Below the pieces are notes generated by a model. The model made no database searches. It worked only from the letters and a program-made list of their open reading frames with translations, and had not been told where the DNA came from. Of a stretch of 64,000 bases of DNA, positions 1-64,000 are shown one piece after another (within the stretch, counting starts at the first letter, position 1; each line of letters begins with the position of its first letter). The position numbers and the translations under genes are program-made. The stretch covers positions 1-64,000 of the forward strand of contig CANXME010000053.1 in the NCBI GenBank assembly GCA_948144175.1, in the 5' to 3' direction. Source of the stretch: Closterium sp. NIES-65 (lineage: Eukaryota > Streptophyta > Zygnematophyceae > Desmidiales > Closteriaceae).

Positions 1-681
1 AGGAATTCGCTTGAATCAATTTCACTATATTCAGGTACAAACAGAGAAGGAATAAATAGCTCTAGCTAGCAAGGACCTTGGGAATCAACCTGGGAACAAC
101 CAGGGATGATCCCAAATAATTCCAAGCAACAGAACCAACCTGGCTGGACAAAATAGCAGGTGGTAGGTTGGTGAACAACCTCTAGTTCTGTTTTTCCAAC
201 CTGGGAAAACAACAACCAGGTTCAGGTCCTAAAAACAGAACCTGTTTTGTCTTTGCCCAACCAGCCAAATGCTGGTTCCGCTGGTTTCCCCTGGCCCTGT
301 AGCAAGCAGATACAGACAAACAACATCCAACCTTCACCTAAATTGTACCCCTATAGTGCCTGCCCTGCTACACTATAGTCAACCAAACAAAACATTACAA
401 TTTCGAGTTGGATAGAACTGAATCTGCGCAATCAAATAAGCCGAACCGCAAAGCTTCCATCTTGGATTCTTTGCGAGCTCGTCCTTTCTGCTTGTACTGT
501 TCATAGCGTGTACAATGTTATGCCGAAGCGCACAATGCGTGAGTACCTGCAAATGCTTCAAGCAAAAATTGCGAAAGCAAACAAACACACGAACATTCCA
601 TTCATACCCAAATGCATTCGCACACGCATACTCGTACAAACAGACGGCAGGATGTCGTGCAATGTGAATTTGCACCCAACA
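1..681 (-). repeat. Copia-A LTR, 3' LTR of A-I, truncated by window
   Basis: Matches the other copia-A LTRs. On the minus strand it begins TGTTGGGTGCAAATTCAC at 681, just after the purine tract GAGGGGGAG. About 410 bp of the LTR lie beyond the window start. Short reading frames inside it recur in every LTR copy and are not genes. Confidence 0.9.
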
Positions 682-723
682 CACTCCCCCTCAGCCTGTC
701 GGCTGCATCCCCATCATTCCATA

Positions 724-2132
724 CTAGTTCATGCTCATTCCACTCATGCGCACACAACGCCAATGAGGCTCATCCGCAAGCCTCTTGGTGAGGAAGTCTG
801 CTGGCTGCTGGTGAGTCTTGATGTAGATCGGATTCACCGTCCCCCTCTTCACCTCCTTACGTAGCCAGTGCCACTTGATACGCATGTGCTTATTCAGCCC
901 ATGAAGCACAGCGTTCCTGGCCATCCCAAGAGCTCCCTTGCTATCACAAAACAGCGGCGTAGCAACCTTTTGCTCCTGGCCAATCTCCTCCAACAGCCTC
1001 CTCAGCCAAATCACCTCCTTCACCCCATGGAACATCGCCATGTCCTCTGATTCCACGGAAGAGAGTGCTGTCTCCGTCTGCTTCTTTGACCTCCAACTAA
1101 CAGGTCCTCCCCCAACTACGCAGATGTATCCTCCCACAGATGAGGAATCCTCCTTCTCAGAGGCCCACGTAGCATCGGTAAAGCAAGTGAGAAAAAGCTT
1201 GCCTTCTCCAAGCCTCTCCCCCTTCTCTTTCAGGACCTCAACCCCTTTCTGCTTCACCTGTGCAGATGCAGAGTATTGAACTCCAATGCTTGGGTGAGAG
1301 TTCAGATACTTCACCACACGCTCAGCTGCATCCACCTGCTCCTCTGATGGATTCTGCACCACCCTAGCCAGCTTCCCAACCGAGAAAGAGATGTCGGGCC
1401 TCGTGTGAACTGCTGCATACAAGAGGCTGCCCACCAAGGACTGAAATTGCTGCTGCTCCTCGGCTTCAACCCCTTCATCCTCTGCAGCTTTCACAAGCTT
1501 GAATTCTGCTGGCAGGGGAGTTGCAACCTTGCGCTCATTCTCAATCCCGCACTTCTCCCCAAGCTCCTTGATGAACTTCTCCTGGTGCAGCTTCAACCAC
1601 CTGTGATCCATATCCCTCTCCACGTGCATCCCGAGGTAGTACTTTACCTCCCCAAGGTTCTTGCACTTGAAGTTCTCCATCAGCTGCTGCTGCACCTTCT
1701 GGATCTCCTTCATGCTGCTGCTAAAGAGAAGAATGTCGTCCACATAGACCAGAAACAGCACCAGCTTCTCCCCCTCCCCCTTGAGAAAGAGGCTCTCATC
1801 ACAGCTGCTGGTCCTGAATCCCATCTCCTCTAAAACAGCTGCCAACTTCTGGTACCAGCAGCGTGGCGCCTGCTTCAAGCCGTAGATGGACATTTTCAGC
1901 TTGCACACCCTGCCCGTACCATCCTCATACCCAGGTGGCTGCGTCATGAACACCTCCTCCTCTAAAATCCCGTTGAGGAATGCCGTTGATATGTCCATCT
2001 GGATAATGAACTTCCCACTAACGGCTGCATCTGCCAACAAGACACGAAGGGTAGAGGGCTTGGCAGTGGGAGCAAAGATCTCATTGAAGTCCCGCTTCTC
2101 CTTCTGCATAAACCCCTTAGCCACCAACCTAC
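724..2132 (-). pseudogene. Copia-A RT-RNase H half of A-I pol
   Basis: C-terminal part of a copia polyprotein: reverse transcriptase (starting at the LVAKGF motif, with YGLKQAPRCWYQ and the catalytic YVDD box) followed by RNase H (FTDATWAS, SSVESE, CDSKGALG, and the terminal THQQPADFLTKRL). The frame is open to a natural stop at 724. The N-terminal part is missing here because A-II is inserted at the junction of IYKS and RLVAKG; the other half lies at 9917-13087. The conserved VESEYMA motif reads VESEDMA. Without the upstream half and a start codon it cannot be expressed as a normal polyprotein. Confidence 0.88.
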
Positions 2133-3208
2133 TGTTTGTGTAAGGGCCTAATAAACTCAAGCTATTAAGACTTTATCAATCTTAAAACCTCTCCTCGGGG
2201 TCACCTCCAAGGGTCCTTGGGTGCCTGGTACAAGACCAGCCCCTATCCTCGGGTCCGAGTTTGTAGATAGAGGGATCAAGAGGGACTAAGTCAAAATAGC
2301 AAGAGTACCTTGAATGTCGCGCAGCGTATCGTGCAGACCGTAGATCGGATCAAGCTGAGAATTTACTATATCGAAGCTCACTCTAAGAGTTGCCTCGCGA
2401 AAAGTTCTGCCATTACGAAGTTATGGCTCCGACAGCGTTAGCCTAGCGTTGGATTGCTAGCGTACTAGCGTTGACTGGGGTAGCATTCCGCCGTCGCACC
2501 GCGTAGAAATGAAATTCCAGGAAGGGAGGAATTCGCTTGAATCAATTTCACTATATTCAGGTACAAACAGAGAAGGTATAAATAGCTCTAGCTAGCAAGG
2601 ACCTTGGGAATCAACCTGGGAACAACCAGGGATGATCCCAAATAATTCCAAGCAACAGAACCAACCTGGCTGGACAAAATAGCAGGTGGTAGGTTGGTGA
2701 ACAACCTCTGGTTCTGTTTTTCCAACCTGGGAAAACAACAACCAGGTTCAGGTCCTAAAAACAGAACCTGTTTTGTCTTTGCCCAACCAGCCAAATGCTG
2801 GTTGCGCTGGTTTCCCCTGGCCCTGTAGCATGCAGATACAGACAAACAACATCCAACCTTCACCTAAATTGTACCCCTATAGTGCCTGCCCTGCTACACT
2901 ATAGTCAACCAAACAAAACAGTACAATTTCGAGTTGGATAGAACTGAATCTGCGCAATCAAGTAAGCCGAACCGCAAAGCTTCCATCTTGGGTTCCTTTG
3001 CGAGCTCGTCCTTTCTGCTTTCACTGTTCATAGCGCGTACAATGTTATGCCGAAGCGCACAATGCGCGAGTACCTGCAAATGCTTCAAGCGAGAATTGCA
3101 AAAGCAAACAAACACACGAACATTCCATTCATACCCAAATGCATTCGCACACGCATACTCGTACAAACAGACGGCAGGATGTCGTGCAATGTGAATTTGC
3201 ACCCAACA
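2133..3208 (-). repeat. Copia-A LTR, 3' LTR of A-II
   Basis: About 1076 bp, with minus-strand ends TGTTGGGTGC at 3208 and TTACACAAACA at 2133 (normally TTACACCAACA). It lacks a short stretch near the middle (about 2393) present in other copies. The purine tract of A-II abuts it at about 3209-3220. Confidence 0.9.
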
Positions 3209-3250
3209 CACTCCCCCTCAGCCTGCCGGCTGCATCCCCATCATTCCATA

Positions 3251-6200
3251 CTAGTTCATGCTCATTCCACTCATGCGCACACAACGCCAATGAGGCTCAT
3301 CTGCAAGCCTCTTGGTGAGGAAGTCTGCTGGCTGCTGGTGAGTCTTGATGTAGATCGGATTCACCGTCCCCCTCTTCACCTCCTTACGTATCCAGTGCCA
3401 CTTGATACGCATGTGCTTGTTCAGCCCATGAAGCACAGCGTTCCTGGCCATTCCAAGAGCTCCCTTGCTATCACAAAACAGCGGCGTAGCAACCTTTTGC
3501 TCCTGGCCAATCTCCTCTAACAGCCTCCTCAGCCAAATCACCTCCTTCACCCGATGGAACATCGCCATGTACTCTGATTCCACAGAAGAGAGTGCTGTCT
3601 CCGTCTGCTTCTTTGACCTCCAACTAACAGGTCCTCCTCCAACTACGCAGATGTATCCTCCCACTGATGAGGAATCCTCCTTCTCAGAGGCCCACGTAGC
3701 ATCGGTAAAGCAAGTGAGAAAGAGCTTGCCTTCTCCAAGCCTCTCCCCCTTCTCTATCAGCACCTCAACCCCTTTCTGCTTCACCTGTGCAGATGCGGAG
3801 TATTGAACTCCAATGCTTGGGTGAGAGTTCAGATACCTCACCACATGCTCAGCTGCATCCACCTGCTCCTCTGATGGATTCTGCACCACCCTAGCCAGCT
3901 GCCCAACCGAGAAAGAGATGTCGGGCTTCATGTGAACTGCTGCATACAAGAGGCTGCCCACCAAGGACTGAAATTGCTGCTGCTCCTCGGCTTCAACCCC
4001 TTCATCCTCTGCAGCTTTCACAAGCTTGAATTCTGCTGGCAGGGGAGTTGCAACCTTGCGCTCATTCTCAATTCCGTACTTCTCCCCAAGCTCCTTGATG
4101 AACTTCTCCTGGTGCAGCTTCAACCACCTGTGATCCAGATCCCTCTCCACGTGCATCCCGAGGTAGTACTTTACCTCCCCAAGGTTCTTGCACTTGAAGT
4201 TCTCCATCAGCTGCTGCTGCACCTTCTGGATCTCCTTCATGCTGCTGCTAAAGAGAAGAATGTCGTCCACATAGACCAGAAACAGTACCAGCTTCTCCCC
4301 CTCCCCCTTGAGAAAGAGGCTCTCATCACAGCTGCTGGTCCTGAATCCCATCTCCTCTAAAACAGCTGCCAACTTCTGGTACCAGCAGCGTGGCGCCTGC
4401 TTCAAGCCGTAGATGGATTTTTTCAGCTTGCACACCCTGCCCGTACCATCCTCATACCCAGGTGGCTGCGTCATGTACACATCCTCCTCTAAAATCCCAT
4501 TGAGAAATGCCGTTGATATGTCCATCTGGATAATGAACTTCCCACTAACGGCTGCATCTGCCAACAAGACACGAAGGGTAGGAGGTTTGGCAGTGGGAGC
4601 AAAGATCTCATTGAAGTCCCGCTTCTCCTTCTGCATAAACCCCTTAGCCACCAACCTACTCTTGTAGATGGTGACCTGCCCCTTGTCGTCAGTCTTGATC
4701 CTTAGCACCCACTTGCATTGTACCGCTTTCTTTCCCTCAGGCAGCACCACTAGTTCCCAAGTCCCATTCTCCAGCAGGCTCTGGTATTCAGCATCCCTAG
4801 AAGCTAGCCATTTGTCCCTATCTGGTCCAGCTAATGCCTCCTCCATGCTAGCTGGTTCCTCTGGTGCAGGGGAAAGAAAACAGTACGCAGGCTCATCCTC
4901 CTCATCCGGGTCATAGCCATGCGGTAGAATCAGCAATGCCTCCTCAGTCCCAAGCTGCTGCTCCGCTACATCAGCTCCTGCAGTCAGCTTCTTAGTAGCC
5001 ATACGGGTACGTCCTGGCCTGGAGACGGGTGTCTCCCATCCCTTCATAACGACACCCTTCGGCTTCTTAGTTTTTCCCTGCTGCTGCTCTCCTCCCTCGG
5101 ATCCAGCAGCTCCACTAGTGCTACCGCTAGTCTCCACACCATCATTTTCTCCACCAGCAGGTGCCTCTTGTACCTTCTTTCCATCACCACCCTCTGCAGC
5201 TGCCTCCTCTCCCTCCTCCCACACACTAGGAGTTAGGTCCAGCTGCATGGTGATGTGCTCCATTTGCTGGGACACCCTGGCCTCCGGCTGTTTCTCCCAG
5301 CTCCCATACATCATGCCCTCAACAAACTTCACATCCCTGCTGTCAAACAACACACCCTTGGAAGGTTCCCACAGCAGCCATCCCTTGCTCTCAGCAGCCA
5401 GCCCCAAATGCACACACCAGATTGCACTCGCCCCCAACTTACTGCGGTAGGTCTTGGGGACGTGGGCGACTGCCATGCAACCGAACACCCTCAGCATGTC
5501 CACCGGCGGCTTCCTCCCAAGCCACCTCTCCAACGGCACCCACGAGTCATCCCCAACCTTTGTGAGTACCCTGTTCCTAGCGACGGTAGCGTGCCGAACA
5601 GCATGGGGCCACATCAAGTTGCCCAGCCCAGATTCTATGAGCAGCGCCCTAGCTGTCTCCAGAATTGTCCGGTTCGCCCGTTCTGCTACACCGTTGGACT
5701 GTGGGGTGTAAGCCGTGGTCAGCTCCCTCTGGATGCCCTGCTTCTTGAGCCAGGCCGTCATCTCAGCTCCAAGGAACTCACCACCCCGATCTGTCCTAAT
5801 CTGCTTCACCACACATTCCGCGTGCTTCTCCACGAACGGCAGCCAATCGTCCCGAATCGTGGAGGCGGCGTGATCTTTCTGCTTCAGCGGATACGCCCAC
5901 ATTAGCCTACTCCAGTCATCCACTATGGTTAGGAAATACCGCTCCCCGTTGTGCCCTTGCACCGGCAGCGGTCCCACCAAGTCCATGTGGACCAGCTCCA
6001 ACGGCTTTTTGCTCCTGCCAGCCACACTATGGAAGGGGAAACGGGTGAACTTTGAAAGGAGGCAAATTTCACAGTTATCATCGGGTGGTTGTCCGTTCAG
6101 CTTCAAGCCCTTAACGGCTCCATCCTTCTCCAGCTGCTTCAGCAAAGGCATTGCCACATGCCCCAAACGTCGGTGTGCAGTTGCCCAATCCGTCTCCCCA

Positions 6201-7825
6201 GATCTGGCCGATACTTTCACACCAACCCCTCCAACGGCGTTGCACTCCCCCTGGGATGCAGACCCCTCTCCAGCCTGCCCCCCACCGTGCCACGCCAACG
6301 CCGGCAGCTGCCACATAGATCTGTACACGTCCTTGCTCTCGTGCAGATCCCAAAGCACCCGATTGCCCAGCTTCCCCTTATAAGTGCGAGCCCCATCCGT
6401 GTTGGTGTTCACCCCAGCCTTGCCAAGCTTACGGAGGGAGATAAGGTTGGCCTTCAGGTCGGGGACGAGGAGAACGTCGTGCAGCACCACTGGCTTGCCA
6501 TCCGCTCCCTTAAACGCAGCTCGTCCCGCACCAGCCACCTTCAACATGTGTCCAGAGGCTGAGCACATCTCATTAATCGGTGTAGCGCGTACGTCGTCCA
6601 GCAGGTCCTTGCGCGGCGTCATTGTCCAAGCAGCGCCTGTGTCCAACACCCAATAGTCCAGGGGGTGCAGCTCTGCTCCAACCTTAGCAGATGCGTCTCC
6701 TTGCTCCCCCTTGTCTCCCACAGGGAAAATCTGGCCCGCGGTGCGCTCCTTCTTCTTTTCCGCACCACTGTTGCCCTTCGGGTTGTTGTCGGACGAATCA
6801 GCGACCATGTTGGCGCCGTTTTTCTGGTTCCTCCGCGCGCCGCTATCCTGGTAACGATTCTGGGGGATCCATCCATCGGGTTTCTTATAGCACAAAAACC
6901 AGGGGTGCCCTTCCTTCTCACAATACCAGCAACTCCCTTTCATTTTGCCACCAGCACCCGACTTGCCCCCACGTCCACCGCGACCCCAACCGGTACCTCC
7001 TTGTTGGTCGTTGGAGTCGTCGTCTTTCTTTGCACCGCGTCCAGCACTACCAAAGCCACGTCCTTTGCCACGTCGGCTCCCTTGCATCTCGTAGCCGCTG
7101 CTGCCGTCGTCACCACCCATCAGTTGACGGCGACGGAAGTCCTCCTCTAGAATCTTTGTCCGCACCCACTCGAGTGTCCACGAGCTCTGGTTCTGCGGCA
7201 CGCTCAATCCGCTCGTGAATTGAAGCCACGATTCCGGCAGCAGCGAGAGCATCTTCAGGCACTTGGTCTGCTCCGGGTAGGTGATTCCCGCGGTCGCCAA
7301 CTTCGCGTAGAGGTCGCGCAATTTGTCCATGACATGTTGCACCGGCTCTCCCTCGCTCAGGCGCAACGCGGACAGCTCCCTCTCCAGCATCAATGTTGCA
7401 ACAACGGAGGTCGGGGCGTGCAGCTCCTTCAACACGGTCCACGCCTTCGGACCGCACTCAACCTCCGGCAGCAGGTGCATGACGTGGTGACGCTGGTTCA
7501 GCTCCAAACTCTGCGACATCAAGTAGTGGCCAGCCGAGGCGCGCTCGTCCCAATCTTCCTGAAGGGCGGGGTCACTCGGTCTAGGCTCCTCCCCAATCAT
7601 TAGTTTCAGCAAACCGATCTGACGGAAATAAAGTTGCATTTTCCAGGCCCAATCATCATAGCCCTCACCATTGAACTTCTCGACGGTGAAGTTTTTCAGC
7701 ACCTCCTTGATCAGCGAGCCCTGGCTTGTTCGCGCTCCCCTTGGCGCAGAAACACCAGAATCTTGGCTGCCGCTATGATCTTGGGCTCAAGATTCACCAG
7801 CTACCGCCGAGGTGTTGCCCGCCAT
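3251..7825 (-). pseudogene. Copia-A gag-pol of A-II, one early stop
   Basis: Full-length copia polyprotein in one frame: gag with a CCHC knuckle (CWYCEKEGHPWFLC), protease (LDTGAAWTM), integrase with HHCC and D,D-35-E residues, reverse transcriptase (YVDDILLF) and RNase H. The family start codon is at 7825, but codon 13 is TGA (7789-7787; TCA in the intact copy), so the uninterrupted frame begins at an internal Met at 7702 and gives 1483 codons. The rest aligns without a gap to A-VIII. It could be nearly functional in trans, but as read gag lacks its first 41 residues. The MPP-like primer site and 5' LTR lie to the right. Confidence 0.88.
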
Positions 7826-7871
7826 AGCTACCTATAACGAGGATCACTATAACGCAGCTCTGATACCAGCT

Positions 7872-8735
7872 TGTTGGTGTAAGGGCCTAATAAACTCAAG
7901 CTATTAAGACTTTATCAAACTTAAAACCTCTCCTCGGGGTCACCTCCAAGGGTCCTTGGGTGCCTGGTGCAAGACCAGCCCCTATCCTCGGGTCCGAGTT
8001 TGTAGAGAGAGGGATCAAGAATGACTTAGTCAAAATAACAAGAGTACATTGAACGTCGCGCAGCGTATCGTGCAGACCGCCGACTGGATTAAGCTGAGAA
8101 TTTCCTATATCGAAGCTCACTTCAAGAGCTTTAAAATAAGCCAAGTTGCCTCGCGAGAAGTTCTGCCATTACGAAATTATGGATCGGACAGCGTTTGCCT
8201 AGCGTTGAAGTGCCAACGTACTAGCGTTGACTTGGGTAGCATTCCGCCGTCGCACCGCGTAGAAACGAAATTCCACGAAGGGAGGAATTCGCTTGAATCA
8301 AATTGACTATATTAAAGTACAAACAGAGAAGGAATAAATAGCTCTAGCTAGCAAGGACCTTGGGAATAAACCTGGGAACAACCAAGGATGATCCCAAATA
8401 ATTCCAAGCAACAGAACCAGCCTCGCTGGACAAAACAGCAGGTGCTAGGTTGGTAAACAACCTCTGGTTCTGTTTTTCCAACCTGGGAAAACAACAACTA
8501 GGTTGAAGTCCTAAAAACAGAACCTGATTTGTCTTTGCCCAACCAGCCAAATGCTGGTTCCACTGGTTTCCCCTGGCCCTGTAGCAAGCAGATACAGACA
8601 AACAACATCCAACCTTCATCTAAATTGTACCCCTATAGTGCCTACCCTGCTACACTATAGTCAACCAAACAAAACAGTACAATTTCGAGTTGGATAGAAC
8701 TGAATCTGTACAATCAATTCAACCGAACCGCAAAG
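7872..8735 (-). repeat. Copia-A LTR, partial, next to the A-II primer site
   Basis: Begins TGTTGGTGTAAGG beside the primer site (TGGTATCAGAGC on the minus strand, about 7857-7868) and follows the LTR consensus to about 8735, where it stops in the middle of the conserved AACCGCAAAG stretch. About 230 bp of the LTR 5' end are absent. It is more divergent from the family than most LTRs here. Confidence 0.85.
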
Positions 8736-8826
8736 TGTGGTTGGTTCTAACAGTAAATGTGTTACTTCCCGTGTAGTTGGTATTAATAGTTAATGTGCTA
8801 TTTATCTATGTGGATGGTACCAAGAG
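8736..8826. other. 91-bp A+T-rich spacer between two copia-A LTRs
   Basis: Sequence between the truncated LTR and the next full LTR that matches no other part of the window. It contains repeats of a GGTTGGT/AGTTGGT plus TAA...TAATGTG type. No coding potential is seen. It may be filler at a recombination junction or a relic of older flanking DNA. Confidence 0.5.
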
Positions 8827-9916
8827 TGTTGGTGTAAGGGCCTAATAAACTCAAGCTATTAAGACTTTATCAAACTTAAAACCTCTCCTCGGGGTCACCT
8901 CCAAGGGTCCTTGGGTGCCTGGTACAAGACCAGCCCCTATCCTCGGGTCCGAGTTTGTAGAGAGAGGGATCAAGAGGAACTTAGTCAAAACAGCAAGAGT
9001 ACCTTGAACGTCGCGCAGCGTATCGTGCAGACCGTAGATCGGATCAAGCTGAGAATTTACTCTATCGAAGCTCACTCTAAGAGCTTCAAAATAAGCCAAG
9101 TTGCCTCGCGAAAAGTTCTGCCATTACGAAGTTATGGCTCGGACAGCGTTAGCCTAGCGTTGGAGTGCTAGCGTACTAGCGTTGACTCGGGTAGCATTCC
9201 GCTGTCGCACCGCGTAGAAATGAAATTCCAGGAAGGGAGGAATTCGCTTGAATCAATTTCACTATATTCAGGTACAAACAGAGAAGGAATAAATAGCTCT
9301 AGCTAGCAAGGACCTTGGGAATCAACCTGGGAACAACCAGGGATGATCCCAAATAATTCCAAGCAACAGAACCAACCTGGCTGGACAAAATAGCAGGTGG
9401 TAGGTTGGTGAACAACCTCTGGTTCTGTTTTTCCAACCTGGGAAAACAACCAGGTTCAGGTCCTAAAAACAGAACCTGTTTTGTCTTTGCCCAACCAGCC
9501 AAATGCTGGTTCCGCTGGTTTCCCCTGGCCCTGTAGCATGCAGATACAGACAAACAACATCCAACCTTCACCTAAATTGTACCCCTATAGTGCCTGCCCT
9601 GCTACACTATAGTCAACCAAACAAAACAGTACAATTTCGAGTTGGATAGAACTGAATCTGCGCAATCAAGTAAGCCGAACCGCAAAGCTTCCATCTTGGG
9701 TTCCTTTGCGAGCTCGTCCTTTCTGCTTTTACTGTTCATAGCACGTACAATGTTATGCTGAAGCGCACAATGCGCGAGTACCTGCAAATGCTTCAAGCGA
9801 GAATTGCAAAAGCAAACAAACACACGAACATTCCATTCATACCCAAATGCATTCGCACATGCATACTCGTACAAACAGACGGCAGGATGTCGTGCAATGT
9901 GAATTTGCACCCAACA
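8827..9916 (-). repeat. Copia-A LTR, outer right LTR of the A-II insert
   Basis: Complete LTR of 1090 bp with both termini, TGTTGGTGTAAGG at 8827 and CACCCAACA at 9916. It is followed at once by the CTTAC copy of the target duplication and the interrupted A-I pol. Confidence 0.92.
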
Positions 9917-12900
9917 CTTACTCTTGTAGATGGTGACCTGCCCCTTGTCGTCAGTCTTGATCCTTAGCACCCACTTGCATTGTACCGCTTTCTTTCCCTC
10001 AGGCAGCACCACTAGTTCCCAAGTCCCATTCTCCAGCAGGCTCTGGTACTCAGCATCCCTAGAAGCTAGCCATTTGTCCCTATCTGGTCCAGCTAATGCC
10101 TCCTCCATGCTAGCTGGTTCCTCTGGTGCAGGGGCAAGAAAACAGTACGCAGGCTCATCCTCCTCATCCGGGTCATAGCCATGCGGTAGAATCAGCAATG
10201 CCTCCTCGGTCCCAAGCTGCTGCTCTGCTACATCAGCTCCTGCAGTCAGCTTCTTAGTAGCCATACGGGTACGTCCTGGCCTGGAGACGGGTGTCTCCCA
10301 TCCCTTCATAACGACACCCTTCGGCTTCTTAGTGTTCCCCTGCTGCTGCTCTTTCCCCTCAGATCCAGCAGCTCCACTAGTGCCAGTCTCCACATCATTT
10401 TCTCCACCAACAGGTGCCTCCTGTACCTTCTTTCCATCACCACCCTCTGCAGCTGCCTCCTCTCCCTCCTCCCACACACTAGGAGTTAGGTCCAGCTGCA
10501 TGGTGATCTGCTCCATTTGCTGGGACACCCTGGCCTCCGGCTGTTTCTCCCAGCTCCCATACATCATGCCCTCAACAAACTTCACATCCCTGCTGTCAAA
10601 CAACATACCCTTGGAAGGCTCCCACAGCAGCCATCCCTTGCTCTCAGCAGCCAGCCCCAAATGCACACACCAGCTTGCACTCGCCCCCAACTTACTGCGG
10701 TAGGTCTTGGGGACGTGGGCGACTGCCATGCAACCGAACACCCTCAGCATGTCCACCGGCGGCTTCCTCCCAAGCCACCTCTCCAACGGCACCCACGAGT
10801 CATCCCCAACCTTTGTGAGTACCCTGTTCCTGGCGACGGTAGCGTGCCGAACAGCATGGGGCCACATCAAGTTGCCCAGCCCAGATTCTATGAGCAGCGC
10901 CCTAGCTGTCTCCAGAATTGTCCGGTTTGCCCGTTCTGCTACACCGTTGGACTGTGGGGTGTAAGCCGTGGTCAGCTCCCTCTGGATGCCCTGCTTCTTG
11001 AGCCAGGCCGTCATCTCAGCTCCAAGGAACTCACCACCCCGATCTGTCCTAATCCGCTTCACCACACACTCCGCTTGCTTCTCCACTAACGGCAGCCAAT
11101 CGTCCCGAATCGTGGAGGCGGCGTGATCTTTCTGCTTCAGCGGATACGCCCACATTAGCCTGCTCCAGTCATCCACTATGGTTAGGAAGTACCGCTCCCC
11201 CTTGTGCCCTTGCACCGGCAGCGGCCCCACCAAGTCCATGTGGACCAGCTCCAACGGCTTTTTGCTCTTGCCAGCCACACTATGGAAGGGGAAACGGGTG
11301 AACTTTGAAAGGAGGCAAATTTCACATTTATCATCGGGTGGTTGTCCGTTCAGCTTCAAGCCCTTAACGGCTCCATCCTTCTCCAGCTGCTTCAGCAAAG
11401 GCATTGCCACATGCCCCAAACGTCGGTGTGCCGTTGCCCAATGCGTCTCCCCAGATCTGGCCGACACTTTCACACCAACCCCTCCAACGGCATTGCACTC
11501 CCCCTGGGATGCAGACCCCTCTCCAGCCTGCCCCCCACCATGCCACGCCAGCGTCGGCAGCTGCCACATAGATCTGTACACGTCCTTGCTCTCGTGCAGA
11601 TCCCAAAGCACCCGATTGCCCAGCTTAACCTTATAAGTGCGAGCCCCATCCGTGTTGGTGTTCACCCCAGCCTTGCCAAGCTTACGGAGGGAGATGAGGT
11701 TGGCCTTCAGGTCGGGGACGAGGAGAACGTCGTGCAGCACCACCGGCTTGCCATCCGCTCCCTTAAACGCAGCTCGTCCCGCACCAGCCACCTTCAACAT
11801 GTGTCCAGAGGCAGAGCACACCTCATTAATCGGTGCAGCGCGTACGTCGTCCAGCAGGTCCTTGCGCGGCGTCATTGTCCAAGCAGCGCCTGTGTCCAAC
11901 ACCCAATAGTCCAGGGGGTGCAGCTCTGCTCCAACCTTACCAGATGCGTCTCCTTGCTCCCCCTTGTCTCCCATATGGAAGAATTGGCCCGCGGTGCGCT
12001 CCTTCTTCTTCTCCGCACCGCCGTTGCCCTTCGGGTTGTTGTCGGACGAATCAGCGACCATGTTGGCGCCGTTTTTCTGGTTCCTCCGCGCGCCGCCATC
12101 CTGGTGACGATTCTGGGGGGTCCATCCATCGGGTTTCTTATAGCACAAAAACCAGGGGTGCCCTTCCTTCTCACAATACCAGCAACTCCCTTTCATTTTG
12201 CCACCAGCACCCGACTTGCCCCCACGTCCAGATTTCGCACCGCCACCCCAACCGGTACCTCCTTGTTGGTCGTTGGAGTCGTCGTCTTTCTTTGCACCGC
12301 GTCCAGCACCACCGAAGCCACGTCCTCTGCCACGTCGGCTCCCTTGCATCCCGTAGCCGCTGCTGCCGTAGTCTCCACCCCTCAGTTGACGGCGACGGAA
12401 GTCCTCCTCCAGAATCTTCGTCCGCACCCACTCGAGCGTCCACAAGCTCTGGTTCTGCGGCAGGCTCAATCCGCTTGTGAATTGAAGCCACGATTCCGGC
12501 AGCAGCGAGAGCATCTTCAGGCACTTGGTCTGCTCCGGGTAGGTGATTCCCGCGGTCGCCAACTTCGCGTAGAGGTCGCGCAATTTGTCTAGGACAGGTT
12601 GCACCGGCTCTCCCTCGCTCAGGCGCAACGCGGACAGCTCCCTCTCCAGCATCAACGTTGCAACAACGGAGGTCGGGGCGTGTAGCTCCTTCAACACCGT
12701 CCACGCCTTCGGACCGCACTCAACCTCCGGCAGCAGGTGCATGACGTGGTGACGCTGGTTCAGCTCCAAACTCTGCGACAACAAGTAGTAGCCAGCCGAG
12801 GCGCGCTCGTCCCAATCTTCCTTAAGGGCGGGGTCACTCGGTCTAGGCTCCTCCCCAATCATTAGTTTCAGCAAACCGATCTGACGGAAATAAAGTTGCA

Positions 12901-13087
12901 TTTTCCAGGCCCAATCATCATAGCCCTCACCATTGAACTTCTCGACGGTGAAGTTCTTCAGCACCTCCTTGATCAGCGAGCCCTGGCTTGTTCGCGCTCC
13001 CCTTGGCGCAAAAACACCAGAATCATGGCTGCCGCTACGATCTTGGGCTGAAGATTCACCAGCTACCGCCGAGGTGTTCCCCGCCAT
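9917..13087 (-). pseudogene. Copia-A gag-protease-integrase half of A-I
   Basis: Begins at the family start codon (MAGNTSAVAGESS, 13087) and is open through gag, the CCHC knuckle, protease (LDTGAAWTM), the integrase HHCC and D,D,E core, and the spacer before reverse transcriptase. It stops making sense after IYKS at 9917, where A-II begins; the frame then runs into the LTR. RT-RNase H of the same element continues at 682-2132. No internal stop is visible, so A-I seems to have been intact when A-II landed. Confidence 0.88.
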
Positions 13088-13133
13088 AGCTACCTATATC
13101 GAGGATCACTATAACGCAGCTCTGATACCAGCT

Positions 13134-14225
13134 TGTTGGTGTAAGGGCCTAATAAACTCAAGCTATTAAGACTTTATCAAACTTAAAACCTCTCCTCGGG
13201 GTCACTTTCAAGGGTCCTTGGGTGCCTGGTACAAGACCAGCCCCTATCCTCGGGTCCGAGTTTGTAGAGAGAGGGATCAAGAGGGACTTAGTCAAAACAG
13301 CAAGAGTACCTTGAACGTCGCGCAGCGTATCGTGCAGACCGTAGATCGGATTAAGCTGAGAATTTACTATATCGAAGCTCACTCTAAGAGCTTTAAAATA
13401 AGCCAAGTTGCCTCGCGAAAAGTTTTGCCATTACGAAGTTATGGCTCGGAAAGCGTTAGCCTAGCGTTGGAGTGCTAGCGTACTAGCGTTGACTCGGGTA
13501 GCATTCCGCCGTCGCACCGCGTAGAAACGAAATTCCAGGAAAGGAGGAATTCGCTTGAATCAATTTCACTATATTCAGGTACAAACAGAGAAGGAATAAA
13601 TAGCTCTAGCTAGCAAGGACCTTGGGAATCAACCTGGGAACAACCAGGGATGATCCCAAATAATTCCAAGCAACAGAACCAACCTGGCTGGACAAAATAG
13701 CAGGTGGTAGGTTGGTGAACAGCCTCTGGTTCTGTTTTTCCAACCTGGGAAAACAACAACCAGGTTCAGGTCCTAAAAACAGAACCTGTTTTGTCTTTGC
13801 CAACCAGCCAAATGCTGGTTCCGCTGGTTTCCCCTGGCCCTGTAGCATGCAGATACAGACAAACAACATCCAACCTTCACCTAAATTGTACCCCTATAGT
13901 GCCTGCACTGCTACACTATAGTCAACCAAACAAAACAGTACAATTTCGAGTCGGATAGAACTGAATCTGCGCAATCAAGTAAGCCGAACCACAAGGCTTC
14001 CATCTTGGGTTCCTTTGCGAGCTCGTCCTTTCTGCTTGTACTGTTCATAGCGCGTACAATGTTATGCCGAAGCGCACATTGTGCGAGTACCTGCAAATGC
14101 TTCAAGCGAAAATTGCGAAAGCAAACAAACACACGAACATACCATTCACGCGCAAATGCATTCGCACACGCATACTCGTACAAACAGACGGCAGGATGTC
14201 GTGCAATGTGAATTTGCACCCAACA
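13134..14225 (-). repeat. Copia-A LTR, 5' LTR of A-I
   Basis: Complete LTR of 1092 bp with termini TGTTGGTGTAAGG (13134) and CACCCAACA (14225). The primer site TGGTATCAGAGC lies on the minus strand just left of it, 3 bp from the LTR end, and the start codon of A-I is 47 bp away. Confidence 0.92.
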
Positions 14226-15501
14226 TCCAGCCTGCCCCCCACCGTGCTACGCCAGCGCCGGCAGCTGCCACATAGATCTGTACACGTCCGTGCTCTCGTG
14301 CAGATCCCAAAGCACCCGATTGCCCAGCTGGCCCTTGTAAGTGCGTGCCCCATCCGTGCTAGTGCTCACTCCAGACTTGCCAAGCTTACGGAGGGAGATG
14401 AGGTTGGCCTTGAGTTCAGGAACAAGGAGAACGTCGTGCAGCACCACCGGCTTGCCATCCGCTCCCTAAATCGCAGCTCGTCCCGCACCAGCCACCTTCA
14501 GTGCGTGTCCAGAGGCGGAGCACATCTCGTTGATCGGTGCAGCTTGTACGTGGTCCAGCAGGTCTTTTCGCGGCGTCATCGTCCAAGCAGCACCCGTGTC
14601 CAACACCCAATAATCCAGGGGGTGCAGCTCTGCTCCAACCTTGGCAGAGGCGTCTCTTTGCTCCCCCTGCTCCCCCTGCTCTCCAATATGGAAGAACTGG
14701 CCCGCGGTGCGCTCCTTCTTCTTTTCCGCACCGCCGTTGCTCCTCGGGTTGTTCTTGGACGAATCGGCAACCATGCTCGCGCCGTTTTTCTGGTTCGTCC
14801 GCGCGCTGCCATCCTGGTGACGATTCTGGGGGGTCCATCCATCGGGTTTCTTATAGCACAAAAACCAGGGGTGCCCCTCCTTCTCACAATACCAGCAACT
14901 CCCTTTCATTTTGCCACCAGCACCCGACTTGCCCCCACGTACAGATTTCGCACCGCGACCCCTACCGGTACCTCCTTGTTGTACGTTGGAGTTGTCGTCC
15001 TTCTTTGCACCGCGTCCAGCACCACCGAAGCCACGTCCTCTGCCACGTCGGCTCCCTTGCATTCCGTAGCCGCTGCTGCCGTCGTCTCCACCCCTCAGTT
15101 GACGGCGACGGAAGTCCTCCTCCAGAATCTTTGTCCGCACCCACTCGAGTGTCCACAAGCTCTGGTTCTGCGGCAGCCTCAATCCGCTCGTGAATTGAAG
15201 CCACGATTCCGGCAGCAACGAGAGCATCTTCAAACACTTGGTCTGCTCCAGGTAGGTGATTCCCGCGGTCGCCAACTTCGCGTAGAGGTCGCGCATCTTG
15301 TCCAGGACAGGTTGCACCGGCTCTCCCTCGCTCAGGCGCAACACGGACAGCTCCCTCTCCAGCATCAATGTTGCAACAACGGAGGTCAAGGCGTGCAGCT
15401 CCTTCAACACGGTCCACGCCTTCAGACCGCACTCAACCTCCGGCAGCAGGTGCATGACGTGGTGACGCTGGTTCAGCTCCAAACTCTGCAACATCAAATA
15501 G

Positions 15502-15878
15502 TGTCACTAGAGCTACACTGTGAGATCCCCGATCGATCCTTAGGGGGGTTACTGGCGCGTTTGCCTGGCGGGTTATGGGCGCACTGACCCGTTACTTAAA
15601 CAAGCCCTTTTATCCCAATGGTCTAGTGGTTGGGATTCTGACATGGTATCAGAGCGGTCTCGGGTTCGAATCCCGGTGTATGCACATGTTGGTCGTTGCC
15701 ACTGTGCTCAGTCCTGGGCCTCCCAGTGTGGGGGGGTGTTAGTAGAGCTACACTGTGAGATCCTCGATCGATCCTAAGGGGGGTTACAGGCGCGTTTGCC
15801 TGGGGGGTTATGGGCGCACTGACCCGCTACTTAAACAAGCCCTTTTATCCCAATGGTCTAGTGGTTGGGATTCTGACA
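15502..15878 (+). mobile_element. TRIM (miniature LTR retrotransposon), complete
   Basis: Two 142-bp direct repeats (15502-15643 and 15737-15878), each starting TGTYA and ending ATTCTGACA, enclose a 93-bp interior. The interior begins exactly with the primer site TGGTATCAGAGC (15644-15655) and ends in a G-run purine tract (15730-15736) just before the right repeat. A 5-bp target duplication, AATAG, flanks it (15497-15501, 15879-15883) within gag of A-III. There is no coding capacity, so it must rely on another element's proteins. These are the defining features of terminal-repeat retrotransposons in miniature. The two repeats differ at a few positions only. Confidence 0.9.
15619..15673 (+). 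promoter_or_regulatory. tRNA-like A box and B box in the TRIM
   Basis: TGGTCTAGTGG (15619-15629) fits the Pol III A-box consensus and GGTTCGAATCC (15663-15673) fits the B-box consensus, 33 bp apart as in a tRNA gene. A T-arm-like hairpin, CGGG-TTCGAAT-CCCG, surrounds the B box. The pair spans the end of the 5' LTR and the primer site. No acceptor stem can be paired, so it is not a tRNA gene. The B box could also reflect extended complementarity to the primer tRNA T-arm, which is nearly palindromic. Confidence 0.55.
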
Positions 15879-16228
15879 AATAGTAGCCAGCCGAGGAGCG
15901 CTCGTCCCAATCTTCCTGCAGCGCGGAGTCACTCGGTCTAGGCTCCTCCCCAATCATTAGTTTCAGCAATCCAATCTGACGGAAATAGAGTTGCATTTTC
16001 CAGGCCCAATCATCACAGCCCTCACCATTGAACTTCTCGACGGTGAAATTCTTCAGCACCTCCTTGACCAGAGAGCCCTGGTTTGTTCGCGCTCCCCTTG
16101 GCGCTGAAACACCAGAATCATGGCTGCCGCTACGATCTTGGGCTGAAGATTCACCAGCTCCCGTCGAGGTGTTGCCCGCCATAGCTACCTATATCGAGGA
16201 TCACTATAACGCAGCTCTGATACCAGCT

Positions 16229-17321
16229 TGTTGGTGTAAGGGCCTAATAAACTCAAGCTATTAAGACTTTATCAAACTTAAAACCTCTCCTCGGGGTCAC
16301 CTCCAAGGGTCCTTGGGTGCCTGGTACAAGACCAGCCCCTGTCCTAGGGTCCGAGTTTGTAGAGAGAGGGATCAAGAGGGACTTAGTCAAAACAGCAAGA
16401 GTAGCTTGAACGTCGCGCAGCGTATCGTGCAGACCGTCGACCGGATTAAGCTGAGAATTTCCTATATCGAAGCTCACTCCAAGAGCTTTAAAATGAATCA
16501 AGTTGCCTCGCGAAAAGTTCTCACATTACGAAGTTATAGCTCGGACAACGTTTGCCTAGCGTTAGAGTGCTAGCGTACTAGCGTTGACACAGGTAGCTTT
16601 CCGCCGTTGTACCGCGTAGAAAGGAAATTCCAGCAAGGAAGGAATTCGCTTGAATCAATTTCACTATATTCAAGTACAAACAGAGAAGGAATATATAGTT
16701 CTAGCTAGCAAGGACCTTGGGAATAAACCTGGGAGCAACTAGGGATGATCCCAAATAATTCCAAGGAACAGAACCAACCTGGCTGGACAAAACAGCAGGT
16801 GGTAGGTTGGTAAACAACCTCTGGTTCTGTTTTTCCAACCTGGGAAAACAACAACCAGGTTCAGGTCCTAAAAACAGAATCTGTTTTGTCTTTGCCCAAC
16901 CAGCCAAATGCTGGTTCCGCTGGTTTCCCCTGGCCCTGTAGCATGCAGATACAGACAAACAACATCCAACCTTCACCTAAATTGTACCCCTATAGTGCCT
17001 GCCATGCTACACTATAGTCAACCAAACAAAACAGTACAATTTCGAGTTGGATAGAACTGAATCTGCGCAATCAAGTAAGCCGAACCGCAAAGCTTCCATC
17101 TTGGGTTCCTTTGCGAGCTCGTCCTTTCTGCTTGTACTGTTCATAGCGCGTACAATGTTATGCCGAAGCGCACAATGCGCGAGTACCTGCAAATGCTTCA
17201 AGCGAAAATTGCGAAAGCAAAGAAACACACGAACATTCAATTCATATCCGAATGCATTCGCACACGCATACTCGTACAAACAGATGGCAGGATGTCGTGC
17301 CATGTGAATTTGCACCCAACA
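16229..17321 (-). repeat. Copia-A LTR, 5' LTR of A-III
   Basis: Complete LTR of 1093 bp, termini TGTTGGTGTAAGG (16229) and CACCCAACA (17321). The primer site is at its left and copia-B coding sequence at its right. Confidence 0.92.
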
Positions 17322-19134
17322 GCAGCAAGTGAGCGAGCGTGCACCGACACTTCCTTCACGCGCTACGAGTGCTCCACGGATCTATGTCACCCCGCAGCAA
17401 CGCCAAGGCCTTCAAGTCCCAGCAGCTGAGGAGGAAGGAAGGGTCAAGAGGAGAGTTCAAGCCCCTAATAGGCTGACCTATGATGCACCGGGGAAGCAGG
17501 GCAAGTTAGCCCTGGCAGGAGCGGCAATGATGGTCGGAGATGATAAGGACTTTGCGTTCGTGTTCTTTTCTCCGGTGGAGATGCCGGGAGAACCAGCAAC
17601 TCTCAAGGATGCCTTGGAGAGTACTGATGCTGAGGAGTGGAAGAAGGCAATGGAGAGCGAGCTGAAGAGCATTGAGGAGATTGACACGTTTGAATTGGTG
17701 GAGATAACGGAGGGGCGTAAGGTGATAACGTCCAAGTGGATCTTCAAGATCAAGTTCGACGCCGACGGCAAACTCGAGTGCTACAGATCTAGGCTTGTAG
17801 CCAAGGGGTACCAGCAGAAGGAGAAGGTGGACTTCAAGGAGCTGTTTGCTCCTGTGGTGAAGCCGACAACGATGCGGACCCAGCTCGCGGGGGCTGCCAT
17901 CAAAAGATGGGTGATGAAACAAATGGACGTGACAACCGCATGCCTCAACAGCATTCTCAAAGAACAGACTTTCTTGGCGCAGCCAGAGGGGTTGGATGAT
18001 AGTAGTGGCAGAGTGTTGAAGCTGAAGAAGGCCCTCTATGGGCTGAAGCAGGCCCTTAGGCAATGGTACTCGAAGCTGCGCGACTGACTCCCTCAACGGC
18101 CGATCACTCCTTGTTCATGCTCGGTGAGGGGGAGCAGAGGAGCTTCATGGTGGTATATGTGGACAGCATCCTCATCTTCTCTAGTGAAAGAGGTGATGCT
18201 GAAACTTCAGGAAAAGTTCAAGTGCAAGGCACTTGGCGACGTGAACTTCTACCTCAAACTTCACATCGAACACGACATGGAGAAGCGGTATATGCGGGTA
18301 CATCAACGCAAGTACCTGGAAGCATTGGCTGCCAACTTTGAGTAGAGTGAAGGTTATGTGGCTACTCCATTTCCTTCTGGGTTCAAATGTGTGAAGGGAT
18401 CAGAGGAGGAGAACGTTGGTGAAGAGGAGAGGAGCCGTTTTCACTCGTTGGTGGGCAGCCTCATGTACGCGGCGGTCAATATGTGACCAGACGTTGCCTA
18501 TTCTACCAGGCAGCTGGCTAGGATTGTGCAATGCCCTAATGAGGAGCAGGTAGCAGCTGGAATGAGGGTGGCCAAGTATCTTGGTCAAACACCGACTGTT
18601 CGGCTGCAATACTCGGCGGCGGCGCAAAGGCACCAAAAGGGCGTGGATGGTGTTGAGCCCGGGCGTTTGTTCCTCACCGCCTTCTCCGATGCCTCTTATG
18701 CATCGGAACCAGAGGATAGGTCAAGTGTGGGAGGCTTTATATGCTCTGTTGGTGGAGGCCCAACTGTTTGGGAGAGCAAGAAGTAGGTTGATCAAGCATT
18801 GAGCTCGGTGGAGTCCGAGTATATGGCACTCTTCCGTGCCGTACGGGAGATTGTGTGGCAGCATCGTTTGTTGGCTGAGGAGGAGCAGCAAGGACCTACG
18901 TCTCTCTACTGTGATAGCCAAGGTGCCATTGCTCTTGCTAAGAACCCTGTGTTGCATGGCCTCACGAAGCACATGAAGGTTAAGCGGCATTGGACGAGGA
19001 GCATGGTGGCCGCGGGTGAAGTTGAGCTGCACTATGTGAAGACAACAGGGCAGCTGGCAGACATGATGACCAAGAGGCTGGTGGAGCAGCAGCATTGGCA
19101 GTGTTGCAAGCTGGCTGGAATGGCCCTGAACTAA
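17322..19134 (+). pseudogene. Copia-B pol fragment (spacer, RT, RNase H), decayed
   Basis: A second Ty1/copia family. Reverse transcriptase motifs (WIFKIKFDADGKLECYRSRLVAKGY in part, LYGLKQALRQWYSKL) and RNase H (FSDASYASE, SSVESEYMA, CDSQGAIALA, LADMMTKRLVEQQHW) are clear but spread over three frames. The RT box reads YVDS instead of YVDD. Breaks include a stop and frameshifts near 18085-18210, and stops at 18343 (TAG), 18484 (TGA) and 18784 (TAG). The natural stop is at about 19132. Its 5' part, with gag and integrase, is absent here because A-III sits at 17321; it should continue left of the window. Confidence 0.88.
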
Positions 19135-19158
19135 GATAAGCAGATCCCAAGGCCAACA

Positions 19159-19173
19159 ATCCAAGGGGGAGTT
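19159..19173 (+). other. Copia-B polypurine tract
   Basis: A CCAAGGGGGAGTTT stretch lies between the RNase H stop and the first TGTTG of the LTR, the usual place for plus-strand priming. Confidence 0.6.
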
Positions 19174-19660
19174 TGTTGATGCAACCTTACGGTTTGGACT
19201 CGGCTTGTTGTTCGTGTGCGTGCATGCATGTGTACATGGAATGGTATGAGAGCATGAGATAGTATGTATATTTCATGCTGATAATAGTGTGTGAATAATG
19301 AGTCATGATGTCGAATGTGTGTGTGTCTAGTCAATAGCAAGTTATCGCTAGTCGCGTGTCTACGTCGTCGTTTATGTGTCTCGCGCGGTTTCTATTTCGT
19401 CGTTTGTGTGTCCCGCGTGGTTTCTATTTTGTTGTTTGTGGAACGTTTGGCGTATCGCAAGTGCGTGTAGCAAACCCATCAAGAACTCAAGATGAGTTTA
19501 TGATGAAGAATTAGTTCCTTGGTTTCAAGATTCAAGTGATCGCAAAGCCAGCAAAAAGGGTACACCTCAAGATAATGAGAATAGTTACATTAATTTGTGT
19601 AGTGTAACATTTCACTTGGTGTAGGCCCTTGTAAAGGGTAGTTTTGAGACCCTTCGTAGA
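19174..19660 (+). repeat. Copia-B 3' LTR (right end uncertain)
   Basis: Starts TGTTGATGCAACC right after the purine tract. A+T-rich, with TATGTATATTTC (about 19263) as a possible TATA region and repeats of TGTGTSTCGCGYGGTTTCTATTT near 19370-19430. No second copy is in the window, so the right end is a guess; it may extend to about 19950. Confidence 0.5.
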
Positions 19661-19975
19661 TGGGGACAGTGTGGCACTGTTCCACATAACTGCACGTTGG
19701 CTCTTGGGGTTTGTAGGAGCTGGGAGTCATTCCCTACTCGTAACTCTTCCAAATTTGTGTTCTAAGACTATAGTGGCTGCTATAGTGCCGTTCGTTCAAA
19801 CCGACGATGTGTCGTCAATACTTGTTGAAATCGTGCAATCTAAATTGCCTATTGTAAGCGACTTTAAGACGCTCCATATCCAAGTTGAATCGGGTCATTT
19901 GAAGGTGTGACCAGAACGCTATGAACGTTTAAAGCCGCTGTGCAGAAATCCGACTGTGCACTCTATCTTTTGTTT
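19661..19975. other. No gene recognised between copia-B LTR and LINE scrap
   Basis: An 88-codon frame (19644-19910, plus) shows no family resemblance and may be part of the copia-B LTR or older flanking DNA. I see no repeats or RNA gene here. Confidence 0.4.
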
Positions 19976-19979
19976 TAGG

Positions 19980-20265
19980 CACATTGGAGCCTATTGTGAC
20001 TATAACAGTGGAGGCAGCAAACAGCAGCAAAGAGGAGTGGCTGCTGTTGCTAATAGATTTTCAAAAGGCGTACGACACGGTTTCGCGGTCGTTGCTTTAC
20101 AGAGTCATGAAAGGGCTGGGAGTACCTGAGAGGTTCATCAGCTAGACCAATGGCCTGCATGCAGGATCATAGTCAACGGATGGCTGAGCGAAATGGTGGA
20201 GATGAATAGAGGCGTTAGGCAGGGGTGTCCTCTTGTGCCTTACCTTTTCCTTTGCGCGCTGGAGC
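19980..20265 (+). pseudogene. LINE (non-LTR) reverse transcriptase fragment
   Basis: Two frames give adjacent conserved blocks of a LINE reverse transcriptase: LLLIDFQKAYDTVSRSLLYR, followed by GLGVPERFI, then NGWLSEMVEMNRGVRQGCPL and YLFLCALEL. These match the finger/palm motifs (DF-KAFD and GVRQGCPLSP) of L1/RTE-type elements. A frameshift and stop near 20142-20165 separate the blocks. The catalytic FADD-type block is absent because the copia-A LTR starts at 20266. It is a short dead remnant whose rest is not in the window. Confidence 0.8.
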
Positions 20266-21359
20266 TGTTGGTGTAAGGGCCTAATAAACTCAAGCTATTA
20301 AGACTTTATCACACTTAAAAACCTCTCCTCGGGGTCACCTCCAAGGGTCCTTGGGTGCCTCGTACAAGACCAGCCCCTATCCTCGGGTCCGAGTTTGTAG
20401 AGAGAGGGATCAAGAGGGACTTAGTCAAAACAGCAAGAGTACCTTGAACGTCGCGCAGCGTATCGTGCAGACCGTAGATCGGATTAAGCTGAGAATTTAC
20501 TATATCGAAGCTCACTCTAAGAGCTTTAAAATAAGCCAAGTTGCCTCGCGAAAAGTTTTGCCATTACGAAGTTATGGCTCGGACAGCGTTAGCCTAGCGT
20601 TGGAGTGCTAGCGTACTATCGTTGACTCGGGTAGCATTCCGCCGTCGCACCGCGTAGAAAGGAAATTCCAGCAAGGAAGGAATTCGCTTGAATCAATTTC
20701 ACTATATTCAGGTACAAACAGAGAAGGAATAAATAGCTCTAGCTAGCAAGGACCTTGGGAATCAACCTGGGAACAACCAGGGATGATCCCAAATAATTCC
20801 AAGCAACAGAACCAACCTGGCTGGACAAAATAGCAGGTGGTAGGTTGGTGAACAACCTCTGGTTCTGTTTTTCCAACCTGGGAAAACAACAACCAGGTTC
20901 AGGTCCTAAAAACAGAACCTGTTTTGTCTTTGCCCAACCAGCCAAATGCTGGTTCCGCTGGTTTCCCCTGGCCCTGTAGCATGCAGATACAGACAAACAA
21001 CATCCAACCTTCACCTAAATTGTACCCCTATAGTGCCTGCCCTGCTACACTATAGTTAACCAAACAAAACAGTACAATTTCGAGTTGGATAGAACTGAAT
21101 CTGCGCAATCAAGTAAGCCGAACCGCAAAGCTTCCATCTTGGGTTCCTTTGCGAGCTCGTCCTTTCTGCTTGTACTGTTCATAGCGCGTACAATGTTATG
21201 CTGAAGCGCATAACGCGCGAGTACCTGCAAATGCTTCAAGCAAAAGTTGCGAAAGCAAACAAACACACGAACATTCCATTCAAACTCAAATGCATTCGCA
21301 CACGCATACTCGTACAAACAGACGGCAGGATGTCGTGCAATGTGAATTTGCACCCAACA
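20266..21359 (-). repeat. Copia-A LTR without internal region (solo)
   Basis: Complete 1094-bp LTR with both termini. The left flank is LINE (GGAGC) and the right flank is a copia-A LTR end in the opposite direction, so there is no matching target duplication. It is a solo LTR whose surroundings were later rearranged, or one partner of an inverted pair. Confidence 0.88.
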
Positions 21360-21435
21360 TTTATTAGGCCCTTACACCAACAGTACGGCTTTCTTCCCCT
21401 CAGGCAGCACCGCCAGCTCCCATGTCCCATTCTCT
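21360..21435. repeat. Inverted 23-bp LTR-A end plus copia-A pol scrap
   Basis: 21360-21382 is the last 23 bp of a copia-A LTR in plus orientation (ending TTACACCAACA). It is followed by about 53 bp of copia-A pol on the minus strand (ENGTWELAVLPEGKKAV, just upstream of RT). Together with the solo LTR on the left this forms a composite junction from at least two rearrangements. Confidence 0.75.
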
Positions 21436-21436
21436 A

Positions 21437-21955
21437 GGATCGAGCTCAGAAAGAGAGTTTGAATTGAATGATTCACCTGGATACAAGACAAGGCTATATA
21501 TAGGCTCGACATAAGGCCAGTTACCCAGGTGTTACGCGAATGTTCTGAGGGTTGCAAAGCGTCCCGAATAGAAGCTTCCCAAACTCAGTAGAAAGCAATT
21601 CAGTGGAAACCGAAAAGGCTTGAATTTGGTACGCGTAACCTGGTTCGGTGCTATAACGTTAATATAATATAGGAATAAACCTAGCCTAGGAAATCAAGCA
21701 TATCTATGTATGATAAAATAAACCCAAGCTAGATATAGCATAATAAAGTCTAGGCAAGCTAGTAAAGCCAGCATAAGCCGTCGTACTCTCACGGTGACCG
21801 AGGAGGGATAACAGCCTAAGACGAGTCGAGAGGATGAAAATGGTGTGCAGTAGGAGGCGGTGATTGGTCAGGAGAGGATGAAGGAAGGCCAAATTTCCGA
21901 AGGCCATTTATAGGCTATAAGAACTTATGCAAAATCGGTGGTTGCGAAGTTTACT
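21437..21955 (-). repeat. Candidate gypsy-D LTR/3' end
   Basis: Non-coding A+T-rich DNA downstream of gypsy-D integrase on the minus strand. It has two TATA-like sequences on that strand, CTATATATAG (about 21490) and CTTATAGCCTATAAA (about 21917), as LTR promoters do. No second copy is present to fix its ends, so the assignment is by position and composition. Confidence 0.4.
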
Positions 21956-21956
21956 G

Positions 21957-21988
<32 letters not shown>

Positions 21989-21993
21989 ACTCC
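21956..21993. repeat. (CTG)n microsatellite
   Basis: About ten uninterrupted CTG/CAG units, followed by a degenerate CTACTCCTACTG. It would read poly-Ala, poly-Cys or poly-Leu on the plus strand. Confidence 0.9.
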
Positions 21994-22305
21994 TACTGCA
22001 GCCGATTCAGCCCCGGCCTCTCCTGCGCCAACCTCTCTTGCTCCTCACGCTCTAGCTGACGAAGCTCCTGGAAATGCGTCGGGTAGCGGTGATGAGGTGG
22101 GGTAGGCGCCGCAATAGCAGTGCCTCCAACTCCAGTCTCATGCACCCATAGAGATAGAACCTCCAGTGCCAGCACCCTTAGCCCCAACACCAACAGAACT
22201 AGCACCTCAAGTACCAATACCCTCAGCTCGAGCACCGCCAGAACCAGCACCCCCAAAACTAGCACCTCTAGTGCCAGGATTTGTAGCTCAAGCCCCCTCA
22301 GTAGC
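21994..22305 (-). pseudogene. Low-complexity Gly/Ala or Leu/Val repeat coding relic
   Basis: On the minus strand a GGTGCTGGTTCTGGCGGT-like repeat reads as GASFGGAGSGGARAEGIG in one frame and as Leu/Val repeats in another. It resembles the Ala/Gly-rich spacer of copia-C at 35900-36497, though it directly follows the integrase C-terminus of gypsy-D. It is either a fused scrap of a copia-C relative or a low-complexity tail of gypsy-D pol. Confidence 0.45.
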
Positions 22306-23691
22306 TGAACATGGAAAGCGTTGTAAAGCTTTCACGTAGTAGGTAAGCGCGAGCGGAATGTTACTGGTGTTACTTGTGCCTCAACGATAAAAGGACCATA
22401 GAAGCGAGGCCAGAGTTTGGATGGTAGGTGAGAGAGGTTCAAGTTGCACATGTCAAGAAGCACTTGATCTCCGACTGCTACTGAGTGATCACGTCGCTGG
22501 CGATCGGCATACTGCTTGTGGGAGTTCTGCTTCGTAGTGAGACATCGCTGAGTCTTCTCCCATAGCTGCTGCATAGTGGTGATGAAGTCATGTGCGGCTT
22601 GGACGTGTGCCGGTGTGGTTGGCTACTGTGGTGTAAGTGGTTCCCGTCTGTAACACATGAAGAAAGGAGTTTTCCCTGTGGCCGCATGTGATGCGTTGTT
22701 GTAAGCGAACTCTAGGGTCAGTAATTGTGTGTCCCAGTGGCTGACGTCGTCTTTGCAAGCTGTGCGCAACAACTGCTCAATCACTCGATTGAGTCGCTCT
22801 GTCTGTCCGTAAGTCTGGGGGTGGTATGCTGAAGACATCGCAAGTTTTATCCCCAATAATCCCATGAGCTCCTTCCAGAACTTTTTCGTGAATTTGGGGT
22901 CTCTGTCTGAGATGAGTGTAGCAGGGATGCTGTGGATGGTGATGATGCGGTCGAAGTAGAAGCGAGCAGTTGCTTCAGTTGTAGCCGTGACGTTGGTCGG
23001 GATGAAGTGACCCATTTTAGAGAACTTGTTGATCACCACGAGTATAGCGTCATTCCCTCGTGAGGTCGAAGGAAGTCCCGTGATGAAGTCGAGGCTAACG
23101 ACTTGCCATGGCTGCTCCGGTACAGGTAGAGGCTGAAGTAACCCTGCTTTTTTCTGCTCGCTACTGTTAATCCGCTGGAACGTGTCGCATGAGGTGACAA
23201 ATTGCTGCACGTCTGCTGCCATCCGGGCTAGTAGTAATACTTAGCTATTCCCGCTAACGTCTTGTTGCTCCCAAAATGTCCCGCTTATGGTACGTCGTGA
23301 AACTCCTCCGGTAGGATTTGTCGGAGCGGGGCATAGTTCAGTATCCAAATCTTTCGTATGCCCTTCCTTACAGCTTAGTCTTTCTCTCACTGCAACAGCT
23401 TCTTAGTTTGTGCTATAGTGATTTCTTCATTCACGGAGTATCCATGTAGGAATAGACCCTTGAGCAGAGGGTTTATCCCATCGAGCTGGATGCCTGCTAC
23501 ATGACCAAGGTGGCTCAACGCGTCTGCTTTATTGTGTAGCCCGGACTTGTAGAGGATGTCATAGTGAAAGTGAGTTTCCAGGAAGTTCATCCACCGCACC
23601 TGTCATCGTGCGAGCGTTGGCTGCGACTTAAGGTATTTGAGACTACAGTCATCAGAATAGATTGTAGTCTTGGCTCCCTCTAGGTAACACC
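22306..23691 (-). pseudogene. Gypsy-D RNase H C-terminus and integrase
   Basis: Ty3/gypsy pol on the minus strand. 23691-23387 holds the end of RNase H (motifs GAKTTIYSD, RWMNFLETHFHYDILYKSG, NKADALS). 23222-22623 holds the integrase core with catalytic residues in VSLDFITGLP, LISDRDPKF and YGQTERLNR. 22574-22306 holds the integrase C-terminal barrel (VGDQVLLD, KLWPRFYGPF, AFHVQLLR). Frame breaks separate the three blocks, and the zinc-finger Cys pair reads SCDTF, so the last Cys is lost. The order and spacing are those of a chromovirus-like element. Upstream parts resume at 31565 after the A-IV insertion. Confidence 0.88.
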
Positions 23692-24786
23692 TGTTGGGTG
23701 CAAATTCACATTGCACGACATCCTGCCGTCTGTTTGTACGAGTATGCGTGTGTGAATGCATCTGGGTATGAATGGAATGTTCGTGTGTTTGTTTGCTTTC
23801 GCAATTTTCGCTTGAAGCATTTGCAGGTACTCGCGCATTGTGCGTTTCGGCATAACATTATACGCGCTATGAACAGTACAAGCAGAAAGGACGAGCTCGC
23901 AAAGGAACCCAAGATGGAAGCTTTGTGGTTCGGCTTACTTGATTGCGCAGATTCAGTTCTATCCAACTCGAAATTGTACTGTTTTGTTTGGTTGACTATA
24001 GTGTAGTAGGGCAGGCACTATAGGGGTACAATTTAGGTGAAGGTTGGATGTTGTTTGTCTGTATCTGCATGCTACAGGGCCAGGGGAAACCAGCGGAACC
24101 AGCATTTTGCTGGTTGGGCAAAGACAAAACAGGTTCTGTTTTTAGGACCTGAACCTGGTTGTTGTTTTCCCAGGTTGGAAAAACAGAACCAGACGTTGTT
24201 TACCAACCTACCACCTGCTGTTTTGTCCAGCCAAGTTGGTTCTGTTGCTTGGAATTATTTGGGATCATCCTTGGTTGTTCCCAGGTTTATTCCCAAGGTC
24301 CTTGCTAGCTAGAACTATATAATCTTTCTCTCTTTGTACCTGGATATAGTTAAAAATTGATTCAAGCGAATTCCTTCCTTGCTGGAATTTCCAATCTACG
24401 CGGTGGAACGGCGGAATGCTACGCGAGTCAACGCTAGTACGCTAGCACTCCAACGCTAGGCTAACGCTGTCCGAGCCATAACTTCGTAATGGCAAAACTT
24501 TTCGCGAGGCAACTTGGTTCATTTTAAAGCTCTGGGAGCGAGCTTCGGTATAGGAAATTCTCAGCATAATCCAATCGACGGTCTGCACGATACGCTGCGT
24601 AACGTTCAAGGTACTCTTGCTGTTTTGACTTAGTCCCTCTTGATCCCTCTCTCTACAAACTCGGACCCAAGGATAGGGGCTGGTCTTGTACCAGGCACCC
24701 AAGGACCCTTGGAGGTGACCCCGAGGACAGGTTTTAAGATTGATAAAGTCTTAATAGCTTGAGTTTATTAGGCCCTTACACCAACC
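23692..24786 (+). repeat. Copia-A LTR, 5' LTR of A-IV
   Basis: 1095 bp, from TGTTGGGTGC to TTACACCAACC; the last base is C where A is usual. It carries ACTATATAA (about 24312) as a possible TATA box. Confidence 0.92.
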
Positions 24787-24789
24787 AGC

Positions 24790-24801
24790 TGGTATCAGAG
24801 C
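24790..24801 (+). other. Primer-binding site of A-IV
   Basis: TGGTATCAGAGC, complementary to the 3' end of initiator-Met tRNA, three bases after the LTR. This is the classical copia minus-strand primer site. Confidence 0.85.
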
Positions 24802-24832
24802 TGCGTTATAGTGATCCTCGTTATAGGTAGCT

Positions 24833-27800
24833 ATGGCGGGCAACACCTCGGCGGTAGCTGGTGAATCTTCAGCTCAAGGTCGTAGCGGCAGCCAAGATTC
24901 TGGTGTTTCTGCGCCAAGGGGAGCGTGAACAAGCCAGGGCTCGCTGATCAAGGAGGTGCTGAAAAACTTCACCGTCGAGAAGTTCAATGGTGAGGGCTAT
25001 GATGATTGGGCCTGGAAAATGCAACTCTATTTCCGTCAGATTGGTTTGCTGAAACTAATGATTGGGGAGGAGCCTAGACCGAGTGACCCCGCCCTTCAGG
25101 AAGATTGGGACGAGCGTGCCTCGGCTGGCTACTACTTGATGTCACAGAGTTTGGAGCTGAACCAGCGTCACCACGTCATGCACCTGCTGCCGGAGGATGA
25201 GTGCGGTTCGAAGGCGTGGACCGTGTTGAAGGAACTGCACGCCCCTACCTCCGTCGCTGCAACGCTCATGATGGAGAGGGAGCTGTCCGCGTTGCGCCTA
25301 AGCGAGGGAGAGCCGGTCCAACCCATCCTGGACAAGATGCGTGATCTCTACGCGAAGCTGGCAATCGCGGGAATCACCTACCCGGAGCAGACCAAGTGTT
25401 TGAAGATGCTCTCGCTGCTGCCGGAATCGTGGCTTCAATTCACGAGCGGATTGAGCCTGCCGCAGAACCAGAGCTTGTGGAGGCTCGAGTGGGTGCGGAC
25501 GAAGATTCTGGAGGAGGACTTCCGTCGCCGCCAACTGAGGGGTGGAGACGACGGCAGCAGCGGCTACGGGATGCAAGGGAGCCGACGTGGCAAAGGACGT
25601 GGCTTCGGTGGTGCTGGACGCGGTGCAAAGAAAGACGACGACTCCAACGACCAACAAGGAGGTACCGGTTGGGGTCGCGGTGCGAAATCTGGACGTGGGG
25701 GCAAGCCGGGTGCTGGTGGCAAAATGAAAGGGAGTTGCTGGTATTGTGAGAAGGAGGGGCACCCCTGGTTTTTGTGCTATAAGAAACCCGATGGATGGAC
25801 CCCCCAGAATCGTCACCAGGATGGCGGCGCGCGGAGGAACCAGAAAAACGGTGCCAACATGGTCGCTGATTCGTCCGAGAACAACCCGAAGAGCAACGGC
25901 GGTGCGGAAAAGAAGAAGGAGCGCACCGCGGGCCAGTTCTTCCATATGGAAGACAAGGGGGAGCAAGGAGACGCATCTGCTAAGGTTGGAGCAGAGCTGC
26001 ACCCCTTGGACAATTGGGTGTTGGACACAGGCGCTGCTTGGACAATGACGCCGCGCAAGGACCTGCTGGACGACGTACGCGCTGCACCGATTAACGAGGT
26101 GTGCTCTGCCTCTGGACACATGTTGAAGGTGGCTGGTGCGGGACGAGCTGCGTTTAAGGGAGCGGATGGCAAGCCGGTGGTGCTGCACGACGTTCTCCTC
26201 ATTCCTGAACTCAAGGCCAACCTCATCTCCCTCTGTAAGCTTGGCAAGGCTGGGGTGAGTACTAACACGGATGGGGCACGCACTTACAAGGGGCAGATGG
26301 GCAATCGGGTGCTTTGGGATCTGCACGAGAGCAAGGACGTGTACAAATCTATGTGGCAGCTGCCGGCGCTGGCATGGCACGGTGGGGGGCAGGCTGAAGA
26401 GGGGTCTGCATCCCAGGGGGAGTGCAACGCCGTTGGAGGGGTTGGTGTGAAAGTGTCGGCCAGATCTGGGGAGACGGATTGGGCAACTGCACACCGACGT
26501 TTGGGGCATGTGGCAATGCCTTTGCTGAAGCAGCTGGAGAAGGATGGAGCCGTTAAGGGCTTGAAGCTGAACGGACAACCACCCGATGATAACTGTGAAA
26601 TTTGCCTCCTTTCAAAGTTCACCCGTTTCCCCTTCCATAGTGTGGCTGGCAGGAGCAAAAAGCCGTTGGAGCTGGTCCACATGGACTTGGTGGGGCCGCT
26701 GCCGGTGCAAGGGCACAAGGGGGAGCGGTACTTTCTGACCATAGTGGATGATTGGAGCAGGCTTATGTGGGCATATCCGCTGAAGCAGAAGGACCATGCC
26801 GCCTCTACGATACAGGAAGATTGGCTGCCATTCGTGGAGAAGCAAGCGGAGTGTGTGGTGAAGCGGATTAGGACAGATCGGGGTGGTGAGTTCCTTGGAG
26901 CTGAGATGACGGCCTGGCTCAAGAAGCAGGGCATCCAGAGGGAGCTGACCACGGCTTACACCCCACAATCCAACGGTGTAGCAGAACGGGCGAACCGGAC
27001 AATTCTGGAGAATGCTAGGGCGCTGCTCATAGAATCTGGGCTGGGCAACTTGATGTGGCCCCATGCTGTTCGGCACGCTACCGTCGCTAGGAACAGGGTA
27101 CTCACAAAGTTTGGGGATGACTTGTGGGTGCCGTTGGAGAGGTGGCTTGGGAGGAAGCCGCCGGTGGACATGCTGAGGGTGTTCGGTTGCATGGCAGTCG
27201 CCCACGTCCCCAAGACCTACCGCAGTAAGTTGGGGGCGAGTGCAATCTGGTGTGTGCATTTGGGGCTGGCTGCTGAGAGCAAGGGATGGCTGCTGTGGGA
27301 GCCTTCCAAGGGTGTGTTGTTTGACAGCAGGGATGTGAAGTTTGTTGAGGGCATGATGTATGGGAGCTGGGAGAAACAGCCGGAGGCCAGGGTGTCCCAG
27401 CAGATGGAGCAGATCACCATGCAGCTGGACCTGACTCCTAGTGTGTGGGAGGAGGGAGAGGAGGCAGCTGCAGAGGGTGGTGATGGAAAGAAGGTGCAGG
27501 AGGCACCTGCTGGTGGAGAAAATGATGTGGAGACTGGCACTATTGGAGCTGCTGGATCTGAGGGGAGAGAGCAGCAGCAGGGGAAAACTAAGAAGCCGAA
27601 GGGTGTCGTTATGAAGGGATGGGAGACACCCGTCTCCAGGCCAGGACGTACCCGTATGGCTACTAAGAAGCTGACTACAGGAGCTGATGTAGCTGAGCAG
27701 CACCTTGGGACCGAGGAGGCATTGCTGATTCTACCGCATGGCTATGACCCGGATGAGGAGGATGAGCCTGCATACTGTTTTCTTGCCCCTGCACCAGAGG

Positions 27801-30427
27801 AACCAGCTAGCATGGAGGAGGCATTAGCTGGACCAGATAGGGAAAAATGGCTAGCTTCTAGGGATGTTGAGTACCAAAGCCCGCTGGAGAATGGGACTTG
27901 GGAACTAGTGGTGCTGCCTGAGGGAAAGAAAGCGGTACAATGCAAGTGGGTGCTAAGGATCAAGACTGACGACAAGGGGCAGGTCACCATCTATAAGAGT
28001 AGGTTGGTGGCTAAGGGGTTTATGCGGAAGGAGAAGCGGGACTTCAATGAGATCTTTGCTCCCACTGCCAAACCCCCTACCCTTCGTGTCTTGTTGGCAG
28101 ATGCAGCCGTTAGTGGGAAGTTCATTATCCAGATGGACATATCAACGGCATTTCTCAACGGGATTTTAGAGGAGGAGGTGTTCATGACGCAGCCACCTGG
28201 GTATGAGGATGGTACGGGGAGGGTGTGCAAGCTGAAAAAGTCCATCTACGGCTTGAAGCAGGCGCCACGCTGCTGGTACCAGAAGTTGGCAGCTGTTTTA
28301 GAGGAGATGGGATTCAGGTACAGCAGCTGTGATGAGAACCTCTTTCTGGTCTATGTGGACGACATTCTTCTCTTTAGCAGCAGCATGAAGGAGATCCAGA
28401 AGGTGCAGCAGCAGCTGATGGAGAACTTCAAGTGCAAGAACCTTGGGGAGGTAAAGTACTACCTCGGGATGCACGTGGAGAGGGATCTAGATCACAGGTG
28501 GTTGTTGGTGTAAGGGCCTAATATACTCAAGACTTTATCACACTTAAAACCTCTCCTCGGGGTCACCTCCAAGGGTCCTTGGGTGCCTGGTACAAGACCA
28601 GCCCCTATCCTCGGGTCCGAGTTTGTAGAGAGAGGGATCAAGAGGGGCTGAGTCAAAACAGCAAGAGTACCTTGAACGTCGCGCAGCGTATCGTGCAGAC
28701 CGTAGATCGGATTAAGCTGAGAATATACTATATCGAAGCTCACTCTAAGAGCTTTAAAATAAGCCAAGTTGCCTCGCGAAAAGTTCTGCCATTACGAAGT
28801 TATGGCTCGGACAGCCTTTGCCTAGCGTTGGAGTGCTAGCGTACTAGCGTTGACTCGGGTAGCATTTCGCCGTCTCACCGCGTAGAAACGAAATTCCAGG
28901 AAGGGAGGAATTCGTTTGAATCAATAGCTCTAGCTAGCAAGGACCTTGGGAATCAACCTGGGAATAACCAGGGATGATCCCAAATAATTCCAAGCAATAG
29001 AACCAACCTGGCTGGACAAAATAGCAGGTGGTAGGTTGGTGAACAACCTCTGGTTCTGTTTTTCCAACCTGGGAAAACAACAACCAGGTTCAGGTCCTAA
29101 AAACAGAACCTGTTTTGTCTTTGCCCAACCAGCCAAATGCTGGTTCCGCTGGTTTCCCCTGGCCCTGTAGCATGCAGATACAGATAAACAACATCCAACA
29201 TTCACCTAAATTGTACCTCTATAGTGCCAGCCCTGCTACACTATAGTCAACCAAACAAAACAGTACAATTTTGAGTTGTATAGAACTGAATCTGCGCAAT
29301 CAAGTAAGCCAAACCGCAAAGCTTCCATCTTGGGTTCCTTTGCGAGCTCATTCTTCCTGCTTGTACTGTTCATAGCTCGTACAATGTTATGCCGAAGCGC
29401 ATATTGTCCGAGTACCTGCAAATGCTTCAAGCGAAAATTGCGAAAGCAAACAAACACACGAACATACCATTCACACGCAAATGCATTTGCACACGCATAC
29501 TCGTACAAACAGACGGCAGGATGTCGTGCAATGTGAATTTGCACCCAACAGTGGTTGAAGCTGCACCAGGAGAAGTTCATCAAGGAGCTTGGGGAGAAGT
29601 ACGGAATTGAGAATGAGCGCAAGGTTGTAACTCCCCTGCCAGCAGAATTCAAGCTTGTGAAAGCTGCAGAGGATGAAGGGGTTGAAGCCGAGGAGCAGCA
29701 GCAATTTCAGTCCTTGGTGGGCAGCCTCTTGTATGCAGCAGTTCATACGAGGCCCGACATCTCTTTCTCGGTTGGGCAGCTGGCTAGGGTGGTGCAGAAT
29801 CCATCAGAGGAGCAGGTGGATGCAGCTGAGCGTGTGGTGAAGTATCTGAACTCTCACCCAAGCATTAGAGTTCAATACTCCGCATCTGCAGAGGTGAAGC
29901 AGAAAGGGGTTGAGGTGCTGAAAGAGAAGGGGGAGAGGCTTGGAGAAGGCAAGCTTTTCCTCACTTGCTTTACCGATGCTACGTGGGCCTCTATGAAGGA
30001 GGATTCCTCATCTGTGGGAGGATATATCTGCGTAGTTGGGGGAGGACCGGTTAGTTGGAGGTCAAAGAAGCAGACGGAGACAGCACTCTCTTCTGTGGAA
30101 TCAGAGTACATGGCGATGTTCCATGGGGTGAAGGAGGTGATTTGGCTGAGGAGGCTGTTAGAGGAGATTGGCCAGGAGCAAAAGGTTGCTATGCCGCTGT
30201 TTTGGGATCGCAAGGGAGCTCTTGGGATGGCCAGGAACGCTGTGCTTCATGGGCTGAACAAGCACATGCGTATCAAGTGGCACTGGTTGCGTAAGGAGGT
30301 GAAGAGGGGGACGGTGAATCCGATCTACATCAAGACTCACCAGCAGCCAGCAGACTTCCTCACCAAGAGGCTTGCAGATGAGCCTCATTGGCGTTGTGTG
30401 CGCATGAGTGGAATGAGCATGAACTAG
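24833..30427 (+). pseudogene. Copia-A gag-pol of A-IV, interrupted
   Basis: Starts at the family ATG (24833). A TGA at about 24928-24930 replaces the CGA Arg codon of GARTSQ, so the open frame restarts at Met 24956. Gag with CCHC, protease (LDTGAAWTM), integrase and RT follow in frame to 28502. RT has an in-frame loss of about 11 residues just before YVDD (DENLFLVYVDD), likely to damage the palm. At 28503 a solo LTR interrupts the frame; RNase H resumes after the GTGGT duplication at 29551 and ends at a natural stop (30427). It is inactive as read. Confidence 0.9.
28503..29550 (-). repeat. Solo copia-A LTR inside A-IV
   Basis: 1048-bp LTR in the opposite orientation to its host element, flanked by the perfect 5-bp duplication GTGGT (28498-28502, 29551-29555). 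It lacks about 35-40 bp at about 28925 and a short stretch near its left end. A solo LTR with its duplication is what recombination between two LTRs of one insertion leaves behind. Confidence 0.93.
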
Positions 30428-30469
30428 TATGGAATGATGGGGATGCAGCCGGCAGGCTGAGGGGGAGTG

Positions 30470-31564
30470 TGTTGGGTGCAAATTCACATTGCACGACATC
30501 CTGCCGTCTGTTTGTACGAGTATGCGTGTGCGATTGCGTTTGGGTATGAATGGAATGTTCGTGTGTTTGTTTGCTTCCGCAATTTTCGCTTGAAGCATTT
30601 GCAGGTACTCGCGCATTGTGCGCTTCGGCATAACATTGTACGCGCTATGAACAGTACAAGCAGAAAGGACGAGCTCGCAAAGGAACCCAAGATGGAAGCT
30701 TTGTGGTTCGGCTTACTTGATTGCGCAGATTCAGTTCTATCCAACTCGAAATTGTACTGTTTTGTTTGGTTGACTATAGTGTAGTAGGGCAGGCACTATA
30801 GGGGTACAATTTAGGTGAAGGTTGGATGTTGTTTGTCTGTATCTGCATGCTACAGGGCCAGGGGAAACCAGCGGAACCAGCATTTGGCTGGTTGGGCAAA
30901 GACAAAACAGGTTCTGTTTTTAGGACCTGAACCTGGTTGTTGTTTTCCCAGGTTGGAAAAACAGAACCAGAGGTTGTTTACCAACCTACCACCTGCTGTT
31001 TTGTCTAGCCAGGTTGGTTCTGTTGCTTGGAATTATTTGGGATCATCCTTGGTTGTTCCCAGGTTTATTCCCAAGGTCCTTGCTAGCAAGAACTATTTAT
31101 TCTTTCTCTCTTTGTACCTCGATATAGTTAAAAATTGATTCAAGCGAATTCCTTCCTTGCTGGAATTTCCAATCTACGCGGTGCAATGGCGGAATGCTAC
31201 CCGAGTCAACGCTAGTACGCTAGCACTTCAACGCTAGGCAAACGCTGTCCGAGCCATAAGTTCGTAATGGCAGATTTTTTCGCGAGGCAACTTGGTTCAT
31301 TTTAAAGCTCTTGGAGCGAGCTTCGGTATAGGAAAGTCTCAGCTTAATCCGATCGACGGTCTGCACGATACGCTGCGTGAAGTTCAAGGTACTCTTGCTG
31401 TTTTGACTTAGTACCTCTTGATCCCTCTCTCTACAAACTCGGACCCGAGGATAGGGGCTGGTCTTGTACCAGGCACCCAAGGACCCTTGGAGGTGACCCC
31501 GAGGAGAGGTTTTAAGTTTGATAAAGTTTTAATAGCTTGAGTTTATTAGGCCCTTACACCAACA
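30470..31564 (+). repeat. Copia-A LTR, 3' LTR of A-IV
   Basis: 1095 bp from TGTTGGGTGC (30470) to TTACACCAACA (31564), preceded by the purine tract GAGGGGGAG. It differs from the 5' LTR at scattered sites, so A-IV is older than A-VIII. Confidence 0.93.
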
Positions 31565-33260
31565 ACACCTCTACGCCTTGAGGCTATAACGATTGCTAGG
31601 GCTTCCTTGTCATGGATGGGGTAGTTCAGTTCTGCTCCGTGTAGCTTCTTACTGAGGTAGACGATGGGCTGCAAACCGCGTCCCTGATCCTGCATGAGTA
31701 CTGCTCGGACTGCTTGGTCACTAACATTTGCTTCCACCACGTAGTCCTTGTCTGGGTCTTGTAAGATGAGTACTGGCGCTGTATTCAGTGCCGTCTGTAG
31801 CTGCTCCATGGCTTGCTATTGAGGAGTATCCCATTTGTAGGGCATATCCATTTTCGGTAGGTCGGTCAGTGGCGCTGCTATCTTAGCGTACTGCAGCACG
31901 AACCTATTGTAGTAGTTGGCAAAGCCTAGGAACTGCTGCAACTCCTATACGTTCTCTAGTAATTTCCACTCCTTAATAGCTTCGATCTTCCGCGGGTCCA
32001 TGTGTATGCCCTCCGCACCCACCTTGTGCCTGAGAAAATGCACCTTCTTCAGGGCAAAGTCGCTTTTAGATAGCTTCACGTAGAACTTATTTTTCCGGCA
32101 GGATCTTGAACACCTTCCGCAGATGTTCGACATGCTCCTTCATGTTCTTGGAGTAGATGAGAATGTCGTCCATGTACACCACCACGTATTCGTCCAACAG
32201 GGGCCGTAAGATGTGATTCATCCCCGCCTGGAACGTTGCTGGTGCGTTGCAGAGCCCGAACGGCATCACCAAGTATTCGTAGGAGCCGTATCTGGTACAG
32301 AACGCCGTCTTGTGGACCGAGTTGTCTGCCATCTTGATCTGCCAGTAACCCGACCGTAGGTCCAGCTTCGAAAAGACTGTTGCACCACGCAGTTGGCCTA
32401 GAAGATCATCTATGCGCGGTATGGGGTATTTGTTTTTTACTATCTGTTTGTTCAGTGCGCGGTACTCGATGCACATCCATAAACTGCCGTCTGGTTTTGG
32501 AGTGAAGAGAACTGGTGCACCGCAGGGAGAGTTGGATGGGCGGATCAGTTGTCTGTCCAGTAGATAATCTATCTGCTTCTTCATGTCTGTCAGTTCGGTC
32601 GGACTCAGTCGGAAGGGTGCACGTGAGAAGGGTTTCGCACCTGGTTCCTCCACGATCTCATGTTCGTGGGTATGTGCGGGAGGTACGCCTGCACGTAGGT
32701 CGTCGGGCATTATATCCTTGTACTGCTCCAAGACCTCCTTCACTGCTGCAGGTAGCTCTGTGCTCAGCTTCTTCTCCTTTGCTGTTGCCATAACCAATGC
32801 TAAGTAACCCGTGTTACTCTCGTCCACCGTCCATTCGAACTGTGTCAGTGTCGTTTTGAGGAAAGCTCCCTGTATCCGTCCAGCTTCGCAACTCCACTTG
32901 TTTCCCGTTGTTGTAGAACGCCTCTCGATTGACCCAGTGGATCTCGGGGTTGAACCGCTTCAGGAAATCTCGCCCCAAGATTAAATTTAAACCCTTGATG
33001 TTCGTGATCGGCAACGTCGGCTTCCACCTCACTGCCCCTATGTGCAGCTGCAGTGATGCTTCACCGTGGATGGGAAGTTTTGTACCGTCCACCATCGTTG
33101 TCGTGAACTTGGTCTCCTCCGAAGGTTCTCCAATTTTCTCCAACGTCCCGCGGTCGCACACGAAGTTGGACACACCACTGTGTACCAGTGCCTAGAGGCG
33201 TTGCCCGTTACAGATCACCTCGAGTAGTAGTGACCGATTAACCGTAGATGGTCTCGCATA
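31565..33260 (-). pseudogene. Gypsy-D protease, RT and RNase H N-terminus
   Basis: Upstream pol of the element whose integrase lies at 22306-23691. On the minus strand: a retropepsin remnant (ALVHSGVSNFVCDRG, with the catalytic Asp of DSG changed to His and a stop just before; 33173-32814), RT (32827-32087, with [38 protein letters not shown] and YMDDILIYS), the RT thumb (32133-31945) and RNase H (31809-31565, ILQDPDKDYVVEANVSD, LNYPIHDKEALAIV). Several stops and frameshifts divide the blocks. The RT is the best-preserved part, with its YMDD intact. Confidence 0.88.
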
Positions 33261-33578
33261 TAAAATCGTTGGGTACATCGAATAGATCATCCCTCGGTCC
33301 TGCGCTCGAAGCTGCTTACTCCATCTCAGTTTCCAACTGAGCAGGGTTAGAAGGATTTATCCGAGGCCAATTCAGCTTCGTCTTGGCCTGGAACCTTCCC
33401 CTAAGCCTTTGCAGTTGTATAGGCTTCACCAGTGGGCAATAGGGAGCCTTAACACGATGCTGCAGGGAGAGAATATTAACTCCTCGGAACGCACGACCCT
33501 TTTCAACGCTCCGGAATAGTTTGCCCGACTTCTCAAATACCTGAATAATCTCTAAGGGCTTTTTTTTAGCCTCTAAGT
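33261..33578 (-). pseudogene. Gypsy-D gag/protease junction, truncated
   Basis: Minus-strand frames read RFQAKTKLNWPRINPSN and similar, plausibly the region between gag and protease, with stops. The sequence is cut at 33578 by a copia-C LTR, so the rest of gag and the 5' LTR are missing from the window. Confidence 0.5.
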
Positions 33579-33900
33579 TGATAAGAAACGAAGAATGAAT
33601 GCATTGAGCAGAATAAGGAGTACAAGTGGTAAACCCTAAACTGTTCTACCCTATATGAACAGCCCCACTACAGCCTACACAGACTATAGCATATGTGCCT
33701 AACACAGCCCCATAGGCAAAGTGGGGGAGAACAAGGGGTCACAAGACTAGTCAAGCAAAGCAACGCAAGCTCAGGGTGGATCACAACGTCACCACACAGT
33801 CCGAGCACAAGAGCAAGGCCACAAGGCCAGTTCACATGCAAGATCATATATATAAAGGTAAACAAGCAAGTGCAGGTATAGAAAGAGTACAGTACAAACA
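33579..33900 (-). repeat. Copia-C LTR (3' LTR)
   Basis: Read on the minus strand it starts TGTTTGTACTG at 33900 and ends TTCTTATCA at 33579, about 322 bp. It has a TATA-like TTTATATATATG (about 33846-33858). Its 3' half matches the LTR end at 42951-43074 in inverted orientation, including the shared end TTCTTATCA. No clear purine tract precedes the 5' end, so that boundary is less sure. Confidence 0.7.
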
Positions 33901-33903
33901 AGG

Positions 33904-36497
33904 TCAAGAAGTGAGCAAGTGAGGCCAAGTAGGCACAAGACCTAGCATAGCACAGAAGTGCTGATGATCACAAGGCGGAAGTGCCTTGGTAAAGATATCA
34001 GCAGTGTTGGCCTCAGAGGCCACAAAAGCAAGGCGGAGCTGACCACGCTGCTGCAGCTCACGAGCCAGGAAGTAGCGAAGAGCAATATGCTTCGTTCTGT
34101 GCTCCCGACACAAGGCCAGCATGGCCTTGTTGTCTACGTACAGAACTGGAGGAGAAGGAGGCGGCTCTCCTAGGTCAGTCAGAAGGTAGGTGAGCCAGCG
34201 TAGCTCCTATGCAGCCATGGCCCCCGCGTAGATCTCAGCCTCACAGCTGGAGGTGAGAACAGAAGACGAGCGGGTAGACCGCCACGAAATAGAGCCGAAG
34301 CCAAGGCTAAAGGTATAACCCTGTGACGACCACTGTGTCGGCTGGTCGTCAGCCAAAGAAGCGTCTGCGTGACCTGTGAGGACCACTCGACGTCGCCCTC
34401 CAAGCACTAGCCCCATGCCCGACGTACTGCACACGTACCGCAATACCCTCTTCGCTGCAGCCATGTGCTCTGGTCGGTGTCTCCCAGGAGCAACATAGCG
34501 TGCCAAGATGCTAAGAGGGTATGCAAGGTCAAGTCATGTGCAGGTCATCAGGTACATGAGGCAGCCAACAAGCTCTAGGTACGGGCCACTCGGCTCTACG
34601 GACTCATCCGAAGGCAGAGCTGAGAGCGAGTGGCGAGTAGACAGAGGAGTGGCCTGAGGCGAGGAGTACGTGAAGCCGAAGCGCTGAAGGACCTGCTGCA
34701 CCATGTGTGGCTGAGTTAGGGTAATGGTGCGCTGTGCTCTATTCCGGGTGATCTGCAAGCCAAGGTAGCTGCGCAGTTCACCCAGGTCTGTGCACGTGTC
34801 TCTCTTCTGCAGCTCGGACTTCACGTGGGCGAGTCCAGCAGTGTCAGCAGTGGCAAAGACCAAGTCGTCGACGTACACGAGGATGTAGAACGGCGGCAAA
34901 GAGGTGTCGGTGCGCAGAAACAGCGACGGGTCGGCAGTAGAGGGAGCAAACCCAAGAGCCGCAAGTGTAGTCCTCAGTGTGTCGTGCCACTCACGGGGCG
35001 CCTGGCGAAGACCGTAGACTGGCCAACGGAGGCTCCACTGGGTTCCAGGAGGAAACGACCCAGTGAAGCCAGGTGGGCGGCGCAGCCTGATCTCCTTGTT
35101 CAGGCTGCCCTGCAGGAAAGCCGTGCTGAAGTCAAGAGAGTGAAGCTCGTAGTCGCGCTGAGCGGCTATGTGCAGCAGCACCCGAAGAGTGGTCATCTTT
35201 GGGGTGGGAGAGAAGGTCGGAAAGTAGTCAACTCCCTGCCGCTGACTAAAGCCTCGAGCCACGTAACGCGCCTTCAAGACAGGCGGAGAACCCGGCGGCC
35301 GCTTCACCCTGAAGATCCACATGCTACTGACGATGTTCGCCCCAGGTGGGGGAACCTCGTCAACGTAGGTGCCTGTGGACTTCCAGGAAGCCATCTATGC
35401 GTCCATGGCCGACTGCCACTGAGAGGAGTAGGGACCCTTGATCGCCTCAGCGTACGATCGAGAAGTCGGGATGTCTGGTGCATCCGGGTCTCCCTCAGGG
35501 GCAATCAGCGTGGACACGAGATGGGGCAAAGCAGGAGCAAAGCACTGGAACTCCTCCTGCCTGTCCTCAAGAACGTCCGTGCTAAGAGCACACTCACCCC
35601 CGACGGACGGAGGACAGACACACTCAGACTCAGCAACGAGACTAGCAGCGTAGTCTAGACGACAGCGAGCAGCAAAGTCAACAAGGTCAGCAACTAGGGC
35701 AGACGCAGCAGTGGACTCAAAGGAAGGGTCAGTGACAACAGTAGCCAGGAGACGCATGACAGAAGGACTAGCAGCACGAAGAGAGTCAGACTCCGAGTCA
35801 GCAAGAGTACGAAGAGAGGACTCTGGAGGAGACGGCAACGGGACACGCAGAGGAGCAGTGGAAGGACGCAGCGCCATCTGGTGTGTGCCGGGGACCGCAG
35901 GAAGACGCTGACGCGCAGTACGACCACTAGTGCGAGCAGCACGAACAGGCGACGCAGGACGAGATGCAGGCTCACGACGCTTAGCAAGACCTCCAGTAGG
36001 ACCAGTGTAGGGAGAAGGAGCAGGTAGAGGGGAGGCGGGCTGTAACTGTGACTGCGACTGGATAGGCTGTGGACACTCTAAGGGAGGAGCACGACCAGTA
36101 GAGGGCCGGGGACCAAGAACCTGCTCTAGGAGCGGAACGAAGTACGGCCTCGGCCGCGCAGCGCCTCGAGAACCAGCAAGAACAGCACCGGTACCCCCAG
36201 CGGCAGCACCAGCGCCAGCAGCACCTCCAGCTCCAACAGCGCCAACTCCAGCACCCTCAGAAGCACTAGCGCCAGCAGCACCGCCAGCGCCAACACCCCC
36301 TGCAGCTCCAGCTCCAGCAGCTCCAGCTCCAGCAGCACCAGCTCTAGTAGGAACGTCAGCTCCAGCAGCCTCAGCAGCACCCCCAGACGCACCAACACCA
36401 GTAGAAGCACCAGCGCCAACACCCCCAGCGGCTCCAGGACCGCTAATACGAGCACCTCCGGGACTAGCAGCAACAGTAGCACCTCCAGCTCCATCAG
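33904..36497 (-). pseudogene. Copia-C pol: spacer, RT and RNase H
   Basis: Third Ty1/copia family. From right to left: an Ala/Gly/Pro-rich spacer (36497 to about 35400, ending in SRSYAEAIKGPYSSQWQSAM), RT (35394-34534, with WIFRVKRPPGSPPV, STAFLQGSL, YGLRQAPREWHDTL and LVYVDDLVFA) and RNase H (34506-33904, with SCEAEIYAGA and ANTADIFTKAL). A TAG sits between spacer and RT (about 35397-35395), a TGA near 34533 in the CTRPDLAY motif, and a TAG near 34206. Integrase and gag are absent because a copia-A LTR begins at 36498. The catalytic YVDD is intact. Confidence 0.88.
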
Positions 36498-37588
36498 TGT
36501 TGGTGTAAGGGCCTAATAAACTCAAGCTATTAAGACTTTATCAAACTTAAAACCTCTCCTCGGGGTCACCTCCAAGGGTCCTTGGGTGCCTGGTACAAGA
36601 CCAGCCCCTATCCTCGGGTCCGAGTTTGTAGAGAGAGGGATCAAGAGGGACTTAGTCAAAACAGCAAGAGTACCTTGAACGTCGCGCAGCGTATCGTGCA
36701 GACCGTAGATCGGATTAAGCTGGGAGTTTACTATATCGAAGCTCACTCTAAGAGCTTTTAAATAAGCCAAGTTGCCTTGCGAAAAGTTCTGCCATGACGA
36801 AGTTATGGCTCGGACAGCGTTTGCCTAGCGTTAGAGTGCTAGCGTACTAGTGTTGACTCGGGTAGCATTCCGCCGTCGCACCGCGTAGAAAGGAAATTCC
36901 AGGAAGGGAGGAATTCGCTTGAATCAATTTCACTATATTCAGGTACAAACAGAGAAGAAATAAATAGCTCTAGCTAGCAAGGACCTTGGGAATCAACCTG
37001 GGAACAACCAGGGATGATCCCAAATAATTCCAAGCAACAGAACCAACCTGGCTGGACAAAATAGCAGGTGGTAGGTTGGTGAACAACCTCTGGTTCTGTT
37101 TTTCCAACCTGGGAAAACAACAACCAGGTTCAGGTCCTAAAAACAGAACCTGTTTTGTCTTTGCCCAACCAGCCAAATGCTGGTTCCGCTGGTTTCCCCT
37201 GGCTCTGTAGCATGCAGATACAGACAAACAACATCCAACCTTCACCTAAATTGTACCCCTATAGTGCCTGCCCTGCTACACTATAGTCAACCAAACAAAA
37301 CAGTACAATTTCGAGTTGGATAGAACTGAATCTGCGCAATCAAGTAAGCCGAACCACAAAGCTTCCATGTTGGGTTCCTTTGCGAGCTCGTCCTTTCTGC
37401 TTGTACTGTTCATAGCGCGTACAATGTTATGCCAAAGCGCACATTGTGCGAGTACCTGCAAATGCTTCAAGCGGAAATTGCGAAAGCAAACCAACACCAA
37501 CATACCATTCACACGCAAATGCATTCGCACACGCATACTCGTACAAACAGACGGCAGGATGCCGTGCAATGTGAATTTGCACCCAACA
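36498..37588 (-). repeat. Copia-A LTR, 3' LTR of A-VI
   Basis: 1091 bp, with termini TGTTGGTGTAAGG and CACCCAACA. The junction with copia-C at 36497/36498 recurs at 42229/42230. Confidence 0.92.
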
Positions 37589-37630
37589 CACTCCCCCTCA
37601 GCCTGCCGGCTGCATCCCCATCATTCCATA

Positions 37631-40600
37631 CTAGTTCATGCTCATTCCACTCATGCGCACACAACGCCAATGAGGCTCATCTGCAAGCCTCTTGGTGAGG
37701 AAGTCTGCTGGCTGCTGGTGAGTCTTGATGTAGATCGGATTCACCGTCCCCCTCTTCACCTCCTTACGCAGCCAGTGCCACTTGATACGCATGTGCTTAT
37801 TGAGCCCATGAAGCACAGCGTTCCTGGCCATCCCAAGAGCTCCCTTGCTATCACAAAACAGCGACATAGCAACCTTTTGCTGCTGGCCAATCTCCTCCAA
37901 CAGCCTCCTCAGCCAAATCACCTCCTTCACCCCATGAAAGATTGCCATGTACTCTGACTCCACGGAAGAGAGTGCTGTCTCCGTCTGCTTGTTTGACCTC
38001 CAACTAACCGGTCCTCCCCCAACTATGCAGATGTATCCTCCCACAGATGAGGAATCCTCCTTCTCAGAGGCCCACGTAGCATCGGTAAAGCAAGTGAGAA
38101 AGAGCTTGCCTTCTCCAAGCCTCTCCCCCTTCTTTTTCAGCACCTCAACCCCTTTCTGCTTCACCTGTGCAGATGCGGAGTATTGAACTCCAATGCTTGG
38201 GTGAGAGAGTAGATACTTCACCACACGCTCAGCTGCATCCACCTGCTCCTCTGATGGATTCTGCACCACCCTAGCCAGCTGCCCAACCGAGAAAGAGATG
38301 TCGGGTCTCGTGTGAACTGCTGCATACAAGAGGCTGCCCACTAAGGACTGAAATTGATGCTGCTCCTCGGCTTCAACCCCTTCATCCTCTGCAGCTTTCA
38401 CAAGCTTGAATTCTGCTGGCAGGGGAGTTGCAACCTTGCGCTCATTCTCAATTCCGTACTTCTCCCCAAGCTCCTTGATGAACTTCTCCTGGTGCAGCTT
38501 CAACCACCTGTGATCCAGATCCCTCTCCACGTGCATCCCGAGGTAGTACTTTACCTCCCCAAGGTTCTTGCACTTGAAGTTCTCCATCAGCTGCTGCTGC
38601 ACCTTTTGGATCTCCTTCATGCTGCTGCTAAAGAGAAGAATGGCGTCCACATAGACCAGAAACAACACCAGCTTCTCCCCCTCCCCCTTGAGAAAGAGGC
38701 TCTCATCACAGCTGCTGGTCCTGAATCCCATCTCCTCTAAAACAGCTGCCAACTTCTGGTACCAGCAGCGTGGCGCCTGCTTCAAGCCGTAGATGGACTT
38801 TTTCAGCTTGCACACCCTGCCCGTACCATCCTCATACCCAGGTGGCTGCGTCATGAACACCTCCTCCTCTAAAATCCCGTTGAGAAATGCCGTTGATATG
38901 TCCATCTGGATAATGAACTTCCCACTAACGGCTGCATCTGCCAACAAGACACGAAGGGTAGGGGGTTTGGCAGTGGGAGCAAAGATCTCATTGAAGTCCC
39001 GCTTCTCCTTCTGCATAAACCCCTTAGCCTCCAACCTACTCTTGTAGATGGTGACCTGCCCCTTGTCGTCAGTCTTGATCCTTAGCACCCACTTGCATTG
39101 TACCGCTTTCTTTCCCTCAGGCAGCACCACTAGTTCCCAAGTCCCATTCTCCAGCAGGCTCTGGTACTCAGCATCCCTAGAAGCTAGCCATTTGTCCCTA
39201 TCTGGTCCAGCTAATGCCTCCTCCATGCTAGCTGGTTCCTCTGGTGCAGGGGCAAGAAAACAGTAGCCAGGCTCATCCTCCTCATCCGGGTCATAGCCAT
39301 GCGGTAGAATCAGCAATGCCTCCTCTGTCCCAAGCTGCTGCTCAGCTACATCAGCTCCTGCAGTCAGCTTCTTAGTAGCCATATGGGTACGTCCTGGCCT
39401 GGAGACGGGTGTCTCCAATCCCTTCATAACAACACCCTTCGGCTTCTTAGTTTTTCCCTGCTGCTGCTCTCCTCCCTCGGATCCAGCAGCTCCACTAGTG
39501 CTACCGCTAGTCTCCACACCATCACCTCTACCAGCAGGTGCCTCCTGCACCTTCTCTTTATCACCACCCTCTGCAGCTGCCTCCTCTCCCTCCTCCCACA
39601 CACTAGGAGTCAGGTCCAGCTGCATGGTGATCTGCTCCATCTGCTGGTACACCCTGGCCTCCGGCTGTTTCTCCCAGCTCCCATACATCATGCCCTCAAC
39701 AAACTTCACATCCCTGCTGTCAAACAACACACCCTTGGAAGGCTCCCATAGCAGCCATCCCTTGCTCTCAGCAGCCAGCCCCAAATGCACACACCAGATT
39801 GCACTCGCCCCCAACTTACTGCGGTAGGTCTTGGGGACGTGGGCGACTGCCATGCAACCGAACACCCTCAGCATGTCCACCGGCGGCTTCCTCCCAAGCC
39901 ACCTCTCCAACGGCACCCACGAGTCATCCCCAACCTTTGTGAGTACCCTGTTCCTAGCGACGGTAGCGTGCCGAACAGCATGGGGCCACATCAAGTTGCC
40001 CAGCCCAGATTCTATGAGCAGCGCCCTAGCTGTCTCCAGAATTGTCCGGTTCGCCCGTTCTGCTACACCGTTGGACTGTGGGGTGTAAGCCGTGGTCAGC
40101 TCCCTCTGGATGCCCTGCTTCTTGAGCCAGGCCGTCATCTCAGCTCCAAGGAACTCACCACCCCGATCTGTCCTAATCCGCTTCACCACACACTCCGCTT
40201 GCTTCTCCACGAACGGCAGCCAATTGTCCCAAATTGTGGAGGTGGCGTGATCTCTCTGCTTCAGCGGATACGCCCACATTAGCCTGCTCCAGTCATCCAC
40301 TATGGTTAGGAAGTACCGCTCCCCCTTGTGCCCTTGCACCGGCAGCGGCCCCACCAAGTCCATGTGGACCAGCTCCAACGGCTTTTTGCTCCTGCCAGCC
40401 ACACTATGGAAGGGGACACGGGTGAACTTTGAAAGGAGGCAAATTTCACAGTTATCATCGGGTGTTTGTCCGTTCAGCTTCAAGCCCTTAACGGCCCCAT
40501 CCTTCTCCAGCTGCTTCAGCAAAGGCATTGCCACATGCCCCAAACGTCGGTGTGTAGTTGCCCAATCCGTCTCCCAAGATCTGGCCGACACTTTCACACC

Positions 40601-41251
40601 AACCCCTCCAACGGCGTTGCACTCCCCCTGGGATGCAGACCCCTCTCCAGCCTGCCCCCCACCATGCCACGCCAACGCCGGCAGCTGCCACATGGATTTG
40701 TACACGTCCGTACTCTCGTGCAGATCCCAAAGCACCCGATTGCCCAGCTGCCCCTTGTAAGTGCGTGCCCCATCCGTGCTAGTGCTCACCCCAGCCTTGC
40801 CAAGCTTACGGAGGGAGATGAGGTTGGCCTTGAGTTCAGGAACAAGGAGAACGTCGTGCAGCACCACCGGCTTGCCATCCGCTCCCTTAAACGCAGCTCG
40901 TCCCGCACCAGCCACCTTCAGCGCGTGTCCAGAGGCGGAGCACACCTCGTTGATCGGTGCAGCTTGTACGTGGTCCAGTAGGTCTTTTCGCGGCGTCATC
41001 GTCCAAGCAGCGCCCGTGTCCAACACCCAATAATCCAGGGGGTGCAGCTCTGCTCCAACCTTGGCAGAGGCGTCTCCTTGCTCCCCCTTGTCTCCCATAT
41101 GGAAGAATTGGCCCGCGTTGCGCTCCTTCTTCTTCTCCGCACCGCCGTTGCCTTTCGGGTTGTTGCCGGACGAATCAGCGACCATGTTGGCGCCGTTTTT
41201 CTGGTTCCTCCGCGCGCCGCCATCCTGGTGACGATTCTGGGGGGTCCATCC
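37631..41251 (-). pseudogene. Copia-A pol of A-VI, gag-truncated, RT active site mutated
   Basis: One open frame from just after the gag knuckle (GWTPQNRHQDGG at 41251) through protease (LDTGAAWTM), integrase (HHCC; VHMDLVGPLP, IRTDRGGEF, VAERANR), RT and RNase H to the stop at 37631. The RT box reads YVDA in place of YVDD (GCC for GAC at about 38642), which removes a metal-binding Asp. The first 330 or so residues of gag are gone. It is not self-sufficient, though long and free of stops. Confidence 0.88.
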
Positions 41252-41565
41252 TGTTGGTGTAAGGGCCTAATAAACTCAAGCTATTAAGACTTTATCAGAC
41301 TTAAAACCTCTCCTCGGGGTCACCTCCAAGGGTCCTTGGGTGCCTGGTACAAGACCAGCCCCTCTCCTCGGGTCCCAGTTTGTAGAGAGAGGGATCAAGA
41401 GGGACTTAGTCAAAACAGCAAGAGTACCTTGAACGTCGCGCAGCGTATCGTGCAGACCGTATATCGGATTAAGCTGGGAGTTTACTATATCGAAGCTCTC
41501 TCTAAGAGCTTTAAAATAAGCCAAGTTGCCTCGCGAAAAGTTTTGCCATTACGAAGTTATGGCTC
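41252..41565 (-). repeat. Copia-A LTR, partial (314 bp)
   Basis: Begins at the normal terminus TGTTGGTGTAAGG inside A-VI gag and breaks off at TATGGCTC, where it switches to copia-C sequence with a 3-bp overlap (CTC) shared by both sides. Confidence 0.9.
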
Positions 41566-42229
41566 TGGAGGAGACGGCAACGGGACACGCAGAGGAGCAA
41601 TGGAAGGACGCAGCGCCATCTGGTGTGTGCTGGGGACCGCAGGAAGACGCGGACGCGCAGTACGACCACTAGTGCGAGCAGCACGAACAGGCGACGCAGG
41701 ACGAGATGCAGGCTCACGACGCTCAGCAAGACCTCCAGTAGGACCAGTGTAGGGAGAAGGAGCAGGTAGAGGGGAGGCGGGCTGTAACTGTGACTGCAAC
41801 TGGATAGGCTGTGGACACTCCAAGGGAGGAGCACGACCAGTAGAGGGCCGGAGACCAAGAACCTGCTCTAGGAGCGGAACGAAGTACGGCCTCGGCCGCG
41901 CAGCGCCTCCAGAACCAGCAAGAACAGCACCGGTACCCCCAGCGGCAGCACCAGCGCCAGAAGCACCTCCAGCTCCAACTCCACACCCTCAGAAGCACTA
42001 GCGCCAGCAGCACCGCCAGCGCCAACACCCCCTGCAGCTCCAGCTCCAGCAGCTCCAGCTCCAGCAGCACCAGCTCTAGTAGGACCGTCAGCTCCAGCAG
42101 CCTCAGCAGCACCCCCAGACGCACCAACACCAGTAGAAACACCAGCGCCAACACCCCCAGCGGCTCCAGGACCGCTAGTACGAGCACCTCCGGGACTAGC
42201 AACAACAGTAGCACCTCCAGCTCCATCAG
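41563..42229 (-). pseudogene. Duplicated copia-C spacer fragment
   Basis: Near-identical to 35821-36497, the Ala/Gly/Pro-rich spacer of copia-C, with scattered substitutions and a short deletion near 41980. It ends in the same ATCAG-LTR junction as the original. It has no start, no enzymatic motif and no RT, so no function is expected. Confidence 0.9.
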
Positions 42230-42621
42230 TGTTGGTGTAAGGGCCTAATAAACTCAAGCTATTAAGACTTTATCAAACTTAAAACCTCTCCTCGGGGTCA
42301 CCTCCAAGGGTCCTTGGGTGCCTGGTACAAGACCAGCCCCTATCCTCGGGTCCGAGTTTGTAGAGAGAGGGATCAAGAGGGACTTAGTCAAAACAGCAAG
42401 AGTACCTTGAACGTCGCGCAGCGTATCGTGCAGACCGTAGATCGGATTAAGCTGGGAGTTTACTATATCGAAGCTCACTCTAAGAGCTTTTAAATAAGCC
42501 AAGTTACCTTGCGAAAAGTTCTGCCATGACGAAGTTATGGCTCGGACAGCGTTTGCCTAGCGTTAGAGTGCTAGCGTACTAGTGTTGACTCGGGTAGCAT
42601 TTCGCCGTCGCACCGCGTAGA
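42230..42621 (-). repeat. Copia-A LTR, partial (392 bp)
   Basis: Continues the duplicated block and matches 36498-36889. It stops at CACCGCGTAGA, where unrelated DNA begins. Confidence 0.9.
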
Positions 42622-42950
42622 GCTGCAGGTCAACAACAGTGCGGCACCCCCGAAGTCAAAATGGGAATCGCCAGTAGCCGTGGATCAACCTGGCGATCAT
42701 GAAAAGATCCGGAAAAAAAGCGAAAAGGCGACGACGTGGCGACTTTCGAGCAGGCGAAAAAAGGAGATCATGATGGCGTGAATTTAAAACGTCACGACCG
42801 GTCCGCAACAGAGGAAATCACCGAGGCAAATGGAGGCTCCGCGAAACAAGACTCTGCACCGACCGGGAAACTCCAGCCGAACACCCCCGAGAGTAAGAAT
42901 ATTACTTCTGGTGGTTTTCAAGCCTTTGAAAGAATCAGGGGAGACTTATG
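42622..42950 (+). other. Unassigned 330-bp segment with an open frame
   Basis: Flanked by a truncated LTR-A and a truncated copia-C LTR. Two overlapping plus frames are open: one from 42623 to about 42781 (rich in Lys, Ser, Arg) and one from 42736 to 42969 (MATFEQAKKGDHDGV...). I recognise no family. It does not match any other part of the window. It may be older unique DNA or an unclassified element scrap. Confidence 0.4.
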
Positions 42951-43074
42951 TCAGGCATATATGCTATAGTCTGTGTAGGCTGTAGTGGGGCAGTTCATAT
43001 GGGGTACAACACTTTAGGGTTTACTACTTGTACTCCTCATTCTGCTCAATGCATTCATTCTTCGTTTCTTATCA
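42951..43074 (+). repeat. Copia-C LTR, 3' part
   Basis: Matches 33579-33700 in inverted orientation and ends TTCTTATCA. It is followed directly by a primer-site-like TGGTACAGAGC (43075-43085), one base short of the usual TGGTATCAGAGC, placing it as the 5' LTR of the gag at 44206. Confidence 0.75.
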
Positions 43075-43129
43075 TGGTACAGAGCAGGTTCCCAAGTGGG
43101 AACGCTACCTAGGGCCCACCACGATTTTT

Positions 43130-44150
43130 TTTCGTGCCCGGAGCGCACTTCACTCCTGCCCGAGTAGCGCTCTGTGTGCCCTCCCTACCTTCGCGCCGCC
43201 CTTAGTGGCCCCTCTCATGGCCCTTTACGCCGCCCTTACGGCCCCTAGCACCGCCCTCTACGGCCCCTCGCGTTGCCCTTACGGCCCCTTACGGCCCCTC
43301 GCGCTGCCTTTACGGCCCCTTACGGCCCCTCGCGCCGCCCTTACGGCCCTCGCGCGGCCCCCTTTCGGCCCCTCACGGCCCCGTCGCCGCCCCGTTTAGG
43401 CCCCTTGTGGCCCCTCTTCGGCCCCGTCTAGGCCCCTTGCGGCCCCTCTGCGGCCCCTCTGCGACCCCGTTGCTGCCATCTGCGGCCCCGTCGCCGCCAC
43501 CTGCGGCCCCGTCGCCGTCACCTGTGGCCCCGTCGCCGCCACCTGCGGCCACGATGCCGCCACCTGCGGCCCCGCCGCTACCTGCGGCCCCGTCGTCGCC
43601 ACTTGCGGCCCCGTCGCCGCCACCTGCGGCCCCGTCGCCGTCACCTGCGGCCCCGTCGCTGCCACCTGCGGCCACGCAGCCGCCACATGCGGCCCCGTAG
43701 CCGCCACCTGCGGCCTCGTCGCCGCCACCTGCGGCCCCGTCGCCGTCACCTGCGGCCCCGTCGCCCTCCCCTAGCGGCCACGTCGGCGCCTCTACCGGCC
43801 CTGTCACCGCTCAGCCGCCCAGCGACCAATACGCCGAGCAGCCCAGCAGCCGAGTCGCCCACCAGCCTAGCAGCCGAGCCGCCAAGCAGCCCAGCAGCCG
43901 AGCCGCCCACAAGCCCAGCAGCCGAGCCGCCCAGCAGCCGCGCCGCCCAGCAGCTGAGCCGCCCACCTGCCGAGCAACCGAGCCGCCCAGCAGCCGAGCC
44001 GCCGAGCCGCTGAGCCGCCCAGCAGCCGAGCCGCCCAGCAGCCGAGCCGCCCTGCCGCCGAGCCGCCGAGCCGCCGAGCAGCCGAGCCGCCCTACCGCCG
44101 AACCGCCGAGCCGCCCTACTGTCGAGCCGCTACTGTTCCCACCGGTGCGC
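43130..44150 (+). repeat. Three GC-rich minisatellites in the copia-C leader
   Basis: Between the primer site and the gag start: CGGCCCCTTACGGCCCCTCG-type units (about 43190-43460), then 21-bp units of the form CCGCCACCTGCGGCCCCGTC (about 43460-43770), then 15-bp units of the form CAGCAGCCGAGCCGC (about 43800-44130). Frames through the repeats read as Pro/Ala- or Arg-rich low complexity on both strands. These are not genes. They make the leader over 1 kb long. Confidence 0.8.
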
Positions 44151-44205
44151 CCCGGCCCTCCTTCCCCGGACTGGTGAGCTCACTCCCTACTAGGCCACTG
44201 CAGTC

Positions 44206-45864
44206 ATGGCTAACACCAGTGTCCTTACTTTTGATGCTGAGGGCCGTGCTGTTGACTTTGAGGTCTGGGTCGATGACCTCCAGCTGTTTCTCCAGTGCGA
44301 TAGGGCAGACCTCTCTGTTCGATCTCACCTCTGGTGTCTCTCCTGCCCCGCCTGCTACTGCTGACAGCACTGTTCGCTCATAGTGGGCCACACCCGATGC
44401 TGCTGCTCGCCTTGCTGTGCGTCGCCACTTACCGACCACTGAGCGTGCAAACTTTAGCCAGTACAAGAGTGCTCAGACCTTGTACGACGCTGTAGTTGCA
44501 CGCTACTCTTCCCTTGCCACTGCTGCACTGAGCCGCCTCATGCTACCGTATCTCTTCCCTGACCTTGCTGCCTTTCCCACAGTCGCTGACCTCATTACGC
44601 ACCTCCGCACTAGTGACACTCGCTACCACGCTGCGCTTCCTGCTGAGTTATGCGCCAAGAACCCCCCCCCATGTACATCACCCTCTACTACATAGTCACC
44701 TGGCTCCCTGACTCTCTTCGCGTAGTCAGGGACCACTTCCTCTCAGTTTGCCCCACCACTCTCACCGTTGACCTCCTCAAGAAGGGCCTCCTAGCAGCAG
44801 AGAAGAGCATCGATGCTATAGGAGCCTCTCGTGGTGACCCTTGCACCCCCGTCTTTGAGGGGTGTTCCCCCTCCCCCCTCTTGCTCTCTGTTGCTTCTAC
44901 TGCTGCGGCCGACCTCGTTGGTTTCGAGTCGGTCGGCGCTGCGTCTGCCCCTAGCGGGAGACGCCGCACCGGCAAGGGCAAGGGGGGCAAGGGCGCTAGA
45001 AGGGCTGGCGGGGGCGGTGGAGGTGGTGGTGGAGGCAGTGGAGGGGGTGGAAGTGGTGGTGGGAGTGGTGGCGGGGGTGGCGGCGGCGGCGGCAGCAGTG
45101 GAGGCGGAGGAGGCGGCGGTGGTGGCAGAGGGAGCGGAGGCGGTGGAGGTGGCGGAGGAGGCGGAGGTGGAGGAGGCGGCGGAGGCGGCGGCGACGGCGG
45201 CGGCGGCGGTGGAGCGGGTCGCGACTCTGCGCAGAGGAGTGGCTCAGGTGGTGGTCCGCGCCAGCAGCAACGGAGTGGTGTGACCCTGTCCCCTCAGCAG
45301 CTTCGTGAGTGGTACGCTCCGCGTCAGCGCGGTGGGGGTACTGGTCCCTGCACTTACGTCCTCCGTACCGGTGACCGAGCTGGTGAGCAGTGCGAGGGCC
45401 CGCACTCCACCCAGCGCTGCTTCGGCCGCCTGACGGACGCGTGGCGTTGCCAGTTCCCTGAGGCGTCTGAGCTCCCTCGCTGGGGAGATCGGTCAAGGGC
45501 GGGGGTTGCCATCTTTGATCTTGACTATGATGCTATCCTTGCTGCCATGTATTCTGTGACTACTAGAGTTGAGGGTGACTGTTACCTGTGTGTACCGCAT
45601 GACCCGGGCATTGAGGCCACTGCTCTAGGTGCTGGTGAGGCTGCTGCTCTAGGTGCTAGTGCTTCTGCTAGCCCAGGTGCTAGTGCGTCTGCTGCCCTAG
45701 GTGCTGGTGAGTCTGATCTTTCAGGTACTACGTCGGCTCAGGCCTTACACAACTTCACCCTTGACTCGGGTGCATCCTGCTCCTTCTTTCGAGACCGCAC
45801 CACTCTTACGCCACTCTGTCGGCCGGTTGTAGTCTCCCTGGCGGACCCCTCTCGGGGTCCTGTC
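44206..45864 (+). pseudogene. Copia-C gag and protease
   Basis: Gag starts MANTSVLTFDAEGRAVDFEV at 44206 and continues through frame changes (near 44330, and again near 44650 at a C-run) to a Gly-rich tract of about 70 residues (45006-45220). A segment with Cys/His (TGDRAGEQCEGPHSTQRCF) and RWGDRSRAGVAIFDLDYDAI follows, then an Ala/Gly spacer and the protease site TLDSGASCSFFRD. The sequence is cut at 45864 by a copia-A LTR, flank CTGTC. The frame from 44650 is open for 469 codons only because it reads into the LTR. Integrase and RT are missing. Confidence 0.85.
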
Positions 45865-46957
45865 TGTTGGGTGCAAATTCACATTGCACGACATCCTGCC
45901 GTCTGTTTGTACGAGTATGCGTGTGCGAATGCATTTGGGTATGAATGGAATGTTCGTGTATTCGTTTGCTTTCGCAATTTTTGCGTGAAGCATTTGCAGG
46001 TACTCACGCATTGTGCGATTCGGCATAACATTGTACGCGCTATAAACAGTACAAGCTGAAAGGACGAGCTTGCAAAGGAACCCAAGATGGAAGCTTTGCT
46101 GTTCAACTCACTTGATTGCGCAGATTCAGTTCTATCCAACTCGAAATTGTACTGTTTTGTTTGGTTGAATATAGTGTAGCAGGGCAGGCACTATAGGGGT
46201 ACAATTTAGGTGAAGGTTGGATGTTGTTTGTCTGTATCTGCATGCTACAGGGCCAGGGGAAACCAGCGGAACCAGCATTTGGCTGGTTGGGCAAAGACAA
46301 AACAGGTTCTGTTTTTAGGACCTGAACCTGGTTGTTGTTTTCCCAGGTTGGAAAAACAGAACCAGAGGTTGTTTACCAACCTACCACCTGCTGTTTTGTC
46401 CAGCCAGGTTGGTTCTGTTGCTTGGAATTATTTGGGATCATCCCTAGTTGTTCCCAGGTTTATTCCCAAGGTCCTTGCTAGCTAGAACTTTATATTCCTT
46501 CTCTGTTTGTACCTGAATATAGTGAAATTGATTCAAGCGAATTCCTTCCTTGCTGGAATTTCCTTTCTACGCGGTGCGACGGCGGAATGCTACCTGTGTC
46601 AACGCTAGTACGCTAGCACTCCAACGCTAGGCTAACGCTGTCCGAGCCATAACTTCGTAATGGCAGAACTTTTCGCGAGGCAACTTGGTTCATTTTAAAG
46701 CTCTTGGAGCGAGCTTCGATATAGGAAATTCTCGGCTTAATCCGGTCGACGGTCTGCACGATACGCTGCGCGACGTTCAAGGTACTCTTGCTGTTTTGAC
46801 TAGGTCCCTCTTGATCCCGCTCTCTACAAACTCGGACCCAAGGATAGGGGCTGGTCTTGTACCAGGCACCCAAGGACCCTTGGAGGTGACCCCGAGGAGA
46901 GGTTTTAAGTGTGATAAAGACTTAATGGCTTGAGTTTATTAGGCCCTTACACCAACA
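45865..46957 (+). repeat. Copia-A LTR, 5' LTR of A-VII
   Basis: 1093 bp, TGTTGGGTGC to TTACACCAACA, with the usual three bases (AGC) before the primer site. Confidence 0.92.
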
Positions 46958-47003
46958 AGCTGGTTTCAGAGCTGCGTTATAGTGATCCTCGTTATAGGTA
47001 ACT

Positions 47004-50000
47004 ATGGCGGGCAACACCTCGGCGGTAGCTGGTAAATCTTCAGCCCAAGATCGTAGCGGAAGCCATGATTCTGGTGTTTCAGTGCCAAGGGGAGCGCGAA
47101 CAAACCAGAGCTCGCTAGTCAAGGAGGTGCTGAAGAATTTCACCGTCGAGAAGTTCAATGGTGAGGGCTATGATGATTGGGCCTGGAAAATGCAACTCTA
47201 TTTCCGTCAGATTGGATTGCTGAAACTAATGAGTGGGGAGGAGCCTAGACCGAGTGACCCCGCGCTGCAGGAAGATTGGGACGAGCGCTCCTCGGCTGGC
47301 TACTATTTGATGTCGCAAAGATTGGAGCTGAACCAGCGTCACCACGTCATGCACCTGCTGCCGGAGGTTGAGTGCGGTCCGAAGGCGTGGACCGTGTTGA
47401 AGGAGCTGCACGCCCCGACCTTCGTTGTTGCAACGTTGATGCTGGAGAGGGAGCTTTCCGCGTTGCGCCTGAGCGAGGGAGAGCCGCTGCAACCTGTCCT
47501 GGACAAATTGCGCGACCTCTACGCGAAGTTGGCGACCGCGAGAATCACCTACCCGGAGCAGACCAAGTGCCTGAAGATGCTCTCGCTGCTGCCGGAATCG
47601 TGGCTTCAATTCACGAGCGGATTGAGCCTGCCACAGATCCAGAGCTCATGGACACTCGAGTGGGTGCGGACAAAGATTATGGAGGAGGACTTCCGTCGCC
47701 GCCAACTGAGGGGTGGAGACGACGGCAGCAGCAGCTATGGGATGCAAGGACGCCGACGTGGCAGAGGACGTGGCTTTGGTGGTGCTGGACGCGGTGCAAA
47801 GAAGGACGACGACTCCAACGACCAAGGAGGTACCGGTTGGGGGCAAGTCGGGTGCTGGTGGCAAAATGAAAGGGAGTTGCTGGTATCGTGAGAAGGAGGG
47901 GCACCCCTGGTTTTTGTGCTATAAGAAACCCGATGAATGGACCCCCCAGAATCGTCACTAGAATGGCGGCGCGCGGAGGAACCAGAAAAACGGCGCGAGC
48001 ATGGTCGCCGATTCGTCCGACAACAACCCGAAGAGCAACGGCGGTGCGGAAAAGAAGAAGGGTCATGGAGCAGGCTTATGTGCCCACATAAGCCTGCTCC
48101 AATATGCCCACATAAGCCATTGGATATGCCCACATATGCCATATATGCCATATGCCCAATCATCCACTATGGCATATGTGGGCTTATGTGGGCATATTGG
48201 AGCAGGCTTATGTGGGCATATCCGCTGAAGCAGAAGGAACATGCCGCCTCTACGATACGGGAAGATTGGCTGCCATTCGTGGAGAAGCAAGCGAATGTGT
48301 GGTGAAGCGGATTAGGACAGATCGGGGTGGTGAGTTCCTTGGAGCTGAGATGATGGCCTGGCTCAAGAAGCAGGGCATCCAGAGGGAGCTGACCACGGCC
48401 TACACCCCACAGTCTAACGGAGTAGCAAAACGGGCGAACCGGACAATTCTGGAGACAGCTAGGGCGCTGCTCATAGAATCTGGGCTGGGCAACTTGATGT
48501 GGCCCCATGCTGTTCGGCACGCTACCGTCGCTAGAAACAGGGTACTCACAAAGGTTGGGGATGACTCGTGGGTGCCGTTGGAGAGGTGGCTTGGGAGGAA
48601 GCCGCCGGTGGACATGCTGAGGGTGTTCGGTTGCATGGCAGTCGCCCACGTCCCCAAGACCTACCGCAGTAAGTTGGGGGCGAGTGCAATCTGGTGTGTG
48701 CATTTGGGGCTGGCTGCTGAGAGCAAGGGATGACTGCTGTGGGAACCTTCCAAGGGTGTGTTGTTTGACAGCAGGGATGTGAAGTTTGTTGAGGGCATGA
48801 TGTATGGGAGCTGGGAGAAACAGCCGGAGGCCAGGGTGTCCCAGCAGATGGAGCAGATCACCATGCAGCTGGACCTGACTCCTACTGTATGGGAGGAGGG
48901 AGAGGAGGCAGCTGCAGAGGGTGGTGATAGAAAGAAGGTACAGGAGGCACCTGCTGGTGGAGAAAATGATGGTGTGGAGACTAGCGGTAGCACTAGTAGA
49001 GCTGCTGGATCCGAGGGAGGAGAGCAGCAGCAGGAGAAAACTAAGAAGCCGAAGGGTGTCGTTATGAAGGGATGGGAGACACCCGTCTCCAGGCCAGGAC
49101 GTACCCGTATGGCTACTAAGAAGCTGACTGCAGGAGCTGATGTAGCGGAGCAGCAGCTTGGGACCGAGGAGGCATTACTGATTCTACCGCATGGCTATGA
49201 TCCGGATGAGGAGGATGAACCTGCCTACTGTTTTCTTGCCCCTGCACCAGAGGAACCAGCTAGCATGGAGGAGGCATTAGCTGGACCAGATAGGGAGAAG
49301 TAGCTGGTTTCCTGGGATGCTGATTACCAGAGCCTGCTAGAGAATGGGACATAGGAGCTGGTGGTGCTGCCTGAGGGGAAGAAAGCCGTACAGTGCAAAT
49401 GGGTGCTAAGGATCAAGACCGATGACAAGGGACAGGTCACCATCTACAAGAGTAGGCTGGTGGCTAAGGGGTTTATGCAGAAGGAGAAGCGGGACTTCAA
49501 TGAGATCTTTGCTCCCACTGCCAAACCCCCTACCCTCCGTGTCTTGTTGGCAGATGCAACCGTTAGTGGGAAATTCATGATTCAGATGGATATATCAACG
49601 GCATTCCTCAATGGGATCTTAAAGGAGGATGTGTACATGACGCAGCCACCTGGGTATGAGGATGGTACGGGCAGGGTGTGCAAGCTGAAAAAACCCATCT
49701 ACGGCTTGAAGCAGGCGCCACGCTGCTGGTACCAGAAGCTGGCAGCTGTTTTAGAGGAGATGGGATTCAAGACCAGCAGCTGTGATGAGAGCCTCTTTCT
49801 CAAGGGGGAGGGGGAGAAGCTGGTGCTGTTTCTGGTCTATGTGGATGACATTCTTCTCTTTAGCAGCAGCTTGAAGGAGATCCAGAAGGTGCAGCAGCAG
49901 CAGATGGAGAACTTCAAGTGCAAGAACCTTGGGGAGGTAAAGTACTACCTCGGGATGCACGTGGAGAGGGATCTGGATCACAGGTGGTTGAAGCTGCACC

Positions 50001-50735
50001 AGGAGAAGTTCATCAAGGAGCTGGGAGAGAAGTACGGGATTGAGAATGAGCGCAAGGTTGCAACTTCCCTGCCAGCAGAATTCAAGCTTGTGAAAGCTGC
50101 AGAGGATGAAGGGGTTGAAGCCGAGGAGCAGCTGCAATTTCAGTCCTTGGTGGGCAGCCTCTTATATGCAGCAGTTCACACGAGGCCCGACTCTTTCTCG
50201 GTTGGGCAGCTGGCTAGGGTGGTGCAGAATCCATCAGAGGAGCAGGTGGATGCAGCTGAGCGTGTGGTGAAGTATCTAATCTCTCACCCAAGCATTGGAG
50301 TTCAATACTCCGCATCTGCACAGGTGAAGCAGAAAGGGGTTGAGGTGCTGAAAGAGAAGGGGGAGAGGCTTGGAGAAGGCAAGCTTTTTCTCACTTGCTT
50401 TACCGATGCTACGTGGGCCTCTGAGAAGGAGGATTCCTCATCTGTGGGAGGATACATCTGCGTAGTTGGGGGAGGACCGGTTAGTTGGAGGTCAAAGAAG
50501 CAGACGGAGACAGCACTCTCTTCCGTGGAGTCAGAGTACATGGCAATGTTTCATGGGGTGAAGGAGGTGATTTGGCTGAGGAGGTTGTTAGAGGAGATTG
50601 GTCAGGAGCAAAAGGTTGCTACGCCGCTCTTTGGCAATAGCAAGGGGGCTCTTGGGATGGCCAGGAACGCTGTGCTTCATGGGCTGAACAAGCACATGCG
50701 TATCAAGTGGCATTGGCTGCGTAAGGAGGTGAAGA
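47004..50735 (+). pseudogene. Copia-A gag-pol of A-VII, heavily damaged
   Basis: Family start at 47004. A small deletion in the Gly/Arg-rich part of gag near 47838 shifts the frame, and the first Cys pair of the knuckle reads CWYR. Protease and the integrase HHCC region are deleted between about 48060 and 48200. Integrase core (IRTDRGGEF onward), RT (YVDDILLF) and RNase H remain in frame blocks. Three Trp codons have become stops (48730 TGA, 49301 TAG, 49352 TAG). RNase H loses the Ile of PDISFS, and the frame ends at KEVKS at the rearrangement breakpoint. Confidence 0.88.
48061..48221. repeat. Nested inverted repeats at a deletion scar
   Basis: 16-bp arms 48067-48082 and 48085-48100 (GGAGCAGGCTTATGTG and its complement) are separated by 2 bp. 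A second, larger pair has 34-bp arms, 48085-48118 and 48181-48214. The arms and the antisense CCAATCATCCACTAT (48147-48161) are all copies of one short integrase stretch (VDDWSRLMWAYP) in both orientations. The tract lies exactly where gag-to-integrase sequence is missing. Confidence 0.92.
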
Positions 50736-51368
50736 GTCAACACGCCAAGAGTCGATGTCCTGCTGCGCCGCAAAATTCACATATCTTGTATTTTGTCGGC
50801 CGCTGCGTTGCGTCAATCTTGTCGATATCCATCGGGTCGGCGGTCGTGGGTGGTGCCGATCGCTTCGTGTCGAATGATCTGTTCGGCATGTGGCGTCGTG
50901 TCTCGGGTTGATCTCGCGTCAGCGCATCGAATGTCTCTGCTGCACACACCATATCGTGGTGGCTGTTGTAGTTCGCGGCAATCATCTGTCGGCGAAATTC
51001 CATTTTTAACCCCTTGGTATACGCTTCAGTTTTTTCCCCTTTGGTCAGGTCGGTAATTTGGTTGGAGAGGGTCTCCATCTGCTGCGTAGATTGTGTTACA
51101 CTGCCAAACTGCTTATGCCGATGAATCTGCTGCCGCGCGCCATGTAGCTGGAATTGATCGGTTCAAAACGTTGAATTAAAGCTGCCCGAAACTTCGTCCA
51201 TGACCCTTGGCCTCGGACCTCGTTGCTATTATAAATCCACTCGAGCGCCGGGCCTTGCAATAGTATCCCTGCGAGCTGAATCCGCATTGCATCGTATGTC
51301 GGGGTCGTACAGCCAACGGCCTCAACGGTGATAATTTTTTGTACATAATTATCACCATTTTCTTCCAT
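50736..51368 (-). pseudogene. Gypsy-E gag
   Basis: Ty3/gypsy capsid and knuckle on the minus strand: LLQGPALEWIYNSNEV, RAALIQRFEPINSSYMAR, DLTKGEKTEAYTKGLK, EFRRQMIAANYNS and the CCHC knuckle CEFCGAAGHRLLAC near 50745. A frameshift near 51150 separates the two reading blocks. Start Met (51368) is the first in frame and fits the family, in which gag begins just before the capsid. The sequence is cut by A-VII at 50735, right after the knuckle, so protease and RT are gone. Confidence 0.82.
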
Positions 51369-51746
51369 TTGGCGATTTACAGAAAGATTTGCGACATAAA
51401 TAATTGAATTCTAGTCGCTGGTTGACTTACTGCGAATCGAATCGACTGTAGAAATGACGAGCGCTGTTTCTGTTGGTCGAGTGATTCTCAGCCGAAATTT
51501 GGGTCAAATCTCGGCCGTTGAGATGAAAGTCGATCCAGCGGTCGAAATTCCAACCTTTTTGGGCGAAATTCTTAGGGTCGTTGAGATTCGAATCGATCTG
51601 ACGATCGAAACTCCAACTTTTTTACCACTGGACCTGAGGATTGTTCGAAAACCGGTTCGAGGGGGACGTTAACAAATAGTGCCGAATTGGTTTATGTACC
51701 AGAAATCGGCGCTTTTCTTCGTAGCCCCCGCGGTTTTAAAAGATAG
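51369..51746 (-). other. Gypsy-E leader
   Basis: Non-coding stretch between the gag start and the candidate LTR. It has diffuse repeats of a GTCGAAATTCCAACTTTT type (51535-51625). No convincing primer site follows the LTR end. Confidence 0.45.
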
Positions 51747-51969
51747 TGTCAGAATCACTAAGGACAGCTAGGCTTAGGAGCCATAGCTTTAGTAGGGAAG
51801 AACTTAGGTTTTAGGGTTGAAGGAGGTGTCGAGAGAATTGTTGCAAGAAGAAGGGGCTTCACTAAGAAAGATGAGTACAAGATATAGCAAGAAGAAGCAT
51901 GGGGCACCACCAACAGCAAATTGGGATGTGCTACACTCTACACTACATACAATTATATATAATTCAACA
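51747..51969 (-). repeat. Candidate gypsy-E LTR
   Basis: Read on the minus strand it begins TGTTGAATTATATATAATTG and ends GATTCTGACA, giving TG...CA ends, a TATA-like start and 223 bp. The pairing with gypsy-E gag rests on position only; there is no second copy to confirm it. Confidence 0.35.
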
Positions 51970-52019
51970 GATAGGTTTTAGCGGCTCTACAATCTTCGCG
52001 TGCAAACAGGCTATGCGTC

Positions 52020-52086
52020 AGAGAATTGAAACTCAAACCGCCTGAGGACCTGTTGCACCATGTGTGACTAAGTCGGAGTGATGGTA
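52020..52086 (-). pseudogene. Copia-C-like RT scrap
   Basis: Minus-strand HMVQQVLRRFEFQF matches the RT C-terminal motif HMVQQVLQRFGF of the copia-C copy at about 34700. It is only about 65 bp, bounded by gypsy-E and gypsy-F sequence, so it is probably the insertion target of one of them. Confidence 0.65.
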
Positions 52087-52786
52087 TGTCACATTTGCAT
52101 GAATGTGAAGGGTAAGGTGGTGGAGCAAAAGGGCTATATATACTGTAAATATTGTATATAGCAGAACGGAGCCAAACGAGAATGGAAGCCCAGGAGTCAG
52201 TTGACTTTTCGCGAGTGAGAAGGGGAGGAGAGGAGCTGATGTTTGCCGAGCCTAGGGGTTGGAGGGTTGCATGGGTGAGAAGGGGAATGGAGCTGACGTA
52301 AGCAAGGTGGGGCGGGCTGGAGAAACAGAGGCAGACGAGATAGCGGCAGCGGGAAGCAGCAGCGCGGGTTGAGAGGGATGGGTGTATGTGTGCATGCTTG
52401 TTTGCTTTCTCTATGTGTGCAGGATTGGGTCGGGGAGCCAGCTGGATCTGGAAGTAAACAGCTGGAGGTCGAGCAGACAGGGCAAGGAAGGATGGCAAGA
52501 GGCATCACGGCTGCAGGCCTGTGTGAAGCAGTTTATAGCTGCTAGCGTAGGCAGGGATGATGGGATAGCAGTACGGTTGTGGCTTCGCAGGTAGAGTAGG
52601 AGGATTCCTGAATCCAATACCCATTGGTGATATATTTCCCTTGTTACACGAAAGTTTTGCTGCAGATGGAGCAAATGGTGAATAGAGGGAGATATGGCGA
52701 GCAAAGAACCGTAGTCTGTGGATAGGAGAGTGCAGTGTGTGACGGAGCAGTGAGCTCATCACATACAAGCAATCTTAGATGAAGGC
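52087..52786 (+). repeat. Candidate gypsy-F 5' LTR and leader
   Basis: Non-coding DNA between the copia-C scrap and the gypsy-F gag start. It begins TGTCACATTTGCATG and has a TATA-like CTATATATAC at 52134-52143. I cannot place the LTR end or a primer site, as the 3' LTR is beyond the window. Long minus-strand frames here are low in complexity and match nothing. Confidence 0.4.
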
Positions 52787-53959
52787 ATGCCCACGAGGTC
52801 GGGAATAGATTTCGCCGCGAAAGAGCCAATAGTAGTTAGTGAGAGGATGGAAGGCGATGGGAAGAATGAAGCCGAGGCTCACGGAGAAACCGCCGCGCAC
52901 GGCGCGGAAGGGGGTGTGTCCGGAAGGCCAGGGGGAGCCACGGGCTCTGACGCCGCATGCGAATCTACGTGTGGGACGGGTGAAACGGGTGAAGGAGGTG
53001 AGGCAGGGAAGCCCGTTTCGTAGAAGGGTGGCGTAACCGCTGGGGGGAGGACGGGTGGCGATCGACTATACCAGCGAAGCGCGTCATGGCAAGGGTTCGA
53101 GGAAGAGGCGGCTTCGTCATGTTGGCGATACACCATGCTACCGAAAGTGGAGGTGCCGGAACGGTTTTCCGGAGAGGTCCGGCGAGGGCCTTCGCTAAAG
53201 AACTACTTGACGCAGCTGGAGAACCTAAGAGCGCGGTGGGAGCGATATCATTTGGCGGCGGAGGAATTCTTTCGGAGATTGGCGAATACACTGACAGGGG
53301 AGGCGGAAACCAACTACCGAATCTGCCGCCGTGAACTGCTGGACTGGGCAGCACAGGGAAGACCAGGAGAAAGAGACCCGACGAAGCGATTCTTGGAGAT
53401 GCTGCGCGAGCAGTTCCCACTGCAGACGCTGGAGCAAGTCGTCGAGTTTTGAGACTTCAAGCGGAGGACTGGTGAATCATTGCTGGCGTACTACGGGCGT
53501 TTGATGGAGCTGGGGGAGGATATGAACTGCACGGCTCAAGGTCGGCTCGTCAGCAAATTCTTGAACGGGCTGAACTATGAGCTGCAGCGGGATGTGCAAG
53601 TGAAGATCTTCGAATTGGGGACAGCGGCGACGCTGAAGGTCGCGTACGAGACGGCAAGAAAGGTAGAGACGGGACGAAGGTTGTTTGAAGTGAAGCGCAC
53701 AACGGAAAGGTCTGCAGAAAGGAGACGGCCTGCATGGAGCGCCAGCCCTGTTGAGTACGAGCGGCCGCCGAGGGGACCAGCAGACGTGTGCAAATGCCAC
53801 AACTGCGGCAAGGGTGGACACCTGCGGCGGGACTGTCGCAATCCACCGGCATGCTCAGTCTGTGGCAAGGAGGATCATCTGAGGAGGGATTGCCCGGAGG
53901 CCCCTACGTGTGAGAGATGCGGGAGAAGAGGGCACGTAGAGCGAGACTGCTACGCGTGA
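52787..53959 (+). pseudogene. Gypsy-F gag with three CCHC knuckles
   Basis: Begins MPTRSGIDFAA, a start commonly seen in gypsy gag. An acidic N-terminus is followed by a capsid-like region (VPERFSGEV, LKNYLTQLE, DPTKRFLEMLREQFP, ESLLAYYGRLMEL, RLVSKFLNGLNYELQ) and three nucleocapsid knuckles at 53795-53953, each C-X2-C-X4-H-X4-C. In-frame stops: TAG at 53021, TGA at 53450, TGA at 53957. The last lies just after the third knuckle and could be original (gag/pol boundary) or a mutation, since the same frame continues into protease. Confidence 0.88.
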
Positions 53960-54871
53960 CGAGGAGAGCCAAAAGAAAAGGGGGAAGTGGCGGAAATGCG
54001 TGCTGAGATTGAGCGGCTGAGGGCCCAGCTGGAGGAGCGAGAAAAGGGGTCCGAGAGGAGGCCGGCCATGGTGGCAAGGCAGGAGGAAGAGGAAGAAGGA
54101 AGCGAGGAGGAGTTCTGCCTGATGGCGAGACCAGCTAGGGAAAGGGATGAGCTGGGATTGAGGCCTAGAGAGAGGTACCTCAGACAGAGGACAGGGGGAC
54201 AGCAGGAGTACGGGCCAAGACGCCGCGCAGGAGAGGACAGAGGGGGAGCAGCACTCCGTCGGCACCCGCTAGAAAGGCTCAGCTGCGCGGCGTCAGTACT
54301 CGTGGCGGAGAAGGGAAACATCACGGTAGGGGGGCTGCCGGTGAAGCAGGCCATCATTGACACAGGAGCTCATCTGGTGCTGATAGGAAGACGGCTGGCG
54401 GAGCAGTTGCAGCTGGACAGGCCAGAGAAGCAGATAGCAGAAGGACTGCTACTAATGACGGCGGAAGGGGGCGGTACGAAATGGATGCCGAAGACACGGG
54501 CAACGGTGGAGATCATGATCAGGCAGGGAAGCCCAGAGGAATGTGCTGTGAAGCTGCATTGCGGCATCTCACCATCAGAAGACTATAACCTGTTACTGGG
54601 AGTGGAGTTTCTCTACAGCATCGGCTCAACCATCTGCATGTGGGAAGAGCGGCTGATGTACCAAGTGACGTACTGGGAATATGACGGGTCCGTGGCGGAG
54701 CTGACTGTGCGCTTGATTCGACGAGAACCGAGGGAGGCATATCAAGCTGAGCTGGGGCACTTGAATTGGGACGCATTAGAGGAGGAGAGGAGATACCGGG
54801 ATTGGCATCGACAGCAGTGGGGAGAGAGTGGCAGCTTGCGGCAGCTTCACTTGGATAGCCGGGTATTTCAG
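53960..54871 (+). pseudogene. Gypsy-F aspartic protease region
   Basis: Same frame as gag. A coiled-coil-like charged stretch (EMRAEIERLRAQLEEREKG) precedes a retropepsin-like domain with the catalytic motif IIDTGAHLVLIGRRLAEQL at about 54353-54410 and a later LLLGVEFLYSIGS, matching the ILG-type strand of the family. No stop occurs in this stretch. The protease would cut the polyprotein and release the methyltransferase and RT. Downstream residues to 54871 (GHLNWDALEEE onward) have no recognised function. Confidence 0.85.
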
Positions 54872-55820
54872 AAGCCGATCGTGCTTCTGGAATTGTTTGG
54901 AGGGATCAGCACGGGACTAATAGCGGCGCTGAAGGCAGGTCTGCGAGTAGAGAAGTATATCTACGTGGACAATGATGACATCGCGAGCACGATATCCTGG
55001 CATTATATCAAGAGGCTGGAGGAGAGGAACCCCTCTCAGCTGTACGAAGGAGCGATAGAACGGGGAGCGGAGTGGATATGCCACCGAGTAGATCACGTCA
55101 AGGAAGAGGCGCTTGCGCGCTAGGAACACATAGACTTGGTGGTGGCAGGCTGGGAATGCTAGGGGATGTCCCGGGTGGGAGAGGGATGAGGAATGGCAGA
55201 TCCAAGGAGTGGGCTGTTTCGGGAACTGATCAGGATCCTAAAACTGATCAAGCGCAAACAAGGGGAGGTGGCGTACATAGTGGAGAACGTGGACACGAGG
55301 GATGACTAGAGAGAGGCGGTGAAGCAGGCAGAGGAAGAGATCCGAGGGGAGCTGGGGGTAGGGGTGGCCTGAGATGCAGCATCGGACACGCGGGTATTGC
55401 CAGAACGTGCTACCAGAAGCGATGCTACAGTACAAGTTGTCGCTGATGGAGCGACCAAGACCACGGTTTGTGGCAGATATATTGGAACCCACGCGGACCC
55501 CAGCGCCAGTGCAACACCCGGACCATGAGAGGCAGTATCCATGCAACGAAGTCGGGAAGCCACGACAAGCCTGGCCCACGCTGGTGGCTTACAAGAATGC
55601 GAAAGGGTTTAAGCTAAAGGACGGGGTGGAGGGACCCGGGATGGTGTTTGATCGGTTGAAGAGAGTGTGGGAAGAGCCGACGGCGTTAGAATAAGAGCTA
55701 GCCATGGGCTTCATGGCAGGCGCCACCGCAAGCCTAGAAGTGACAGAAGATCAGAGACGGAGGGCATTGGGGAAGGCCATGGACCTCAACGCCCTACACT
55801 GGCTGATAAGCACAATGGAC
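54872..55820 (+). pseudogene. C5-cytosine DNA methyltransferase domain of gypsy-F
   Basis: Motifs in standard, unpermuted order: I (LLELFGGISTGLIAALKAGL, from 54884; AdoMet loop), II (KYIYVDNDDIAS), IV (IDLVVAGWEC-stop-GMS, catalytic Cys codon 55157-55159, the stop at 55160 standing where Gln is usual), VI (VAYIVENVD, Glu at 55283), VIII (QHRTRGYCQNVLPEAM, from 55377), IX-like (AWPTLVAYKNAKG) and X (RRRALGKAMDLNALHWLIST). The pattern is closest to the DNMT3 type and differs from plant DRM, which is circularly permuted. Stops: 55121, 55160, 55187, 55307, 55692; a 1-base insertion near 55370 shifts frame. Motif IV has WEC where PC is usual. About 315 codons, so a full catalytic domain without separate targeting domains. 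Confidence 0.92.
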
Positions 55821-56913
55821 TGTTGGGTGCAAATTCACATTGCACGACATCCTGCCGTCTGTTTGTACGAGTATGCGTGTGCGAATGCATTTGCGTGTGA
55901 ATGGTATGTTTGTGTGTTTGTTTGCTTTCGCAATTTTCGCTTGAAGCATTTGCAGGTACTCGCAAAATGTGCGCTTCGGCATAACATTGTACGCGCTATG
56001 AACAGTACAAGCAGAAAGGACGAGCTCGCAAAGGAACCCAAGATGGAAGCTTTGCGGTTCAACTTACTTGATTGCGCAGATTCAGTTCTATCCAACTCGA
56101 AATTGTACTGTTTTGTTTGGTTGACTATAGTGTAGCAGGGCAGGCACTATAGGGGTACAATTTAGGTGAAGGTTGGATGTTGTTTGTCTGTATCTGCATG
56201 CTACAGGGCCAGGGGAAACCAGCGGAACCAGCATTTGGCTGGTTGGGCAAAGACAAAACAGGTTCTGTTTTTAGGACCTGAACCTGGTTGTTGTTTTCCC
56301 AGGTTGGAAAAACAGAACCAGAGGTTGTTCACCAACCTATCACCTGCTATTTTGTCCAGCCATGTTGGTTCTGTTGCTTGGAATTATTTGGGATCATCCC
56401 TGGTTGTTCCCAGGTTGATTCCCAAGGTCCTTGCTAGCTAGAGCTATTTATTCCTTCTCTGTTTGTACCTGAATATAGTGAAATTGATTCAAGCGAATTC
56501 CTTCCTTGCTGGAATTTCTTGTCTACGCGGTGCGACGGCGGAATGCTACCCGAGTCAACGCTAGTACGCTAGCACTCCAACGCTAGGCTAACGCTGTCCG
56601 AGCCATAACTTCGTAATGGCAGAACTTTTCGCGAGGCAACTTGGCTTATTTTAAAGCTCTTAGAGTGAGCTTCGATATAGGAAATTCTCAGCTTAATCCG
56701 ATCGACGGTCTGCACGATACGCTGCGCGACGTTCAAGGTACTCTTGCTGTTTTGACTAAGTCCCTCTTGATTCCTCTCTCTACAAACTCGGACCCGAGGA
56801 TAGGGGCTGGTCTTGTACCAGGCACCCAAGGACCCTTGGAGGTGACCCCGAGGAGAGGTTTTAAGTGTGATAAAGTCTTAATAGCTTGAGTTTATTAGGC
56901 CCTTACACCAACA
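55821..56913 (+). repeat. Copia-A LTR, 5' LTR of A-VIII
   Basis: 1093 bp, TGTTGGGTGC to TTACACCAACA. Contains clusters of short AACCTGG/CCAGGTT motifs (56200-56420) and of ACGCTAG motifs (56560-56590). Those motif clusters occur in all copies. Confidence 0.95.
56444..56452 (+). promoter_or_regulatory. Possible TATA box of A-VIII
   Basis: CTATTTATT; the same position reads ACTATATAA in the A-IV LTRs, so a TATA-type promoter with transcription start shortly downstream (about 30 bp) is plausible. No experimental support is visible. Confidence 0.35.
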
Positions 56914-56916
56914 AGC

Positions 56917-56928
56917 TGGTATCAGAGC
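56917..56928 (+). other. Primer-binding site of A-VIII
   Basis: TGGTATCAGAGC, complementary to the initiator-Met tRNA 3' end, three bases (AGC) after the LTR. Confidence 0.88.
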
Positions 56929-56959
56929 TGCGTTATAGTGATCCTCGATATAGGTAGCT

Positions 56960-59900
56960 ATGGCGGGCAACACCTCGGCGGTAGCTGGTGAATCTTCAGC
57001 CCAAGATCGTAGCGGCAGCCATGATTCTGGTGTTTCTGCGCCAAGGGGAGCGCGAACAAGCCAGGGCTCGCTGATCAAGGAGGTGCTGAAAAACTTCACC
57101 GTCGAGAAGTTCAATGGTGAGGGCTATGATGATTGGGCCTGGAAAATGCAACTTTATTTCCGTCAAATCGGATTGCTGAAACTAATGATTGGGGAGGAGC
57201 CTAGACCGAGTGACCCCGCCCTTCAGGAAGATTGGGACGAGCGCGCCTCGGCTGGCTACTACTTGATGTCGCAGAGTTTGGAGCTGAACCAGCGTCACCA
57301 CGTCATGCACCTGCTGCCGGAGGTTGAGTGCGGTCCGAAGGCGTGGACGGTGTTGAAGGAGCTGCACGCCCCGACCTCCGTTGTTGCAACATTGATGCTG
57401 GAGAGGGAGCTGTCCGCGTTGCGCCTGAGCGAGCGAGAGCCAGTGCAACCTGTCCTGGACAAATTGCGCGACCTCTACGCGAAGTTGGCGATCGCGGGAA
57501 TCACCTACCCAGAGCAGACCAAGTGCCTGAAGATGCTCTCGCTGCTGCCGGAATCGTGGCTTCAATTCACGAGCGGATTGAGCCTGCCGCAGAACCAGAG
57601 CTCGTGGACACTCGAGTGGGTGCGGACAAAGATTCTAGAGGAGGACTTCCGTCGCCGTCAACTGAGGGGTGGAGACGACGGCAGCAGCGGCTACGGGATG
57701 CAAGGGAGCCGACGTGGCAGAGGACGTGGCTTCGGTGGTGCTGGACGCGGTGCAAAGAAAGACGACGACTCCAACGACCAACAAGGAGGTACCGGTTGGG
57801 GTCGCGGTGCGAAATCTGGACGTGGGGGCAAGTCGGGTGCTGGTGGCAAAATGAAAGGGAGTTGCTGGTATTGTGAGAAGGAAGGGCACCCCTGGTTTTT
57901 GTGCTATAAGAAACCCGATGGATGGACCCCCCAGAATCGTCACCAGGATGGCGGCGCGCGGAGGAACCAGAAAAACGGCGCCAACATGGTCGCTGATTCG
58001 TCCGACAACAACCCGAAGGGCAACGGCGGTGCGGAGAAGAAGAAGGAGCGCACCGCGGGCCAATTCTTCCATATGGGAGACAAGGGGGAGCAAGGAGACG
58101 CATCTGCTAAGGCTGGAGCAGAGCTGCACCCCCTGGACTATTGGGTGTTGGACACAGGCGCTGCTTGGACAATGACGCCGCGCAAGGACCTGCTGGACGA
58201 CGTACGCGCTGCACCGATTAATGAGGTGTGCTCTGCCTCTGGACACATGTTGAAGGTGGCTGGTGCGGGACGAGCTGCATTTAAGGGAGCGGATGGCAAG
58301 CCGGTGGTACTGCACGACGTTCTCCTCGTCCCCGACCTGAAGGCCAACCTCATCTCCCTCCGTAAGCTTGGCAAGGCTGGGGTGAACACCAACACGGATG
58401 GGGCTCGCACTTATAAGGGGAAGCTGGGCAATCGGGTGCTTTGGGATCTGCACGAGAGCAAGGACGTGTACAGATCTATGTGGCAGCTGCCGGCGCTGGC
58501 GTGGCACGGTGGGGGGCAGGCTGGAGAGGGGTCTGCATCCCAGGGGGAGTGCAACGCCGTTGGAGGGGTTGGTGTGAAAGTGTCGGCCAGATCTGGGGAG
58601 ACAGATTGGGCAACTGCACACCGACGTTTGGGGCATGTGGCAATGCCTTTGCTGAAGCAGCTGGAGAAGGATGGAGCCGTTAAGGGCTTAAAGCTGAACG
58701 GACAACCACCCGATGATAACTGTGAAATTTGCCTCCTTTCAAAGTTCACCCGTTTCCCCTTCCATAGTGTGGCTGGCAGGAGCAAAAAGCCGTTGGAGCT
58801 GGTCCACATGGACTTGGTGGGGCCGCTGCCGGTGCAAGGGCACAAGGGGGAGCGGTACTTCCTAACCATAGTGGATGACTGGAGCAGGCTAATGTGGGCG
58901 TATCCGCTGAAGCAGAAAGATCACGCCGCCTCCACGATTCGGGACGATTGGCTGCCGTTCGTGGAGAAGCAAGCGGAGTGTGTGGTGAAGCGGATTAGGA
59001 CAGATCGGGGTGGTGAGTTCCTTGGAGCTGAGATGACGGCCTGGCTCAAGAAGCAGGGCATCCAGAGGGAGCTGACCACGGCTTACACCCCACAGTCCAA
59101 CGGTGTAGCAGAACGGGCGAACCGGACAATTCTGGAGACAGCTAGGGCGCTGCTCATAGAATCTGGGCTGGGCAACTTGATGTGGCCCCATGCTGTTCGG
59201 CACGCTACCGTCGCTAGGAACAGGGTACTCACAAAGGTTGCGGATGACTCGTGGGTGCCGTTGGAGAGGTGGCTTGGGAGGAAGCCGCCGGTGGACATGC
59301 TGAGGGTGTTCGGTTGCATGGCAGTCGCCCACGTTCCCAAGACCTACCGCAGTAAGTTGGGGGCGAGTGCAATCTGGTGTGTACATTTGGGGCTGGCTGC
59401 TGAAAGCAAGGGATGGCTGCTGTGGGAGCCTTCCAAGGGTGTGTTGTTTGACAGCAGGGATGTGAAGTTTGTTGAGGGCATGATGTATGGGAGCTGGGAG
59501 AAACAGCCGGAGGCCAGGGTGTCCCAGCAGATGAAGCAGATTACCATGCAGCTGGACCTGACTCCTAGTGTGTGGGAGGAGGGAGAGGAGGCAGCTGCAG
59601 AGGGTGGTGATAAAGAGAAGGTGCAGGAGGCACCTGCTGGTGGAGGTGATGGTGTGGAGATTAGCGGTAGCACTAGTGGAGCTGCTGGATCCGAGGGAGG
59701 AGAGCAGCAGCAGGGGAAAACTAAGAAGCCGAAGGGTGTCGTTATGAAGGGATGGGAGACACCCGTCTCCAGGCCAGGACGTACCCGTATGGCTACTAAG
59801 AAGCTGACTGCAGGAGCTGATGTAGCGGAGCAGCAGCTTGGGACCGAGGAGGCATTGCTGATTCTACCGCATGGCTATGACCCGGATGAGGAGGATCAAC

Positions 59901-61540
59901 CTGCGTACTGTTTTCTTGCCCCTGCACCAGAGGAACCAGCTAGCATGGAGGAGGCATTAGCTGGACCAGATAGGGACAAATGGCTAGCTTCCAGGGATGC
60001 TGAGTACCAGAGCCTGCTGGAGAATGGGACTTGGGAACTAGTGGTGCTGCCTGAGGGAAAGAAAGCGGTACAATGCAAGTGGGTGCTAAGGATCAAGACT
60101 GACGACAAGGGGCAGGTCACCATCTACAAGAGTAGGTTGGTGGCTAAGGGGTTTATGCAGAAGGAGAAGCGGGACTTCAATGAGATCTTTGCTCCCACTG
60201 CCAAACCCCCTACCCTTCGTGTCTTGTTGGCAGATGCAGCCGTTGGTGGGAAGTTCATTATCCAGATGGATATATCAACGGCATTCCTCAATGGGATTTT
60301 AGAGGAGGAGGTGTTCATGACGCAGCCACCTGGGTATGAGGATGGTACGGGCAGGGTGTGCAAGCTGAAAAAGTCCATCTACGGCTTGAAGCAGGCGCCA
60401 CGCTGCTGGTACCAGAAGTTGGCAGCTGTTTTAGAGGAGATGGGATTCAGGACCAGCAGCTGTGATGAGAGCCTCTTTCTCAAGGGGGAGGGGGAGAAGC
60501 TGGTGCTGTTTCTGGTCTATGTGGACGACATTCTTCTCTTTAGCAGCAGCATGAAGGAGATCCAGAAGGTGCAGCAGCAGCTGATGGAGAACTTCAAGTG
60601 CAAGAACCTTGGGGAGATAAAGTACTACCTCGGGATGCACGTAGAGAGGGATCCAGATCACAGGTGGTTGAAACTGCACCAGGAGAAGTTCATCAAGGAG
60701 CTTGGGGAGAAGTACGGAATTGAGAATGAGCGCAAGGTTGCAACTCCCCTGCCAGCAGAATTCAAGCTTGTGAAAGCTGCAGAGGATGAAGGGGTTGAAG
60801 CCGAGGAGCAGCAGCAATTTCAGTCCTTGGTGGGCAGCCTCTTGTATGCAGCAGTTCACACGAGACCCGACATCTCTTTCTCGGTTGGGCAGCTGGCTAG
60901 GGTAGTGCAGAATCCATCAGAGGAGCAGGTGGATGCAGCTGAGCGTGTGGTGAAGTACCTGAACTCTCACCCAAGCATTGGAGTTCAATACTCCGCATCT
61001 GCGCAGGTGAAGCAGAAAGGGGTTGAGGTGCTGAAAGAGAAGGGGGAGAGGCTTGGAGAAGGCAAGCTCTTTCTCACTTGCTTTACCGATGCTACGTGGG
61101 CCTCTGAAAAAGAAGATTCCTCATCTGTGGGAGGATACATCTGCGTAGTAGGGGGAGGACCTGTTAGTTGGAGGTCCAAGAAGCAGACGGAGACAGCACT
61201 CTCTTCCGTAGAATCAGAGTACATGGCGATGTTCCATGGGGTGAAGGAGGTGATTTGGCTGAGGAGGCTATTAGAGGAGATTGGCCAGGAGCAAAAGATT
61301 GCTACGCCGCTGTTTTGTGATAGCAAGGGAGCTCTTGGGATGGCCAGGAACGCTGTGCTTCATGGGCTGAATAAGCACATGCGTATCAAGTGGCACTGGC
61401 TGCGTAAGGAGGTGAAGAGGGGGACGGTGAATCCGATCTACATCAAGACTCACCAGCAGCCAGCAGACTTCCTCACCAAGAGGCTTGCGGATGAGCCTCA
61501 TTGGCGTTGTGTGCGCATGAGTGGAATGAGCATGAACTAG
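56960..61540 (+). CDS. Copia-A gag-pol polyprotein, intact
   Basis: 1526 codons from MAGNTSAVAGESS to GMSMN. Gag residues 1-300 with a Gly/Arg-rich stretch (about 245-295); CCHC knuckle C302, C305, H310, C315; protease D398 in LDTGAAWTM; integrase zinc site H554, H559, C588, C591 and catalytic D618, D682, E718 (D,D-35-E); an acidic Gln/Gly-rich spacer (about 880-980); RT with YGLKQAPRCWY and YVDD at 1187-1190; RNase H from D1377 (FTDATWAS) through CDSKGALG to the THQQPADFLTKRL tail. The order gag-PR-IN-RT-RH defines Ty1/copia. The start is the first ATG after the primer site and is conserved in all copies. Gag and pol share one frame with no shift signal, so their ratio must be set another way. 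Confidence 0.95.
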   Translation: MAGNTSAVAGESSAQDRSGSHDSGVSAPRGARTSQGSLIKEVLKNFTVEKFNGEGYDDWAWKMQLYFRQIGLLKLMIGEEPRPSDPALQEDWDERASAGYYLMSQSLELNQRHHVMHLLPEVECGPKAWTVLKELHAPTSVVATLMLERELSALRLSEREPVQPVLDKLRDLYAKLAIAGITYPEQTKCLKMLSLLPESWLQFTSGLSLPQNQSSWTLEWVRTKILEEDFRRRQLRGGDDGSSGYGMQGSRRGRGRGFGGAGRGAKKDDDSNDQQGGTGWGRGAKSGRGGKSGAGGKMKGSCWYCEKEGHPWFLCYKKPDGWTPQNRHQDGGARRNQKNGANMVADSSDNNPKGNGGAEKKKERTAGQFFHMGDKGEQGDASAKAGAELHPLDYWVLDTGAAWTMTPRKDLLDDVRAAPINEVCSASGHMLKVAGAGRAAFKGADGKPVVLHDVLLVPDLKANLISLRKLGKAGVNTNTDGARTYKGKLGNRVLWDLHESKDVYRSMWQLPALAWHGGGQAGEGSASQGECNAVGGVGVKVSARSGETDWATAHRRLGHVAMPLLKQLEKDGAVKGLKLNGQPPDDNCEICLLSKFTRFPFHSVAGRSKKPLELVHMDLVGPLPVQGHKGERYFLTIVDDWSRLMWAYPLKQKDHAASTIRDDWLPFVEKQAECVVKRIRTDRGGEFLGAEMTAWLKKQGIQRELTTAYTPQSNGVAERANRTILETARALLIESGLGNLMWPHAVRHATVARNRVLTKVADDSWVPLERWLGRKPPVDMLRVFGCMAVAHVPKTYRSKLGASAIWCVHLGLAAESKGWLLWEPSKGVLFDSRDVKFVEGMMYGSWEKQPEARVSQQMKQITMQLDLTPSVWEEGEEAAAEGGDKEKVQEAPAGGGDGVEISGSTSGAAGSEGGEQQQGKTKKPKGVVMKGWETPVSRPGRTRMATKKLTAGADVAEQQLGTEEALLILPHGYDPDEEDQPAYCFLAPAPEEPASMEEALAGPDRDKWLASRDAEYQSLLENGTWELVVLPEGKKAVQCKWVLRIKTDDKGQVTIYKSRLVAKGFMQKEKRDFNEIFAPTAKPPTLRVLLADAAVGGKFIIQMDISTAFLNGILEEEVFMTQPPGYEDGTGRVCKLKKSIYGLKQAPRCWYQKLAAVLEEMGFRTSSCDESLFLKGEGEKLVLFLVYVDDILLFSSSMKEIQKVQQQLMENFKCKNLGEIKYYLGMHVERDPDHRWLKLHQEKFIKELGEKYGIENERKVATPLPAEFKLVKAAEDEGVEAEEQQQFQSLVGSLLYAAVHTRPDISFSVGQLARVVQNPSEEQVDAAERVVKYLNSHPSIGVQYSASAQVKQKGVEVLKEKGERLGEGKLFLTCFTDATWASEKEDSSSVGGYICVVGGGPVSWRSKKQTETALSSVESEYMAMFHGVKEVIWLRRLLEEIGQEQKIATPLFCDSKGALGMARNAVLHGLNKHMRIKWHWLRKEVKRGTVNPIYIKTHQQPADFLTKRLADEPHWRCVRMSGMSMN

Positions 61541-61571
61541 TATGGAATGATGGGGATGCAGCCGGCAGGCT

Positions 61572-61580
61572 GAGGGGGAG
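61572..61580 (+). other. Polypurine tract of A-VIII
   Basis: GAGGGGGAG two bases before the 3' LTR, the plus-strand primer site, conserved in A-I, A-II, A-IV and A-VI. Confidence 0.8.
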
Positions 61581-61582
61581 TG

Positions 61583-62675
61583 TGTTGGGTGCAAATTCAC
61601 ATTGCACGACATCCTGCCGTCTGTTTGTACGAGTATGCGTGTGCGAATGCATTTGCGTGTGAATGGTATGTTTGTGTGTTTGTTTGCTTTCGCAATTTTC
61701 GCTTGAAGCATTTGCAGGTACTCGCAAAATGTGCGCTTCGGCATAACATTGTACGCGCTATGAACAGTACAAGCAGAAAGGACGAGCTCGCAAAGGAACC
61801 CAAGATGGAAGCTTTGCGGTTCAACTTACTTGATTGCGCAGATTCAGTTCTATCCAACTCGAAATTGTACTGTTTTGTTTGGTTGACTATAGTGTAGCAG
61901 GGCAGGCACTATAGGGGTACAATTTAGGTGAAGGTTGGATGTTGTTTGTCTGTATCTGCATGCTACAGGGCCAGGGGAAACCAGCGGAACCAGCATTTGG
62001 CTGGTTGGGCAAAGACAAAACAGGTTCTGTTTTTAGGACCTGAACCTGGTTGTTGTTTTCCCAGGTTGGAAAAACAGAACCAGAGGTTGTTCACCAACCT
62101 ATCACCTGCTATTTTGTCCAGCCATGTTGGTTCTGTTGCTTGGAATTATTTGGGATCATCCCTGGTTGTTCCCAGGTTGATTCCCAAGGTCCTTGCTAGC
62201 TAGAGCTATTTATTCCTTCTCTGTTTGTACCTGAATATAGTGAAATTGATTCAAGCGAATTCCTTCCTTGCTGGAATTTCTTGTCTACGCGGTGCGACGG
62301 CGGAATGCTACCCGAGTCAACGCTAGTACGCTAGCACTCCAACGCTAGGCTAACGCTGTCCGAGCCATAACTTCGTAATGGCAGAACTTTTCGCGAGGCA
62401 ACTTGGCTTATTTTAAAGCTCTTAGAGTGAGCTTCGATATAGGAAATTCTCAGCTTAATCCGATCGACGGTCTGCACGATACGCTGCGCGACGTTCAAGG
62501 TACTCTTGCTGTTTTGACTAAGTCCCTCTTGATTCCTCTCTCTACAAACTCGGACCCGAGGATAGGGGCTGGTCTTGTACCAGGCACCCAAGGACCCTTG
62601 GAGGTGACCCCGAGGAGAGGTTTTAAGTGTGATAAAGTCTTAATAGCTTGAGTTTATTAGGCCCTTACACCAACA
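61583..62675 (+). repeat. Copia-A LTR, 3' LTR of A-VIII
   Basis: 1093 bp, same as the 5' LTR as far as I can read, including private variants shared only by these two (for example CAAAATGTGCGC and GCCATGTTGG). Confidence 0.95.
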
Positions 62676-63229
62676 TGGACAAGCATCTAGAGCGCAATAG
62701 ATGGGAGCGCAGGAGAGGTCATGCGGCACGGGCAGAGCCGAAGACAGAGGACGATGAGACCAAGGAGAGAGAGGCGGAGAGATTCTTGGAACTCCTGGAG
62801 GAGGAGGCGTGGGAGATGAGAAGGAAGGGAGTGCCACAGGAGAAGCGGATGGCAAGGCTGAACGGTCCCTGGGATACCAGGGAGTTATCCGGACCAGGAA
62901 GAGGAAGAGGAAGAATGGTGGGAAGGAGAGCCAGAGATGGACTGGGATTCAGAGGAGGAGGAGGACCCAACTGAGAGATGGATCCCGGACCCAGACGAGG
63001 TCTTCCTAGGACCTAGCAGGGCCTACATGGCAAGGGAAGCAGCGGAAGAAAAAGGGGGACGGGGGCAGGAAGCGGAAGAAGAAGTAAAGGAAGCAGGTGC
63101 GAGGGAGATGGCGGAACCAGCAGCAGCTAGGGAGACAGAAGAAGGCACGGGGAGGATAGAGGAGACGGCACCACCTCCAGCAGCTAAAACACACTGGGAT
63201 ATAGGAGGCGCCATCCAAGGGCAGGCTGC
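62676..63229 (+). pseudogene. Gypsy-F end of methyltransferase and acidic linker
   Basis: Resumes the frame of 55820 with MDKHLERNRWERRRG. A charged region rich in Glu and Arg follows; near 62905 the frame shifts, after which it reads a run of Glu, WWEGEPEMDWDSEEEEDP and a long acidic, Ala-rich stretch (EEKGGRGQEAEEEVKEAG). No domain is recognised. It appears to be a flexible linker between methyltransferase and RT. Repeats of GGAAGAG make this stretch prone to slippage. Confidence 0.75.
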
Positions 63230-64000
63230 AATAAGGCTGGAAGCCGTGCTGCGGCAGCATGCAGCAGCGTTCGCCCACACGATACAGCAGCTAGGCAAGT
63301 GCGTAACTAGCACCATGCATCTACCCCTGACCAGTGAAATCCCAGTGTACCAGCGGTGAAGAAGAATGAGCCCACAGGACATCAGCATCTGCACGGAAAA
63401 AATGTCCAGAGCTGCTAGCAGCAGGCTTGATCAGACGGTCGACATCGGACTATGCGGCAGTCACGGTGGTAGCAGCACTGACAGACCTGACAGGCACCGT
63501 CTTGTCCCGCCGCATGTGTGGAGACTACCGAGGGTTAAACAATGTGACAGCAGCAGACTGATACCCGATGCCGATGGCGGAAGAAATATTCGACCTGCTG
63601 CAGGGAAGCTGGGTCTTCTCGACGCTGGACCTGCGACAGGGCTTTAATCAGATTCCAATAGCTGAGGAGGACAAAAAGTAGACAGCTTTTCACGGACCAG
63701 ACGGAATCTATGAGTGGAACTTTATGCCTTTTGGACTAAGGAACGCGTCAGCGGTGTTCCAGCGGGTAATGGACGCGGTACTAAGAGAGGTAAAGGTGGC
63801 AGCGTGTTACATAGACGATGTTATCATCTTCAGCTCGGATGCAGGGACGTGGAGGCGACGCTGTCGGCAATCGAAGCGGCAGGCCTGACCTGTCACCCCG
63901 GGAAGTACCGCTTTGGGCACAGCAGCGTAGCGTACCTGGGTTTTGAGGTATCGGGGGGAGAGCTCAGCATCCAGAAAGCCAAAACAGAAGTGTTGGACCG
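63230..64000 (+). pseudogene. Gypsy-F reverse transcriptase, cut by window end
   Basis: Ty3-type RT in several frame blocks: LRQHAAAFAHT, TSEIPVYQR, then (after a frameshift near 63405) RRMCGDYRGLNNVTAAD, YPMPMAEEIFDLLQ, WVFSTLDLRQGFNQIPIAEE, TAFHGPDGIYEWNFMPFGLR, the catalytic YIDD at 63808-63819, and HPGKYRFGHSSVAYLGFEV. Stops at 63357 (TGA), 63559 (TGA) and 63679 (TAG), and a further frameshift near 63845. The window ends in the thumb domain. The RT sequence, not the methyltransferase, places the element in Ty3/gypsy. Confidence 0.9.

Follow-up and report, generated by a model that had tools for sequence, protein, structure and literature searches.

Gypsy retrotransposons that carry a Dnmt3-type methyltransferase (MTase) in their Pol frame are a known kind of element. 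The closest described case is KnitGypsy-Dnmt3 of Klebsormidium nitens, a gypsy with a Dnmt3-related MTase, and further retroelement-borne MTases are known from Symbiodinium, where the domains of SymbioDIRS-Dnmt3 methylate CpG de novo in yeast (de Mendoza et al. 2018, PMC5890265). These systems are the precedent for what a preliminary description of the present locus had mentioned as rare reports from algae and dinoflagellates (PMC5890265). According to a review, land plants such as tracheophytes lack elements of this type (PMC6338049). Relatives of MTase-bearing gypsies occur in Closterium, Mesostigma, Haematococcus and liverworts; the liverwort occurrence runs against that statement, and because of this spread the elements appear to be old in green plants and not a Klebsormidium novelty.

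A decayed MTase-bearing gypsy in Closterium

We analyzed a window of 64,000 nucleotides of contig CANXME010000053.1 from Closterium sp. NIES-65. In contig order, positions 52787-55817 and 62675-64000, continuing to 66002, are colinear by tblastn with one open frame of a relative elsewhere (P0055), which runs without interruption for 2154 aa in the order gag-CCHC-PR-MTase-RT-RNaseH-integrase. The window contains the following features:

52087..52746 (end approximate), + strand: 5' terminal repeat A1, starting TGTCACATTT; start set by the TGTC terminus of other copies
52787..53956, + strand: gag, interrupted by stops, with three CCHC zinc knuckles at 53792-53956 (tblastn with P0055; Pfam zf-CCHC)
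54320..54613, + strand: aspartic protease with active-site DTGA (Pfam Asp_protease_2, 6e-6; gag-asp_proteas, 6.3e-6)
54839..55817, + strand: remnant of a DNMT3-like C5-methyltransferase (three-frame reading; tblastn to P0055 residue 1038)
55816..55820, no strand: target-site duplication TGGAC, left of the copia
55821..62675, + strand: copia nested in the gypsy copy, LTRs at 55821-56913 and 61583-62675
62676..62680, no strand: target-site duplication TGGAC, right of the copia
62676..63399, + strand: gypsy element resumes with the MTase end and the linker to RT (blastn with L019; tblastn with P0055)
63400..64000, + strand: RT and preceding stretch, in two frames (tblastn with P0055 residues 1280-1427 and 1433-2154)

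This copy is dead: it has 15 stops and four frame changes, lacks 3' repeats and is interrupted by a 6.9-kb copia. Repeat A1 was placed by weak similarity (68-76%) to the L019 A repeat with its edge, in three matches that are colinear. The block 50738-52761 recurs at 67954-70228 without the element body. The gag with its three knuckles (zf-CCHC 9.9e-13, in three stretches) and the DTG protease are as first described, and the single frame claimed from gag through MTase motif VI does exist: P0055 residues 11-886 match 52787-55381 in one frame at 72% identity, albeit with eight stops, one of them at the glutamine position of motif IV. Motifs I (54881-54916), IV (55151-55162, reading W-E-C-stop) and VI (55274-55291) can be read directly in this frame; of motifs VIII and X, also claimed, there are only a VIII-like HRTRGYC at 55380-55400 and an X-like stretch at about 55764-55800, both in another frame. 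P0055 residues 893-1038 match 55380-55817 at 75% identity, the final few MTase residues lie beyond the copia, and the remainder of P0055 matches four tblastn pieces from 62675 to 66002, placing RNase H and integrase past the window.

The nested copia, flanked by its 5-bp target duplication, splits the 3' half of the gypsy copy from the 5' half, so that the Ty3-type RT, recognizable through P0055, is separated from the main part of the MTase. Its LTRs (1093 bp each) are 100% identical, which marks the insertion as young, and it retains an open frame of 1528 aa (56954-61540); such an insertion carries no information on silencing.

A Pfam DNA_methylase match had been proposed as a check on the MTase, its absence to count as refutation. 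None of the eight window ORF pieces tested gave such a match, and the three on the RT side matched no Pfam family at E <= 0.1. Taken literally, this outcome goes against the claim, and the identities of MTase and RT in the window rest on the match to P0055. Since P0055 itself matches DNA_methylase (2e-7) and RVT_1 (1.1e-30), we read the missing matches as an effect of the shattered copy.

A multicopy Ty3/gypsy family

With the gag-PR-MTase stretch of the window as query, 40 of 496 candidates in the same genome were scored, the window copy included, and 26 other places match 2,460 or more of its 2,771 bases. A Closterium MTase-linker protein gave 97 scored matches across the 874 Mb genome. The nearest named proteins come from Closterium, and the Naga37s-1 protein P0003 has a best genome match of 85% identity, which makes a strain other than Naga37s-1 probable. 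Copies without the MTase, or a missing domain, had been named as signs that a host gene and a gypsy had been joined by chance. This explanation, which would here involve part of a host DNMT gene and for which the window pieces without a DNA_methylase match could be cited, is refuted by the 26 further copies and by single open frames elsewhere in the genome that span all element domains, and it retains next to no probability; moreover, the one host CMT-like exon that was read (L040) has the canonical PPCQ. The union of MTase and gypsy pol is thus real.

By its Pfam matches, the element has the Pol composition of Ty3/gypsy, PR-RT-RNaseH-INT with an rve integrase and an H2C2 zinc finger; P0055 gives, in order, RVT_1 (1.1e-30), RT_RNaseH (1e-35), Integrase_H2C2 (3.2e-14) and rve (2.1e-12). 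Purifying selection is indicated by one informative pair. Related MTases are placed either ahead of or behind the RT, and a PHD-type pattern occurs in 26 of the 37 proteins with RT before MTase; these two placements, the MTase after the RT mostly being accompanied by a PHD-type finger, are new here.

Split repeats and a DDE-type integrase

DIRS, PAT and Ngaro elements have split direct repeats in the order A-coding-B-A-B, in which the joined ends are also copied internally; they use a tyrosine recombinase and are not known to make a target duplication. Nine complete loci of the MTase gypsies show this repeat order instead of the plain LTR-internal-LTR layout, and L014 adds a B pair; the MTase-less control gypsy L051 has plain LTRs. 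In the window copy the order is not visible, its 3' end being missing. The fused-end junction occurs 410 times versus 19 for the reversed pattern, and from this count the element probably has hundreds of copies. Its integrase is of the DDE-type rve family, and no phage-integrase domain, the mark of a tyrosine recombinase, is among the ten Pfam matches of P0055 at E <= 0.01. Exact 4-bp target duplications, differing between loci, flank the outer ends at all nine complete loci in several subfamilies. Integrase and duplications both set the element apart from the DIRS order.

Because of these duplications at the outer ends, the whole A-B-A-B unit must have been inserted, which makes it very improbable that the unit merely remained after tandem elements had recombined and is no replication form. 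That explanation can point to tandem copies at C995, where three places follow one another at a spacing of 7,064 bp, two of them overlapping a 99.9% repeat in L023, but A-A recombination would also be expected to yield tandem arrays.

The MTase domain and its motif IV

The MTase is predicted to have a DNMT3-like fold: it matches the DNMT3 fold and, among PDB entries, the DNMT3 profile best (DNMT3A 4.5e-16; DNMT3 in PDB 3.9e-18 in the fold comparison). Phage MTase models also match the fold, more weakly (best 1.2e-14), as do PHROG families (phrog_116 best, 1.9e-22, a value not comparable across libraries with that of DNMT3A). The MTase alignment, run against viral_contigs, returned 62 pattern matches and no confirmed relative, and viral origin was set aside on this account; yet, because the PHROG families and phage models match, a viral ancestor may have existed.

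Where DNMT3 motif IV has Pro-Cys, 40 of 42 element places of the own genome have glutamate directly before the catalytic cysteine. Glutamate or aspartate (the latter once) replaces this proline in 74 of 104 aligned domains, and in these 74 the catalytic cysteine (74/74), the glutamine (73/74), the ENV glutamate (74/74) and the RxR arginines (70/70 and 69/70) are retained. Glutamate for the "invariant" proline beside the catalytic cysteine, with the other catalytic residues conserved, is new here, and it suggests an active site that is altered but functional.

The proline is described as invariant and involved in base recognition, and OsDRM3, which keeps the cysteine without the proline, is predicted to be inactive (PMC2965745). 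Both statements, together with the chromatin-reader-like PHD-type pattern described above, speak for a catalytically dead E-type domain that, like DNMT3L or DRM3, binds or scaffolds, either bringing in the methylation machinery of the host or anchoring cDNA or integrase on chromatin. We consider this rather unlikely: DRM3, as that source has it, lost several catalytic residues (PMC2965745), whereas the E/D-type domains keep theirs, and in a quick tree the glutamate and proline types alternate at least four times along branches with good support, as if both served a working enzyme.

CpG content

The preliminary description proposed a self- or rival-silencing role, in which genomic copies would be marked at CpG. 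Across the frames of 13 MTase elements, the observed/expected CpG ratio ranges over 0.72-0.84. The window as a whole has 0.68, and two copia stretches within it have 0.52 and 0.62. Of two gypsies that lack the MTase, one gave 0.66 and the other 1.16; the MTase-less sisters covered were L050 (partly masked) and L051. By this weak test, consistent CpG depletion in MTase elements is found neither against copia and window nor against both sister gypsies; the idea that self-marking had left its mark as lost CpG was rejected for this inconsistency, and the proposed role is left unsupported. The CpG methylation by SymbioDIRS-Dnmt3 domains in yeast and the ratio of 1.16 in one MTase-less gypsy would fit silencing, but near-identical A repeats point to recent activity, and we regard silencing as improbable.

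Proposed mechanism and meaning

The window holds a dead copy of a large Ty3/gypsy family, and we infer that its MTase, of predicted DNMT3-like fold, is packaged and acts on element nucleic acid and that the family replicates with split repeats; we give this reading a probability of about 0.6. Lying between protease and RT, the MTase would most likely enter the particle along with the rest of Pol. There or close by, it would modify element nucleic acid, as nascent cDNA or as RNA:DNA hybrid. Selection may keep this step because cDNA survival or integration benefits, while genomic copies would be marked at CpG too little for clear depletion. The Glu-Cys site would be altered yet functional, perhaps for another substrate or base context and not for plain DNMT3 CpG chemistry. 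During replication in the order A-coding-B-A-B, the internal B1-GC-A2 junction would copy the joined termini and could restore ends absent from the transcript; the resulting linear DNA with TGTC...GACA ends would then be inserted by the DDE integrase with a 4-bp target duplication.

More tentatively, and with the odds somewhat against it, a green-lineage-wide gypsy clade may carry Glu/Pro-toggling MTases that are active with altered chemistry or substrate, and may combine DIRS-type split-repeat replication with DDE insertion and 4-bp duplication as a third route between LTR and DIRS elements. Should the Glu-Cys enzymes prove functional, textbook accounts of what the motif IV proline does would have to be revised, and the natural Glu/Pro pairs offer a ready comparison. 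The repeat layout is a test of how DIRS-like template logic can pair with a retroviral-type integrase.

Comparison with known systems

KnitGypsy-Dnmt3 and the Closterium element share the gypsy domain composition and a Dnmt3-related MTase in the Pol frame; both are multicopy, intronless, under purifying selection and DIRS-like in repeat order (PMC5890265, text and Fig. 4 legend). Against the published description, the Closterium element differs in its host and in probably having hundreds of copies. For the Closterium element we describe a motif IV Glu-Cys, a fused-end junction and target duplications of 4 bp. Compared with DNMT3A/3B, to which it is about 23% identical, its MTase has Glu-Cys preceded by tryptophan instead of Pro-Cys and lies within a polyprotein. 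SymbioDIRS-Dnmt3 and SymbioLINE-Dnmt likewise are retroelements bearing a C5-MTase, and SymbioDIRS has A-coding-B-A-B repeats (PMC5890265), but they use tyrosine recombinase or LINE machinery in different hosts, whereas the Closterium element has a DDE integrase. With DIRS, PAT and Ngaro it shares the repeat order, but not the mode of insertion, having an rve integrase and exact 4-bp duplications: the combination of A-coding-B-A-B repeats with a DDE-type integrase, 4-bp target duplications and a fused-end junction is new here.

A Disrupted Gypsy Copy and Its Nested Copia Element

The preliminary description had reported a gypsy retrotransposon whose pol frame includes a C5-methyltransferase (MTase). 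This domain order holds: The coding part of the window copy aligns in order, in six pieces, with P0055, a 2154-aa open frame of gag, CCHC knuckles, protease (PR), DNMT3-like MTase, reverse transcriptase (RT), RNase H, and integrase from a relative on contig C343 (locus L019), for which Pfam matches to zf-CCHC, DNA_methylase (2e-7), RVT_1, RNase H, Integrase_H2C2, and rve were obtained. The window copy itself, however, carries 15 stops and four frame changes relative to P0055, not counting the break caused by a nested copia.

From about 52087: terminal repeat of the window copy (its start)
52787 to 66002: coding part aligned to P0055
55821-62675: nested copia inside the gypsy-MTase copy, with identical 1093-bp LTRs

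The copia inserted right where the MTase domain ends, is bordered on both sides by the 5-bp duplication TGGAC, and is a young insertion, since its LTRs are identical. Copia nesting had been cited as a hint of silencing, but this young copia does not speak for it.

The 3' repeats of the window copy were not found, its 5' repeat having no match at 65901-67200 of the contig (C53, whose bases 1-64000 form the window). A repeat resembling A (A and B denote the split terminal repeats of the family, A1/A2 and B1/B2 their copies) recurs at about 69560-70228; we rejected it as the element's own 3' repeat and take it for a block duplicate, because the left flank is repeated along with it (51331-52761 versus 68805-70228, 92.8% identity). 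More broadly, window positions 50738-52761, comprising 5' flank and 5' repeat, are duplicated at C53 67954-70309 (L009, L049) with 93-94% identity, and this duplicate joins directly to sequence resembling 66001-66081 without the element body, as might result from an internal deletion or be expected of an empty-like form. Minus-strand pieces around the element (window 50737-51410; C53 66100-66840 and 71766-72476) were read as a different, MTase-less gypsy (gag, RT), and from window position 43761 to about 44160 an 8-bp unit is repeated in tandem (33 copies listed, overlapping).

Copies in the Genome

As the preliminary description had proposed, we searched the genome (874 Mb; match counts are lower bounds) for copies of the same domain order, and at several loci motifs of gag, CCHC knuckles, DTG protease, MTase, RT, and integrase are joined in a single frame, the longest having 2321 codons. 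The gag-PR-MTase stretch of the window gave at least 40 scored places including itself (496 candidates), the best-matching other place being 84% identical, and P0003, an MTase-plus-linker protein of Closterium Naga37s-1, gave at least 97 (1995 candidates; best identity 85%). The PF00145 profile yielded at least 123 scored places (901 candidates). These include at least one host gene: L040 (C2390:13450-14950) holds an exon of a CMT-like host methyltransferase whose PPCQ and ENV motifs are canonical, partly duplicated inside the locus.

Insertion was recent, because identity between the A repeats reaches 97.7-100% at eight loci. Tandem MTase matches lie on C995 at 460522, 467586, and 474650 (L023), spaced by 7,064 bp, and L023 as read contains a 99.9% repeat; C382 holds a comparable pair, 7,088 bp apart.

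Relatives and Domain Order

Among the matches listed, the named proteins most similar to the MTase belong to the zygnematophyte Closterium, including P0056 of Closterium sp. NIES-53 (92% identity across 87% of the L019 MTase region). The host is therefore probably a Closterium or a near relative, and the 85% best identity to P0003 makes strain Naga37s-1 itself improbable. The relatives listed, for which scoring covered the best 8000 and best 7997 candidates in two of the searches, come from Closterium spp., the liverworts Calypogeia fissa and Marchantia polymorpha, Mesostigma viride, and Haematococcus lacustris, besides EukProt entries and many metagenome proteins. The annotated 1333-aa Marchantia gene Mp_6g11220 (P0066) encodes a gag-PR-MTase-RT fragment missing the motif IV core, and would be either a decayed or a co-opted element.

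Pattern matching recognized RT together with MTase motif IV in 48 listed proteins: The MTase precedes RT in 11 and follows it in 37. A downstream PHD-type finger pattern accompanies 26 of these 37 (P0065, P0067, P0070, and 23 others, mostly metagenomic; in those read, the MTase sits between RNase H and integrase), and Pfam PF00628 is listed for many. Glutamate before the catalytic cysteine of motif IV (E-type) occurs in both layouts; proline (P-type) occurs in 8/48, all RT-before-MTase, and in 23 further proteins, four distant ones among them, in which pattern recognition saw no RT.

An RT tree was built from 32 selected rows: 14 with the MTase before RT, 16 taken from the 37 with RT before the MTase, and two without MTase. 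In it the RT-before-MTase elements form one clade (100/99), the MTase-before-RT elements are not quite one group, with P0063 falling outside, and all MTase elements separate from the two MTase-less rows (100/100). Because it holds only two MTase-less outsiders, the tree is no proof of a single MTase capture.

Affiliation and Possible Role

The window element belongs to the kind of KnitGypsy-Dnmt3 of Klebsormidium nitens, in which Dnmt3 lies within the gypsy Pol frame under purifying selection; in yeast no activity of the latter was seen, the test being inconclusive (de Mendoza et al. 2018, PMC5890265). The main text of that paper makes no mention of Closterium, Marchantia, liverworts, or Calypogeia, and the abbreviation TSD is used once, for the Symbiodinium retroelement SymbioLINE. 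Such MTase-bearing elements are cited in a 2025 survey (PMC12344493), and an opinion paper proposes antiviral roles and states that land plants such as tracheophytes lack these elements (PMC6338049).

The interpretation as a gypsy with the MTase in Pol is supported. The suggested role in silencing the element itself or its rivals did not gain support: In 13 MTase elements the frames have CpG ratios of 0.72-0.84, inside the span of 0.52-1.16 covered by copia sequence, the window, and MTase-less gypsies, which argues against strong, lasting CpG self-methylation, as far as base composition can tell. Action of the MTase on cDNA or in other contexts would be compatible with these ratios.

Split Repeats and Integration

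Many copies depart from the plain LTR layout. In L017 the order is A-coding-B-A-B:

988-1547 and 8185-8744: repeat A, 560 bp
7929-8183 and 8745-8999: repeat B, 255 bp, 100% identical

The same order occurs at L010, L011, L012, L015, L019, L021, L022, and L027; L014 has the B pair, L013 is without B2, and within the stretch covered per locus no A/B-type pair was found at L016, L018, L020, L024, L026, and L028. L051, an MTase-less gypsy from this genome, has ordinary LTRs of 610 bp and no B. The outer termini read TGTC... and ...CGACA, and each of the nine complete loci lies between exact copies of a 4-bp target duplication (TGAA, TCTC, ATAC, CTGG, GAGG, GTAG, ACTC, TGCC, ACCG; the start of L021 was chosen from three candidates for fit to the family terminus), consistent with an rve integrase.

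The internal B1-A2 junction, CGACA-GC-TGTC, is a palindrome identical to both ends joined via GC; of the 20 stretches L009-L028, 11 carry it exactly, and the genome contains CCGACAGCTGTCA 410 times versus 19 for the same pattern read backwards. In our reading, the element transcript would lack the extreme ends, which the B1-A2 junction may provide during reverse transcription, and the integrase would insert the resulting linear DNA.

The points of interest are the Glu-Cys active site and the combination of split repeats with a DDE integrase; no prior report of Glu-Cys, 4-bp duplications, or a Closterium host was found in the literature searched (listings and passages from largely openly accessible papers). 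The repeats of KnitGypsy-Dnmt3 are likewise described as DIRS-like (Figure 4 legend, PMC5890265).

DIRS-type elements pair the A-coding-B-A-B layout with a tyrosine recombinase: The elements described here resemble them in repeat layout but differ in their recombinase, which is an rve integrase.
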